Of a stretch of DNA of 47,892 nt, positions 1 to 47,892 are shown one piece after another. Under the pieces are notes generated by a model. That model saw nothing but the letters and a program-made list of their open reading frames with translations. It searched no databases and was not told the origin of the DNA. The translations under genes were made by a program, and so were the position numbers. The stretch comes from Methanosarcinales archaeon. GTDB taxonomy: Archaea; Halobacteriota; Methanosarcinia; Methanosarcinales; Methanocomedenaceae. The first letter of the stretch is position 1. Each line of letters begins with the position of its first letter. The stretch is from assembly GCA_021108405.1 (NCBI GenBank), contig JAIOQW010000181.1, positions 1 through 47,892 of the forward strand, written 5' to 3'.

Positions 1-35
1 ACCACAAATAAACACAAATGAACACAGATATTAGC
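1..35. repeat. Fragment of dispersed 'CAGAT..AACAC' repeat
   Basis: The first bases have the alternating AAACACA/GAACACAGAT pattern that also forms the inner stem of the 133-bp inverted-repeat elements at 9801 and 40072. Only one arm is present, and no terminal repeat is visible inside the window. It is probably the cut or decayed edge of such an element. Confidence 0.35.
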
Positions 36-168
36 GAAATGAATAAAATCAAACGAATAAAAAAGAAGTATCCAATGGGAGATGAAATGCATAAATGTAG
101 ATAAGTATACTATTTAACAGTTTCATACATGCTTATCTGTGAATAATTCAAAAGGCGAATAACAATAT

Positions 169-276
169 ATGAGTGTAGATGATGAAATAAATGATTTATC
201 CAACAAGGTTATTGGTGCTGCTTTTGAAATAAGTAATGTCTTAGGAGCAGGTTTTCTTGTAGTATATCAAGTATAA
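169..276 (+). pseudogene. Truncated GxxExxY family protein (N-terminal fragment)
   Basis: ATG at 169 opens a 35-codon frame whose residues 10-30 read LSNKVIGAAFEISNVLGAGF. This is the characteristic N-terminus of GxxExxY proteins, a PDDEXK-like family usually about 120-130 residues long. After this the frame runs into the hairpin repeat that begins at 261 and stops at 274-276. The rest of the family, including the GxxExxY motif itself, is absent. The gene therefore appears to have been cut by the hairpin array, or by a deletion at its edge. There is no clear ribosome binding site. It is almost certainly non-functional. Confidence 0.7.
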
Positions 277-320
277 CTTGATGTACTCAAGAAAATCCGA
301 CAGAAGGGAGGATTTTGTTC
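261..320 (-). repeat. Hairpin array 1 (modules M6 and M1)
   Basis: The M6 stem-loop (ATATCAAG...CTTGAT) lies at 261-287. M1 (AAAATCC...GGATTTT) lies at 293-315 and is joined to M6 by a short CAAG linker. Read on the minus strand, the array starts a few bases after the stop codon of the winged-helix gene and runs M1 then M6. This is the same order as in the other arrays of the window. It truncates the GxxExxY reading frame on the opposite strand. Confidence 0.8.
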
Positions 321-322
321 TT

Positions 323-604
323 TCACAATTCAAACTCATCAATAAAACCCAAAATCATTTTATATTTTTCAAGATATTTAAATCCTTTATCTGTTAATGT
401 CAAGAACTTTTTCCCCTTTTCATCAATGATCTCTTTAACAAAACCTTTTTCCAGTAATTCAGTTAAATAATCTGAAAAGCTCTGTGATGATAAATTTGAA
501 TATCTAAGTAAAGGCGTAGGTTTTATAGAATTATTATAATGCCTGATAATCTTTAATATATCATATATTACCTCCAGGCGATCTCTTCTTCTTATCTTAT
601 CCAC
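323..604 (-). CDS. Winged-helix DNA-binding protein (HTH_45-like)
   Basis: This 93-residue protein has the pattern of archaeal one-domain winged-helix regulators. The first helix covers residues 8-25 (LEVIYDILKII), a recognition region follows around 35-52 (LSSQSFSDYLTELLEKGF), and a two-strand wing ends in KKFLTLTDKG. The C-terminal helix may serve for dimerisation. I infer a transcription regulator, probably acting near its own locus. Its start overlaps the 3' end of the upstream membrane-protein gene by 13 bases, so the two are probably co-transcribed and translationally coupled. The divergently transcribed ABC exporter operon is a possible target. The exact ligand or signal cannot be read from the sequence. 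Confidence 0.75.
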   Translation of the reverse strand: MDKIRRRDRLEVIYDILKIIRHYNNSIKPTPLLRYSNLSSQSFSDYLTELLEKGFVKEIIDEKGKKFLTLTDKGFKYLEKYKMILGFIDEFEL

Positions 605-1251
605 TTGACCACCTTGTAATAGATGATTCCAATCACTGCGATAGAAAGAATTTGCAGCACAATTGTTATTTCAAATTGAAGATGTTTCATCGAACCTAAT
701 GCAAACAGATCAAGTATCCAGAACAAGAAAAGCATAAAATACAAAATAAAGAGCTGGCTGATCTTCCAGGATTTATTATATAGGAGATAACTAATAGTAA
801 AAATAAGCAAAACCGCTTGTGATAACATTAAGAAGAACGGTAATCTTGAAATAAGTGCCACTACTGAAATAATAATAGCAATAACATTTGATGTTAATGT
901 AAAATTTTTCAGAGGTAGTATCTTCCTTATCGTACTATATGTCAGTGAAAGAATAGCCATAGTGCTGCAGTATCCACTAAGTACCAGAGAAAATATCATA
1001 AAAAGGCCAATTGGCTGGTAAACATCAAATGTTATTTTCGTTAAGAAGAATGACATGAAGGTAAATCTGAAAAGATAAGCTAATCCTAAAAATAAAAATG
1101 TGTTTCTAAAATAGTATATTCCCTTATGATCTGTCAGGTCGTATATTTCTTTTGTTTTTAAATATATTAAAAGGCAAAGAAATATAATAATTAGTGTGTA
1201 GCCAAGTTCTATAGCTAGTCTTGTCTGATCGATCATATGAAGCGTGGGCAT
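592..1251 (-). CDS. Polytopic membrane protein, unknown function
   Basis: This 219-residue protein is almost entirely hydrophobic, with about six or seven predicted membrane helices. Examples are residues 16-31 (YTLIIIFLCLLIYL), 47-68 and 80-105, and a last helix near 195-212. I see no catalytic motif. Proteins of this kind occur in archaea beside small winged-helix regulators, as here, where the 3' end overlaps the start of the HTH gene. A signal-sensing or membrane-anchoring partner of that regulator is plausible but is inference. The ATG at 1251 faces the divergent ABC operon across about 140 bp of AT-rich DNA. Confidence 0.65.
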   Translation of the reverse strand: MPTLHMIDQTRLAIELGYTLIIIFLCLLIYLKTKEIYDLTDHKGIYYFRNTFLFLGLAYLFRFTFMSFFLTKITFDVYQPIGLFMIFSLVLSGYCSTMAILSLTYSTIRKILPLKNFTLTSNVIAIIISVVALISRLPFFLMLSQAVLLIFTISYLLYNKSWKISQLFILYFMLFLFWILDLFALGSMKHLQFEITIVLQILSIAVIGIIYYKVVKWIR

Positions 1252-1389
1252 ATACTAATATATTATTTAATCCTTAATAAAAAAAGTGGACGTAAAGTGT
1301 ACATTTTACCTTCTTCTTGCTTATATCCTATTGCAACTATTATTAATTATATCAATAAAATTTTTCATTAAAATTAAGAGGCAAATAAA

Positions 1390-2094
1390 TTGGAACAAAA
1401 TAAAACGTTACTTAACCTGGAAAATGTCTGGAAGATCTACAAAATGGGGGAAGTTGAAGTTCCCGCATTAAAAGGAATAACGGTAACGATTAAAAAAGGT
1501 GATTTCATTGCCATTGTCGGTGCATCCGGTAGTGGAAAATCAACTATGATGAATCTGATCGGTTGTCTGGATATTCCATCAAAAGGCAGGATATTATTAA
1601 AAGACCGTGATATCAGCCAGCTTAATGAATCTGATCTGGCATCATTTCGTGGAAAAACGATTGGTTTCATATTTCAGCAATATAACCTGATCCCTACAAT
1701 GAGTGCTTTTGAAAATGTCATGCTTCCATTGGAATTTCAGGAAATTGATGATAAAATAGCTTCAAAAAGGTCTATGGATATTCTTAGATTCGTGGGATTG
1801 GAAGATAAAATAGATTACTTACCAACCCAGCTTTCCGGGGGACAACAGCAAAGAGTTTCAATTGCCAGATGTCTTGCCACTGATCCTGAGATCATTCTGG
1901 CAGATGAACCTACGGGTGCGCTTGATAGTGTTACCGGGAAAAATATCATTGAAATGCTTTATAAATTCTGGGAAGATGAAGGTAAAACGATTATAATGGT
2001 CACCCATGATCAAAATCTTGCAAAATATGCTCACACAATTATCGAATTAAAAGATGGAGAAATAATAAAGACACAGAATAACCAGGTGAATTAA
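1390..2094 (+). CDS. ABC transporter ATP-binding protein, MacB/LolD type
   Basis: This 234-residue ABC ATPase has Walker A (GASGSGKST), signature (LSGGQQQR), Walker B ([11 protein letters not shown]) and a switch histidine in MVTHD. The DEPTGALDS form and the overall length fit the MacB/LolD branch, which powers export or extraction of lipids, peptides or proteins through MacB-type permeases. The start is TTG at 1390, preceded by an AGAGG at suitable distance. The gene is followed at once by a secreted CARDB-like protein and a MacB-type permease on the same strand, so the three form an exporter operon. The substrate is unknown. Confidence 0.93.
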
Positions 2095-2096
2095 CA

Positions 2097-3362
2097 ATGA
2101 AAAAGATCAGTATTATTTGTATATTATTTTGCTTAATAATAATTCCAATATCCAGTGCCAATCCTAACATATCAGGCAATAATTATCCTGATCTGTCAGA
2201 TACCAAAGGAATTTCTGTTAGCCTGGTGAACCAGGACCCGGATCCGGCAATTGCAGGAGATACCATTGAGATCTATTTGGGTATTGAGAATCTTGGAGGA
2301 GAAACCGTAAATAATCTTATTGTTGAACTTGAGCCCGAATATCCTTTTACATTAGTTGATGGTGAACCGGCACAGCAGAAGATCAGCACAATAAAAGAGT
2401 ATCAAAAACAAGATTATATGAAAATTATCACATATATGCTTAAGGTTGATAGCGATGCATCAGCCGGTAGCTATGAACTAAATGTTATATATCATGATGA
2501 AAGCGGATCACTGACAAAAGAAACAAGTGTTACTATTGATGTGAAGAGTAAGGAAATGGCGCAAATCATCAGGATTGATAGAACTGATCTTGTCCCTGGC
2601 GAGCAGAGCAGCCTGAAATTTACCATAAATAATGTAGGAAGAGCCCCTCTAAAGGATCTTACATTCAACTGGGTAAATGAAGATAAGATAATCCTCCCGG
2701 TAGGAAGTGATAATACCAAGTATATGAGATACGTTGATATCGGTGAGAGTGTAGAACTTGAATACCAGGTTATAGCTGATCCCAATGCTGATCCTGGTCT
2801 ATATGAACTAAAACTTTATCTACGCTATGATAATCCCATAACTTTCGAAGAAAAAGTGATCTCAACAATTGCAGGCGTATATGTCGGGGGAAAAACCGAT
2901 TTTGATATTTCATTTTCCGAAAGCACTTTGGATGAAACATCCTTTTCAGTTGCCAACATTGGCAGTAATCCTGCTTATTCAATATCTATCATTATTCCAG
3001 AACAGGATGGTTGGAGTGTAAAGGGTTCAAGAACCAGGATCGTCGGTAACCTGGATATGGGAGATTACACAACTGCTGGTTTTAATCTTATTCCACCAAA
3101 TGATGAAGTACCACTAAAGATCCAAATAGCCTATACAGACACATCAGGCAAACGGGATATCATAGATACGGAAGTATTTCTCGACTCTGCAGATATTAAT
3201 ATGGACAGACAATCAGGGGATACAAGTTCGGGTTTACAGGGATCTGAGACTATTTCAAGATTAACGAATGTGGGGATCATTTTCTTATTATTAGCTGCTG
3301 TTGGTACTGGCTATTGGTATTATAATAAAAGAAAAAAAGGTAAAAAAAATAGTAAGGGATAA
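2097..3362 (+). CDS. Secreted CARDB/NEW3-type protein with C-terminal membrane anchor (exporter partner)
   Basis: This 421-residue protein has an N-terminal signal segment (residues 4-20, IICILFCLIIIPISSA) and a single C-terminal membrane helix (about 393-410) followed by a Lys-rich tail. It would sit outside the cell, anchored at its C-terminus. The middle contains repeated beta-sandwich modules with the pattern 'GDTIEIYLGIENLGGETVNNL', repeated as 'GEQSSLKFTINNVGRAPLKDL'. This pattern is typical of CARDB/NEW3 (COG1361) domains. It lies between the ATPase and permease genes, 2 nt after the first and 14 nt before the second. I infer an extracytoplasmic adaptor analogous in position to MacA. 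Its substrate cannot be seen. Confidence 0.8.
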   Translation: MKKISIICILFCLIIIPISSANPNISGNNYPDLSDTKGISVSLVNQDPDPAIAGDTIEIYLGIENLGGETVNNLIVELEPEYPFTLVDGEPAQQKISTIKEYQKQDYMKIITYMLKVDSDASAGSYELNVIYHDESGSLTKETSVTIDVKSKEMAQIIRIDRTDLVPGEQSSLKFTINNVGRAPLKDLTFNWVNEDKIILPVGSDNTKYMRYVDIGESVELEYQVIADPNADPGLYELKLYLRYDNPITFEEKVISTIAGVYVGGKTDFDISFSESTLDETSFSVANIGSNPAYSISIIIPEQDGWSVKGSRTRIVGNLDMGDYTTAGFNLIPPNDEVPLKIQIAYTDTSGKRDIIDTEVFLDSADINMDRQSGDTSSGLQGSETISRLTNVGIIFLLLAAVGTGYWYYNKRKKGKKNSKG

Positions 3363-3376
3363 TCCGGGATTAACAA

Positions 3377-4633
3377 ATGAAGATTTATAAATGCCTTAAA
3401 ATAGCAATAAATATGGTAACCCACAGCAAGCTTAGGAGCTGGCTTACTATAATCGGGATTGTCATTGGTGTAGCTTCAGTCATTGCTCTGGTATCAATTG
3501 GTAATGGTATGGAAGCAGGCATCAATGATGAGCTAAGTGGGCTTGGCGGAAATATAATAACCATCACTCCAGGGTACTCCAAAGCAAGTGGTATGGGTAT
3601 GCCTGGTCACGGACCATCTTCGGGATCCGAATCGGTATCGGAATCAGATGCCATACTTGGAAGAAATGATGTTCAGGCCTTGAAAAGTATACCTGAACTG
3701 GCATACATTGATACTAATATTAAGGGTAATGCGTATGTCTATTATTTTGGTAAGAGTGCGCAACTTACTGTTACGGGAGTTGATCAATCGGTTTGGTCTT
3801 ATGTCACTACTTTAGAAATTTTAGAAGGAAGATTGTTAGATCCGGCAGATCAAAATGTTGTGGTGATAGGATATGATCTTTCAAGGAACTATTTTGATGA
3901 ACCCATTGGAATAAACAAAATCCTGACTATAGAAGAAAAGTCATTCAAAGTTGTTGGTATACTTGATGAAGGTTCAGGAATGAGTTCAAACGGACTAAGT
4001 ATTTATATGCCTTTACAATCAGCATATCAGGTCCTGGATGATAAAACTAAAAATGAGTATGATTCAATAACAGTAATTGCAAAAGACTCAGCAGATATTG
4101 ATAGTGTTGTTGCTAAGATCGAGAAAAAATTAGATATAGTCAGGCATGTCAATACCATTGATGATAAGGATTATACAGTCATTTCCATGAAACAGATACT
4201 GGAACAAATATCAAGTGTTACTGGCATGATTACCCTTTTCTTAGGGTTCGTAGCAGGAATATCATTACTTGTAGGTGCAGTAGGCATTGCAAATACCATG
4301 TTCACAGCAGTGCTTGAAAAAACAAAAGAAATAGGCATTATGAAAGCAATCGGTGCACGAAATAGAGATATTATGCTTATATTTCTTTTTAATTCAGGAC
4401 TTGTGGGAATTATCGGAGGAATAATAGGCGTGTTTTTCGGAATTGTTGCATCATATCTTTTAGGAGGAGGGTTAATGAGCACTCCCAGAGGAGATTCGAT
4501 TGAAACTGTTGTCAGTTTGGAGATAGTAGTATTGGCACTGTTTATCTCTGTGGTCGTAGGAATTTCTGCCGGAATGATCCCGGCTTATCAGGGGTCTAAA
4601 CTTAAGCCTGTTGATGCTTTGAGGTATGAGTGA
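3377..4633 (+). CDS. ABC transporter permease, MacB type
   Basis: This 418-residue protein has the MacB/FtsX topology. One N-terminal membrane helix (about 20-45, WLTIIGIVIGVASVIALVSI) is followed by a large extracellular MacB_PCD-like domain (about 50-265). Three C-terminal helices follow, with the FtsX-family motif EKTKEIGIMKAIGARNRDI at about 315-333. The end PVDALRYE is the classic terminus of this family. It is the membrane component of the operon with the ATPase and the CARDB protein. It is likely a mechanotransmission exporter rather than an importer. The substrate is not evident. Confidence 0.92.
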   Translation: MKIYKCLKIAINMVTHSKLRSWLTIIGIVIGVASVIALVSIGNGMEAGINDELSGLGGNIITITPGYSKASGMGMPGHGPSSGSESVSESDAILGRNDVQALKSIPELAYIDTNIKGNAYVYYFGKSAQLTVTGVDQSVWSYVTTLEILEGRLLDPADQNVVVIGYDLSRNYFDEPIGINKILTIEEKSFKVVGILDEGSGMSSNGLSIYMPLQSAYQVLDDKTKNEYDSITVIAKDSADIDSVVAKIEKKLDIVRHVNTIDDKDYTVISMKQILEQISSVTGMITLFLGFVAGISLLVGAVGIANTMFTAVLEKTKEIGIMKAIGARNRDIMLIFLFNSGLVGIIGGIIGVFFGIVASYLLGGGLMSTPRGDSIETVVSLEIVVLALFISVVVGISAGMIPAYQGSKLKPVDALRYE

Positions 4634-4684
4634 AAATTATACACTATAAGTAAATATAATAGTCAATATTGAACTATAGTAATC

Positions 4685-4693
4685 TATAAATAT
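4685..4693 (+). promoter_or_regulatory. Probable TATA box for the toxin-antitoxin pair
   Basis: TATAAATAT lies about 25 bases upstream of the antitoxin ATG at 4715, and no Shine-Dalgarno sequence is visible between them. The spacing fits an archaeal promoter that gives a leaderless or nearly leaderless mRNA. This is inferred from spacing only. Confidence 0.45.
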
Positions 4694-4714
4694 ATTCCAA
4701 ACAAACCAATCATC

Positions 4715-4933
4715 ATGGCAACAACAATCCAGATAAAAGAAGATATAAAAGTAGTATTAAATCAAATGAAAATTTTTGATCGAGAGACATATAACGATGT
4801 CCTGGAACGACTAATAGAAGACATTCAGGAACTTAATGAAACAACAAAAAAAGAGATTGAATCTGCATTAAAAGAGATCGAAAATGGCAAATATATAACA
4901 CATGAAGATTTAGCGGAAGAACTGGGATTCTGA
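4715..4933 (+). CDS. Antitoxin of a RelBE-type pair
   Basis: This 72-residue acidic protein starts with a short strand (TTIQIKEDIKVVLNQMK), as in ribbon-helix-helix/VapB-like archaeal antitoxins. It continues in charged helices ending KYITHEDLAEELGF, a tail typical of RelE-binding antitoxins. It should bind and neutralise the downstream toxin and repress its own promoter. The TGA stop overlaps the toxin ATG by one base, which couples translation. No Shine-Dalgarno sequence is seen, and the TATA box about 25 bases upstream suggests a leaderless transcript. Confidence 0.8.
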   Translation: MATTIQIKEDIKVVLNQMKIFDRETYNDVLERLIEDIQELNETTKKEIESALKEIENGKYITHEDLAEELGF

Positions 4934-5187
4934 TGAGATTTCAAATTATCTGGTCTGAATCAGCAGCGGATGAACTTAGAAAAATGGAAAGAACCGTATC
5001 TAAGCGTATTTTTAAAAAAGTTTCACAACTCAGTGAGAATCCCTTTCACAATGTAACAAAACTTGTTGGTGTCCCTTATTTTCGGTTGCGTGTTGGTGAT
5101 TACCGTATTATCATTGATATACAAAAAAACAAACTTCAAGTTCTTATCATTAAAGTTGGTCATCGAAAAAGCATCTATAAAAAATAA
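4933..5187 (+). CDS. RelE/ParE-family toxin
   Basis: This 84-residue basic protein has the RelE fold signature. It begins with a strand (FQIIWSESAADELRKM) and a helical pair, followed by the core strands LVGVPYFRLRVGDYRIIIDI and a C-terminal IIKVGHRKSIYKK. The YRLRVGDYR/I-I-D stretch and the VGHRKxIY terminus are family hallmarks. RelE toxins cleave mRNA at the ribosome. Arg and Tyr/His residues near the C-terminus are normally catalytic, and R79 with the adjacent His and Tyr are candidates. The gene is coupled to the antitoxin by an ATGA-type overlap. It ends 4 nt from the convergent cupin gene. Confidence 0.88.
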   Translation: MRFQIIWSESAADELRKMERTVSKRIFKKVSQLSENPFHNVTKLVGVPYFRLRVGDYRIIIDIQKNKLQVLIIKVGHRKSIYKK

Positions 5188-5191
5188 GTAC

Positions 5192-5665
5192 CTAATCTTT
5201 TAATATCAAATCCATTAACTCTTGCTTAAACTGTTGTGCTTCTTTACTCCCTTCTTCCGGTGCCCATTTGGCAAATATCTTATCAGTTTCTTCTACATAC
5301 GGTCCTTCTTTTATCTCATATAACACCGAACCTTCTTCTAATACAACAAAAGAGTGCCAGCTCGCGGGAGGGATCTCTACCCCCCTATTTCCTTTCTCAG
5401 GATCCAACAAAATATGATCAATTATATTCCCATGATCATCAAATTCAATGACCATAACCCTTCCTGATAATATCAAAAAGACCTCTACCTTATCAGGATT
5501 TTCATGTTTATGTGGACGAAGGTATGTTTCAGGTTCCAGAGCATTTAAAAACCGCTGTATATTATCGCTACTGGTATTGTGAAAATTATAATTACTCCGT
5601 TTCCTTTTGGATAACACGGCTTTTTTTGAGACCTTACTGATAAGTTTATCTGTAATTCCAATCAT
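5192..5665 (-). CDS. WbuC-like cupin-fold metalloprotein
   Basis: The protein resembles WbuC-type cupins linked to surface polysaccharide loci. Its N-terminus resembles that family, followed by NYNFH, then RFLNALEPETYLRPHKHENPDKVE with metal-binding His residues in PHKH, and a second cupin motif around IPPASWHSFVVLEEGSVLYE. The reaction is not firmly known; sugar or small-molecule modification is the usual suggestion. I place the start at ATG 5665 because family members begin here. An upstream in-frame TTG at 5677 would add four residues. No polysaccharide genes lie beside it, so the context gives little help. Confidence 0.82.
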   Translation of the reverse strand: MIGITDKLISKVSKKAVLSKRKRSNYNFHNTSSDNIQRFLNALEPETYLRPHKHENPDKVEVFLILSGRVMVIEFDDHGNIIDHILLDPEKGNRGVEIPPASWHSFVVLEEGSVLYEIKEGPYVEETDKIFAKWAPEEGSKEAQQFKQELMDLILKD

Positions 5666-5733
5666 AATTATAACCAACTTATTTACTAATACATCTATTA
5701 TCTGTTAAAACTATATTTTTTCCTATACTACGG

Positions 5734-7188
5734 GTGCTTGAGATTCATGATGGTAACAAGATGAAACAAAAAACACACACACCATTAACGGCTTTAGCAT
5801 TCGGTCATAAAGAAACCAACGGTATTGAAACGCTTCTCGGTGATCCGAAAGGAGCTATTATAAAACTTTCAATACCAATGATAATAGCTTTATCGGCACA
5901 AACAATATACAATCTCGTAGATGCGATCTGGGTTTCCGGTCTAGGTATCGATGCTCTTGCTGCCGTTGGTTTTGTTTTTCCTATCTTTTTTATAGCCATG
6001 GGATTATCCAATGGGCTTGGAATAGGTAGTGGATCCGCTATATCACGCAGGATCGGTGCTATGGACAAAAAAGGGGCTGATAATGTAGCTACCCACGCAA
6101 TTATACTAATGCTATTACTCACTATTCTTTTTACCGTACCGCTATTGATCTTTACCGATGAATTATTTTTATTAATAGGTGCCGGTAAGACCGCCGGTAT
6201 GGCTGCATCTTATGCCAGGATACTCTTTGGCGGCAGTATTTTCATATTTTTCACTAATGTAGCAAATTCCATATTAAGGGCAGAAGGAGATGCCAGGCGG
6301 GCCATGTATGCTCTGGCACTGGGTGCATGTTTGAATATCGTACTGGATCCGGTTTTTATCTATACCCTTGGTCTGGGTGTAGAAGGTGCTGCCTGGGCCA
6401 CATTAGTCTCACTGGCAGTTTCATCTGCACTTATGTTGAACTGGATGCTCTTTAAAAAAAATACTTATGTAGATATAAATATCAGTGGTTTTAACTTTGA
6501 TAAAAAGATCGTCAAAGATATCATCGGAGTAGGTCTACCAGCCTCGGTGATGCACCTTTCAATGTCACTCACTATGATCATATTGAATGTTTTAATAGTA
6601 ATAGTAGGCACTACTGATGGAGTAGCAGTCTATTCTGCAGGATGGCGGGTAGCAACAATAGCAACACTACCACTTGTCGGTATCTCCACTGCCGTTGTTT
6701 CAGTAACCGGGGCTGCTTATGGTGCACGGACCTTTGAGAAGGTAAGTATTGCTCATCTCTATGCAACAAAGATAGGGGTTGCGATAGAGATAGTAATAGC
6801 AGTAGTGACCTTTATTCTGGCTCCGTATATAGCTGCGGTTTTTACACATTCCCCAGGAACGGCAGATATAGCAAATGATCTGACAATTTTTCTTAGAATA
6901 ATATGTTTATTCTATATTGCCGTGCCATTTGGTATGCTTTCTTCAGCGCTTTTCCAGGGAACAGGTAAAGGGATGAATGCATTGACCGTTACGGTTTTGC
7001 GCACGATCATCCTAACATCTCTATTTGCAGTTGTGTTTGCTTTTTATCTTAATTTAGGACTGGAAGGAATCTGGCTGGGTCTGGTTATGGCAAATATTAT
7101 AGGCTCAATTGTAGCCTTCTCGTGGGCAAGATGGTATATATATAAATTGAGGACAAAATCCTACCTTCGGTCGAATTTTCTTGACTGA
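5734..7188 (+). CDS. MATE-family efflux transporter
   Basis: This protein of about 484 residues has twelve predicted membrane helices in two homologous halves. It carries typical MATE stretches such as PMIIALSAQTIYNLVDAIWV near residues 45-65 and GLPASVMHLSMSLT in the second half. MATE proteins export drugs or metabolites in exchange for Na+ or H+. GTG at 5734 gives the longest frame and ATG at 5761 is an alternative; neither has a strong ribosome site. The last nine residues (SYLRSNFLD) and the TGA stop are encoded by the first hairpin module of the adjacent repeat array. The original C-terminus has therefore probably been replaced. Confidence 0.92.
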   Translation: MLEIHDGNKMKQKTHTPLTALAFGHKETNGIETLLGDPKGAIIKLSIPMIIALSAQTIYNLVDAIWVSGLGIDALAAVGFVFPIFFIAMGLSNGLGIGSGSAISRRIGAMDKKGADNVATHAIILMLLLTILFTVPLLIFTDELFLLIGAGKTAGMAASYARILFGGSIFIFFTNVANSILRAEGDARRAMYALALGACLNIVLDPVFIYTLGLGVEGAAWATLVSLAVSSALMLNWMLFKKNTYVDINISGFNFDKKIVKDIIGVGLPASVMHLSMSLTMIILNVLIVIVGTTDGVAVYSAGWRVATIATLPLVGISTAVVSVTGAAYGARTFEKVSIAHLYATKIGVAIEIVIAVVTFILAPYIAAVFTHSPGTADIANDLTIFLRIICLFYIAVPFGMLSSALFQGTGKGMNALTVTVLRTIILTSLFAVVFAFYLNLGLEGIWLGLVMANIIGSIVAFSWARWYIYKLRTKSYLRSNFLD

Positions 7189-7355
7189 AGCTTCGAAGAA
7201 GCTGAAGACTAAAAGATTCGTAGAATCTTTGCTTGAGGCTCTTAAAAGAGCCGAAGGTTAGAAGATTTGTAGAATCTTCGCTTGAGGCCCTTAAGAGAGC
7301 CGAAGATTAGAAAATCTTAAGCATTTTTAGTATATCAAATACTTGATATACTATA
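7155..7355 (+). repeat. Hairpin array 2 (M1-M2-M3-M4-M3-M4-M5-M6)
   Basis: Eight consecutive stem-loops are separated by short linkers containing TTGA or TTAG. M1 is at 7155-7179 and M2 (AGCTTC gaa GAAGCT) lies within 7187-7207. M3 (AGATTC gta GAATCT) is at 7214-7228, and M4 (GGCTCTT aa AAGAGCC) is at 7237-7252. A second M3-M4 pair, about 49 bp on, lies at 7263-7301. M5 is at 7311-7327 and M6 at about 7328-7355. The array starts inside the MATE coding end and fills most of the gap before the first subtilase. Confidence 0.88.
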
Positions 7356-7447
7356 ATAACAAGTATAAATACAATATATATATGTATATAAATATAAATG
7401 GGGCATGATTATATACATGCATATTATTAGAATATGGAGAACCTGTA

Positions 7448-9607
7448 ATGCGCAAAATAATTATATACGGACCTATTATTTTTCTGGTAATACTCATTTT
7501 TTCTCTTATACCTACGAACGCTTCCTGTCTACATGAAGCTGTTAATGTCAATGCCCAAAAGACCATTTTTTTACAAAACGCACAGTTCATTACTACAGAT
7601 AATACCTCACAAGCTGCACAATCAGGGCAGGTATTGTCATCTTTTGCAGACGATACCGAAAGTTACTATATTGTGCAGTCTACGAGTTACGTGACTGATG
7701 AATGGAAACAGGGTATAACAGATACAGGTGCAATACTATTTGATTATATCCCAAATAATGCTTTTATTATACGAATGAACTCCCGGGTATTGGCACGAGT
7801 AGAAGCGCTGGATACTGTTCAATGGATCGGTATTTACCGGCCATATTATAAAATAAGTCATGGACTTCAGGGATCTTACTCCATATGCTCAAATGTAGAA
7901 CAAGCAGTCTATAAGAATATTACTGTACTGCTATTTGATGCACAGGACAGTTTGCATATCTCAAATGAGATACAGACACTGGGCGGCATTATCACAAACT
8001 ATGGGGGAGATACCCTACAGGTCAGGATCGAAAGTCAAAAGATAGCTGATATCGCCGCCATACCAGGAGTTTGCTGGATCGAGGAGTGCAGTCGGTTTGT
8101 GATATTAAATGATGTGGTTGCCAATATCACGAATGTCTATAAAACACAAAATACCTATGGCTTAAACGGCGGCGGGCAGATAGTGGCTGTAGCAGATACA
8201 GGGCTGGATACGGGTGTGAATAATGCTTCAATGCATGATGATCTTGAAGGACGGATCATTAATATATATGATACTGCCGGAGATAATGATGTAGCAGATA
8301 TATATAAAGGTCATGGAACACACGTTGCAGGATCAATACTCGGCGATGGCTCTTGTTCTAACGGGCAGTTCAAAGGAATAGCACCACAGGCGCAACTTAT
8401 ATTTCAAGCGGCTGGTTTCTCGAATGATTGGTTAAATTTACCTTTAGACCTAAACGACCTTTTTTTACAGGCATATGATGACGGAGCAAGAATCCACAGT
8501 AACAGTTGGGGATCAGACGATAGAATTTATTATGGAAATTATACATCAGAATCACAGAGCGTTGATACTTTCTTATGGGATCATCCTGATATGGTAATTC
8601 TTTTTGCTGCAGGAAATAGTGGTGTATACGGTAATAACACAATTTCAACGCCCGGTACTGCCAAAAATTCTATCACCGTAGGAGCATCTGAAAACATTAG
8701 ACCAGATAAAGGCACAACATCTGATAACATCAATGATATTGCTTCTTTTAGCAGTAGTGGACTTACAGACGATAACAGGATCAAACCGGATGTTGTTGCA
8801 CCCGGCACCTATATTATTTCGACACGATCAAGTAAAGCAAGAAGTACTCTGGGATATGGTGACTATGATGCACATTACACATATGGTAGTGGAACAAGTA
8901 TGTCCACTCCTATTGTTGCAGGTACGGCCGCACTTATCAGGCAGTATTATTTGCAAAATGAAAATATAACACCTACTGCTGCTTTGATAAAAGCCACATT
9001 AATAAATGGTGCTGTTAATCCGGGTCATCCTCCAAACGACCAGGGCTGGGGACGTGTGGATATTGAGAACTCTCTATTTCCCGTATCACCAGGGGTCATG
9101 CGGTATCATGACAACATCAGCCTGTGTACATCCGGATCATGGAACGTCAGGTATTATTCTATCAACCCTTCCGAACCACTGCGAGTTACTTTGACATGGA
9201 CCGATTATCCGGGGGCAGTCTTTACAGGAACAACGCTAGTAAATGATCTTGACCTGATCGTAACAGGTCCGGGTGGTGATCATTTGGGAAATGGTGGTGA
9301 CAGTATAAATAATGTTGAACAGGTTGAACTATTATTTCCGGTGAGTGGTATATATGATATTACAGTAAAGGGTACCAATATTCCCCAAGGACCTCAGCCG
9401 TTCGCACTGGTCATCTCAGGTGCAGTGAATCCTTATTCTGATTGGAAAGAAGAATGGATGGGGGAGAATTCCAAAGAAGGACAAACTGTCACTACGTCCG
9501 AGCTTCAAGATGCAATTAATCACTGGCTGAATGATATACCTGTAAGAAGATACAAAATGTCTTCATTTGATCTGCAGGAGATTATAGCAGCGTGGTTATT
9601 GGAATAA
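7448..9607 (+). CDS. Secreted S8 (subtilisin-like) serine peptidase, 719 aa
   Basis: A signal peptide (residues 4-25) is followed by two N-terminal alpha/beta modules (about 70-145 and 155-220), which may act as a propeptide. The subtilisin domain has catalytic Asp250 (VADTGLDTG), His289 (GHGTHVAGS), an oxyanion Asn in FAAGNSG, and Ser486 (GTSMSTP). A beta-jelly-roll (about 565-660), like that of KP-43-type subtilases, follows. The C-terminal 40 residues contain two copies of a [TS]xxxLQ(D/E)xIxxWL motif, unlike the neighbouring paralogue. GGAG lies before the ATG. It is a secreted protease, probably acting at the cell surface or outside. It and the next subtilase are tandem duplicates. Confidence 0.93.
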   Translation: MRKIIIYGPIIFLVILIFSLIPTNASCLHEAVNVNAQKTIFLQNAQFITTDNTSQAAQSGQVLSSFADDTESYYIVQSTSYVTDEWKQGITDTGAILFDYIPNNAFIIRMNSRVLARVEALDTVQWIGIYRPYYKISHGLQGSYSICSNVEQAVYKNITVLLFDAQDSLHISNEIQTLGGIITNYGGDTLQVRIESQKIADIAAIPGVCWIEECSRFVILNDVVANITNVYKTQNTYGLNGGGQIVAVADTGLDTGVNNASMHDDLEGRIINIYDTAGDNDVADIYKGHGTHVAGSILGDGSCSNGQFKGIAPQAQLIFQAAGFSNDWLNLPLDLNDLFLQAYDDGARIHSNSWGSDDRIYYGNYTSESQSVDTFLWDHPDMVILFAAGNSGVYGNNTISTPGTAKNSITVGASENIRPDKGTTSDNINDIASFSSSGLTDDNRIKPDVVAPGTYIISTRSSKARSTLGYGDYDAHYTYGSGTSMSTPIVAGTAALIRQYYLQNENITPTAALIKATLINGAVNPGHPPNDQGWGRVDIENSLFPVSPGVMRYHDNISLCTSGSWNVRYYSINPSEPLRVTLTWTDYPGAVFTGTTLVNDLDLIVTGPGGDHLGNGGDSINNVEQVELLFPVSGIYDITVKGTNIPQGPQPFALVISGAVNPYSDWKEEWMGENSKEGQTVTTSELQDAINHWLNDIPVRRYKMSSFDLQEIIAAWLLE

Positions 9608-9788
9608 AATCCTCGCTAACGCTCGGATTTTATTGACTGAAGCTTCGAAGAAGCTAAAGATTAAAAGATTCGTAGAATCTTTGCTTGAGGTCCTTAAAAG
9701 AGCCGAAAATTAGAAAATGTGAACAGAGTGAGCATTTTCGATATATCAAGTTATACTTAATATACTATTAAAAAATGTTAATCATTTT
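9606..9788 (+). repeat. Hairpin array 3, left part (M1-M2-M3-M4-M5-M6-M5)
   Basis: M1 begins within the TAA stop of the first subtilase (9606-9631). M2 follows at 9639-9655, M3 at 9666-9680, M4 at 9689-9704, M5 at 9714-9738 (AAAATG...CATTTT), M6 at 9741-9768, and a second M5-like stem at about 9774-9788. The array is then interrupted by the 133-bp element at 9801. An M6-like remnant (TTTGATATACTAT) continues at about 9946-9960, so the original array reached about 9960. Confidence 0.85.
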
Positions 9789-9800
9789 GAGTATTTTTAG

Positions 9801-9933
9801 GAGACCGTTACAATTCGTGTTGGTGAATATTATAAAACCGCAGATAAACGCGGATGAACGCAGATTTTCAGGCAGCTCATCCGCGTTTATCCGCGGTTAA
9901 TTTGATAGTACCAACATGTAATGTAACGGTCTC
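9801..9933 (+). mobile_element. 133-bp MITE, copy A, with 8-bp target duplication
   Basis: The termini are inverted repeats GAGACCGTTACA...TGTAACGGTCTC, extending imperfectly inward through GTTGGT. The interior is a long palindrome of CGCAGAT/AAACGCGGAT units. The flanks ATTTTTAG (9793-9800) and ATTTTTAG (9934-9941) form a perfect 8-bp direct repeat, which is the mark of a transposition event. It has no coding capacity, so it must have been moved by a transposase acting in trans. It lies inside hairpin array 3. The second copy, of identical length but opposite orientation, is at 40072. Confidence 0.9.
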
Positions 9934-9940
9934 ATTTTTA

Positions 9941-10091
9941 GTTATATTTGATATACTATGAAAAGCAATATATTATACTTATCCTGGTATTTATCATGAT
10001 TACTACAGTGAATAAACATCATAGAGGAAAAAATGAACAAACACAAACCACTTAACCAAAATAAGCAAAATTAGAATGTGGGGGACCTGTA
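9941..10091 (+). other. Leader region of the second subtilase
   Basis: After the MITE target duplication there is an M6-like remnant (to about 9960), then AT-rich DNA. A 13-codon open frame at 10033-10074 is preceded by AGAGGA and could be a leader peptide, but I see no attenuator-like structure. The ribosome site GGGGGA of the subtilase lies just before its ATG. Confidence 0.3.
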
Positions 10092-13000
10092 ATGCGCAAT
10101 ATAACTATATACGGATCAATTATTATTTTTATAATACTAACATTTTCTCTTGTATCTACTAACGCTTACCAGGTACATGAAGCTGTTAATACCAATGACC
10201 AAAATGCAATACTATTGAAAAACGCACAGTTCACTACTACTGATTATACCCCACAAGCGGTACAATCAGGGCAGGTATTGTCGTCGATTCCTAATGATAC
10301 CGAAGGTTATTATATTGTACAGTCTACGAGTTATGTAACTGATGAGTGGAAACAGAGTATAACAGATACAGGCGCAGTACTATTTAATTATATTCCGAAA
10401 AATGCCTTTATTGTACGGATGGATTCCCATGTATTGGCACGAGTAGAAGCGCTGGATACTGTTCAATGGATCGGCATTTACCAGCCAGATTATAAAATAA
10501 GTCACGGACTCTCGGGATCTTACCCCACATACTCAAATGCAGAACAAGCAATCTATACGAATATTACTGTACTGCTGTTCGATGCGCAGGAAAGTATGCA
10601 TATATCAAATGAGATACAGGCACTGGGCGGCATTGTCATGGGCAATGCAGGAGATACCTTACTGGTCAGGATCGAAAGTTCGAAGATAGCTGATATCGCT
10701 GCTATACCAGGAGTTTGCTGGATGGAGGAGCGCAGTAGGTTTGTAATATTAAATGATGTAACTACCAATATCACGAATGTCTATGAAATTCGAAATAGCC
10801 ATGGTTTAAACGGCAGCGGGCAGATAGTGGCTGTGGTAGATACAGGGCTGGATACGGGTGTTAATGATGCTTCAATGCATGATGACCTTGAAGGGCGGAT
10901 CATTGAGATATTTGATACTGCCGGAGATAATGATGTAGCAGATATATTTGAAGGTCATGGAACACATGTTGCAGGATCAGTACTTGGCGACGGCTCTTGC
11001 TCTAACGGGCAGTTCAAAGGGATGGCACCACAGGCGCAACTTATATTTCAAGCGGGTGGTTTATCGAATGATTGGTTAAATTTACCTTTAGACCTAAAAG
11101 ACCTTTTTTTCCAGGCATATGATAACGGAGCAAGAATCCATACAAATAGTTGGGGAACAGAAGATGAAATATATTATGGAAATTATACATCTCAATCACA
11201 GAGCGTTGATTCTTTCTTATGGAATCATCCTGATATGGTAATTCTTTTTGCAGCAGGAAATGAAGGATCTGAAAATAATACTGTTTCAACGCCTGGTACT
11301 GCTAAGAATTCTATTACTGTTGGAGCGTCTGAAAACAATAGAACAAACAACGGCACAACATCTGATAATATTAATGATATTGCTGATTTCAGCAGCAGAG
11401 GACTTACAGACGATAACAGGATCAAACCTGATGTTGTTGCACCTGGTACTTATGTTATTTCGACAAAATCAAGTAAAGCAAGGAGTACAATGGGATATGG
11501 TGACTATGATGCAAATTACACATATGGCAGTGGAACAAGTATGTCCACTCCCATTGTTGCAGGTATAACCGCACTTATCAGACAGTACTATTTGCAAAAT
11601 GAAAGTATATCACCCACTGCTGCTTTAATAAAAGCCACATTAATAAACGGTGCTGTCAATCTGAGTCATCCTCGAAATGACCAGGGCTGGGGACGTGTGG
11701 ATATTGAAAACTCTCTGTTTCCAGCATCACCAAGGATCATGAAGCATCATGATAACATCAGTCTGAGTACATCCGGATCATGGAATATTAAATATTATTC
11801 TATCAACAGTTCCCAACCACTACGAGTTACTCTGGTATGGACTGACTATCCGGCTGCAGTCTTTGCTGGAACAATGCTGGTAAATGACCTCGACCTGACA
11901 GTAGCAGGTCGTCCCGGTGAAACGTATTTAGGAAATGGCGGTGACAGCATAAATAATGTTGAACAGGTTGAACTAATATCTCCCGTAGATGGTATGTATA
12001 ATATCACAGTGAAAGGTACCAATATTCCACAAGGAGGATCACAACCGTTCGCGCTGGTCATCTCAGGTGCACTTGACCTTCCACCCTCAATTTCAGCTGA
12101 GTACCCTGCAAGTAATTCATATACAGGCAATAATACCACTTTAGTATATGTCAATATCACAGATACTGGAAGTGCAGTTAATGAGAGTTCTATTAATATG
12201 ACCATAAACGGTGAACTTGTTAATATCACAACTACAACAATTACCAATGGTTTTAAAGTACAGAACCTAACAACTGAGGCTTACAATGAAGGTATTGTCA
12301 CCTGTTCGGTAAATGCCTCTGATAATAATTCAAACCTTAAGACTTACTCATGGTCATTCACAGTAGATATCACACACCCAACTTCCAACACTCCGGCAGA
12401 TACGAACTATGCGGCTGATACTACTGTAAATTTCACAAACTGGATCCTCACTGACAAGCACCCCGGATACTACCGGGTACTGCAAAACGGCACTCAAATA
12501 ATGGATTCCATACAATGGAACAATGATACGAATATTACAGTACCTGTAAATACCAGTGCTGGTATAGGTGATTTTAACTATACGATCCAGTATAACGATA
12601 GTGCAGGTAACAGTGGTATACAGGACACAGTTAATATTACTATAACTGATGAGACTCCACCCATATTATCCAATAATACTCCTGCAAACGGAACCACTGA
12701 CCTCAAACCTACTATCAGTATAAATGCAACAGATGGAGGTTCATACGTCAATGTCAGCAGTGCAAATATGACAGTGGACGGTATGCAGGTAGTTCTTACC
12801 AATACCAGTCCGGCAGTAACATATAAATTTTCAAATGATACAACAACTACATACAACCACGGCGATACAGTTAATGTAACATTCAGTGTTTCGGATAATG
12901 CAGAACATATATCAAATAAATCATGGATGTTCTATATTGATAATGTTGCACCCTTTATCAGCATTACATTACCAGTTAATAACTCATCAACTTCGGGGAG

Positions 13001-13952
13001 CTCAATAACAGTCTCAGGCACAGTCAACGGCACAGGTTCACCGCCTGATATTACTATTACTAACAGTACCGGTACTATCGATACCACACTTACTAACTTT
13101 AACGGTACTTTCAGTGCATCGGTACCTCTATTAATGGGATCGAATATCATTTATGCAAACGTCAGCGACCAGGCAGGAAATACCAATACTACGTTTATTA
13201 ATATTACACGCACCAAGGCAGTATATCAATCAAGCAGTAGCGGAGGCAGCAGCAGCGGCGGAGGTGGGAGTAGTGAAGCGTATGAGAACATTGAGGTAAA
13301 AGAAACACAAAGAGTGTATGTCAGTAAATACCACCAGATCGAATTCTTTTTTGAAAAAATTGAGAATGATATTGAGTATATTAAATATAGAGCACTAAAA
13401 AATGCCGGAACATTATCCGCAACCATTGAGATATTGAAAGATACTTCTACAATAGCCGGAAAACCGCCATCAGGAATAGTATATCAGAATATCAATATCT
13501 GGATAGGTAATAAAGGTTATGCGACTGAGAAAAATATGGAAGATCCTGTGATCGGATTTAAAGTAAAGAAGAAATGGATGGAAGACAATGATCTTGAACA
13601 CGGTTCCATCACACTCAACCGCTATCACAATGAAGAATGGATCCAGCTACCAACATCAAAGATCAATGAGAGTACATCGTATATATACTTCGAATCACAG
13701 ACAACAGGGTTCTCACCTTTTGCAATTACAGGACCTAAAAAGCTACATACCTCATCATCGTCTTCGCAATCCCCGGAGGATGCCACATCCGGTACAGATG
13801 AACCAGCATCTACAGGGTCAGATCAAGAAGAAGAAGAAGAATCTATACTTGATAAGATTTTTTCAATAAATGGTATAGGAGCGGAGGGATCTCTTGTTGT
13901 GTTAGCAATATTGACAGGTTTTTTAATATATATCAGGAGACGGAAAGAGTAA
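10092..13952 (+). CDS. Large cell-surface S8 peptidase with Ig-like repeats and PGF-pre-PGF domain, 1286 aa
   Basis: The first 660 or so residues closely match the upstream subtilase, with signal peptide, two N-terminal modules and catalytic Asp250, His289 and Ser485 (GTSMSTP). From about 660 the protein differs. Three or four Ig-like beta-sandwich repeats (about 660-1030), very rich in N-x-S/T sequons, lead to a Ser/Gly linker (about 1045-1060). A PGF-pre-PGF type domain (about 1063-1220) follows, then an acidic linker and a C-terminal membrane helix with an RRRKE tail. The layout indicates a glycosylated, surface-anchored protease. GGGGGA precedes the ATG. It likely arose by tandem duplication followed by C-terminal domain exchange. 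Confidence 0.93.
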   Translation: MRNITIYGSIIIFIILTFSLVSTNAYQVHEAVNTNDQNAILLKNAQFTTTDYTPQAVQSGQVLSSIPNDTEGYYIVQSTSYVTDEWKQSITDTGAVLFNYIPKNAFIVRMDSHVLARVEALDTVQWIGIYQPDYKISHGLSGSYPTYSNAEQAIYTNITVLLFDAQESMHISNEIQALGGIVMGNAGDTLLVRIESSKIADIAAIPGVCWMEERSRFVILNDVTTNITNVYEIRNSHGLNGSGQIVAVVDTGLDTGVNDASMHDDLEGRIIEIFDTAGDNDVADIFEGHGTHVAGSVLGDGSCSNGQFKGMAPQAQLIFQAGGLSNDWLNLPLDLKDLFFQAYDNGARIHTNSWGTEDEIYYGNYTSQSQSVDSFLWNHPDMVILFAAGNEGSENNTVSTPGTAKNSITVGASENNRTNNGTTSDNINDIADFSSRGLTDDNRIKPDVVAPGTYVISTKSSKARSTMGYGDYDANYTYGSGTSMSTPIVAGITALIRQYYLQNESISPTAALIKATLINGAVNLSHPRNDQGWGRVDIENSLFPASPRIMKHHDNISLSTSGSWNIKYYSINSSQPLRVTLVWTDYPAAVFAGTMLVNDLDLTVAGRPGETYLGNGGDSINNVEQVELISPVDGMYNITVKGTNIPQGGSQPFALVISGALDLPPSISAEYPASNSYTGNNTTLVYVNITDTGSAVNESSINMTINGELVNITTTTITNGFKVQNLTTEAYNEGIVTCSVNASDNNSNLKTYSWSFTVDITHPTSNTPADTNYAADTTVNFTNWILTDKHPGYYRVLQNGTQIMDSIQWNNDTNITVPVNTSAGIGDFNYTIQYNDSAGNSGIQDTVNITITDETPPILSNNTPANGTTDLKPTISINATDGGSYVNVSSANMTVDGMQVVLTNTSPAVTYKFSNDTTTTYNHGDTVNVTFSVSDNAEHISNKSWMFYIDNVAPFISITLPVNNSSTSGSSITVSGTVNGTGSPPDITITNSTGTIDTTLTNFNGTFSASVPLLMGSNIIYANVSDQAGNTNTTFINITRTKAVYQSSSSGGSSSGGGGSSEAYENIEVKETQRVYVSKYHQIEFFFEKIENDIEYIKYRALKNAGTLSATIEILKDTSTIAGKPPSGIVYQNINIWIGNKGYATEKNMEDPVIGFKVKKKWMEDNDLEHGSITLNRYHNEEWIQLPTSKINESTSYIYFESQTTGFSPFAITGPKKLHTSSSSSQSPEDATSGTDEPASTGSDQEEEEESILDKIFSINGIGAEGSLVVLAILTGFLIYIRRRKE

Positions 13953-13965
13953 TACTATATATAAA

Positions 13966-14088
13966 TCATGCACCGTTCAATGTGAACTCCTCTACCCACT
14001 CAAAACCGAATTCTTCCATATACCGGGTACAGGACTGTTCAAATTGTTTCTTCTTGATCCATTTTTTGGGATATTCTTTTTCTTTCAT
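13966..14088 (-). CDS. Possible small soluble protein downstream of ccmC (40 aa)
   Basis: ATG at 14088 opens a 40-codon frame 9 nt after the ccmC stop on the same strand. The product is charged (MKEKEYPKKWIKKKQFEQ at the start) with one Cys and no membrane segment, so it does not look like CcmD. It ends 13 nt from the stop of the convergent large subtilase. No clear ribosome binding site is present. It could be a genuine small operon partner or a chance frame. Confidence 0.35.
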   Translation of the reverse strand: MKEKEYPKKWIKKKQFEQSCTRYMEEFGFEWVEEFTLNGA

Positions 14089-14097
14089 GATGAAGGA

Positions 14098-14865
14098 TCA
14101 AACACCTTTTTGTTGTTTAAGAGATAATAGTTCATTCTCCAAGGTAAAGTTATCTGCTTTATAGATTGTTAAAGAAATACACATCAATACAAAGGCTGCC
14201 AGACCAAGGACTATAGGGATAATGATCTGTGATCCGCTCATCCCTCCGCCGCCCGGACCAATTACTGTCGGATGATATGCTGCCGACCACAACCTGATAC
14301 TTAAAAAACTGATAGGTACACTGATAAAACCGATTACTCCAAAGACAGCACAAAGACGTGCCTTTTTTTCAGGACCGTCTATGGCCTGCCTGATCAATAG
14401 ATAAGCCAGATAAATAAAAAAAAGCACCAATGAAGTATTTAGCCTGATATCACCCGGGGGCCAGTAATGTCCCCATGCTGCTCCTGCCCATACAGAACCT
14501 GTAACCGGAGCCAGGCCTGCGAATATTAGACCTACTTCTGCTGCTGATGCCGCGTATGTATCCCATTTCTGTCTGGCATCACGCAGATAGAGAATGCTGA
14601 AAATAAAGACGAGCGAGAATGACAGATAGGCGCTTAGTGCTATGGGAATATGGAAATAAGCGATATAGAAGCTATTAACATAATTTATCCATTCGTCCTG
14701 TGTTGTTGTATACCGGGTCTCTTGGTTTGAGTCAGTATAAGTTCCTCTTTCACCCGGATTTATCGGGACAGGTGCATAGAAGAAGAGGACACCAATTGAT
14801 ATGAGTACCAGGATAACAGTGAGTATATACAGGATTTTTTTTTTATTATTATTTTCCATATTCAT
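14098..14865 (-). CDS. ccmC: Cytochrome c assembly protein CcmC-like (heme handling)
   Basis: This 255-residue membrane protein has six predicted helices. It carries the heme-handling signature VWAGAAWGHYWPPGDIRL at about residues 122-139, a form of the WGxxW tryptophan-rich loop. Conserved His residues flank the motif in YFHIPIALS (about 71) and AAYHPTVIGPGG (about 195). In CcmC these residues hold heme at the outer face for transfer to CcmE in c-type cytochrome maturation. No ccmA, B, E or F lies beside it, so the rest of the system must be elsewhere. Its presence implies c-type cytochromes, as in Methanosarcinales and ANME-2. ATG 14865 or ATG 14859 may be used. Confidence 0.88.
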   Translation of the reverse strand: MNMENNNKKKILYILTVILVLISIGVLFFYAPVPINPGERGTYTDSNQETRYTTTQDEWINYVNSFYIAYFHIPIALSAYLSFSLVFIFSILYLRDARQKWDTYAASAAEVGLIFAGLAPVTGSVWAGAAWGHYWPPGDIRLNTSLVLFFIYLAYLLIRQAIDGPEKKARLCAVFGVIGFISVPISFLSIRLWSAAYHPTVIGPGGGGMSGSQIIIPIVLGLAAFVLMCISLTIYKADNFTLENELLSLKQQKGV

Positions 14866-15163
14866 TTGCCTATTTATTGATCTGTTTTTAATAAACCTTT
14901 CTCAATATCTTGTTTGAGCATAATTCCTGAAATTAAAACCGGTTTTATTGACCCATTAAAATCAATCATAGAACAGTTCCTACATGCATTACGAATGATA
15001 CCAGATTTATTACAATCAGTTTCTTTATATAGTTTTGGAAAAAAAACTCTTAGGATTTATAGGATGTGGATGTTGATATAAATTTAGGCTGTCTGAAAAA
15101 AACAGATAATTTTTTAAGCTAAAATGCTAATTTGATAGTTTCCAGTACCAACTGGCAATGTGA
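14866..15163. other. Gene-free interval with a possible decayed reading frame
   Basis: On the minus strand, a frame ending 10 nt before ccmC encodes three closely spaced Cys residues (DCNKSG..ACRNCS) and a sensible-looking C-terminus, but no start codon exists before an internal ATG. It may be the tail of a decayed gene. The rest is AT-rich. Near 15130-15150, TTTGATAG and ACCAAC resemble the right end of the 133-bp MITE but no terminal repeat is present. Confidence 0.25.
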
Positions 15164-16903
15164 TCACATTCCTTTTCTTTTATGTTTGAACACTGCTTTT
15201 TTTATACTGTGTAGATCATCAGCATCTGTAAGTAAAATATTATTTACCTCTGCCACGTCGATTGTCTTTTCTGTAAAACCATTTTTAGATATCAGCCAGA
15301 GTACATCAATGTTTAAATTCCTGGCCCTCTCAATAAATTGCTTTTTTCTTATCAACAGATCAATATCAGATGGTCGTGATTGCTTGTTTTTCCATTTAAC
15401 TTCTACCAGCCAGTTCTCACTGCCCTTTACAAGAGCATCAATCTCCACCACAAAGTTCTCATCAAAAATGACACCATTACTGTCAATATCTACAAAATTT
15501 TCAGCTTCATCCACACGTGGCAACAAGATAGTACCGTCCTTACCAAACAGGTGCCCTCCCACAACCTGGCCATTGAATCCTGATATCATCTCACGTATCT
15601 CGCTCTCCTTTGCTGTACCCAGTTCAATCGATGCTTTGAGATATTTCTCTTCGAGTTCCTCAAACAGGTCCGGTTTGACCTGACTCAACAGACTGTCCGA
15701 TAATGGCAGGTCAATACCAAGCTCCTCAATTTCCATATATTGTTTGATGACCGGATCTGTAAAACAATAATTTCGGTGGGTCTTAATTAGAAGGTCGGTC
15801 GCAAGCAGACGGTTTAACTGTTTTAGTACTATGTTTGGCTTTCGTTTTATTTTTTCGGATATCCGGGAAAGCGTTAGACCGCTGTCATCCTCTTTTGCAA
15901 GAATATGAAGGATTGTCCTGAGTGTAGCATGTGATTTTGATTTGACAAGCGATACATTTAAGGTATAATTACAATGCCTATTTATCATTCCGTTTTTCGA
16001 AGTGATCTCGGTAAAAAATGCCATTTTGACACTTTTCTTATTCATATCCATCCCGGTGTTGTTTAGCAATAACAGCCTATCAGCAAGTGAGTTAAGATAC
16101 ATGGGATGTCCATGGCATAATTCGTACATCTTATCAAGCATTTCTTTTGTGAGGGTTATCTCAAACCGGTTAAAATATTTAAGTAGAAACTCAAAACTAT
16201 CATCCCTGCTGAAGTTTGGAAGGGACTCAAGTGTAAAATGTAGAAAGAGCGGAGATGCAGCATCTGCAAACAGTTCATCGATTTTTGTCATCCACGATCC
16301 CAATGCTACATATCGTGTTCTATGCTGGTTTTGTACAATAGATCGCAGTAAACGTGTGATATCGAACTTACCGGAAAGCTCCGGGAACAACTGGAACTCA
16401 TCGATAAAAATACCAATGGTCGTGTCGTATCTTGATGAAAGTTGTTCAGGGAAGTTCAGTGCATACTCCATCATTAGCTTATAGTTCGGACTTTTCTTTT
16501 CAAGTTCCTGAAGTATGCTTGTCATGGTTGAGGTTACCAATGGATCGTTGATCTTGTTTATAACATTAAATGGGTCATGGAACTCTTCAACAAAACCCAT
16601 ACCTTTGTTGAAATACCAGAAACAAATCGTTCCAACATATTCCTGCGGGAATAATTCCACAGTGAGATTCAGGTTCTCAAGATCGATGTAAGCAAGCCGC
16701 TGCTTTGGGTGCGTTGCAATATAATATTTTGCAAGTTCAGATTTCCCAATCTTGCGAAGACCTTTGAAAGATAAGTGCTTTCCACCTCCCCTAAAACACA
16801 TGTCAATCTGTTTGATGCTCTTTTTCCGGTTCGTAAATAATTTCAATCGTGATTTTGAATAGATGCCGGGTAAAGTCATGTATGGTATATAGTTTCTTAT
16901 CAC
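15164..16903 (-). CDS. Archaeal AAA ATPase with C-terminal PDDEXK-like nuclease domain
   Basis: This 579-residue protein has three parts. The ATPase core carries a Walker A variant GLRKIGKS (48-55) and Walker B IFIDEF (165-170). A winged-helix region covers about 325-375. The C-terminal domain (about 440-560) has ENFVVEIDALV...WLVEVKWKN, with E487, D489, E501 and K503 as the likely D/E-x-K nuclease core. This matches the archaeal ATPase/DUF234-like group, in which STAND-type ATPases are joined to a Holliday-junction-resolvase-like domain. The function is unknown; roles linked to mobile DNA have been suggested for such proteins. It stands alone, flanked by repeat elements. GLRKIGKS replaces the more usual GPRRxGKT. 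Confidence 0.82.
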   Translation of the reverse strand: MIRNYIPYMTLPGIYSKSRLKLFTNRKKSIKQIDMCFRGGGKHLSFKGLRKIGKSELAKYYIATHPKQRLAYIDLENLNLTVELFPQEYVGTICFWYFNKGMGFVEEFHDPFNVINKINDPLVTSTMTSILQELEKKSPNYKLMMEYALNFPEQLSSRYDTTIGIFIDEFQLFPELSGKFDITRLLRSIVQNQHRTRYVALGSWMTKIDELFADAASPLFLHFTLESLPNFSRDDSFEFLLKYFNRFEITLTKEMLDKMYELCHGHPMYLNSLADRLLLLNNTGMDMNKKSVKMAFFTEITSKNGMINRHCNYTLNVSLVKSKSHATLRTILHILAKEDDSGLTLSRISEKIKRKPNIVLKQLNRLLATDLLIKTHRNYCFTDPVIKQYMEIEELGIDLPLSDSLLSQVKPDLFEELEEKYLKASIELGTAKESEIREMISGFNGQVVGGHLFGKDGTILLPRVDEAENFVDIDSNGVIFDENFVVEIDALVKGSENWLVEVKWKNKQSRPSDIDLLIRKKQFIERARNLNIDVLWLISKNGFTEKTIDVAEVNNILLTDADDLHSIKKAVFKHKRKGM

Positions 16904-16983
16904 CTTTAAAGGTTATCACTTCAAATGGATATCACCCATAAGGGTGAAAAACATGAATATATTTCAGGAAAAGGGAACACATG

Positions 16984-17159
16984 TATCCACTTCAAATCTA
17001 AGGGTAATAGAACAAAATCCTTCCTTCGGTCGGATTTTCTTGAGTATATTATCTTACAGATTATATATTATAAAAAATATTAGACAGGATCGACAGGATA
17101 TAACGCAACGTCAACATCCTGTAAATCCTGTCAAAATACCATGCTTTTTGAAGTGGATA
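16984..17159. mobile_element. Terminal-inverted-repeat element (TATCCACTTCAAA), copy A, with internal insertion
   Basis: The ends are TATCCACTTCAAA (16984-16996) and its inverse, finishing at 17159. The inside contains the palindrome built on GACAGGAT...ATCCTGTC. Copy B at 37442 is 124 bp; this copy is 176 bp because a hairpin module unit (M1 plus M7, about 17010-17065) sits inside it. The element starts 7 nt after the ribonucleotide reductase stop codon. No coding capacity is present and no clear target duplication is visible. Confidence 0.75.
17014..17065 (+). repeat. Hairpin array 4 (M1-M7) nested in the inverted-repeat element
   Basis: M1 (AAAATCC...GGATTTT) lies at 17014-17038. It is followed by a TTGAG linker and the M7 module containing TTATCTTACAGATTATA. 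The same M1-M7 pair occurs on the minus strand at 18952-19007 and on the plus strand at 39795-39846. The related element at 37442 has no such insertion, so this unit entered later. Confidence 0.75.
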
Positions 17160-17165
17160 TGTTTT

Positions 17166-18881
17166 TTAAAATGATCCGGATTCTGCAGTGCAGTAATTAC
17201 ATTCCAGTACCTGTTCATTACGGCTATGGTCCCTGTAAACAGTAATACCTTTACATCCCAGGTCATATGCAAGTTTAAATGCTCCTGATACCTCCTCCTT
17301 GGATGCATCATATTTGAAATTGATAGTCTTGGATACTGCATTTAACACATATTTTTGAAAAGCTGCCTGCAGCCGGATATGCCATTCATATTCCATATCA
17401 TGAGATGTCACGAAAAGCTTCTGTATAGGATCAGGGACCTCAAGCATACCTGAAACTGAACCAACAGCAGCAATACGGACCATTAATTCAGCAGAATAGA
17501 ATCCCTCTCTTTTTGCAATATATTCAAAATACGAATCAGTGAAGGTAAGTTTTTCACCTTCCATTACTGTTTTGATATATGAAACCGCATAGATCGGCTC
17601 TATCCCGCTACTGCATCCGGCAATAATGCTGATAGTACCTGTTGGTGCAATAGTGACCAAGGTCGCATTACGTACTCTTGCTCCATTTGATCTGTCATAG
17701 GTACTCCCAATAAAATTTTTGAAGACACCCCTGCGTTTTGCGATTTCTTCTGATGCCTGTACAGCTCGCTGATCAATAAAACCCATAACCTCTTCTGCAA
17801 CCTTTATTGCACCAGTAGAATTATATGGTATTCCCAATCTTATGAGCATATCTGCAAATCCCATCACACCCAGCCCTATCTTACGGTTTCCTTTGACCAT
17901 ACGTGTGATCTTATCGAGACCGAACTCTTCTAGATCTATCACATTATCAAGAAACCGTATGGCTATATCAATGATTCTTCCGAGTTTATCATAATCTATC
18001 CGGCCATTAGTTACCATTTTATTTAAATTAATAGAACCCAGATTGCAGGCTTCATATGCAAGCAGCGGCTGTTCGCCGCATGGATTGGTAGCTTCTATCA
18101 TACCAATTCCAGGTGTTGGATTGTCCCTGTTCATACGGTCAATGAATAATATTCCAGGTTCTCCACAACTCCAGGCAGACTCAACCATCAAGTCAAATAC
18201 CTTCATTGCCTCCTTACTAGCAGTTACCTTACCTGTACGCGGGTTTATCAATTCATAGGATTCTCCCTTCTCAACAGCTTCCATAAAACGATCGGTTACT
18301 GCTACTGAGAGGTTGAAATTGGTCAGCGCTCCTGGCTGGCGCTTCGTAGTAATAAATTCTATAATATCAGGATGGTCAACCCTTAATATCCCCATATTAG
18401 CACCTCTGCGGCGTCCGCCCTGACGTACAGCCCCAGTGGCAGCATCAAATACTCCCATGAATGATACTGGTCCACTGGCAATGCCACCGGTAGTTCCTAC
18501 TATATCCCCGGCAGGCCTTAATCTACTGAAACTAAAACCTGTTCCACCCCCACTCTGATGGATCAAGGCTGCAGTCTTAAGCGTCTCAAAGATATCTTCA
18601 AGTGAATCTTTAACAGGTAATACAAAACAGGCTGCAAGCTGTTGTATCTTAGTACCGGCATTCATCAAGGTAGGTGAATTGGGTAGAAACTCCAGATTGG
18701 CCATTACATTATAGAACTCCTGCCCGGAATCGGTCCTCTCATGATACATCAGGTCTGCAGAGGCTACATAATTAGCAACCCGCCTGAACATCTGCTCAGG
18801 TGTTTCTATGACTTTTCCACATTCGTCCTTTAGCAGGTATCTACGCTTTAGTACCTTCAATGCATTATCTGTAAGTTCCAC
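17166..18881 (-). CDS. nrdJ: Adenosylcobalamin-dependent (class II) ribonucleotide reductase
   Basis: The protein reduces ribonucleotides to deoxyribonucleotides using a B12-generated thiyl radical. Counting from the upstream TTG at 18896, the active-site set is Cys90 (LAACFVLP), Asn271-Cys273-Glu275 (ATNPCGEQPL) and Cys284 (EACNLGS). Other family stretches include NSPTLMNAG and SGGGTGFSFSRLRP. The C-terminus ends in a CNYC pair that can relay electrons. I prefer GTG 18881 as start because GGTGG lies correctly spaced before it. At about 571 residues it lacks an N-terminal ATP cone and is at the short end of the family. A hairpin unit lies between it and metF. Confidence 0.93.
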   Translation of the reverse strand: MELTDNALKVLKRRYLLKDECGKVIETPEQMFRRVANYVASADLMYHERTDSGQEFYNVMANLEFLPNSPTLMNAGTKIQQLAACFVLPVKDSLEDIFETLKTAALIHQSGGGTGFSFSRLRPAGDIVGTTGGIASGPVSFMGVFDAATGAVRQGGRRRGANMGILRVDHPDIIEFITTKRQPGALTNFNLSVAVTDRFMEAVEKGESYELINPRTGKVTASKEAMKVFDLMVESAWSCGEPGILFIDRMNRDNPTPGIGMIEATNPCGEQPLLAYEACNLGSINLNKMVTNGRIDYDKLGRIIDIAIRFLDNVIDLEEFGLDKITRMVKGNRKIGLGVMGFADMLIRLGIPYNSTGAIKVAEEVMGFIDQRAVQASEEIAKRRGVFKNFIGSTYDRSNGARVRNATLVTIAPTGTISIIAGCSSGIEPIYAVSYIKTVMEGEKLTFTDSYFEYIAKREGFYSAELMVRIAAVGSVSGMLEVPDPIQKLFVTSHDMEYEWHIRLQAAFQKYVLNAVSKTINFKYDASKEEVSGAFKLAYDLGCKGITVYRDHSRNEQVLECNYCTAESGSF

Positions 18882-18951
18882 ACAAATAACCACCAATGAA
18901 ATTTATAAAATATATCCGGGTTTCGACACTGTACCATTTTCCAGTTATTTT

Positions 18952-19007
18952 AGTATATAATCTGTAAGATAATAAACTCAAGAAAATCCGACCGAAGGGA
19001 GGATTTT
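18952..19007 (-). repeat. Hairpin array 5 (M1-M7) after metF
   Basis: Read on the minus strand, M1 (19007-18983) begins about 10 nt after the metF stop codon and is followed by M7 (about 18976-18952). The arrangement equals the nested unit at 17014. Upstream, 18925-18950 carries GACACT..CATTTTCCAGTTATTTT, a short sequence that returns near 47805-47825. Confidence 0.78.
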
Positions 19008-19017
19008 GTTCTTCAGA

Positions 19018-19887
19018 CTATAACAATGAACACATTTCAAGCAAACGCTTTGTATGCTCATGTTTACCAATAGGCATGATATGAACTCCCTGGCAATTCT
19101 CCCTGATCCTCTCAATGGTCTCTGCAGCGATCTTTAGTCCCTCAGTGATAGGTTCTGATGCTGATTCCATTCGATTGACCGTTGTTTGTGGTATCTTCAC
19201 ACCAGGGATATTTTCGATCATGAATCCGGCACTTTTTGCAGACCGCAGCGGTATGATCCCTGCTATCACAGGGATATTTACGGATTTGAATTCATCCATA
19301 AACTCATTGAATAAATCCGTATCATACACTGCCTGGGTCTGGATGAAACGTGCACCAGCCGCTATTTTCTTTTGAAACTTTATACGTGTAAAACCCAGTG
19401 GTCTTGCACCCGGGTTTACTACAGCACCGGCACATAATGACGTGGCTCCCTCAAGAGGATTATCCATAAGATCAAAACCCCTGTTCATTTTATTTATCAC
19501 CTGTAACATCTGCACGGAATCCAGGTCAAATACAGGTTTGGCATAAGGGTGATCACCCATGGTAGTGAAATCCCCAGACATGGCCAGGATATTACGTATC
19601 CCCAACGCATGGGCTGCCAGTAGATCGGACTGGATAGCTATTCTATTGCGGTCCCTGCAGGTCAGGTGCATAATAGTATCTATATTCATCTTGATCAATT
19701 TACTACTAAGTACTAAGGGAGACATCCTTACCATTGCTCTTGGGCAGTCAGTGACATTTACAGCATCTACTATGGCCTGCAGTAGTGCCGCTTCTGAGAG
19801 AAAAACTGATATATCAGTACCTTTAGGCGGACATATCTCTGCTGTCACAATGAATTTTCCTGATTCAATCGCCTCTTCCAAACCCAT
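19018..19887 (-). CDS. metF: 5,10-methylenetetrahydrofolate reductase, MetF family
   Basis: This 289-residue TIM-barrel flavoprotein would convert methylene-THF to methyl-THF or the reverse. Family features are the start GKFIVTAEICPPKGTD with the conserved acidic residue, HLTCRDRNR (about 74-82), ILAMSGDFTTMGDHP (about 99-113), and RFIQTQAVYD (about 187-196) in the flavin and folate site. It follows metV with a 1-nt gap, and GGGGGT before its ATG lies within the metV end. MetVF pairs act together in acetogens and in some archaea. In ANME-1 MetF has been proposed to replace Mer. Here the setting next to glyA, folD and folP favours biosynthetic C1 supply on THF. Confidence 0.92.
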   Translation of the reverse strand: MGLEEAIESGKFIVTAEICPPKGTDISVFLSEAALLQAIVDAVNVTDCPRAMVRMSPLVLSSKLIKMNIDTIMHLTCRDRNRIAIQSDLLAAHALGIRNILAMSGDFTTMGDHPYAKPVFDLDSVQMLQVINKMNRGFDLMDNPLEGATSLCAGAVVNPGARPLGFTRIKFQKKIAAGARFIQTQAVYDTDLFNEFMDEFKSVNIPVIAGIIPLRSAKSAGFMIENIPGVKIPQTTVNRMESASEPITEGLKIAAETIERIRENCQGVHIMPIGKHEHTKRLLEMCSLL

Positions 19888-19888
19888 A

Positions 19889-20509
19889 TCATAACCCCCG
19901 GTTATATTCTGTAGGAGCTAAAATCTTATTTAGCACTGGCAGCATATTCTTTGCTTCCATTACCTCATATATCCTGGTCCAGATGCATTTGCGCTCCCGT
20001 ACCTCACATTCACCATCATTAGACCCACCACAGGGTCCGTTTAATTGAGACTTGGGACATCCGGATTTGGGGCATAGACCGCTAAAAAATCCCACAGTAC
20101 ACTGCCCGCACATAGAGCACATTTCAAGAAGGATCTCATCATTTAATGCAGCCCCCAGGGACACAGTATCCAGAGCAGGAATTACTATCTTATCACAGAT
20201 CCGTCCCAGCAGTGAAACTCCGATACCACAGCTCATTACCAGCAGTACTTCCGCATCCGAAATAACAGGTTGTTCCTTAATAAGGCTCTCCCACGACTCT
20301 ATACTGCAGGCATGTTTGAGCACTACTCCATCAATTACATCCATTCTATTATCCTGCAATTGAGAGATCATATTTTTTACTTCCGGCTCACCGCCTGTTT
20401 TTAATTTACCGGCACATAGACTGCAACCTACTACACAGATTTTAAGATCCGCGATAGGATCTAGCTGATCCAGTATTTCTTCTATTGATTTGGATCGTGT
20501 GACTATCAT
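19889..20509 (-). CDS. metV: MetV-type zinc/iron-sulfur partner of MetF
   Basis: This 206-residue protein belongs to the 'methylenetetrahydrofolate reductase C-terminal' family that partners MetF. Cys-rich motifs are visible in CVVGCSLCAGKLKTGG (about 25-40) and in a C-terminal block reading CSMCGQC, then CPKSGCPKSQLNGPCGG, GECEVRERKC. These could bind a 4Fe-4S cluster and zinc and pass electrons to the MetF flavin. AGGT lies 8 nt before the ATG. The gene overlaps metF functionally and almost physically, as the last gene pair of the minus-strand folate cluster. A 148-bp repeat-bearing gap separates it from folP, so an extra promoter or processing site is possible. Confidence 0.88.
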   Translation of the reverse strand: MIVTRSKSIEEILDQLDPIADLKICVVGCSLCAGKLKTGGEPEVKNMISQLQDNRMDVIDGVVLKHACSIESWESLIKEQPVISDAEVLLVMSCGIGVSLLGRICDKIVIPALDTVSLGAALNDEILLEMCSMCGQCTVGFFSGLCPKSGCPKSQLNGPCGGSNDGECEVRERKCIWTRIYEVMEAKNMLPVLNKILAPTEYNRGL

Positions 20510-20559
20510 TGAAATTACCTGCTGTTTTTAATTAGTATGATTCATTGTTTATATTATCT

Positions 20560-20643
20560 GCCACAGAGAGCACAGAGAAAAAAAACTCTATGTTCTCTGT
20601 GAGCTCTGTGGCTATCATTTTTGCCCTCTGATTTGAAGTGGAT
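20560..20643. repeat. Hairpin element with CCACAGAG stem and half terminal repeat
   Basis: GCCACAGAGAGCACAGAG at 20560 pairs with CTCTGTGAGCTCTGTGGC, ending at 20612. It is followed by GATTTGAAGTGGAT, the inverse of the TATCCACTTCAAA terminus, ending at 20643. The inverse of this stretch matches 36628-36665 closely, including AAAAATGATAG between the terminus and the stem. This shows they are copies of one element. It lies between folP and metV. Confidence 0.7.
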
Positions 20644-20653
20644 TATGTATGCT

Positions 20654-20700
20654 ATATCTATTGTGTGTCATATCTATTGTGTGTCATATCTATTGTGTTC
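20654..20700. repeat. 16-bp tandem repeat across the folP stop codon
   Basis: The unit ATATCTATTGTGTGTC occurs nearly three times in a row. It covers the last codons and the stop of folP. The period is not a multiple of three, so changes in copy number would alter the C-terminal tail only. Confidence 0.7.
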
Positions 20701-21527
20701 TTGATTGATTCTGCTACTTGTATAGCATCAACAGTATCTGCCACATCATGCGTCCTTATAATATGAGCTCCATTATAAACCGCAATAGCAGTTGCAGCTA
20801 ATGACCCTACGAGTCTTCCGGCTGGCGGCTTATTAACTACTTCTCCTATAAAAGATTTTCGTGAGATTGCGATCAGTATGGGTTTGCCAAATACCTTCAA
20901 ACGTTCCAGTTCCCTGATCGTCTCAAAATCATATTCGGGAATCTTTTGTGGTATCCATCTACCTATAGCCGGGTCAATAATGATCTTATCCGGTGCAATG
21001 CCGTTTTCCTCTGCCTTCTGTATAATATTGTTCAGTGACCTTAATACTTCATCCATGCCTATGGGATCGCCAGGTACTGTATTTGAGGCCATGACAACTA
21101 CAGGACATTGATATTCACCTATCACATCTGCCATAAGCGGATCATTGGAAAAACCGCTGACATCATTTATAATATGTGCCCCCATTTCGAGAGCTTCTTT
21201 AGCCAGATTCGCGTACTGTGTATCCACCGATATGGGCACATCAATATTATTCAGCAACAATTCAAGTGATGGGATCAGTCGTTTGCGTTCTTCTTCACTG
21301 GAGATCTTATCTCCCAAAGGCCATGTGGACCTCCCTCCGATATCCAGGAATACAGCACCTTCTGCTACCATCTTCTTAGCATATGATACTATATTCTCTT
21401 GCTCGATCACCGAATCTTTATAAAAGGATTCATGACTTAAATTTATGACACCCATAATACGTACCGGATGTACATCACCCACGGTAATCCCGGCAATCGT
21501 GGTATCTGCTATCATTTCAACAGCCAT
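20658..21527 (-). CDS. folP: Dihydropteroate synthase family protein
   Basis: This 289-residue TIM-barrel enzyme would join a pterin pyrophosphate to p-aminobenzoate or a derivative. Visible motifs in order are IMGVINLSHESFYKDS (about 24-39), LDIGGRSTWPLGD (about 61-73), ISVDTQYANLAKEALEMG, HIINDVSGFSN, IIIDPAIGRW, AISRKSFIGEV and IIRTHDVAD. These correspond to the canonical DHPS loops but with several changes, for example LSHESF for the usual TPDSF and GGRSTW for GGESTR. The substrate could therefore be a THF or a methanopterin precursor. The neighbours folD and glyA favour folate. The ATG lies 8 nt after the folD stop. A 16-bp tandem repeat covers its 3' end. Confidence 0.88.
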   Translation of the reverse strand: MAVEMIADTTIAGITVGDVHPVRIMGVINLSHESFYKDSVIEQENIVSYAKKMVAEGAVFLDIGGRSTWPLGDKISSEEERKRLIPSLELLLNNIDVPISVDTQYANLAKEALEMGAHIINDVSGFSNDPLMADVIGEYQCPVVVMASNTVPGDPIGMDEVLRSLNNIIQKAEENGIAPDKIIIDPAIGRWIPQKIPEYDFETIRELERLKVFGKPILIAISRKSFIGEVVNKPPAGRLVGSLAATAIAVYNGAHIIRTHDVADTVDAIQVAESIKNTIDMTHNRYDTQ

Positions 21528-21533
21528 GGATAA

Positions 21534-22388
21534 TCATTTATTGATCCTGCTTGCAGACTCCAGTGTATGCTGCAAAAGTATTGAGATGGTCATGGGACCA
21601 ACGCCTCCGGGAACAGGAGTGATGAGTGATACTTTAGGTAGTACAGCCTCATAATCCACATCACCTACTACTTTACCATCTATCTTACTAATACCCACAT
21701 CAAATATAATTGCTCCCTCTTTTATCATATCTTCCTTGATCAGGTGTGCAACGCCAGTAGCTGAGATCAAAATATCAGCCTGTGTTGTATACCGCTTAAG
21801 ATCATCAGTGAAAATATGGCATACAGAAACAGTAGCATTGCGGTTTAACAGCATAGCTGCAAGCGGCTTTCCTACTACATTACTATGCCCTACGATCACT
21901 GCATTCTTACCTTCGATCACGACATTATATTCTTCCAGTGCCCTGATAATACCTTTAGGGGTACATGGAACAAGTTCTTCTTTACCGATCAACAACCGGC
22001 CCATATTCACAGGATGAAAGCCATCGGCGTCCTTATCTGGTGCAATGGCTTCCATAGCTGCTTGTTCATCAAGATGTGGTGGCAGGGGTAGCTGGACAAG
22101 GATACTGTGGATGTCGTTTCTATCATTCAATGTATTGATCAATGCAGTTAATTCATCCTGTGTACTATCAGCGGGCAGGGAATGGTCTTCGGCATGAATA
22201 CCTACTCGATCACATGCTTTATGTTTTAACCTGATATACATCCTTGAAGCTTCATCATCACCGACAAGTACAGTAGCCAGACCGGGAGTGAGACCGGTCT
22301 TTGCTTTTAATTTTTCGTTGCCTGATCTGACCTCTTCTTCGATCTCTTTTGCAATAGCCCGCCCGTCTATGATCTTTTCATTAGGCAT
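21534..22388 (-). CDS. folD: Bifunctional methylene-THF dehydrogenase/methenyl-THF cyclohydrolase FolD
   Basis: This 284-residue enzyme interconverts methylene-, methenyl- and formyl-THF with NAD(P). Family signatures are [27 protein letters not shown] (about 39-65, with Tyr and the catalytic Lys in YIRLKHK), [13 protein letters not shown] (about 95-107), [13 protein letters not shown], the nucleotide loop [15 protein letters not shown] and the C-terminal [11 protein letters not shown]. All expected catalytic positions are intact. A GAGGT ribosome site lies 7 nt before the ATG, and the gene follows glyA after about 10 nt. FolD is specific for THF rather than tetrahydromethanopterin, which supports the presence of a true folate C1 pool. 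Confidence 0.96.
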
Positions 22389-22398
22389 AGTGATAACC

Positions 22399-23634
22399 TC
22401 ATATGTATATAGGGAACCCGGAACACAGTTGCCTGATCTTTTGTTTTATGTCATCAAGTTTGTTATCATCTGATACATGTCTGAGTACTATATCAATATA
22501 GTCTGCAATGATATGCATCTGTTGTTCTTTCATTCCCCTGGTACTAACTGCAGGTGTCCCTATCCTGATACCGCTAGTAACAAAAGGACTGCGGGTCTCG
22601 AAAGGAATGGTGTTTTTATTGACTATGATCCCTGCTTTTCCCATAGCGGCTTCAGCGTCTTTTCCTGTGAGATCAAGTTTAGTAAGGTCTACCAGCATAA
22701 GATGATTATCAGTACCACCGGAGACAATCTCATGCCCTTTATCTATCAGGTCGTTTGCAAGCGTCTTTGCATTGATCACTACCTGCTGCTGGTATTCGTT
22801 GAATTCTGGGGTCAGAGCTTCCTTGAATGCTACTGCTTTAGCAGCAATAGTATTCATTGAAGGTCCGCCCTGGATGCCAGGGAATATGGATTTATCGATC
22901 TCCTTTGCATATTTGGCCCTGCACATGATAAGACCGCCACGAGGACCTCTGAGTGTCTTATGAGTTGTAGTAGTAACGAAATCCGCATGAGGTATCGGAC
23001 TTTGATGAACACCTGCTACTATTAAACCTGCAATATGAGCAATATCTGCCAACAGGTATGCACCTACTTCATCCGCTATCTCTTTGAATCTTACAAAATC
23101 AAGTTCCCTTGGATAAGCACTGGCTCCTGCTACTATCATCTTCGGCTGACTTTCTTTAGCCATTTCCATTAATGCATCATAATCAATAGTCCTGGTCTCT
23201 CGGCTCACACCATAAGGTATTATGTTGTAGAATTTACCACAGAAATTTACCGGACTACCGTGTGATAGGTGACCTCCGTGAGATAGGTCCATACCCATAA
23301 TAGTATCACCTGGTTTCAATACAGCAAAGTAAACACCCATATTAGCAGTAGATCCCGAATGTGGTTGTACATTTACATGCTCAGCACCGAACAGGTCCTT
23401 TGTTCGTTTGATGGCCAGTTCTTCTGCCACATCCACATATTCACACCCGCCGTAATATCTCTTCCGGGAATAGCCTTCAGCATATTTATTTGTCATTATG
23501 CTGCCTTGAGCTTCCATTACAGCTTTACTGGTATAGTTCTCAGATGCGATCAAGTTGAGTTTATATTCCTGGCGATCAAGTTCGTGTTTAAAAGCTTCTG
23601 CTATTTCAGGGTCTATTTCTGAAATATATGACAT
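22399..23634 (-). CDS. glyA: Serine hydroxymethyltransferase
   Basis: This 411-residue PLP enzyme transfers the serine hydroxymethyl group to tetrahydropterin, giving glycine and the methylene form. The N-terminus has [19 protein letters not shown] and [18 protein letters not shown]. The PLP lysine lies in [16 protein letters not shown] (about 221-236). It is full length. AAGGAG precedes the ATG by about 11 nt. It is the first gene of the operon glyA-folD-folP-metV-metF, transcribed away from the DUF1858 gene. In methanogens SHMT may use either pterin; the presence of FolD beside it suggests THF. Confidence 0.97.
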
Positions 23635-23786
23635 GTCAAATTTTTCTCCTTATTAAATCCTTGAAATTATTAATTGAACTGCTAACCAAATAACAGGATT
23701 AATCTTAAGGTTTACTAAATAAATACCTTTTATGGATCAATTTATGTATTATTAAGATATATTGGTCGCAACAGGTGTATAGAATT

Positions 23787-24023
23787 ATGTCAAATAATAA
23801 TAAAATTACCGGTGATATGAATATTGAAGAGATAGTATCCAACTATCCCCAGACACTTGGGATTTTTTTCCAATATGGGTTAGGGTGTATCGGATGCCAT
23901 GCTGCTTCCTATGAGAGTTTGGCCGAAGGTGTTGCAGCACATGGTATCAGTCTGGAAGCTATTCTGAAGGATATTAATGACCTGATAGCAAATATGGAAG
24001 CTGAAGCTTCAACAAATGAATAG
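23787..24023 (+). CDS. DUF1858 / hybrid-cluster-associated redox disulfide protein
   Basis: This small acidic protein of 78 residues carries the DUF1858 pattern: an N-terminal helix (MNIEEIVSNYPQTLGIFFQYG), then GLGCIGCHAASYESLAEG with a CxxC pair, and a helical tail. Such domains are thought to take part in redox or persulfide chemistry and accompany hybrid cluster proteins or iron-sulfur enzymes in anaerobes. I choose ATG 23787 because AGGTG lies 9 nt before it; a GTG at 23775 overlaps that site. It is divergent from glyA and is followed by another small gene. Confidence 0.85.
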   Translation: MSNNNKITGDMNIEEIVSNYPQTLGIFFQYGLGCIGCHAASYESLAEGVAAHGISLEAILKDINDLIANMEAEASTNE

Positions 24024-24104
24024 AAAATCGATACATATTTAAGGTATTATGACGAAAAACAAATTAAGGAGTAAAATTTTTACAAAGGGGGATATATACA
24101 TATC

Positions 24105-24242
24105 ATGGATCAGAAAATAGAAAAATGCGGCGATGGTAAATCCGTTTTGTTGTCCACGAAGAAAAACATGGACAAGAAATTGGAAGATGAGCTTAGCCAA
24201 TGGATGATTGAAGATTTCTTTACACCATATCAGGCATCGTAA
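24105..24242 (+). CDS. Small charged protein, unknown (45 aa)
   Basis: ATG 24105 opens a 45-codon frame preceded by AAGGGGGAT about 12 nt upstream and a TATA-like CATATTTAAGG near 24034. The product starts MDQKIEKCGDGKSVLL, has a single Cys and is rich in Lys, Asp and Glu. It has a helical middle and an aromatic end (FFTPYQAS). The strong ribosome site and position between two Cys-rich small genes argue for a real gene. I do not recognise the family. Confidence 0.5.
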   Translation: MDQKIEKCGDGKSVLLSTKKNMDKKLEDELSQWMIEDFFTPYQAS

Positions 24243-24270
24243 TTATCTTATTATTATCGATCGCAAGGAC

Positions 24271-24391
24271 AAGAAAATGCTCACTTTGTTCGCATTTACT
24301 TGAGATATATTTTTATAAAATATATACAGCAAGAAAATGCTCACTTTGTTCGCATTTATTTGAGTACATCAAGTTTTACTTGATATACTAT
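24271..24391 (+). repeat. Hairpin array 6 (M5-M8-M5-M6)
   Basis: M5 stems (AAAATGC...GCATTT) occur at 24274-24297 and 24334-24357, exactly 60 bp apart. Between them lies M8 (ATATATTTTTATAAAATATAT, about 24305-24325) and at the end M6 (24364-24391). The unit 24271-24330 occurs again, inverted and with only about two differences, at 39681-39740. The array lies directly before the zinc-finger gene. Confidence 0.82.
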
Positions 24392-24411
24392 AAAAAAAGG
24401 CGGGAAATAGC

Positions 24412-24597
24412 TTGGAATTGAAAGGAATATGCGAAATCTGCCAGACCGCAGGTACAATGTACACTTGTGCACTATGCGGCCGTCTGGTATGTAGTAATTG
24501 TTTTGATATTGCAAGAGGTGTTTGTATCCGGTGCATCCGTGGAAATAGCTCTGGTTCTATTGTTCATTATCCAGTTTACCCTCCCCCTCTTCGATAA
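24412..24597 (+). CDS. Small zinc-binding protein with four CxxC pairs
   Basis: This 61-residue protein has Cys pairs CEIC (8-11), CALC (20-23), CSNC (28-31) and CIRC (39-42), enough to bind two zinc ions in a cross-braced B-box/RING-like way. Proteins of this kind are common in methanogens, but their roles are unknown; nucleic-acid or protein binding is likely. The start is TTG 24412, with GGCGGG 8 nt upstream. The last 41 bases overlap the end of the convergent DHH-like gene, an unusual arrangement that could allow antisense control. A hairpin array lies just upstream in its leader. Confidence 0.75.
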   Translation: MELKGICEICQTAGTMYTCALCGRLVCSNCFDIARGVCIRCIRGNSSGSIVHYPVYPPPLR

Positions 24598-25612
24598 CTT
24601 TTAAAAAACGTGAGGAAATGGAATCACTAATTGTATCAAGCATTAGTTCCCTGCTATTGGAATTATTCCGGTCTTTAGTGATAATATCAAACAATCCCAG
24701 CGGCATAGTAATAGATGCATAGGATGGACCCCCCACAATATTTCCGCAATGTCCGAATGCTTTTTTAAATATTTGCTTCAAATTGATCTCAATATCATTA
24801 GTAATTGCATATGCATATATATTGGATGTATCCACTGCAAATATCAAAGCAGTAGATATTCCTTCTAACTCCAGCATATATTTACAGACCTTGGATAATG
24901 TGTTTGGGTCTTTTACATAGCCTGTGTTGGCTATAAGGTATACGTCCTTAATGACCCGGTTGGAAATGGCCTTGGCAAGATCATTAAATGTCTCGGATTT
25001 CACACTCGGGTTTTCCAGTTTAAGAAGTAGATCATGATCTATTTGTCCCAATACATACAGATAAGCTTCCAGTCCGTTATAATTAATATTAGTTAAGAAT
25101 GTCCTGGTCATGTCCCTTATGGCATATAAAAGCAGGGTTCCTGCAGTTTTACTTATAGGGATATTCAGGCTTTTCAAATACTGTATCATAATAGTGGAAG
25201 TAGTCTCCACATCAGCTCGTATATCTTTATAATCACTTTTTATATCTTTAGTGGCTGCCCTGGAATGAGAAATGATCATAACAGGCAAACCAATTATTGT
25301 AGCAAGACCTTCCGGCAGTTCGCTGGTGACTACATCAATGAGTGCTACCGGACCGGAAAATTCAGTTGTGACAACAACCGGAAGGGGTTTAATATCAGAT
25401 TCCATGATATTGAATAGTCCCTTATGATGAATTGTACCGGTATAGTACCCTTTTATATTGATATGATAGAATTCGCAGATAATCTTGAAAGCACAAAAAC
25501 TTGCAAGGGAGTCTGAGCTCGGATCATTTCTGATTAATACCGTCAGTTCATCATTCGAATTTTTTAATATGCTACTAAATCTCCAACGCTTAAAGAATCC
25601 AAGTTTCTTCAA
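24557..25612 (-). CDS. DHH-family phosphoesterase-like protein with altered motifs
   Basis: This 351-residue protein has the two-domain outline of archaeal DHH/DHHA1 proteins (RecJ-like or nanoRNase-like). The first motif reads RNDPSSDSLAS (about 28-38) where active members have HxNPDxDAxxS. The third region reads ALIDVVTSELPEG and the DHH region reads MIISHSRA. The C-terminal DHHA1 glycine motif is GHCGNIVGGPSYAS (about 288-301). Several metal-binding Asp/His positions are thus changed or missing. It may be catalytically weak or serve as a binding protein. It is convergent with, and overlaps, the zinc-finger gene. Confidence 0.7.
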   Translation of the reverse strand: MKKLGFFKRWRFSSILKNSNDELTVLIRNDPSSDSLASFCAFKIICEFYHINIKGYYTGTIHHKGLFNIMESDIKPLPVVVTTEFSGPVALIDVVTSELPEGLATIIGLPVMIISHSRAATKDIKSDYKDIRADVETTSTIMIQYLKSLNIPISKTAGTLLLYAIRDMTRTFLTNINYNGLEAYLYVLGQIDHDLLLKLENPSVKSETFNDLAKAISNRVIKDVYLIANTGYVKDPNTLSKVCKYMLELEGISTALIFAVDTSNIYAYAITNDIEINLKQIFKKAFGHCGNIVGGPSYASITMPLGLFDIITKDRNNSNSRELMLDTISDSISSRFLKVIEEGEGKLDNEQ

Positions 25613-25684
25613 TATTTATTCCACCCAGTAATTAACAGTATCTGCAGATAATAATTATAGTTTTGGTCCTTAAATATTACCTTT

Positions 25685-25717
25685 TATAGTATATTAAGTA
25701 TAACTTAATATACTATA
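25685..25717. promoter_or_regulatory. Perfect 33-bp palindrome (M6) in the ABC exporter leader
   Basis: TATAGTATATTAAGT, then ATA, then the exact inverse. It ends 18 nt before the ATG of the ATPase gene. It is an M6 hairpin in which the CAAG/CTTG pairs of other copies are replaced by TAAG/CTTA, keeping the stem. It could be an operator overlapping the promoter or an RNA hairpin in the leader. Which one is not known. Confidence 0.6.
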
Positions 25718-25735
25718 AAAAAAAAGGAACAATAC

Positions 25736-26662
25736 ATGCAAAACGTGATAACTGTCAAAGATCTGACTAAGAACTACAACGGGTTGAGGGCAGTAGATCA
25801 TATTAATTTTAACGTAATAAAAGGCGAAGTCTTTGGTTTTTTAGGACCGAACGGTGCAGGTAAAACCACAACGATCAGAATGCTTACCGGTATTATAAAA
25901 CCAGGTTTCGGTCAGATCAGTATCATGGGCTTCAATATTGCACGTGATCCGATCAAAGCCAAACAGTTAATGGGAGTTGTTCCTGAGATGTCGAATGCAT
26001 ATGTCGAGCTATCTGCATGGAATAACCTGATTTTCATGGCAGACCTATACGGTGTACCGAAAAAAACTGCCAGACAAAGAGCAGAAGCACTCCTTAACCT
26101 ATTTGACCTGTATGATAGGAAAGATCATAAGATCAAGACTTTTTCAAAGGGCATGAAGCAAAAGATCATCATCGCCATGGCGCTTATGAACGAGCCAGAG
26201 ATCCTTTTTCTTGATGAGCCTACATCAGGGTTGGATGTACAAAGCGCCCGGCTTATCAGGGATATTATAAGAAAATTAAATAAAGATGGAAAAACCATTT
26301 TTCTTTCTACTCATTATATGGAGGAAGCAAACGAGTTATGCAACAAGGTAGCGATTATCAATCATGGAAAGATCGCAGCTATCGATGCTCCTGAGCAATT
26401 GAAGATACGTATAGGTGGATTACAGCGAGTAGAGGTCAGTTTCAACAAACCTGCAGATATATCCGCGCTCAGTGCCATACCTGAGATCATCAACATCAGG
26501 AAAAAAGGAGATAAACTGGCTCTGTATACGAATGAACCCGGTAGTATAATCTATAAGCTGGTGGATTATTCAAGAGCAAACAACCTGAAGATGGTAACAC
26601 TACATACACTTACCCCTTCACTGGAAGATGTCTTTATCACACTTACACAGGAGGTGGGATAA
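25736..26662 (+). CDS. ABC-2 type transporter ATP-binding protein
   Basis: This 308-residue ATPase has Walker A (GPNGAGKTT, about 36-44), a signature in degenerate form (FSKGMKQK) and Walker B (ILFLDEPTSGLD) with a switch His in LSTHYMEE. The FSKGMKQ signature and the C-terminal extension after residue 220 are typical of the DrrA/CcmA-like branch that works with ABC-2 permeases. AAGGA lies before the ATG, directly after the 33-bp palindrome. The permease gene follows 14 nt later. Export of a drug, lipid or other hydrophobic compound is likely. Because a CcmC occurs elsewhere in the window, heme export was considered, but the permease is ABC-2 and not CcmB-specific by eye. Confidence 0.93.
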   Translation: MQNVITVKDLTKNYNGLRAVDHINFNVIKGEVFGFLGPNGAGKTTTIRMLTGIIKPGFGQISIMGFNIARDPIKAKQLMGVVPEMSNAYVELSAWNNLIFMADLYGVPKKTARQRAEALLNLFDLYDRKDHKIKTFSKGMKQKIIIAMALMNEPEILFLDEPTSGLDVQSARLIRDIIRKLNKDGKTIFLSTHYMEEANELCNKVAIINHGKIAAIDAPEQLKIRIGGLQRVEVSFNKPADISALSAIPEIINIRKKGDKLALYTNEPGSIIYKLVDYSRANNLKMVTLHTLTPSLEDVFITLTQEVG

Positions 26663-26676
26663 TAGGTCCCTCCCAG

Positions 26677-27408
26677 ATGAAACGTGCTTATGCAATTGCC
26701 AAAAAGGACATGCGCATCTATTACTTAAAAGGACCTGTGGTAATATTCGGTGTGCTTTCGCCAACATTCCTCTTCTTAGCATTTATGGTGGGAAGAGATC
26801 TTCAAATTGATTTTCTTATTGCCGGGCTGCTGGGTATGACGGTCTTCTTTACTTCAACATCGGTTTCTCCTGTTGTTGCACCAACAGAGACACAGTCTAA
26901 AAACCTGGAGCGGCTTGCAGCCTGTCCTGTTTCCATTACAACAATATTGATTGGAGATATTCTGGCATCCGTATTCTTCGGAGTAGCAATCTCATTTATC
27001 CCTATATTATTAGGAATAGCCATGGGTGTGACGATCATACATCCACTTATTCTAATTCTTGGTATTGTACTTGCTACATTCTGTTTTTCAGCCATGGGCC
27101 TGATATTTTCTTCTACACCAACCAGCATGACATCTACTGTGATGATGCTGTCTACAATGATAAAATTCCCGCTGGTATTTATAAGTGGTATATTTATTCC
27201 AATAAGAGAACTGCCATTATGGGGACAGGCACTGGCTTCCCTGTCTCCTCTGACATACATAACCGACCTGTGCCGGTATTCACTTCAGGGTAATACTTAT
27301 AATTACTATCCGATTATAGTTGACATCGGTGCCCTTGTGGTATTTTTGGTGATCTTCATGGTGGCAGCAATAAAACTCCATGAGAAGAGTCTACCTAAAC
27401 GGCTATAA
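26677..27408 (+). CDS. ABC-2 type transporter permease
   Basis: This 243-residue protein has six predicted membrane helices and the ABC-2 pattern. An N-terminal amphipathic part (MKRAYAIAKKDMRIYYLKGP) precedes the helices. The conserved loop FPLVFISGIFIPIRELPLWGQALASLSPLTYITD lies at about 168-201, and a Lys-rich C-terminus ends KRL. It pairs with the upstream ATPase to form a homodimeric exporter. Hairpin array 8 begins 4 nt after its stop codon. Confidence 0.92.
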   Translation: MKRAYAIAKKDMRIYYLKGPVVIFGVLSPTFLFLAFMVGRDLQIDFLIAGLLGMTVFFTSTSVSPVVAPTETQSKNLERLAACPVSITTILIGDILASVFFGVAISFIPILLGIAMGVTIIHPLILILGIVLATFCFSAMGLIFSSTPTSMTSTVMMLSTMIKFPLVFISGIFIPIRELPLWGQALASLSPLTYITDLCRYSLQGNTYNYYPIIVDIGALVVFLVIFMVAAIKLHEKSLPKRL

Positions 27409-27412
27409 GAAC

Positions 27413-27526
27413 AAAATCCTCCCTTCGCTCGGATTTTCTTGACTGAAGCTTCGGAGAAGCTGAAGATTAGAAAATGTAAACGGAGTGAACATTTTCGATA
27501 TATCAAGTTATACTTGATATACTATA
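27413..27526 (+). repeat. Hairpin array 8 (M1-M2-M5-M6)
   Basis: M1 (27413-27437) starts 4 nt after the permease stop. M2 (AGCTTC gga GAAGCT, within 27445-27465), M5 (27471-27495, AAAATG...CATTTT) and M6 (27498-27526) follow. The order equals that of arrays 2 and 3 with the M3-M4 block missing. This shows that modules can be gained or lost as blocks. Confidence 0.85.
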
Positions 27527-27601
27527 AAAATTATAAATCCATATTACCATAACATATTTCATTACAAAACTTTAATAATAGACAATAGTATATAGTAAAA
27601 T

Positions 27602-27877
27602 ATGAATATAGCAATTTCTGAAGATGCGGTCCCTATTGTTAGAGATTCGATCAATAGAGAAATAATCTTATTGGAGTCGAAGATTAACTTGCTTAATAGT
27701 GAGATTAAACTATTCGAAGAAAAATACAACATGACATCTTCAGAATTCAAAAAAAAATTTGATCGAGGAGACATTGGAGATTCGCAGGATTTCTTTGAAT
27801 GGTGGGGCCTAAAAAAAGGTCTTTCGATAATAGAAGATAGATTGAATAAAGCAAAAGCGGTGATTGTTCATTGGTAA
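27602..27877 (+). CDS. Small coiled-coil protein, probable partner of the TumE-type toxin
   Basis: This 91-residue protein has long helices with heptad character (residues 15-45, NREIILLESKINLLNSEI) and a conserved-looking motif FDRGDIGDSQDFFEWWGL (about 54-71). It lies directly before a DUF6516-like gene and overlaps it by 7 nt. The same pairing of a small helical protein with a DUF6516 protein is common in archaea. I infer the antitoxin of a type II pair. The gene starts with ATG without a Shine-Dalgarno sequence in an AT-rich leader after hairpin array 8. Confidence 0.65.
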   Translation: MNIAISEDAVPIVRDSINREIILLESKINLLNSEIKLFEEKYNMTSSEFKKKFDRGDIGDSQDFFEWWGLKKGLSIIEDRLNKAKAVIVHW

Positions 27878-28251
27878 TTGCGGATTATTTTAGATCCGTT
27901 GAACAAATATTGAATAACTCAAGATTGATTATTGATAAATCCATTGAATTTACAGAATTCAGCAGTGATGAAGGAATGATTAGAGGAAGATTGTTATTCA
28001 TGGGTGGTTATTTACTTGACTTTATGGAGTATATCTCAATTGGAAAAGAACGATTAAAATATCGATTTAATCTATCAGATAACGATAGCAATTTAATATT
28101 TCGATATGACAATGCACCTCATCACAAGGACATCCTTTCATTTCCACATCATAAGCATACAGGTACGAAAGTAGAACCATCTACAGAGATTGGAATTGCG
28201 CAAGTGATATCAGAAATTGAGATAATAGTATTTAACGAATCTAAAAGTTAA
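27871..28251 (+). CDS. DUF6516/TumE-like toxin
   Basis: This 126-residue protein has the DUF6516 (TumE) layout. An N-terminal helix precedes a strand-rich core with LLFMGGYLLDFMEYISIGKERLKYRF. The conserved FRYDNAPHHKDILSFPHHKH segment (about 72-91) is rich in His, and a C-terminal helix follows. TumE proteins are the toxin part of small toxin-antitoxin systems whose target is not well established. The start is TTG 27871, overlapping the end of the upstream partner gene. A hairpin of terminator type follows at 28418. Confidence 0.75.
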   Translation: MVIADYFRSVEQILNNSRLIIDKSIEFTEFSSDEGMIRGRLLFMGGYLLDFMEYISIGKERLKYRFNLSDNDSNLIFRYDNAPHHKDILSFPHHKHTGTKVEPSTEIGIAQVISEIEIIVFNESKS

Positions 28252-28417
28252 TCCAAATATCTGGGTGGATCTTTTAAGTATTCTTAAGCTGTATCACTAA
28301 TACTATAATTTCACACCTACTAATGTCGAATCAACCATACAATATTGCTAAATATATAATCTAACATTTGAAAGTTGACATGATACTAGACGAATTTACT
28401 AAGGATTATTAAAAAAA

Positions 28418-28441
28418 GATATGGAAAAAAAACTCCATATC
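28418..28441. terminator. Hairpin between convergent genes
   Basis: GATATGGA and TCCATATC form an 8-bp perfect stem around an A-rich loop. It lies between the convergent toxin gene and the RPA partner gene, 17 nt from the latter's stop. It is a plausible bidirectional transcript-end structure; archaeal termination mainly needs T-tracts, which flank it only weakly. Confidence 0.4.
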
Positions 28442-28457
28442 CATATTCTCAATACTA

Positions 28458-29024
28458 TTATCCTGAATTCAGATCCTTCAAAGCATCAAATGCCATCTTT
28501 CGATATATCGATACATCAGGCTGGTAATGTTCTTTAGCTCGAACTGCATCAGGATGATTACTATCAATATTATTAATACGTTCCATAGTACACTGTGCGG
28601 TTTCCACTACCCAGCGGTCCCTGGTGGCCGGATCTACTACATGTATGTTCTCTGGTCGAACAGATGTAAGGATAGTACCATCTTCTGTCTGGTATGTGCT
28701 GGGTTTTCCTACTATGGCAAGGTATTGCGGAGATTCGACTTCTGCAACGACACGAGCCGCTTCAGGTTGGAACTGTCCGGCATATATCAAGAAAACACCA
28801 GTAGGGTCTACTACCCGGGCACGCCAGTATTCGGCATCAGTACCAATGTCTTCCTTTTCAGTAAGTGTTCCGACAATGAACATCCTGTTTATCTTGGCAC
28901 CCGTAGGGGTCAGTAGATACTGAGGCGAGTACTGGTCACTGCCATCCTTAAAGGATAAGTTGGAATCCCTGAATTCCTGGGCAAAAATACGATATGATAC
29001 TTCCCTGGTATATTGTGAAGCCAT
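28458..29024 (-). CDS. RPA-associated protein (COG3390 family)
   Basis: This 188-residue protein belongs to the archaeal RPA-associated family encoded beside RPA. Features are MASQYTREVSYRIFAQEF at the start, an OB-fold region with MFIVGTLTEKEDIGTDAEYWRARVVDPTGVFLIYAGQF (about 49-86), and a C-terminal helical part. It is thought to act with RPA in single-stranded DNA binding during replication and repair. Its ribosome site lies in the end of the RPA gene, and the two genes are separated by 3 nt, so they are surely co-transcribed. Confidence 0.9.
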   Translation of the reverse strand: MASQYTREVSYRIFAQEFRDSNLSFKDGSDQYSPQYLLTPTGAKINRMFIVGTLTEKEDIGTDAEYWRARVVDPTGVFLIYAGQFQPEAARVVAEVESPQYLAIVGKPSTYQTEDGTILTSVRPENIHVVDPATRDRWVVETAQCTMERINNIDSNHPDAVRAKEHYQPDVSIYRKMAFDALKDLNSG

Positions 29025-29027
29025 AAT

Positions 29028-30260
29028 TCACACCTCCACCTGTGCAATGATCGCTTCGATCTCACTATTCTCTATAGGCCCTAAAGGAGTAATAGTATCC
29101 ACAAGGATATATCTATCAAGTTTTGGGCCTGATACCGAATAATATTTGCCTACGAACTCCCCTTTGATCTTCTCAATCACCACAGATTGATCAAGGGCTT
29201 CGGTAGCCATATGTATTGCCTCATCAAGGGTAATACCTGTAACCCGTTCTGATATTTCACGGTTTAATAGCGAATCCTGTACTGATCTGCCATCATCAAT
29301 AACAGCCTTGATCCTCAGGTCATATACACCTTCTACCTTGCCGTGCTCACCACATACACCTTTTATAAGAGCACGGTTGCATTCGGGACAGCGTTTGATC
29401 AGACCTGACCCTGCCTGGATATCAACCATTGCACCAATGAATTCCACCTCAGTAGTACCTATCTCAATATCCTCATTAACCTCTTCTATCTGGCTTGTCT
29501 TGTTCATTTTAATACTGAATCGTCCATCGTAACTATCAGTTACTACGTTCTTAAGCAGATAACTTTTACCTTCTACCAATGCAGGTAATTCACTTTTTGC
29601 CCATTTGGTGAACTTGATCGTACCTGTTTGATCCCCTATCAGACCAACCTGGCCGATACTTTCGTGTTCACTGTCCCAGAGCTGTGCTACTTTTGCACGG
29701 ACATTGACCCATTTATTGTCTGTATCAATATCACTTATCTCTACAGTAGGCACTAACTCAACTTCTATTATATCGTCATTGATATCCTCTATCTGGCTTG
29801 TGCGGTTCATTTTAATACTGAATCGTTCCTCATAACTATCAGTTACCACATTTTTAAACAAGTAGCTTTTACCTTCAACCAGTTTCGGTAGATCAGCACG
29901 GGTCCATTTAGTGAACTTGATCGTACCTGTTTCATCACCCACCAGCCCTACCTGGTCGATGCTTTCATGTTCACTATCCCAGAGTTGTACTACTTTTGCA
30001 CGGATATTGACCCATTTGTTATCAGTATCAATATCACTAATTTGCACTGTCGGAGTATCACCCTGCGCAGGAAAAAAGTCTTCACGGGGGATGTTATATT
30101 CTTTTAAGAAAAAGTTTACTACACTTCTATGTGCTTCTTCTGCCGGAACCTTAAACTCATTAATAAGCTTATCAAGCCGGGTTTCAATTTCACTATCAGG
30201 TATAGTATAACCCTTCTGGTTAAAACGCTCCTGGATCTGTTTTGATATATCTTTTATCAT
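29028..30260 (-). CDS. Replication protein A, archaeal, two near-identical OB folds and a zinc finger
   Basis: This 410-residue single-stranded DNA-binding protein has an N-terminal helical region (1-65). Two OB folds follow, about residues 72-163 and 173-265, starting VQISDIDTDNKWVN and VEISDIDTDNKWVN. A zinc motif (C291, C294, C303, H306) and a C-terminal OB-like domain complete it. The two OB folds are about four-fifths identical by eye, which means a recent duplication or ongoing exchange. In this family each OB fold contacts several nucleotides. GAGGT lies before the ATG. The partner gene follows immediately. Confidence 0.92.
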   Translation of the reverse strand: MIKDISKQIQERFNQKGYTIPDSEIETRLDKLINEFKVPAEEAHRSVVNFFLKEYNIPREDFFPAQGDTPTVQISDIDTDNKWVNIRAKVVQLWDSEHESIDQVGLVGDETGTIKFTKWTRADLPKLVEGKSYLFKNVVTDSYEERFSIKMNRTSQIEDINDDIIEVELVPTVEISDIDTDNKWVNVRAKVAQLWDSEHESIGQVGLIGDQTGTIKFTKWAKSELPALVEGKSYLLKNVVTDSYDGRFSIKMNKTSQIEEVNEDIEIGTTEVEFIGAMVDIQAGSGLIKRCPECNRALIKGVCGEHGKVEGVYDLRIKAVIDDGRSVQDSLLNREISERVTGITLDEAIHMATEALDQSVVIEKIKGEFVGKYYSVSGPKLDRYILVDTITPLGPIENSEIEAIIAQVEV

Positions 30261-30362
30261 TTTTTCTACCTCAAGCCTCCAGTTTGTTCATTTTAGGGAG
30301 GCATGAGATAGATGCTTCTAAAGGTAAATATAGTTAATCTAAGTGGGGTGTGAAAGTAATAT

Positions 30363-31319
30363 TTATATTTCGATCCTCCCGAACGGACTCTCATAATAAT
30401 ACCTGAGCATACCTTCTACCTGACTATTCATTTCATTCGAACTTCCGAATAAGAGCCTTGACAGAGTAGGCCTATTCGCATAATCCACTTCAGGTTCACC
30501 TTCAATATTACCTAATTCTGCCGCCACATCAATAGCATCATATAGATTACCCGTTTCATCTATCAGGCCCAGTTCCATAGCTTTACTGCCAGTATATATT
30601 CTACCATCAGCCAGGTCCTTTACTTCAGAAACACTTAAATTCCTACCAAGGGCCACCTCATCAACAAACCTTTGATAGGTTTCCATTACTATCTCATCGG
30701 AATATTGCTTCTCATCATCACTCAATCCGGTCCAGTCCCTGCCCATATCCTTGAACTTACCACTTTTAGCAGCATAGAACTCTATGCCTTCTTCCTCATA
30801 ATAAGCTGACCTGTTCGCAAATACCCAGATAACACCAATACTTCCGGTGATAGTATCAGGATTGGCAATAATAAAGTCAGTTGGAGCTGAGATATAATAT
30901 CCTCCACTGGCTGCCACATCACCCATTGAGACCACAATAGGTTTTTTTTCTTTAGCTTTTTTTATCTCACTGGTTATCTCCTGCGCACCTGCCGGTGATC
31001 CTCCCGGACTGTTTATCCGGAGTACAATGGCTTTTACATTAGTATCATCTGCAGCGCGCTGGATGCATTTGCATATTTCTTCTGACGTGGCATATCCGAA
31101 ACCACCAGGTATATTCCCTGTGATTATTACTCCCTGTATATGGATCACTGACACTTTGTTAGAATCCATTGAAAATGTGTTAAAATCCCCGAAAATAACT
31201 AATAAACTTCCGGTAATGATTACCAGTAGTATCATTACAATGAATAAATAAAGCAAGCCACTTCTTAATGTAAGAAAGCGCTTTTTAGGAACTTGTTGAT
31301 CTGTTTCATCCGAATACAT
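30363..31319 (-). CDS. sppA: Signal peptide peptidase SppA
   Basis: This 318-residue membrane-anchored serine protease has one N-terminal helix (about 20-44) and an extracytoplasmic catalytic domain. The nucleophile is Ser138 in GDVAASGGYY, and the general base is a Lys within KSGKFK (185-190). SPGGSPAGAQEI (104-115) and the helix VDEVALGRN are also typical. SppA proteins degrade leftover signal peptides and some membrane-bound peptides. The single-domain length matches archaeal and Gram-positive members. It is transcribed in the same direction as atwA, 20 nt after its stop, so it may be in one operon with it. Confidence 0.93.
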   Translation of the reverse strand: MYSDETDQQVPKKRFLTLRSGLLYLFIVMILLVIITGSLLVIFGDFNTFSMDSNKVSVIHIQGVIITGNIPGGFGYATSEEICKCIQRAADDTNVKAIVLRINSPGGSPAGAQEITSEIKKAKEKKPIVVSMGDVAASGGYYISAPTDFIIANPDTITGSIGVIWVFANRSAYYEEEGIEFYAAKSGKFKDMGRDWTGLSDDEKQYSDEIVMETYQRFVDEVALGRNLSVSEVKDLADGRIYTGSKAMELGLIDETGNLYDAIDVAAELGNIEGEPEVDYANRPTLSRLLFGSSNEMNSQVEGMLRYYYESPFGRIEI

Positions 31320-31339
31320 GTATTTTCAGTATAGTAGTA

Positions 31340-33067
31340 TTATGACTTAATTATCTTATAATCTACCATTGCATGTTTCATATAAGTGGCATGTCCTATT
31401 TCTATCAGTTTGCTTGTAACATCAAGGGGATTGCCGTCCATTGTTATATCACCATTTTCGATCATGATCGCTCTATGTGACACTTCGTTCACAAAATCCA
31501 TATGGTGACTGATGAAGATAATAGTAGTACCCAATTGATCGGCAATATTTTTTAATGCATTAGCCACTTCTCGCAGGGTTATAGGATCCAGATCCCCGAA
31601 AGGTTCATCCAACAACAGGTATTCAGGATTCGTGATCGTTGCCAGAGCCAGGGCTGCGCGCACATTTTCTCCCCCGCTTAACTGATATGGTTTAGCATTT
31701 AGTACCGATAGAGGAAGTTTTATTGCCTTAAATACCGGCTCAGCATATCTCATAACCTCTTCCTGTGAACTACTCGGGAAAAGAGTGCCAATAATATCTA
31801 TGGGATATCCCATCTCGTCAAGTGCTTTTTGTGCTTCCTCACCGCCAACATCGGTTAGTCTGTATAAAGTTTCCAGATGATCATCGGGAATACCAAGTTC
31901 CTTGGCCTTTTTTTCGGCATTCTCTATAACATGCATGCCTTTAACTCCCAGTTTATATGCTAATTGATGTCTGATAAGCGAATTTGGATAAAGGGCGAAT
32001 TCCTGGTACATGATACTGGTCCTTCTACGGAGTTCCATCCGTTTGAAATCATAAATAGTAACATCTACCCAATCATTATCAACCAGGAAAGATATCTCTC
32101 CTTCATCAGGATATATCAGTCCGTCCATTGCATGAAGTAATGTGGTCTTACCAGCACCGCTGGGCCCTATAAGGGCTGTGATCTCACCTTTTTTAAACTC
32201 TACGTTCATATCTTCAATATCCAGTACTTCTCCCTGTCGTATAAGGAAATATCTCTGACATAGATCCTGAACCTTAATGACCACTTTATCTTCTTTTGGT
32301 TTCGGTAAAGGTACTACAGGCTTCATATTAGTTAAGAAATCCTTAATGAGATCTTCCGGTTTGCCTTGCTTTATGATTTTTCCATCATCAAGCCATATTA
32401 CCCTGTCAGCAAGATAACTATGTATCTCAGGGAGGTGGGAAACAACTATGGTTTTAATTCCCGTCTCTTGCTGGACATGTTTTATGGTATCCAGTACTTC
32501 CTGTTTGGTAGCAGGACAGGTCATAGTAGCAGGTTCATCCAGTAGCAATAATTTTGGATTGGCGGCAAGCTGTCGTGCGATCAATAACCGCTGTTTTTCA
32601 CCTCCGCTAAGTACTGGAGTGTAATGCTCGGCTTTATGGTCAAGACCAACCAGCTTAAGGAATTCCATACTTTGAGCATAAAGGTCATCATAATCAGGAT
32701 GCTTCCTGGACGGAAGAGCTTCATGTCCGACCTTATGGGAATATAGACGTCTTATAACATTTTCAATGGCTGACCCGGGCCAAATGCCAAAATTTCTTTG
32801 TAAATGAATTGCTGTCATACTCTTCAATGCCCTGTAATCTTCATCCGGGGACCCGGGAGTTATTGTAAGTCCATCCAGTTCGATCATACCGCCATTGAAT
32901 GGCTCAACTCCTCTGAGCACCATTAATAAAGTAGTTTTACCGCCACCGCTCTGACCCATTACCCCCAGTATTTCACCATCATTCAATTCAAAACTTACAT
33001 CATCGAGTGCCCGTATCTTTGTCTCATCCAATTCATAGTCCTTTTCCAGGTTTTTTACTTTTAGCAT
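31340..33067 (-). CDS. atwA: Methyl-coenzyme M reductase activation protein A2 (AtwA), twin ABC ATPase
   Basis: This 575-residue soluble protein has two ABC ATPase domains in one chain and no membrane part. The first has Walker A GQSGGGKT (38-45), LSGGEKQR (153-160) and LLLLDEPATMT. The second has GPSGAGKT (301-308), LSGGENVR and YLLLDEPFGDLD. This fits component A2, which uses ATP to help reduce the F430 nickel of methyl-CoM reductase to its active Ni(I) state. The family is a marker of methanogens and methane/alkane oxidisers. GGAGG lies 7 nt before the ATG. SppA follows on the same strand. No mcr genes are in the window. Confidence 0.9.
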   Translation of the reverse strand: MLKVKNLEKDYELDETKIRALDDVSFELNDGEILGVMGQSGGGKTTLLMVLRGVEPFNGGMIELDGLTITPGSPDEDYRALKSMTAIHLQRNFGIWPGSAIENVIRRLYSHKVGHEALPSRKHPDYDDLYAQSMEFLKLVGLDHKAEHYTPVLSGGEKQRLLIARQLAANPKLLLLDEPATMTCPATKQEVLDTIKHVQQETGIKTIVVSHLPEIHSYLADRVIWLDDGKIIKQGKPEDLIKDFLTNMKPVVPLPKPKEDKVVIKVQDLCQRYFLIRQGEVLDIEDMNVEFKKGEITALIGPSGAGKTTLLHAMDGLIYPDEGEISFLVDNDWVDVTIYDFKRMELRRRTSIMYQEFALYPNSLIRHQLAYKLGVKGMHVIENAEKKAKELGIPDDHLETLYRLTDVGGEEAQKALDEMGYPIDIIGTLFPSSSQEEVMRYAEPVFKAIKLPLSVLNAKPYQLSGGENVRAALALATITNPEYLLLDEPFGDLDPITLREVANALKNIADQLGTTIIFISHHMDFVNEVSHRAIMIENGDITMDGNPLDVTSKLIEIGHATYMKHAMVDYKIIKS

Positions 33068-33210
33068 CTTTTTTCCTCCGGCATCATATCAGGGGTATTA
33101 TTCATGTTTGTAGTTCAATATATTGATTGTGGTTAATAATAAGCTTGCTTGAATAAGTTTATAATCTTTCAGATAATATACTATACTAACAATAATATGC
33201 GGTGATATTA

Positions 33211-34368
33211 ATGAGAAAAAAAATGATTATAATCAGTATTTTTATTATAATTCAACTTTTATTTTTTTCGGGATGCCTATCCAATGACGATGATGTTCCA
33301 GCCACTAAATCATCAGAGCCTTCTGCTACCCAGGCGAATACTTCAACACCGTCAGACCTTGAAGTAGAAGATTCTACTGCGTTAGATCCATCTCAACTCT
33401 TCAGTGCTCCTCCATCGATATGGTCCAGTAAGAAAAGAGTAAAGGATGTATCAATATCAAATAATGGAGATTATGTAGGTGGATTAACAACCCAAAAGAT
33501 TACAGTACAAACACCAACTGAAAACCTTTTTACTAATCTGATCTGGATAAATGCAAAATTTATTTCAATTTCAGATTCAGGTGATTTTATTGCTATAACA
33601 GACGATGATTCCGTAAAGTTATATGATAATAATGGATATAAACTTAATTCATATCACATAGGTGGAACAATCAATCATATGTTTCTGCTAAATAATGGAA
33701 CTATCATCCAGGGAGGTGAAAAGACACCTCACCTTTGCGCTATAGAACCGGATGGTACGCAAAGTTGGGTCTGGAACCCGGGAAGCAGCATAGCAAGAGT
33801 CCTGGATTTTGACTTTTCTGAAAAATCAAACCGTATGATTGTTGGGGTCCATGGGGATAAATTCTATTGTGTATCTGATAAAGGAAGGTATATCTGGTAC
33901 AAAGATGTATCAGGCGACATCCGGGATGTTAAAATGTCTGATGATGGTAGTAGATATTATGTTCTGACTATTAATAATATCATTTATTCTTATGATAAAT
34001 ATGGCAATAAGAATTGGGAAAAAGAACTTAACGTAAATACTGTTGAGATAGCGATAGATAAGCAAGGAGATCATATCCTGACAAAACCAGGTGATTCCGG
34101 AGCAAAGGTTTATTTGCTTGATAAACACGGTGATGTAGAATGGATGAAACCACTATCTGGTGTAGGAGTTATTAGCATTTCCGATGATGCGGAATATATT
34201 GTGATCAGTGAGGAAAAGGACCTCAGGATGTATGATCTGGCAGGTAATGAGTTAGCCAGTTATCATCTTGATAATGAATACGGTAATTTCTTCGTCTGCC
34301 TTGACATGACCCCTGATGTTAGTAAATTAGTTGTCGGCACCACGAATTCAATGCTAGTATTCGGCTAA
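33211..34368 (+). CDS. Lipoprotein with PQQ/WD40-like beta-propeller
   Basis: The N-terminus is a lipoprotein signal (MRKKMIIISIFIIIQLLF, then FSGC), so the protein should be lipid-anchored on the outside. A Ser/Thr-rich spacer follows. From about residue 70 it contains repeated blades of the type 'VSISNNGDYVGGLT', 'ISISDSGDFIAITD', 'VKMSDDGSRYYVLT' and 'ISISDDAEYIVISE', as in PQQ/WD40-like propellers. The number of blades is about six or seven. The role is unknown; protein binding at the surface is likely. GGTGA lies 5 nt before ATG 33211, which favours this start over GTG 33202. The 3' end overlaps the convergent cyclase gene by 15 nt. Confidence 0.8.
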   Translation: MRKKMIIISIFIIIQLLFFSGCLSNDDDVPATKSSEPSATQANTSTPSDLEVEDSTALDPSQLFSAPPSIWSSKKRVKDVSISNNGDYVGGLTTQKITVQTPTENLFTNLIWINAKFISISDSGDFIAITDDDSVKLYDNNGYKLNSYHIGGTINHMFLLNNGTIIQGGEKTPHLCAIEPDGTQSWVWNPGSSIARVLDFDFSEKSNRMIVGVHGDKFYCVSDKGRYIWYKDVSGDIRDVKMSDDGSRYYVLTINNIIYSYDKYGNKNWEKELNVNTVEIAIDKQGDHILTKPGDSGAKVYLLDKHGDVEWMKPLSGVGVISISDDAEYIVISEEKDLRMYDLAGNELASYHLDNEYGNFFVCLDMTPDVSKLVVGTTNSMLVFG

Positions 34369-34965
34369 TGCCGGATACTGGCCACTGATAAGTATTGCCC
34401 TTGCAGGCCCCCCATCACCATTAGCGATCTTAAGTGGCAGGCAAATAAAGAAATATTTTCCTGCCTCTACATCGCAGAGTTCCAGTCCTTCGATTATGAC
34501 AATACCTGCATGTAACAGGGTATGATGGACCTTGTATTCTTCATCCGGTGCACCTATTGAGAGTGCATCGACTCCAATGGTCCTGATATTATTATCCACA
34601 AGACATTGTGCACATAGTGCAGTTAAACATGCCCCACCTTGGGCTCCTTTTATTAACAGTATTTCCTCTGCATGTAATTTACCTATATCACCAGGTTCAA
34701 CAGGTCTTTGTATACCGGACATATCAATAAGCCTGGCAGAACCTACCAGCGGTTCTAAAGGAATCTCACTAACACCCGCCTTATCTGAAAATAAATGCAG
34801 GGGTGGATCTATATGAGTTCCGGTATGGGTTCCAAGTTGAAGCTTTGAGACATTATAAGGATCCCCCGCATCAAGCCCCAGTATCCTGGTCAGTACAGGA
34901 GCCGGGTCTTCGGGATACATCTCCATATCAGGAGAAATAGTCTTTGAGATATCAATGATCTTCAT
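34354..34965 (-). CDS. Cyclase family metal-dependent hydrolase (kynurenine formamidase-like)
   Basis: This 203-residue protein belongs to the putative cyclase family (kynurenine formamidase-like). The N-terminus [23 protein letters not shown] and the metal motif [14 protein letters not shown] (about 43-56) are diagnostic, and a later conserved Asp/His region reads [21 protein letters not shown]. It would hydrolyse a small amide or ester. Its start overlaps the pheT stop by 4 nt (ATGA), so it is in one operon with pheT, which gives no clue to the substrate. The archaeal members have not been well defined biochemically. Confidence 0.88.
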
Positions 34966-36572
34966 ACCACAAGCTCGAAACCAACTGCTGGTTGCTGCAT
35001 TCCAAAACTGGTTATTACATCCGGATGTATCTCACCCAGCATGCCTACTTCTTTATTATCTACCAGTACTGCTGCCCTTCTGCCATCCAGGAATGCAGGA
35101 TCATCTATCTTCCCTATGATATATTGTATACCTCTTTCGCGCATAACGGCATCAACTACAGCCCTGATCTCTGTATAATTAGCAGCAGGATGGATACTAA
35201 CACCTGCAAGGTGTTGTATAGTAGATCCGTCGATCACCACATCTCCTACTTCAAAAATACGCTGGGGGAGCTCTCTATGCTGGTTTAATGATAGTGTCTC
35301 TATCAGGTTAGGTAATATGGTTGTTCTGACCATGGTCTGGTCTTCACTAATCGGATGCCTTACAGAAGTTGCCTTTCCATCAGAAGATCGCTGCATATTA
35401 TGATAATGTATATTTTCACTTGTTAGTGTAAAAGGCATAACCTGGTAATAACCCAGTCCTACCATTATGCGCATAATTTCTCTATTGCTAATAGAAATTT
35501 GGTGTTGCTGGCCTACAGTAACGGTTTTTGGGATCGTGGGTGTGATATTATCATATCCGTAACCTATTGCAATATCTTCGATAATATCCCATGTATGGAG
35601 GATATCTGCTCTGTAGGCCGGGGATCTGACCTTGATATGATCCTGCTCAATAACAGCTTCGAATTTCATTCGTTCCAACTGCTCTACAATCTCTTTTGAC
35701 GAAAGAGTGATCCCAATAAGGGAGTTTACTTCTTCAATATCAATAATCCATTCTTCCGGTGTGAGATCAGGTGTGATGGTCGTACCTTCAATACTGTTAT
35801 TAATGGTAACCTTCTCTATAGTACCTCCTCTCTCGGCCAGTGAGGTAACCACAATATTCAGTGCTGTATATACATTCTTATCCAGACCGGTCACATCAAT
35901 GAAAAGGTCATGTGTGTCATAATTTACTTTAGTTAATTCGCCGTTAATAATAGGCGGGAATGAGAGTACCCGGTCATCGACGTCAAGTATTAAAGGATAG
36001 CTTGTAAACCCTTCCATAAGGTGGGCATATTTAGTACCTTTTGGGTGCCGCTTTAGGATCTCTTGCATGGTCATGGGTTTGGTAAAGTCCAGGGGTACGA
36101 AACTGAACTCAGGGTCTGCGGCAATATATCGAAACGGAGGAGTAACCTTACTAATGTCATGAATACCAATAGAAACTTTTTTACGGTCCCTACCCAGTCC
36201 CCAGTGCAGGTCTTCCTGGACAGCCATAAGGCTTTCAATACTGTAATCATCAAATGTAAGACCTGTTATTACTGCACAGCCCAGATATGGGCGGATCCGC
36301 TTAATCCCTTCATCAAGAGTTATGGATATATCCGATCCTTTTGCCTGGTAATTGGTCAATCCGGTCTCAATATCTAAAAATCCGCGCATAGCCCTGGCAA
36401 CGCCTTCCGGACTGTACAGGTCAGGACGATCAGGGAAGAACTCAATGTCGATATAGTCCTCTTCAATACGTTCAATATCAGCTCCTATCATGGGGATCCG
36501 CTTGATAAAAGTGTCTCTGTCTGTTCCTGTTAATGCTTCAATATCTTCATAATATAATGTGATCACTGGCAT
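34962..36572 (-). CDS. pheT: Phenylalanyl-tRNA synthetase beta subunit, archaeal type
   Basis: This 536-residue protein matches the short archaeal/eukaryotic PheT, without the bacterial N-terminal tRNA-binding domain. Features are the B3/B4 region with [20 protein letters not shown] (about 46-65), [30 protein letters not shown], the B5 domain (about 265-340), and the class-II-like core with [32 protein letters not shown]. The beta subunit joins PheS to form the heterotetramer that charges tRNA-Phe and edits Tyr errors. pheS is not in the window. GGAG lies about 10 nt before the ATG. Confidence 0.95.
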
Positions 36573-36627
36573 GTGGATCAGCTCCTATTCTGATAGTCAT
36601 ATATATTACCTTAGATAAAGGTTTTTT

Positions 36628-36698
36628 TATCCACTTCAAATCATAGGGTAAAAATGATAGTTACAGAGATTCTTGGAAGCCGACGTTCTCTGTGTAAC
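36628..36698. repeat. Half inverted-repeat element with CAGAGA stem
   Basis: TATCCACTTCAAA at 36628-36640 is followed by TCATAGGGTAAAAATGATAG and then a stem GTTACAGAGA...TCTCTGTGTAAC ending at 36698. It is the inverse counterpart of 20560-20643. The outer stem bases differ on both arms (GTTAC/GTAAC here, GCCAC/GTGGC there), so pairing is kept. No second terminal repeat is visible. Confidence 0.65.
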
Positions 36699-36820
36699 GG
36701 AAGGCATCATCCACACCACCATTAGTCCGAATCTCCGGTCTTGTAATATAGCAGATGGATGGATCTTATTACTTTCACCGGGCTCTTAGTAATGTCTTAT
36801 TAATTATGAGTGTATTGATC

Positions 36821-36869
36821 TTTCTGGTAGTATATCAAATACAGCTTGATATATCGAAAATGCCAGAAA
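36821..36869. repeat. Hairpin unit 9 (M6 with outer stem)
   Basis: An M6-like stem (ATATCAA...TTGATAT, about 36830-36855) is enclosed by TTTCTGG (36821-36827) and CCAGAAA (36863-36869), which extend the structure. It lies in the leader of the GyrI-like gene. Confidence 0.6.
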
Positions 36870-36903
36870 TAAATAAATCAAAAGAAAAAGAGGTAGAATC
36901 AAC

Positions 36904-37398
36904 ATGGAAAAAGATATTAAAGTAGAAGTAAAAGAAATGCCAGAACTGCATGTGGCTTATATCAGACATACCGGCCCTTTTAAGGGAGATACGAAACTCT
37001 TTGCCGATCTGTTTGGAAAACTGATGGGATGGGCTGGTCCCAGGGGGCTGCTGAGCTCTCCTCAAACAATGGTCCTATCCGTTTACCACGATGACCCGGG
37101 CATAACAGAAGAAGATAATCTCAGGATGAGTGTTTGTATCACTGTTCCTGAAGATACGGGGGTTGAAGGAGAAATTGGCAAAATGAGCGTGCCCGGTGGT
37201 ATGTATGCTGTTGCCAGGTTTGAACTTGATCCTGATGAATATGAAGATGCATGGAATATGATCTACGGTAGCTGGCTTCCGGAAAATGGGTATCTCTATG
37301 ATGAAGGGGTCTGTTATGAGATCTATCTAAACGATCCTGAGGAGCATCCCCAGAACAAACATGTTGTTGATATTTGCATTCCGGTAAAGCCTATTTAA
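36904..37398 (+). CDS. GyrI-like (SbmC/AraC effector-binding) domain protein
   Basis: This 164-residue protein consists of a single GyrI-like small-molecule-binding domain. The start VEVKEMPELHVAYIRHTGPF (about 7-26), the middle VLSVYHDDPGITEEDNLRMSVCI and the conserved SVPGGMYAVARF (about 98-109) match the family, and the C-terminus ends in VDICIPVKPI. Such stand-alone domains bind hydrophobic or cationic compounds, and some members hydrolyse toxins. No DNA-binding domain is attached. A M6 hairpin lies in its leader. It stands between pheT and thrS without obvious operon links. Confidence 0.85.
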   Translation: MEKDIKVEVKEMPELHVAYIRHTGPFKGDTKLFADLFGKLMGWAGPRGLLSSPQTMVLSVYHDDPGITEEDNLRMSVCITVPEDTGVEGEIGKMSVPGGMYAVARFELDPDEYEDAWNMIYGSWLPENGYLYDEGVCYEIYLNDPEEHPQNKHVVDICIPVKPI

Positions 37399-37441
37399 GA
37401 TAGCCCTTAATGTATCCAATTTTGACACTATGGTGAAATTT

Positions 37442-37565
37442 TATCCACTTCAAATCTAAGGGTCATATAAAAATTATTAGACAGGATTAACAGGATATAC
37501 CGCAACATCAACATCCCGTAAATCCCGTAAATTCTGTCAAAATACCATACTTTTTGAAGTGGATA
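37442..37565. mobile_element. Terminal-inverted-repeat element (TATCCACTTCAAA), copy B
   Basis: A 124-bp element begins TATCCACTTCAAA and ends with the exact inverse, preceded by two extra pairing bases. The interior holds the palindrome GACAGGATTAACAGGAT...ATTCTGTC. It has no coding capacity. The matching copy at 16984 carries an added hairpin unit. The flanks show no certain target duplication. The sequence TTTGACACTATGGTG just before it recalls 47805 and 18925. Confidence 0.78.
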
Positions 37566-37640
37566 CATGAAATTGTATACAATAACAAAATCCTTATCTA
37601 TTCCAAATAGCATCAAGTATCATTATAACGGTGAAAAACC

Positions 37641-39533
37641 ATGCAGATTTTACTCATCCATTCGGATTATATAGCATATGAGGTGAAAAAAGAAACACCT
37701 GTTGCAGAAAAAATAGATGAACAGATGCGTTTTGGTCGATTAGACGAGGCCCTTACAGTATTCATAGCTGTAGAAAAATCAGACGAATCCGACCCGGAAA
37801 AGGCTGTTGCTTCAACACTTGATGAGATAAAGAATGTGGCATCGCAGCTTAAGGCCCAAAACATCATGCTTTATCCTTATGCACATCTTAGCAGTTCGCT
37901 TTCTTCCCCTAAAGTAGCAATAGCAGTACTCAAAAACTTAGAAACCGCATTAAAGGATGAGTTCACTGTCAAGCGGGCACCATTCGGATTTTATAAAGCA
38001 TTTGAGATCAAATGTAAAGGACACCCTCTATCCGAACTATCCCGGACAATCACTGTTGATGAGACTATTACCCCAAAAGCAGCAGCAAAAGAAGAAATAG
38101 TTAGTGAAGCTATCAAGGCAGAAGAAAAAGCCAAATCCTACTGGTATGTCTTAAAACCTGATGGTCAGATGCAAACTTTCGAGGATTTTAATTTTACAGG
38201 ATATGATAACCTTAAAAAATTCAAAAATTATGAAGTATCCAAAAGCCGTGAAGTAGACAGGACACCACCCCACGTGGAATTAATGAGGCGGTTGGAGATC
38301 GCGGATTATGAACCCGGCAGCGACAGCGGAAATATGAGGTTCTATCCCAAAGGCAGGATGATAAAGAGCCTGCTTGAGACCTATGTACTGGAGCGCTCAG
38401 CTGAAGTTGGTGCTATGGAGGTAGAGACGCCTATCATGTATGATATGAACCACGTCACTTTAAAGAAATACCTGGACCGTTTCCCTGCCCGACAGTATTC
38501 TATCGAGGCTGATAAGAAGAGCCTGTTCCTGCGATTTGCTGCATGTTTCGGTCAGTTCCTTATGAACCATGATATGACCATCTCATACAGGGACCTGCCA
38601 TTAAAGATGATCGAACTGACAAGGTACAGTTTCCGTAAAGAGCAAAGGGGCGAAGTGGTAGGACTGCGAAGACTGCGTGCTTTTACCATGCCTGATATGC
38701 ATACCCTGGCGTTAGATATGGAACAGGCAATGTTGGAGTTTAAACAGCAGTATGATATGTGCATCAGTGTCCTGAAGGATATGGGCATAGGACTTGAGGA
38801 CTATGAGGTTGCTATACGGTTCACCCGTGATTTCTATGAAGCAAACAAGGCATTTATCATAGAACTTGCCCGTATTGTGGATAAACCTGTGATCATTGAG
38901 ATGTGGGACCAGCGGTTCTTCTATTTTGTGTTAAAGTTCGAGTTCAATTATATTGATGCCCTGGACAAAGCCAGTGCACTGTCCACTGTTCAGATAGATG
39001 TGGAGAATGCCGAGCGTTATGATATAAACTATATTAATGAACACGGAAATGCAAAGCATCCCTTAATCCTGCACTGCTCACCCAGTGGTGCAATTGAGCG
39101 TATCATCTATGGACTGCTTGAGAAGAATTATATGATAACACGCTCAGGAGGAGTGCCTATGCTTCCGGTCTGGCTCTCGCCCACCCAGGTAAGAGTGATC
39201 CCGATTGCCGAGAGGCACAGAGAAACAGCAGGGGAAATAGTCCATATGCTGGGATGCAGGGTGGACATCGATGACAGGGATGAAACTGTAGGTAAAAGGA
39301 TAAGGGATGCAGGTAGGGAATGGATACCATATGTAGCTGTACTGGGCGATGAAGAACTTGCAAAGGGTGAACTTACCGTAACTATTCGCTCACAGAGTGA
39401 GCCAAAGAAACCTAAAAAGGTGAAGATGAAGGCATGGGACCTGTCTGCCAGAATACAGACAGATATTGCAGGACTGCCGTATAAGAGTATTCCTTTACCA
39501 GTGTATCTGTCCACCAGGCCCAAGTTCGTATGA
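37641..39533 (+). CDS. thrS: Threonyl-tRNA synthetase, archaeal type
   Basis: This 630-residue enzyme charges tRNA-Thr. The N-terminal domain (about 1-145, [15 protein letters not shown]) is the archaeal editing domain related to D-aminoacyl-tRNA deacylase, not the bacterial type. The class II core (about 200-480) includes [46 protein letters not shown] with motif 2 Arg residues, and the motif 3 region [13 protein letters not shown]. The anticodon-binding domain (about 500-600) follows. GGTGA lies 6 nt before the ATG. It is upstream of a tRNA gene but not operon-linked with certainty. Confidence 0.95.
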
Positions 39534-39594
39534 GTGGAAAGGCTTTTAATTAATTAATGAGTAGAGAGAGGAATATTAAGAGCTATTTTATTGC

Positions 39595-39669
39595 GGGACA
39601 GTAGGGTAGCCTGGCCGATCCTCGAGCGTTTGGGACGCTTGGACTGCGGTTCGAATCCGCGCTGTCCCA
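39595..39669 (+). tRNA. tRNA-Pro (anticodon TGG)
   Basis: The acceptor arms GGGACAG (39595-39601) and CTGTCCC (39662-39668) pair completely, with A as discriminator. The anticodon arm has stem GAGCG/CGCTT around the loop TTTGGGA, giving anticodon TGG for proline. The T arm reads GCGGTTCGAATCCGC. The CCA end is not encoded. No intron is visible. Confidence 0.93.
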
Positions 39670-39670
39670 T

Positions 39671-39680
39671 AATTTTTTTA
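39671..39680 (+). terminator. T-tract terminator after tRNA-Pro
   Basis: AATTTTTTTA directly follows the tRNA and fits the T-rich release signal of archaeal RNA polymerase. Confidence 0.55.
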
Positions 39681-39740
39681 CTGTATATATTTTATAAAAA
39701 TATATCTCAAGTAAATGCGAACGAAATGAGCATTTTCTTG
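39681..39740 (-). repeat. 60-bp hairpin unit (M5-M8), inverted copy of 24271-24330
   Basis: The unit consists of M8 (39683-39705) and M5 (39713-39736). It matches the inverse of the 60-bp unit in array 6 with only about two differences. It starts directly after the tRNA T-tract. Confidence 0.8.
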
Positions 39741-39794
39741 TATCCGGAGTGGTTCAGAAGAGTGTCTATTCCTGGATTGCTATTGTGGTAAAAT

Positions 39795-39846
39795 AAAATC
39801 CTCCCTTTGTCGGATTTCCTTGAGAATATTATCTTACGGATTATAC
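39795..39846 (+). repeat. Hairpin array 10 (M1-M7)
   Basis: M1 (AAAATCC...CGGATTT) is slightly degenerate. It is followed by TTGAG and the M7 sequence TTATCTTACGGATTATA. No recognised gene ends directly before it, though a TAA lies at 39789-39791. Confidence 0.65.
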
Positions 39847-39875
39847 TAAACCGTATCTGTTTTTTGTAACTTTTT

Positions 39876-39946
39876 GCCACAGAGAGCACAGAGATGCCTT
39901 TTCAGTTCCCAACTCCTATCTCTGTGCTCTCTGTGACCTCTGTGGT
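39876..39946. repeat. CCACAGAG-type hairpin
   Basis: GCCACAGAGAGCACAGAGAT pairs with ATCTCTGTGCTCTCTGTG...CTCTGTGG further on, around an unrelated loop. It has the same stem as the hairpin at 20560 but lacks the TATCCACTTCAAA end. Confidence 0.7.
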
Positions 39947-40071
39947 AGTCATATAGAGTTCAAAATTACACTTGCGGAGTAGTATAATTGAAATCAAAGC
40001 GTTAAAAATAACTCTAGAATTGAAGGAACATCAAAAAGTTTTTCGGAGATACTGAATAACCGAGACCGTTA

Positions 40072-40204
40072 CATTACATGTTGGTACTATTAAAATAACC
40101 GCAGATGAACACAGATAAACACGGATACGCTGCCTGAAAATCTGTGTTCATCTGTGTTTATCTGTGGTTTCATAAGATTCACCAACACGAATTGTAACGG
40201 TCTC
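40072..40204 (-). mobile_element. 133-bp MITE, copy B, with 8-bp target duplication
   Basis: This is the inverted counterpart of copy A at 9801, with the same length and the same termini (GAGACCGTTACATT...TGTAACGGTCTC). The flanks GAATAACC (40064-40071) and GAATAACC (40205-40212) form a perfect 8-bp direct repeat. The inner palindrome differs from copy A mainly by paired C/G to T/A changes (CGCGGAT versus CACAGAT). No coding capacity is present. Confidence 0.9.
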
Positions 40205-40358
40205 GAATAACCGCAACCTTTTAATAGTCAACACTCCAATATTGACCTATATCCATTCCAGTTGGTGAGAAACAATACGAGTTCTGGAAACAGGCTTGAA
40301 AGAACTGATGACCCAACAATAATAACAGATGAACTGTTTGTAAAATAGAGGAGCTTGT

Positions 40359-41627
40359 ATGAATATCAGCATAACAAAAGCTATAAGAAAAATGGCGGGT
40401 TGGTGCCCGAATGTTAGCTTGACAAATAAAGAGGAGGAAATGATTATGGAAATATATAAGAAAGAGTATATTCGCAAAATAAAAGGTATTGGATTCAATG
40501 GAATTACCGCAATACTGCATCTTGTGTATGCGTTTTGGCTGGTAGGTACAGCACTATGGGTTCTGGCAGGGATTAAATTATTTCCTTGGTATGTACTGGA
40601 TATTACGTTTATATCTTCTGGAATCCTGCTGATAATTGGTGTTACTTCACTAATGATTTTCCTTAATTTTATTAAATCTGCTAATATTCACAGGGTATTG
40701 GCTGCGGTGAATATAGTATTGATTGTGGTTTTTTTCATGTATCTGAGCCAGACTCTCATATCATATGAACCGAAAATTACACTGATTACCCTGTTTGAGA
40801 AACCATTTTATTACTATACTTTTAGTATAGTCTCGCTTACACTTTTCACAATAATTCTAGGATTTCCAAATTTAATTACCCTTCTAAGTAAACCCACTGA
40901 AGAACGTAAAATTAAATTCTTTGCAGCATCGCTTTTTACTCTCATCGTCACATTTGCTCTTATTGGTGGCTATTATTTTTATTTAAATATGCAAAAGGAC
41001 AGCATGATATTAGAAGATTATGGGGATGGCGGGTATAGAATATATCAGATGGGTTCAAATATCTATACTATGAGCGGATTATGTACGGAAGACTACCCAT
41101 ATTTCCTTGATTCCTATGAAGGCACTTCAGGACATCCGATTTCAGGTGATTCATATGAAGCTATACAATTCTTAAGGACTAAAGAAAACAGCAATGTACT
41201 GGGGTGGTGGGACTACCAACTTCAGATCAAAGCTGCAGATAAGGAACCCATTATTACTTATGCGTCCAATGAAATGAAGCATACTGTGGGCAGACCGTCG
41301 CAATTATACGATAAATTCGAGTCAAATGAAAAGGTGGTTGACGTTTCAACTTTTTTCACTACTGATTCCGAGGAAACAGCAGTTAGTATTGCTGAGAAGT
41401 ACGAGGCAAAATATGTGTATATCTTGCTGCAGAGATGGGATGTTTATTACAAGATCATGCTTTATACGGTTCAACCGGATATGATTGAAAAAATCTATAC
41501 ATCTGAGACGCTTTTAAACGAATTATATGAAGTGTCGATGGCATATAAATTTAAAACCGGGGCGGAACTGGAATACTTTGATAAGATATTCGAAAATAGG
41601 GATGTTGTGATTTATCAGTTGAAATAA
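40359..41627 (+). CDS. DUF1673-like membrane protein fused to an AglB/STT3-type C-terminal domain
   Basis: This 422-residue protein begins with a short motif KAIRKMAGWCPN (8-18), typical of the Methanosarcina DUF1673 family. Four to six membrane helices follow (about 45-205). The outside-facing C-terminal domain carries EAIQFLRTKENSNVLGWWDY (267-286), then EPIIT, and VVDVSTFFTTDSEETAVSIA. This is the arrangement of the globular domain of oligosaccharyltransferase AglB/STT3, where WWDYG helps bind the acceptor sequon. The catalytic multi-helix domain with the DxD motifs is absent. It cannot be a complete oligosaccharyltransferase; it may bind sequons or be an accessory subunit. AGAGGAGC precedes the ATG. 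The 133-bp MITE lies about 150 bp upstream. Confidence 0.72.
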   Translation: MNISITKAIRKMAGWCPNVSLTNKEEEMIMEIYKKEYIRKIKGIGFNGITAILHLVYAFWLVGTALWVLAGIKLFPWYVLDITFISSGILLIIGVTSLMIFLNFIKSANIHRVLAAVNIVLIVVFFMYLSQTLISYEPKITLITLFEKPFYYYTFSIVSLTLFTIILGFPNLITLLSKPTEERKIKFFAASLFTLIVTFALIGGYYFYLNMQKDSMILEDYGDGGYRIYQMGSNIYTMSGLCTEDYPYFLDSYEGTSGHPISGDSYEAIQFLRTKENSNVLGWWDYQLQIKAADKEPIITYASNEMKHTVGRPSQLYDKFESNEKVVDVSTFFTTDSEETAVSIAEKYEAKYVYILLQRWDVYYKIMLYTVQPDMIEKIYTSETLLNELYEVSMAYKFKTGAELEYFDKIFENRDVVIYQLK

Positions 41628-41680
41628 AATGGAAAGAAAGGACGGATTTCATCTTTGGTAAATAAATTATGCTGCATACA

Positions 41681-42463
41681 TCACTTTTCCTTTTTTTGTA
41701 TATTCGGCAGTTGGTGATGTTTCATTTTCAAATTCTTATATATCGATCCCATTGCATCATCAAGATTTTGCTTATTATCAAAACCGTCCACAATCTCCTG
41801 CAGATAGCTTGTAGACTTCCCTTTCATCTCATCAACCAGCTCAATAATATTCGGCATGGCACGAACGATATTATCAACAATACAAACCGAAGCAGATTGT
41901 GCTGTTCTTGATAACGGATTTAAATCAACAACAATCACAGTTTTGCCCATCTTCCTGAGCGCCTCACATCTATCTCCATCCTCAAGTGGCACGCACACCA
42001 CATCAGCCAAGAAGATACCCTGTTTGCATACGTGCTTCCTTTCTGATGACAATTCTGCAATATCACAATCCGGCCTGGCTCCCAGCACTTCATATGCCCC
42101 GTATGATTGCAGATACTCAATGATCTTTTGTACTCTCTCTTGAGTTTTATAGAATAAATTAACTTCCAGAGGTGCACCAAGCATAGTTGATAACTTAACA
42201 AGTTCTTCTGCTACTAATGCTGCTGTATTGCCATTTACCGAGATCACCGGACTCTTGGCAAGCACTAATGCCGCTGCTGCCGTACGCCCGGCTTCACTGG
42301 CAGAAGGGATGGTCTGCTCACCTAATAAATAATCAAACGCTTCCCCCCTACCCTGTGCGATCAATCCGGTAATACCGGTAATACCTTTCTCCACACCCTG
42401 TATGATAAGCTCCCTGGTCATAAGAGACAGGTATCTGGGATGATCTTTCGGGATATCGGTCAA
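41681..42463 (-). CDS. 4-phosphopantoate--beta-alanine ligase
   Basis: This 260-residue enzyme makes 4'-phosphopantothenate from 4-phosphopantoate and beta-alanine with ATP, in the archaeal route to coenzyme A. Family features are IPKDHPRYLSLMTRELIIQGVEKGIT (4-29), GRGEAFDYLLGE (38-49), SVNGNTAAL, CDIAELSSERKHVCKQGI and VVDLNPLSRTAQSA (about 174-187). The start is TTG 42463, 2 nt after the stop of the YprB-like gene. AGGATA in the end of that gene serves as ribosome site. Pantoate kinase, the partner step, is not in the window. Confidence 0.93.
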   Translation of the reverse strand: MTDIPKDHPRYLSLMTRELIIQGVEKGITGITGLIAQGRGEAFDYLLGEQTIPSASEAGRTAAAALVLAKSPVISVNGNTAALVAEELVKLSTMLGAPLEVNLFYKTQERVQKIIEYLQSYGAYEVLGARPDCDIAELSSERKHVCKQGIFLADVVCVPLEDGDRCEALRKMGKTVIVVDLNPLSRTAQSASVCIVDNIVRAMPNIIELVDEMKGKSTSYLQEIVDGFDNKQNLDDAMGSIYKNLKMKHHQLPNIQKKEK

Positions 42464-42465
42464 GA

Positions 42466-43218
42466 TTATATCCTACCCGTATAATTTTCGATCAATTTCG
42501 GATATACCATATCAATGATCGTTTCAAGGTTCTGTATATCTTCAATATTATATTTAATAAGAGTGTCCAGTGCTTCTTTACTGCCCCGTTTGTACTGGTA
42601 CCATAACCGTACTGCATCAAATCCTGATAGACCGGCCGTTCCATCAGACCTTGATATGCCGAGCACTGTTTCAATGTGTTTAAGACCGCCTTTTAAACCG
42701 ATCCTGCGCAATGGACTCATCAGGTCGATATGCAGTTGGTCGAATGTAATTTGTGGAAAATGGTACTTAATAAAGGGTAGATCGAACCTGGCTCCATTAA
42801 AAGTAACAAGGGTTTTACAATTATCAAGAACACCCTCAAATTCCTCAAGATCAACTCCTTTTATAAATACGCGGGTCTTACCTCCCCCATGCACACCTAT
42901 TAAAGTGATCTCACTATTCCATGGAGCAAGACCTGTAGTCTCGATATCCAAAAACAATGTCTGGTCCTTGAATGCACGGTATGCTCTCCAATGCTCGTTC
43001 TTTGGCAGTGCCCCGGCAAAGAAAATATGGTCTTTTGTCTTAAGCCGCTGTTGAGATTCATTAACACCTTGCAATATGGCCTTTATCCTGGATCCGGTAA
43101 GTCCTGTAGATCCCGGGTTCTGCTTGAACTCATCCCATGACCCGATACCGCATTTCCATATCTTTTTCTCTGTTGCAGCTCCTATGCCCTGAATGTGAAT
43201 ATAACTGTTAGTAAGCAT
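42466..43218 (-). CDS. YprB-like RNase H-fold exonuclease (COG3359)
   Basis: This 250-residue protein has an N-terminal helix-hairpin-helix-like part (IQGIGAATEKKIWKCGI, about 9-25) and a 3'-5' exonuclease-like domain. The metal motifs are LFLDIETTGL (DxE, about 89-98), LVTFNGARFDLPFI (about 136-149) and a late IKYNIEDIQNLETI (about 222-235) with the last Asp. This is the YprB/RNase H-like group of unknown substrate, possibly acting on RNA or DNA. It is first in a two-gene operon with the pantoate-pathway gene, a pairing without obvious functional sense. Confidence 0.87.
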   Translation of the reverse strand: MLTNSYIHIQGIGAATEKKIWKCGIGSWDEFKQNPGSTGLTGSRIKAILQGVNESQQRLKTKDHIFFAGALPKNEHWRAYRAFKDQTLFLDIETTGLAPWNSEITLIGVHGGGKTRVFIKGVDLEEFEGVLDNCKTLVTFNGARFDLPFIKYHFPQITFDQLHIDLMSPLRRIGLKGGLKHIETVLGISRSDGTAGLSGFDAVRLWYQYKRGSKEALDTLIKYNIEDIQNLETIIDMVYPKLIENYTGRI

Positions 43219-43326
43219 GTTTTGTTATATTGTTTTAGGGGTTTAAATATCTCTACATTTCTATTTTACTTATCTCTCAATCGAAAACTATTTAGACTAT
43301 TGAATAAATTTAAGAATTGGGTCTGA

Positions 43327-43575
43327 ATGATGGAAGACAATGTACCTAATACACTATCTACTAAAGAAACAACAACTAAGATAGTTAAAGTGGGTGGCAC
43401 AATAATTCTAATGTTGCTGCTGCTGGCATCTTCATTTGGTTTCTACACTAGTATGCAATCTGCTATTTGTGACATAATTGAATACAGGTATCAGGATTTG
43501 ATCAGATCAATCTTTAATCTGTTTGTCATCGCTGTAGTATTATTAGTACTTAAGAAGTTTTTTTATGAAAAATAA
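43327..43575 (+). CDS. Small membrane protein, two helices, unknown
   Basis: This 82-residue protein has two predicted membrane helices (about 22-42 with GGTIILMLLLLASSFGF and about 58-78 with IFNLFVIAVVLLVLKKFF), a polar N-terminus and a single extracellular-loop Cys. Two ATG codons in tandem begin it, and no clear ribosome site is present. It ends 6 nt before another small membrane-protein gene, so the two probably form one transcript. I do not recognise the family. Confidence 0.55.
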   Translation: MMEDNVPNTLSTKETTTKIVKVGGTIILMLLLLASSFGFYTSMQSAICDIIEYRYQDLIRSIFNLFVIAVVLLVLKKFFYEK

Positions 43576-43581
43576 ACACCA

Positions 43582-43821
43582 ATGCCAGAATATCATAGCA
43601 TAGGAGAAGGTTTTGAATTCGGTTTCTTCCCCATGTCAATATTAACCATAAGCGTGATTGCAGGGTTGGTTTACGCGATTATCAAGACAGGTAAGTATCG
43701 ACATCCGGATGAACAAAATCCTCCCTTCGGTCGGATTTTCTTGACCGACATTCCGGAGGAATGGAGGATTAGAAGATTCGTAGAATCTTCGCCTGAGGCT
43801 CTTAAAAGAGCCGAAGATTAG
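43582..43821 (+). CDS. Small membrane protein with C-terminus encoded by a hairpin array
   Basis: The first 43 or so of 79 residues look like a genuine single-helix membrane protein (helix about 17-34, PMSILTISVIAGLVYAII). From about residue 45 (EQNPPFGRIFLTDIPEE...) every codon comes from modules M1, M2, M3 and M4 of the downstream repeat array. The original stop must have been lost or displaced by the array. The C-terminal 35 residues are probably not a natural domain. It lies 6 nt after another small membrane protein and upstream of hdrA. Confidence 0.55.
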   Translation: MPEYHSIGEGFEFGFFPMSILTISVIAGLVYAIIKTGKYRHPDEQNPPFGRIFLTDIPEEWRIRRFVESSPEALKRAED

Positions 43822-43862
43822 AAAATACAAAGTATTTTCGATTCAAGTTATACTTGATATAC
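43715..43862 (+). repeat. Hairpin array 11 (M1-M2-M3-M4-M5-M6)
   Basis: M1 (43715-43739) is followed by a variant M2 (CATTCC gga GGAATG, 43749-43763), M3 (43774-43788), M4 (43797-43812), a variant M5 (AAAATAC aaa GTATTTT, 43822-43838) and M6 (43842-43862). The M2 and M5 stems differ from other copies on both arms, so base pairing is kept. Most of it is read as the C-terminus of the upstream frame. Confidence 0.87.
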
Positions 43863-43891
43863 TAAGAAAAATCATAAAACCTTCGATATAC

Positions 43892-43903
43892 TTTTATAAA
43901 ATA
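43892..43903 (+). promoter_or_regulatory. Probable TATA box of hdrA
   Basis: TTTTATAAAATA lies about 45-57 nt before the hdrA ATG, directly after hairpin array 11, with a purine-rich stretch upstream. It is the best archaeal TATA match in the gap. Inferred from sequence only. Confidence 0.4.
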
Positions 43904-43948
43904 TTCACAGTAAAAAAGGTATAAAACTAACATAGAGGTATCAATCAC

Positions 43949-46288
43949 ATGCACATAGGGATCTACATATGCCACTGCGGTAGTAATATCGCAGGTTATC
44001 TGGATGTTAAATCAGTTTGCTCCTTTGCCCGGGACCTACCTGGCGTTGTAGTAGCAAAGGACATTACCTACGCTTGCGGTGATCAGGGCCAGGATGAGAT
44101 AAAACAGGACATAGAGGATCATAAGCTTGACCGTATCGTAATAGCTGCATGTTCACCACTTCTACATGAGATCACTTTTTCGCGTGCTGCTCAGGCAGCA
44201 GGTCTGAATCCGTATATGGTAGAGATAGTGAACATTAGGGAACAGTGTAGCTGGGTACATAGGGATTCCTATGATTATGCTACGCAGAAAGCTAAAGACC
44301 TGATCGCCATGGGAGCAGCCAGGGTGCGAAATCTTACTCCTCTTACAGTTGAAAGCGTGCCTGTTAATAAAGACGTACTGGTAATTGGCGGTGGAGTAAC
44401 AGGTATCCAGTGCGCTCTTAATCTGGCAGATAGTGGAGTCAAGGTACATCTTGTCGAGAAGGATTCCAGCATAGGCGGATGGATGGCACGGTTAAATGAA
44501 GTTTTCCCGACAAATGACTGTTCTATGTGTGTATTAGCTCCCAGGATGACCGAAGTTGCAGACCATCCCGACATCACACTGCATACTTACTCCACTATTA
44601 ATAAGATCAAAGGCCATATTGGAGATTTCCAGGTTTCAGTGGTGCATAAGCCACGATATGTAGACGGATCAAAATGTAAAGGCTGCATTGAGCTGTGTGA
44701 GTCAGTCTGTCCGGTACAGGTTCCTGATGAAACAGATAGGGGATTAAGCCTGCATAAAGCCATATATTTACCTATGTCCCAGGCTGTACCGCATATAGCT
44801 GTGATCGACCCTGTGCATTGTATAGGTTGCAAGTTATGTGAGAAGGCCTGTGAACCTGAAGCCATTGACTTTGACCAAAAAGAAGACATTGTGGAATTTA
44901 ATGTCGGAGCTGTTATCGTAGCTACCGGATATAAGATCTTTGATGCCACAAGAAAACCTGAATACGGTTATGGTAGTATCAAGAACGTTATCACCAGTAT
45001 AGAACTTGAACAGATGCTTAATGCCTCAGGTCCCACCTACGGCCAGGTAGTGCGCCCTTATGATGGTCATCCTGCAAAACGTATAGCTTTTATACAATGT
45101 GTGGGCAGCAGGGATGAATTGGTAGGGAATCCATATTGTTCCAGAATATGCTGTATGGCTGCTATTAAGAATGCAGGACTTATCAAAGACAGGGATCCAC
45201 AGGCTAATGTAAGTATTCACTATATTGACATCAGGGCTGGTGGAGAGGACTATGAAGAATACTACATCAGGAACCAGAAGAAAGGTGTTGAGTTCATACG
45301 CGGCAGGGTGGCATCAGTAAAACAAGTCAACTCAGAAGCTGTGATAACTTATGAGGACACTCTTACAGCAGATATAATAGATGAGACTGTGGATCTGGTA
45401 GTACTGTCTGTTGGTCTTGAACCCAACAGTGAAGTAGATGATATTATCAGTGATTTGAAACTAACCAGACGTCCTGATAAGTTTATCAGACCTGCACATC
45501 CCAAGATGCGTCCTGTAGATACCCATACCAGAGGTGTGTTCGTGGCCGGGTGTGCATCAGGTCCGAAAGAGATCCAGGTATCTATTGCTCAGGGAATGGC
45601 CGCCTCAGCCAGGGCTATGGGACTGCTACATAGCGGAGAGATCCAAAAGGATATCATGAGCATTAAGGTTATAGAAGATCTATGTAGAGGATGCGGTTTA
45701 TGTGAAGAAGTTTGTTCATATGGCAGAATAACTGTAAAAGATGGAAAAGCGGTAGTAGATGAATTAACCTGTGGCGGCTGTGGATTATGTGCAGCAGCAT
45801 GTCCGCAGGGAGCTCTGCAGCCAAGACATTCAACAGATGATCAGATAATGGCACAGATCAAAGCAGCTACCAGTGATATCAAAGAGATGCCATTGATCAT
45901 AGGATTTTTATGTCAATGGTGCAGTTATGCTGCGGCTGATCTGGCAGGTTCACAGGGTTTATCTTATCCTACGAATATTAGAATTATCAAGGTTCGGTGT
46001 ACGGGTAGAGTGAATCCTTTATTTGTTATGGAAGCTCTAAAAAGAGGTGCTGATGGTGTTCTGATCGCCGGTTGCAGACCTGATGACTGCCATTATCTTA
46101 ATGGTAGAATAAAGGCTGGCCAGCGAATTGACATTCTTAAGGAACAGATGTCAAGTAAAGGAATCGAACCACAACGTGTGAGGATAATCTCAATAGCTGC
46201 CAGTGAAGGAACAAAGTTTGCCAGTGAAATCACACAGTTTGTGGATGATCTGATACAGATCGGGCCTATAGGTAGTGAGCTTGAGTAA
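43949..46288 (+). CDS. hdrA: Heterodisulfide reductase subunit A with fused MvhD domain
   Basis: This 779-residue flavo-iron-sulfur protein is the electron-bifurcating core subunit. It has the N-terminal HdrA domain (1-130), an FAD loop GGGVTG (147-152), a Cys pair at 191/194, and ferredoxin clusters at 243-254 and 291-301. A second pair at about 577-590 and 610-622 reads CRGCGLCEEVC and CGGCGLCAAAC. The C-terminal 130 residues form an MvhD domain (FLCQWCSYAAAD, VRCTGRVNP, AGCRPDDCHY). MvhD normally links HdrA to hydrogenase or formate dehydrogenase. Such fusions are known, for example in HdrA2 of Methanosarcina. hdrB and hdrC are not adjacent. GAGGT lies before the ATG. Confidence 0.93.
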   Translation: MHIGIYICHCGSNIAGYLDVKSVCSFARDLPGVVVAKDITYACGDQGQDEIKQDIEDHKLDRIVIAACSPLLHEITFSRAAQAAGLNPYMVEIVNIREQCSWVHRDSYDYATQKAKDLIAMGAARVRNLTPLTVESVPVNKDVLVIGGGVTGIQCALNLADSGVKVHLVEKDSSIGGWMARLNEVFPTNDCSMCVLAPRMTEVADHPDITLHTYSTINKIKGHIGDFQVSVVHKPRYVDGSKCKGCIELCESVCPVQVPDETDRGLSLHKAIYLPMSQAVPHIAVIDPVHCIGCKLCEKACEPEAIDFDQKEDIVEFNVGAVIVATGYKIFDATRKPEYGYGSIKNVITSIELEQMLNASGPTYGQVVRPYDGHPAKRIAFIQCVGSRDELVGNPYCSRICCMAAIKNAGLIKDRDPQANVSIHYIDIRAGGEDYEEYYIRNQKKGVEFIRGRVASVKQVNSEAVITYEDTLTADIIDETVDLVVLSVGLEPNSEVDDIISDLKLTRRPDKFIRPAHPKMRPVDTHTRGVFVAGCASGPKEIQVSIAQGMAASARAMGLLHSGEIQKDIMSIKVIEDLCRGCGLCEEVCSYGRITVKDGKAVVDELTCGGCGLCAAACPQGALQPRHSTDDQIMAQIKAATSDIKEMPLIIGFLCQWCSYAAADLAGSQGLSYPTNIRIIKVRCTGRVNPLFVMEALKRGADGVLIAGCRPDDCHYLNGRIKAGQRIDILKEQMSSKGIEPQRVRIISIAASEGTKFASEITQFVDDLIQIGPIGSELE

Positions 46289-46291
46289 TAT

Positions 46292-47746
46292 TCACCTGCT
46301 ACATGCATCGACAAACCGTACAGCAAATTCCTTATACGATGCCGCGTGCATATGTGAATAAACTCCTATTGTGTTCCCTGACATCAATCCGTCATAACCA
46401 TCTTTAATACCGCTTCCTCTTGTAAGTTCAATCCCGAACCTGGAATTATCAGGAAGATCAATGATCTCCGAATGGTGGAACTCGTGACCGATGAATGTAT
46501 CTCCTTTCTGTCCGATAGGAGTACTTTCAATAAAACCTCCTTTACTGTAGCTTACTATACGGGTATGTCCCATAAGTGTCCTGCCAGGAAGTGCCCCTAC
46601 CATTGGATATTCACCGGGAGGCATGTCTGCTGATCGATATGAAGAAGTACTTATTTTACCTGTAATAAGCTCATTGGTAAGATACATCAACCCGCCGCAT
46701 TCGGCATATATGGGTAAACCCGAGAGTGACATCTCTTTGATATCATTACGCATACTCTCGTTGTCAGATAGCTCCTGTGGAAAAAGCTCTGGATATCCGC
46801 CCCCTATATACATTCCATCCATTGCAGGTGGATGGGTGTCATTGACAGGACTAAAATAGACCAGTTTGGCTCCGGCAATCTCAAGCAGGTCCAGATTATC
46901 ACGGTAATAGAAATTGAATGCTTCATCCATTGCTATCCCGATAACAGGGGCACCTCTTTTTATTGCAGGTACGAATATCTGCGGGTCTTTTATTTCCAGT
47001 GGCGGTACCTTGTTAGCTATTTCGATCAATGAATCGATATCCACACTTGTTTTGATAATATCCTTGATCACTGTTATGCGGTGATCAAAATCAGCTTGCA
47101 TACGGCGTCCTTCCATTGCAGGGATAAGTCCCAGATGACGCATACTGATCTTCATTGAATCATCACGCAATATCTCACCGATAACCGGTATATCAGTATA
47201 TGCCTTTATAGCATCACGTGCTTTTTGTGCATGTCTGGCCCCTCCTATATTATTCAGGATCACTCCTGCGATATTGACATCAGGGTCAAAGGAACTATAT
47301 CCCATAACCAGTGCAGCCGTACTGCGGGTAATACTGCGTGCATTAATGACCAGAATGACAGGGCAGTTGAGTATCTTAGCTATCTGGGCAGTACTTCCTG
47401 TATCACTCAAAGCTTCAAGACCTTCATATAGTCCCCTAACTCCTTCAATAATGGCAATGTCTGCTCCGCCGTTATAATTGATACCGTGGTTGAATACTTC
47501 CAATACTGAATCTCTGTCCATTAAATATCCGTCCAGGTTGCGGCTGGGACGGCCCGTAGCTTCAGTATGGTAGCTGGGGTCTATATAATCCAGTCCTACC
47601 TTAAAGGGCTGGACACGCAGTCCCTTGTGGTGTAGAACTGACATCAGACCCGTAGAAATAGTTGTTTTGCCGCTGGAAGAGCGATCTCCTGCTATGAGTA
47701 TGCGGGGGATATCTATAATTTTTTTATTGTATTCGTTGTCTTTCAT
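46292..47746 (-). CDS. Cobyrinate/Ni-sirohydrochlorin a,c-diamide synthase (CfbB/CbiA family)
   Basis: This 484-residue amidotransferase uses glutamine and ATP to amidate the a and c side chains of a tetrapyrrole. The N-terminal P-loop domain has ILIAGDRSSSGKTT (about 11-24) and GLDYIDPSYHTEATGRPSRN. The C-terminal class I glutaminase has the nucleophile Cys in YAECGGLMYLTNE (about 356-368) and its His in FIGHEFHHSE. Methanogens have two such enzymes, CfbB for coenzyme F430 and CbiA for cobamides; the sequence alone does not tell me which. It is convergent with hdrA, 3 nt apart. B12 is also needed by the class II ribonucleotide reductase. Confidence 0.9.
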   Translation of the reverse strand: MKDNEYNKKIIDIPRILIAGDRSSSGKTTISTGLMSVLHHKGLRVQPFKVGLDYIDPSYHTEATGRPSRNLDGYLMDRDSVLEVFNHGINYNGGADIAIIEGVRGLYEGLEALSDTGSTAQIAKILNCPVILVINARSITRSTAALVMGYSSFDPDVNIAGVILNNIGGARHAQKARDAIKAYTDIPVIGEILRDDSMKISMRHLGLIPAMEGRRMQADFDHRITVIKDIIKTSVDIDSLIEIANKVPPLEIKDPQIFVPAIKRGAPVIGIAMDEAFNFYYRDNLDLLEIAGAKLVYFSPVNDTHPPAMDGMYIGGGYPELFPQELSDNESMRNDIKEMSLSGLPIYAECGGLMYLTNELITGKISTSSYRSADMPPGEYPMVGALPGRTLMGHTRIVSYSKGGFIESTPIGQKGDTFIGHEFHHSEIIDLPDNSRFGIELTRGSGIKDGYDGLMSGNTIGVYSHMHAASYKEFAVRFVDACSR

Positions 47747-47845
47747 GTATCCAATCTGATTATTTTGACAGTATTTATTATTTTTTAATAAATTTTGACA
47801 CTATATCATTTTCCAGTTATTTTTCAGACACGGATTAACACAGGA

Positions 47846-47892
47846 GTGCCGAGCAAAGTTCATAATCGCCAGTTGGTGCAAATCCAACCCGA
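47846..47892 (+). other. Possible 5' end of a group II intron, cut by the window end
   Basis: GTGCCGAGCAAAGTTCATAA is followed by CGCCAGTTGGTGCAAATCC and AACCC. A 5' GTGYG-like start and a small AGTTGG..CCAACC hairpin with a GTGCAAAT loop resemble the first part of domain I of bacterial-type group II introns, which are frequent in Methanosarcinales. Only 47 bases are visible, so this is tentative. Confidence 0.35.

Follow-up and report, generated by a model that had tools for sequence, protein, structure and literature searches.

The open reading frame at 40359 to 41627 of the window, by which we mean the whole analysed stretch of 47,892 nucleotides from a Methanosarcinales archaeon, was found to encode a protein that joins a five-helix membrane part of the MGWCP/DUF1673 type to a homologue of the core of the oligosaccharyltransferases (OSTs) AglB and STT3, a composition confirmed by sequence profiles and a predicted model. 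Further, and new here, sequence comparison indicates that the first gene of the operon containing the fusion gene codes for an uncharacterised helix-turn-helix (HTH) regulator, termed C1. We judge it somewhat probable that the fusion protein is the membrane partner of a two-gene archaeal signalling module resembling BlaR1/BlaI, with a pseudo-OST sensor and a regulator of genes for the envelope and N-glycosylation. This reading starts from the homology and synteny observed, from which we infer the signalling, the ligand and the regulation. The protein and its parts are located as follows.

40359 to 41627, + strand: DUF1673-type membrane protein with an AglB/STT3 central-core-like domain, 422 aa; intact open reading frame with an ATG start.
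40398 to 40409, + strand: GWCP motif, residues 14-17, in the predicted cytoplasmic N-terminus; from conservation in 25 sequences.
40488 to 40985, + strand: five predicted transmembrane helices, residues about 44-209; from the AlphaFold model and hydropathy peaks.
41145 to 41624, + strand: AglB/STT3 central-core-like domain, residues about 263-422, predicted extracytoplasmic; from Foldseek matches to 3vu0/3vgp and profile matches.
41205 to 41213, + strand: WWD, residues 283-285, the Trp-Trp-Asp of the OST Ser/Thr-binding pocket; invariant in 25/25 sequences.
41436 to 41459, + strand: WDVYYKIM, residues 360-367, aligned with the DK/MI motif, with Tyr in place of the pocket Lys; from alignments.

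A first-pass annotation of the window had proposed the fusion of a DUF1673-type part to the globular domain of AglB/STT3, pointing to WWDYQ and to the stretch FFTTDSEE...AEKYEAKYVYI, both of which we located in this frame (residues 283-287 and 332-355, respectively). The single protein gave sub-threshold Pfam matches to PF22627 (AglB_core-like, E = 0.15) and to DUF1673 (PF07895, E = 5.5; 7.3 bits against a gathering score of 30.4), and in a phmmer search of the PDB its top three matches were STT3/AglB globular domains with weak E-values of 0.8-1.3. A full-length profile of 11 homologues matched AfAglB-S1 (3vgp) at 5e-5 and AfAglB-S2 (3vu0) at 4e-4; 10 of the 11 profile members matched DUF1673 (best 1.4e-8) and four matched AglB_core-like (best 1.7e-4). 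With a core-only profile, STT3/AglB/PglB chains in the PDB were matched from 1.7e-9, and one of 19 matches was unrelated (E 0.33).

The AlphaFold model of the fusion protein had a mean pLDDT of 76, with 80-96 over much of the core, and placed helices at residues 46-70, 77-101, 108-130, 157-175 and 185-216. When the model was compared with the PDB by Foldseek, AglB C-terminal domains led the matches, with E-values between 3.8e-6 and 4.8e-5 and TM-scores of 0.65-0.77 across the target domain; AfAglB-S2 (3vu0) came first (E 3.8e-6, TM-score 0.77). The fold of the central core (CC) unit of the OST globular domain was recovered by Foldseek and profiles, and a chance WWDY resemblance was rejected on this fold match and on the core-profile matches to STT3/AglB/PglB. 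The structural similarity extends beyond WWDY, contrary to the outcome that the first-pass annotation had named as refuting its proposal. The proposed combination was thus borne out by profiles, fold comparison and conservation, and full-text literature searches found no earlier description of it. By motif, topology, operon and the scores of its homologues the protein belongs beside DUF1673, though by its own score it falls outside. The MGWCP motif has been noted for DUF1673 (PMC4158269), for which the papers retrieved describe no function; in the fusion proteins G14, W15 and P17 were invariant and C16 nearly so (n = 25 aligned sequences).

The core was the best-conserved region of the fusion protein, with a mean pairwise identity of 0.56 compared to 0.45-0.48 in the other regions. 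In OSTs, the pocket for the +2 Ser/Thr consists of Trp-Trp-Asp plus the Lys of a DK motif or the Ile of an MI motif (PMC3703281). WWD was kept in all 25 fusion sequences, whereas the next two positions of WWDYG varied (Tyr to Y/F/P/S and Gly to Q/E/G/A/T). The DK/MI motif was not recovered, the Lys column being occupied by Tyr (WDVYYKIM in the window) or Leu (MNDLIPVM in Methanoperedens); it was complete, as DxxKxxx(I/M), only in the deep member L051 and in relatives of family f10. In the window's clade WWDYG has thus lost its Gly and the DK motif its Lys, so that the sequon binding suggested for this domain is conjectural. No match to the STT3 catalytic domain PF02516 was obtained in a Pfam domain search of the frame, even at E<=10, in agreement with the earlier observation that the catalytic membrane domain is missing. 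Because this domain is missing and the DK motif is lost, the fusion protein does not count as an oligosaccharyltransferase. Elsewhere in the window, positions 10092-13949 encode a secreted S8 subtilase-like protein of 1286 aa with 50 N-x-S/T sequons (23.5 +/- 4.2 in shuffles), the sequon-rich secreted protease to which attention had already been drawn.

The survey of relatives covered 186 genomes of the order, many of which are fragmented MAGs, and related genomes are not independent events. A single-sequence scan of the genome contigs returned no fusion relatives and a profile scan returned 30 loci; the full-length homologues gathered by single-sequence and profile searches shared 34-56% identity along the whole protein. 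Full-length fusions, an architecture that the first-pass annotation had proposed to seek in Methanosarcinales, were present in families f1, f2, f3 and f5 and absent from f4 among these genomes, and the architecture was intact in 25 aligned sequences from the ANME-2, Methanoperedens and GoM-Arc1 lineages of methane-oxidising archaea. The named contigs came from Ca. Methanoperedens, ANME-2 cluster archaea, ANME-2c and a GoM-Arc1-type genome, and the few records titled Caldiserica or Archaeoglobales are probably mislabelled MAGs. Family f4 was assigned to the Methanosarcinaceae, and f6, f9 and f10 to other groups, by kinship alone. Weak f4 matches to the fusion profile were discarded, being mostly long open frames (about 640-865 aa) of AglB-type genes; among those listed, one exception was short and DUF1673-like. 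Matches at loci L018, L019 and L022 were likewise set aside as spurious or ordinary, L018 reading as an unrelated membrane protein. In one Methanoperedens (L048, 3816-5618), the fusion protein is preceded within the same reading frame by a second GWCP/DUF1673-type protein, to give 601 aa.

C1 has 148 residues: its N-terminus forms an HTH, its middle is beta-rich, and four residues, His99, Cys103, Cys106 and Cys112, make up an invariant cluster (H-x3-C-x2-C-x5-C). A Pfam search assigned it to no family, and the nearest NCBIfam model was Tfx (TIGR00721), at 15-16 bits against a cut-off of 60.25 (E 0.009-0.017). The N-terminal helices of its model resembled LuxR-type HTH domains, with a weak fold match (best Foldseek E 0.076); the better matches of a fold search that was weak overall included an archaeal transcription factor and LuxR-type HTH domains. 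C1 was found upstream of the fusion gene in 23 of 27 loci, and two of the four loci lacking it lay at contig edges. Stop and start overlapped by four bases (ATGA) in 15 of the 23 and by 20 bases in two, and in the remaining six at least one gene intervened, mostly DUF1673 and, in L047, also a compact AglB gene. Tandem DUF1673 arrays followed C1 in f1, f4 and f5, with fusion genes in the same operons; in f4, which comprises Methanosarcina-type genomes, the arrays behind C1 consisted of plain DUF1673 genes without the AglB-like domain. Of 85 genomes that have DUF1673 or the fusion, 84 also have C1, compared to three of the 101 that have neither (Fisher p 4e-48, the genomes being related). Taken together, the comparison showed C1 at the head of predicted operons of MGWCP/DUF1673 membrane proteins across Methanosarcinales. 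A compact AglB gene lay inside the C1 locus in four Methanoperedens genomes, and either a gene for a Yip1-like membrane protein or ABC genes of the MacB/FtsX type occurred in the vicinity of C1 operons or downstream of the putative C1 operator described next (L213, L214, L111 and L121).

An inverted repeat, GTMAA-N10-TTKAY, was located between the TATA box and the start codon, within the last 45 bp before the latter, in 57 of 57 distinct C1 promoters, compared to 0.45% of random windows. The same repeat was present in all three f6 C1 promoters, and fusion genes outside a C1 operon (G056, G059 and G037) have a copy of their own next to the start. A strict form, TAGTMAAY-N8-DTTKAC, occurred at seven sites in the 3.67-Mb window genome, and once in the reversed control. 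Two sites precede OST genes, AglB-L at 2 bp and a compact AglB at 13 bp; others precede the window locus, two GWCP/DUF1673 genes and, on contig 22, an intact C1 followed by DUF1673. A further match, on C173, is probably due to chance, as no known partner gene stands behind it. The genome has four OST (STT3) genes, and the putative operator was absent before the other two. A 174-aa GWCP protein is encoded directly upstream of AglB-L (L070, G000:C107, 5683-6204, - strand), with one operator copy per gene.

Sites before AglB were observed in the window genome only, the listed site in most genomes searched being the one before C1. A link of C1 to AglB transcription would draw on one genome and on the AglB linkage in the four Methanoperedens loci. 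The earlier suggestion that the fusion protein regulates AglB gained support in a transcriptional form that had not been foreseen, namely an HTH-regulator operon and a putative operator before two AglB genes. In Methanosarcina-type genomes, extra strong sites at larger distances look like they precede envelope-type genes, read from sequence alone as LolA-like lipoproteins, MacB/FtsX-type ABC genes and an ABC exporter.

With its catalytic part gone, and with a regulator next to it whose probable site lies before OST genes in the window genome, the core gives the impression of an enzyme domain that was retired and put to new use in sensing. In the signalling module that we favour, the cytoplasmic GWCP N-terminus would hold or modulate C1, and the outer AglB-like domain would report on the envelope, where the most appealing signal is how acceptor peptides or glycoprotein are supplied or what state they are in. 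C1 would bind the inverted repeat and thereby adjust the operon that it heads as well as envelope genes, AglB among them, probably as a repressor, because the putative site overlaps the promoter. A narrower version, in which a catalytically dead OST core on the outer face of the membrane senses N-glycosylation by binding unglycosylated sequons and controls C1 via GWCP, setting AglB and envelope gene levels, is doubtful; the window's clade lacks the pocket Lys, and its ligand may have ceased to be a sequon. To our knowledge, no sensing mechanism is known for archaeal N-glycosylation or S-layer assembly.

OST cores were also found on other anchors, as core-only matches in short open reading frames in a phylum-wide search. 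The f6 protein consists of GWCP, one helix and the core, and lies directly behind C1 in three of three loci (L152, L154 and L155), a recurrence of the pairing in another order. The f10 protein has one helix and the core, lacks GWCP and retains the full DK motif, and the f9 core follows a lipobox-like signal; neither has C1 nearby.

L145-L151, L153 and L156-L158: orphan AglB-core proteins of the f10 or f9 type, no C1 nearby.

The core tree, in which the root is not fixed, gathered the 25 fusion cores (C0) into a single clade (99/98); f10 and f6 stood next to it, while the STT3 rows were separate and reached by long branches. By sequence, orphan OST cores make up a wider family on three anchors: five-helix GWCP, single helix and lipoprotein-like. 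The f9 signal supports an extracytoplasmic placement of the core domain, and the f9 and f10 cores suggest that the domain is able to serve without C1.

These orphan cores, which with the full DK motif of f10 look capable of binding Ser/Thr, also bear on a different explanation, along the lines considered in the first-pass annotation, namely that the fusion protein is an OST accessory subunit whose anchored core binds AglB or acceptors and presents, protects or times the acceptors, the C1 operon only setting its dose. The invariant WWD and the compact AglB genes that adjoin the fusion gene in several Methanoperedens loci would fit such a role. However, the strongest and most conserved linkage is with the regulator rather than AglB, many fusion genomes have no AglB gene nearby, and the window's clade is missing the WWDYG glycine and the DK lysine, so that we find this explanation unlikely. 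The same losses, with Tyr or Leu in the Lys column of the C0 clade, could instead mean that the AglB-like domain has become a generic extracytoplasmic module for a ligand or peptide, having given up sequon recognition for another envelope cue and leaving the glycosylation link historical. In line with this, the candidate regulon elsewhere is of a general envelope kind (lipoprotein carriers and ABC systems), and plain DUF1673 proteins share such operons in Methanosarcina-type genomes. WWD nevertheless stays invariant, and the putative operator stands before two AglB genes in the window genome, both of which speak against this proposal and leave us sceptical of it.

At the window copy of the fusion gene C1 is damaged, and the upstream region contains the following features.

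40219 to 40226, + strand: TATA-like box TTTTAATA of the operon promoter; a T/A-rich box stands directly before the repeat in 56-57 aligned C1 promoters.
40225 to 40246, + strand: putative operator TAGTCAACACTCCAATATTGAC, a GTMAA-N10-TTKAC inverted repeat; exact match and the only one in the window.
40249 to 40357, + strand: C1 remnant; from tblastn with the L039 C1 protein and reading of the bases.

The remnant keeps the first 14 and last 22 codons of C1 (tblastn with L039 C1: residues 3-14 at 40255-40290 and 126-147 at 40292-40357). Its start has changed from ATG to ATA, about 110 internal codons are deleted with a frame shift, a TAG stands at 40346-40348 and one base is missing at the end. 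The fusion gene starts 112 bp behind the putative operator.

Several repeats were observed nearby. A MITE-like element at 40061-40205, just upstream of the remnant, has terminal inverted repeats of 25 nt (CGAGACCGTTACA... / ...TGTAACGGTCTCG, 88%) flanking an inner 30-nt inverted repeat, and may have had a part in the local C1 deletion. A perfect 18-nt inverted repeat, CACAGAGAGCACAGAGAT, lies at 39878-39935 behind a tRNA-Pro (39595-39669). On contig 70 (L002, G000:C70, 610-720), the decayed 3' end of a second fusion-gene copy with downstream DNA was found, adjoining an apparent broken subtilase-like gene.

Decay of the locus, with the window frame as a functionless relic, would be consistent with the C1 remnant, with the 3'-end fragment on contig 70 and with the in-frame stops in some relatives (L037, G049 and G084). 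It is nonetheless improbable, given 422 intact codons, all family-invariant residues, and a promoter and operator that have been kept. In the signalling module, the local C1 being deleted and the promoter and operator kept, the window copy would come under control in trans, which is possible because contig 22 carries an intact C1. A split or minimal OST, catalytic with a membrane subunit from another gene, can be practically dismissed despite the core domain and the sometimes adjacent compact AglB, as the frame has a five-helix DUF1673-like membrane part and no STT3 domain, compact AglB has a core of its own and the genome already has four STT3 genes.

Compared to the central core of AglB/STT3/PglB (PF22627, PF21436; 3vu0), the fusion protein has the fold, the element order and WWD in common, and the alignment spans the DK-motif region. 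It differs in lacking the 13-helix catalytic domain, DXD and TIXE, in keeping only the WWD of WWDYG invariant, in the loss of the DK lysine in its clade and in its DUF1673-type anchor; the substrate-binding domain of an enzyme would here be reused without its catalytic partner. With DUF1673 (PF07895; arCOG06827, the MGWCP proteins expanded in Methanosarcina) it shares the N-terminal GWCP, the multi-helix part and the C1-headed operons, and it adds the C-terminal AglB-like domain, the window protein scoring far under the Pfam cut-off. DUF1673 can thereby be paired with an HTH regulator of its own, and a candidate operator is at hand. C1 is weakly similar to the archaeal Tfx family (TIGR00721) in its N-terminal HTH and unlike it in scoring far below the cut-off and in having its own beta-rich middle and His/Cys cluster. 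A single regulon hypothesis would tie the orphan OST cores to AglB genes, and it is testable in the genetically tractable Methanosarcina, which has C1 and DUF1673 arrays, and with purified domains.

The closest parallel in design is BlaR1/BlaI (MecR1/MecI), which senses beta-lactams through a sensor domain derived from the fold of the target enzyme and controls the gene of that enzyme. The fusion protein is not a member of the BlaR1 family, because no sequence relation was found and the HExxH metalloprotease motif is absent from its sequence. Like that system, the proposed module combines an outer domain of target-enzyme fold with a co-encoded HTH regulator, and a palindrome, here a putative operator, is common to the operon and the enzyme gene.
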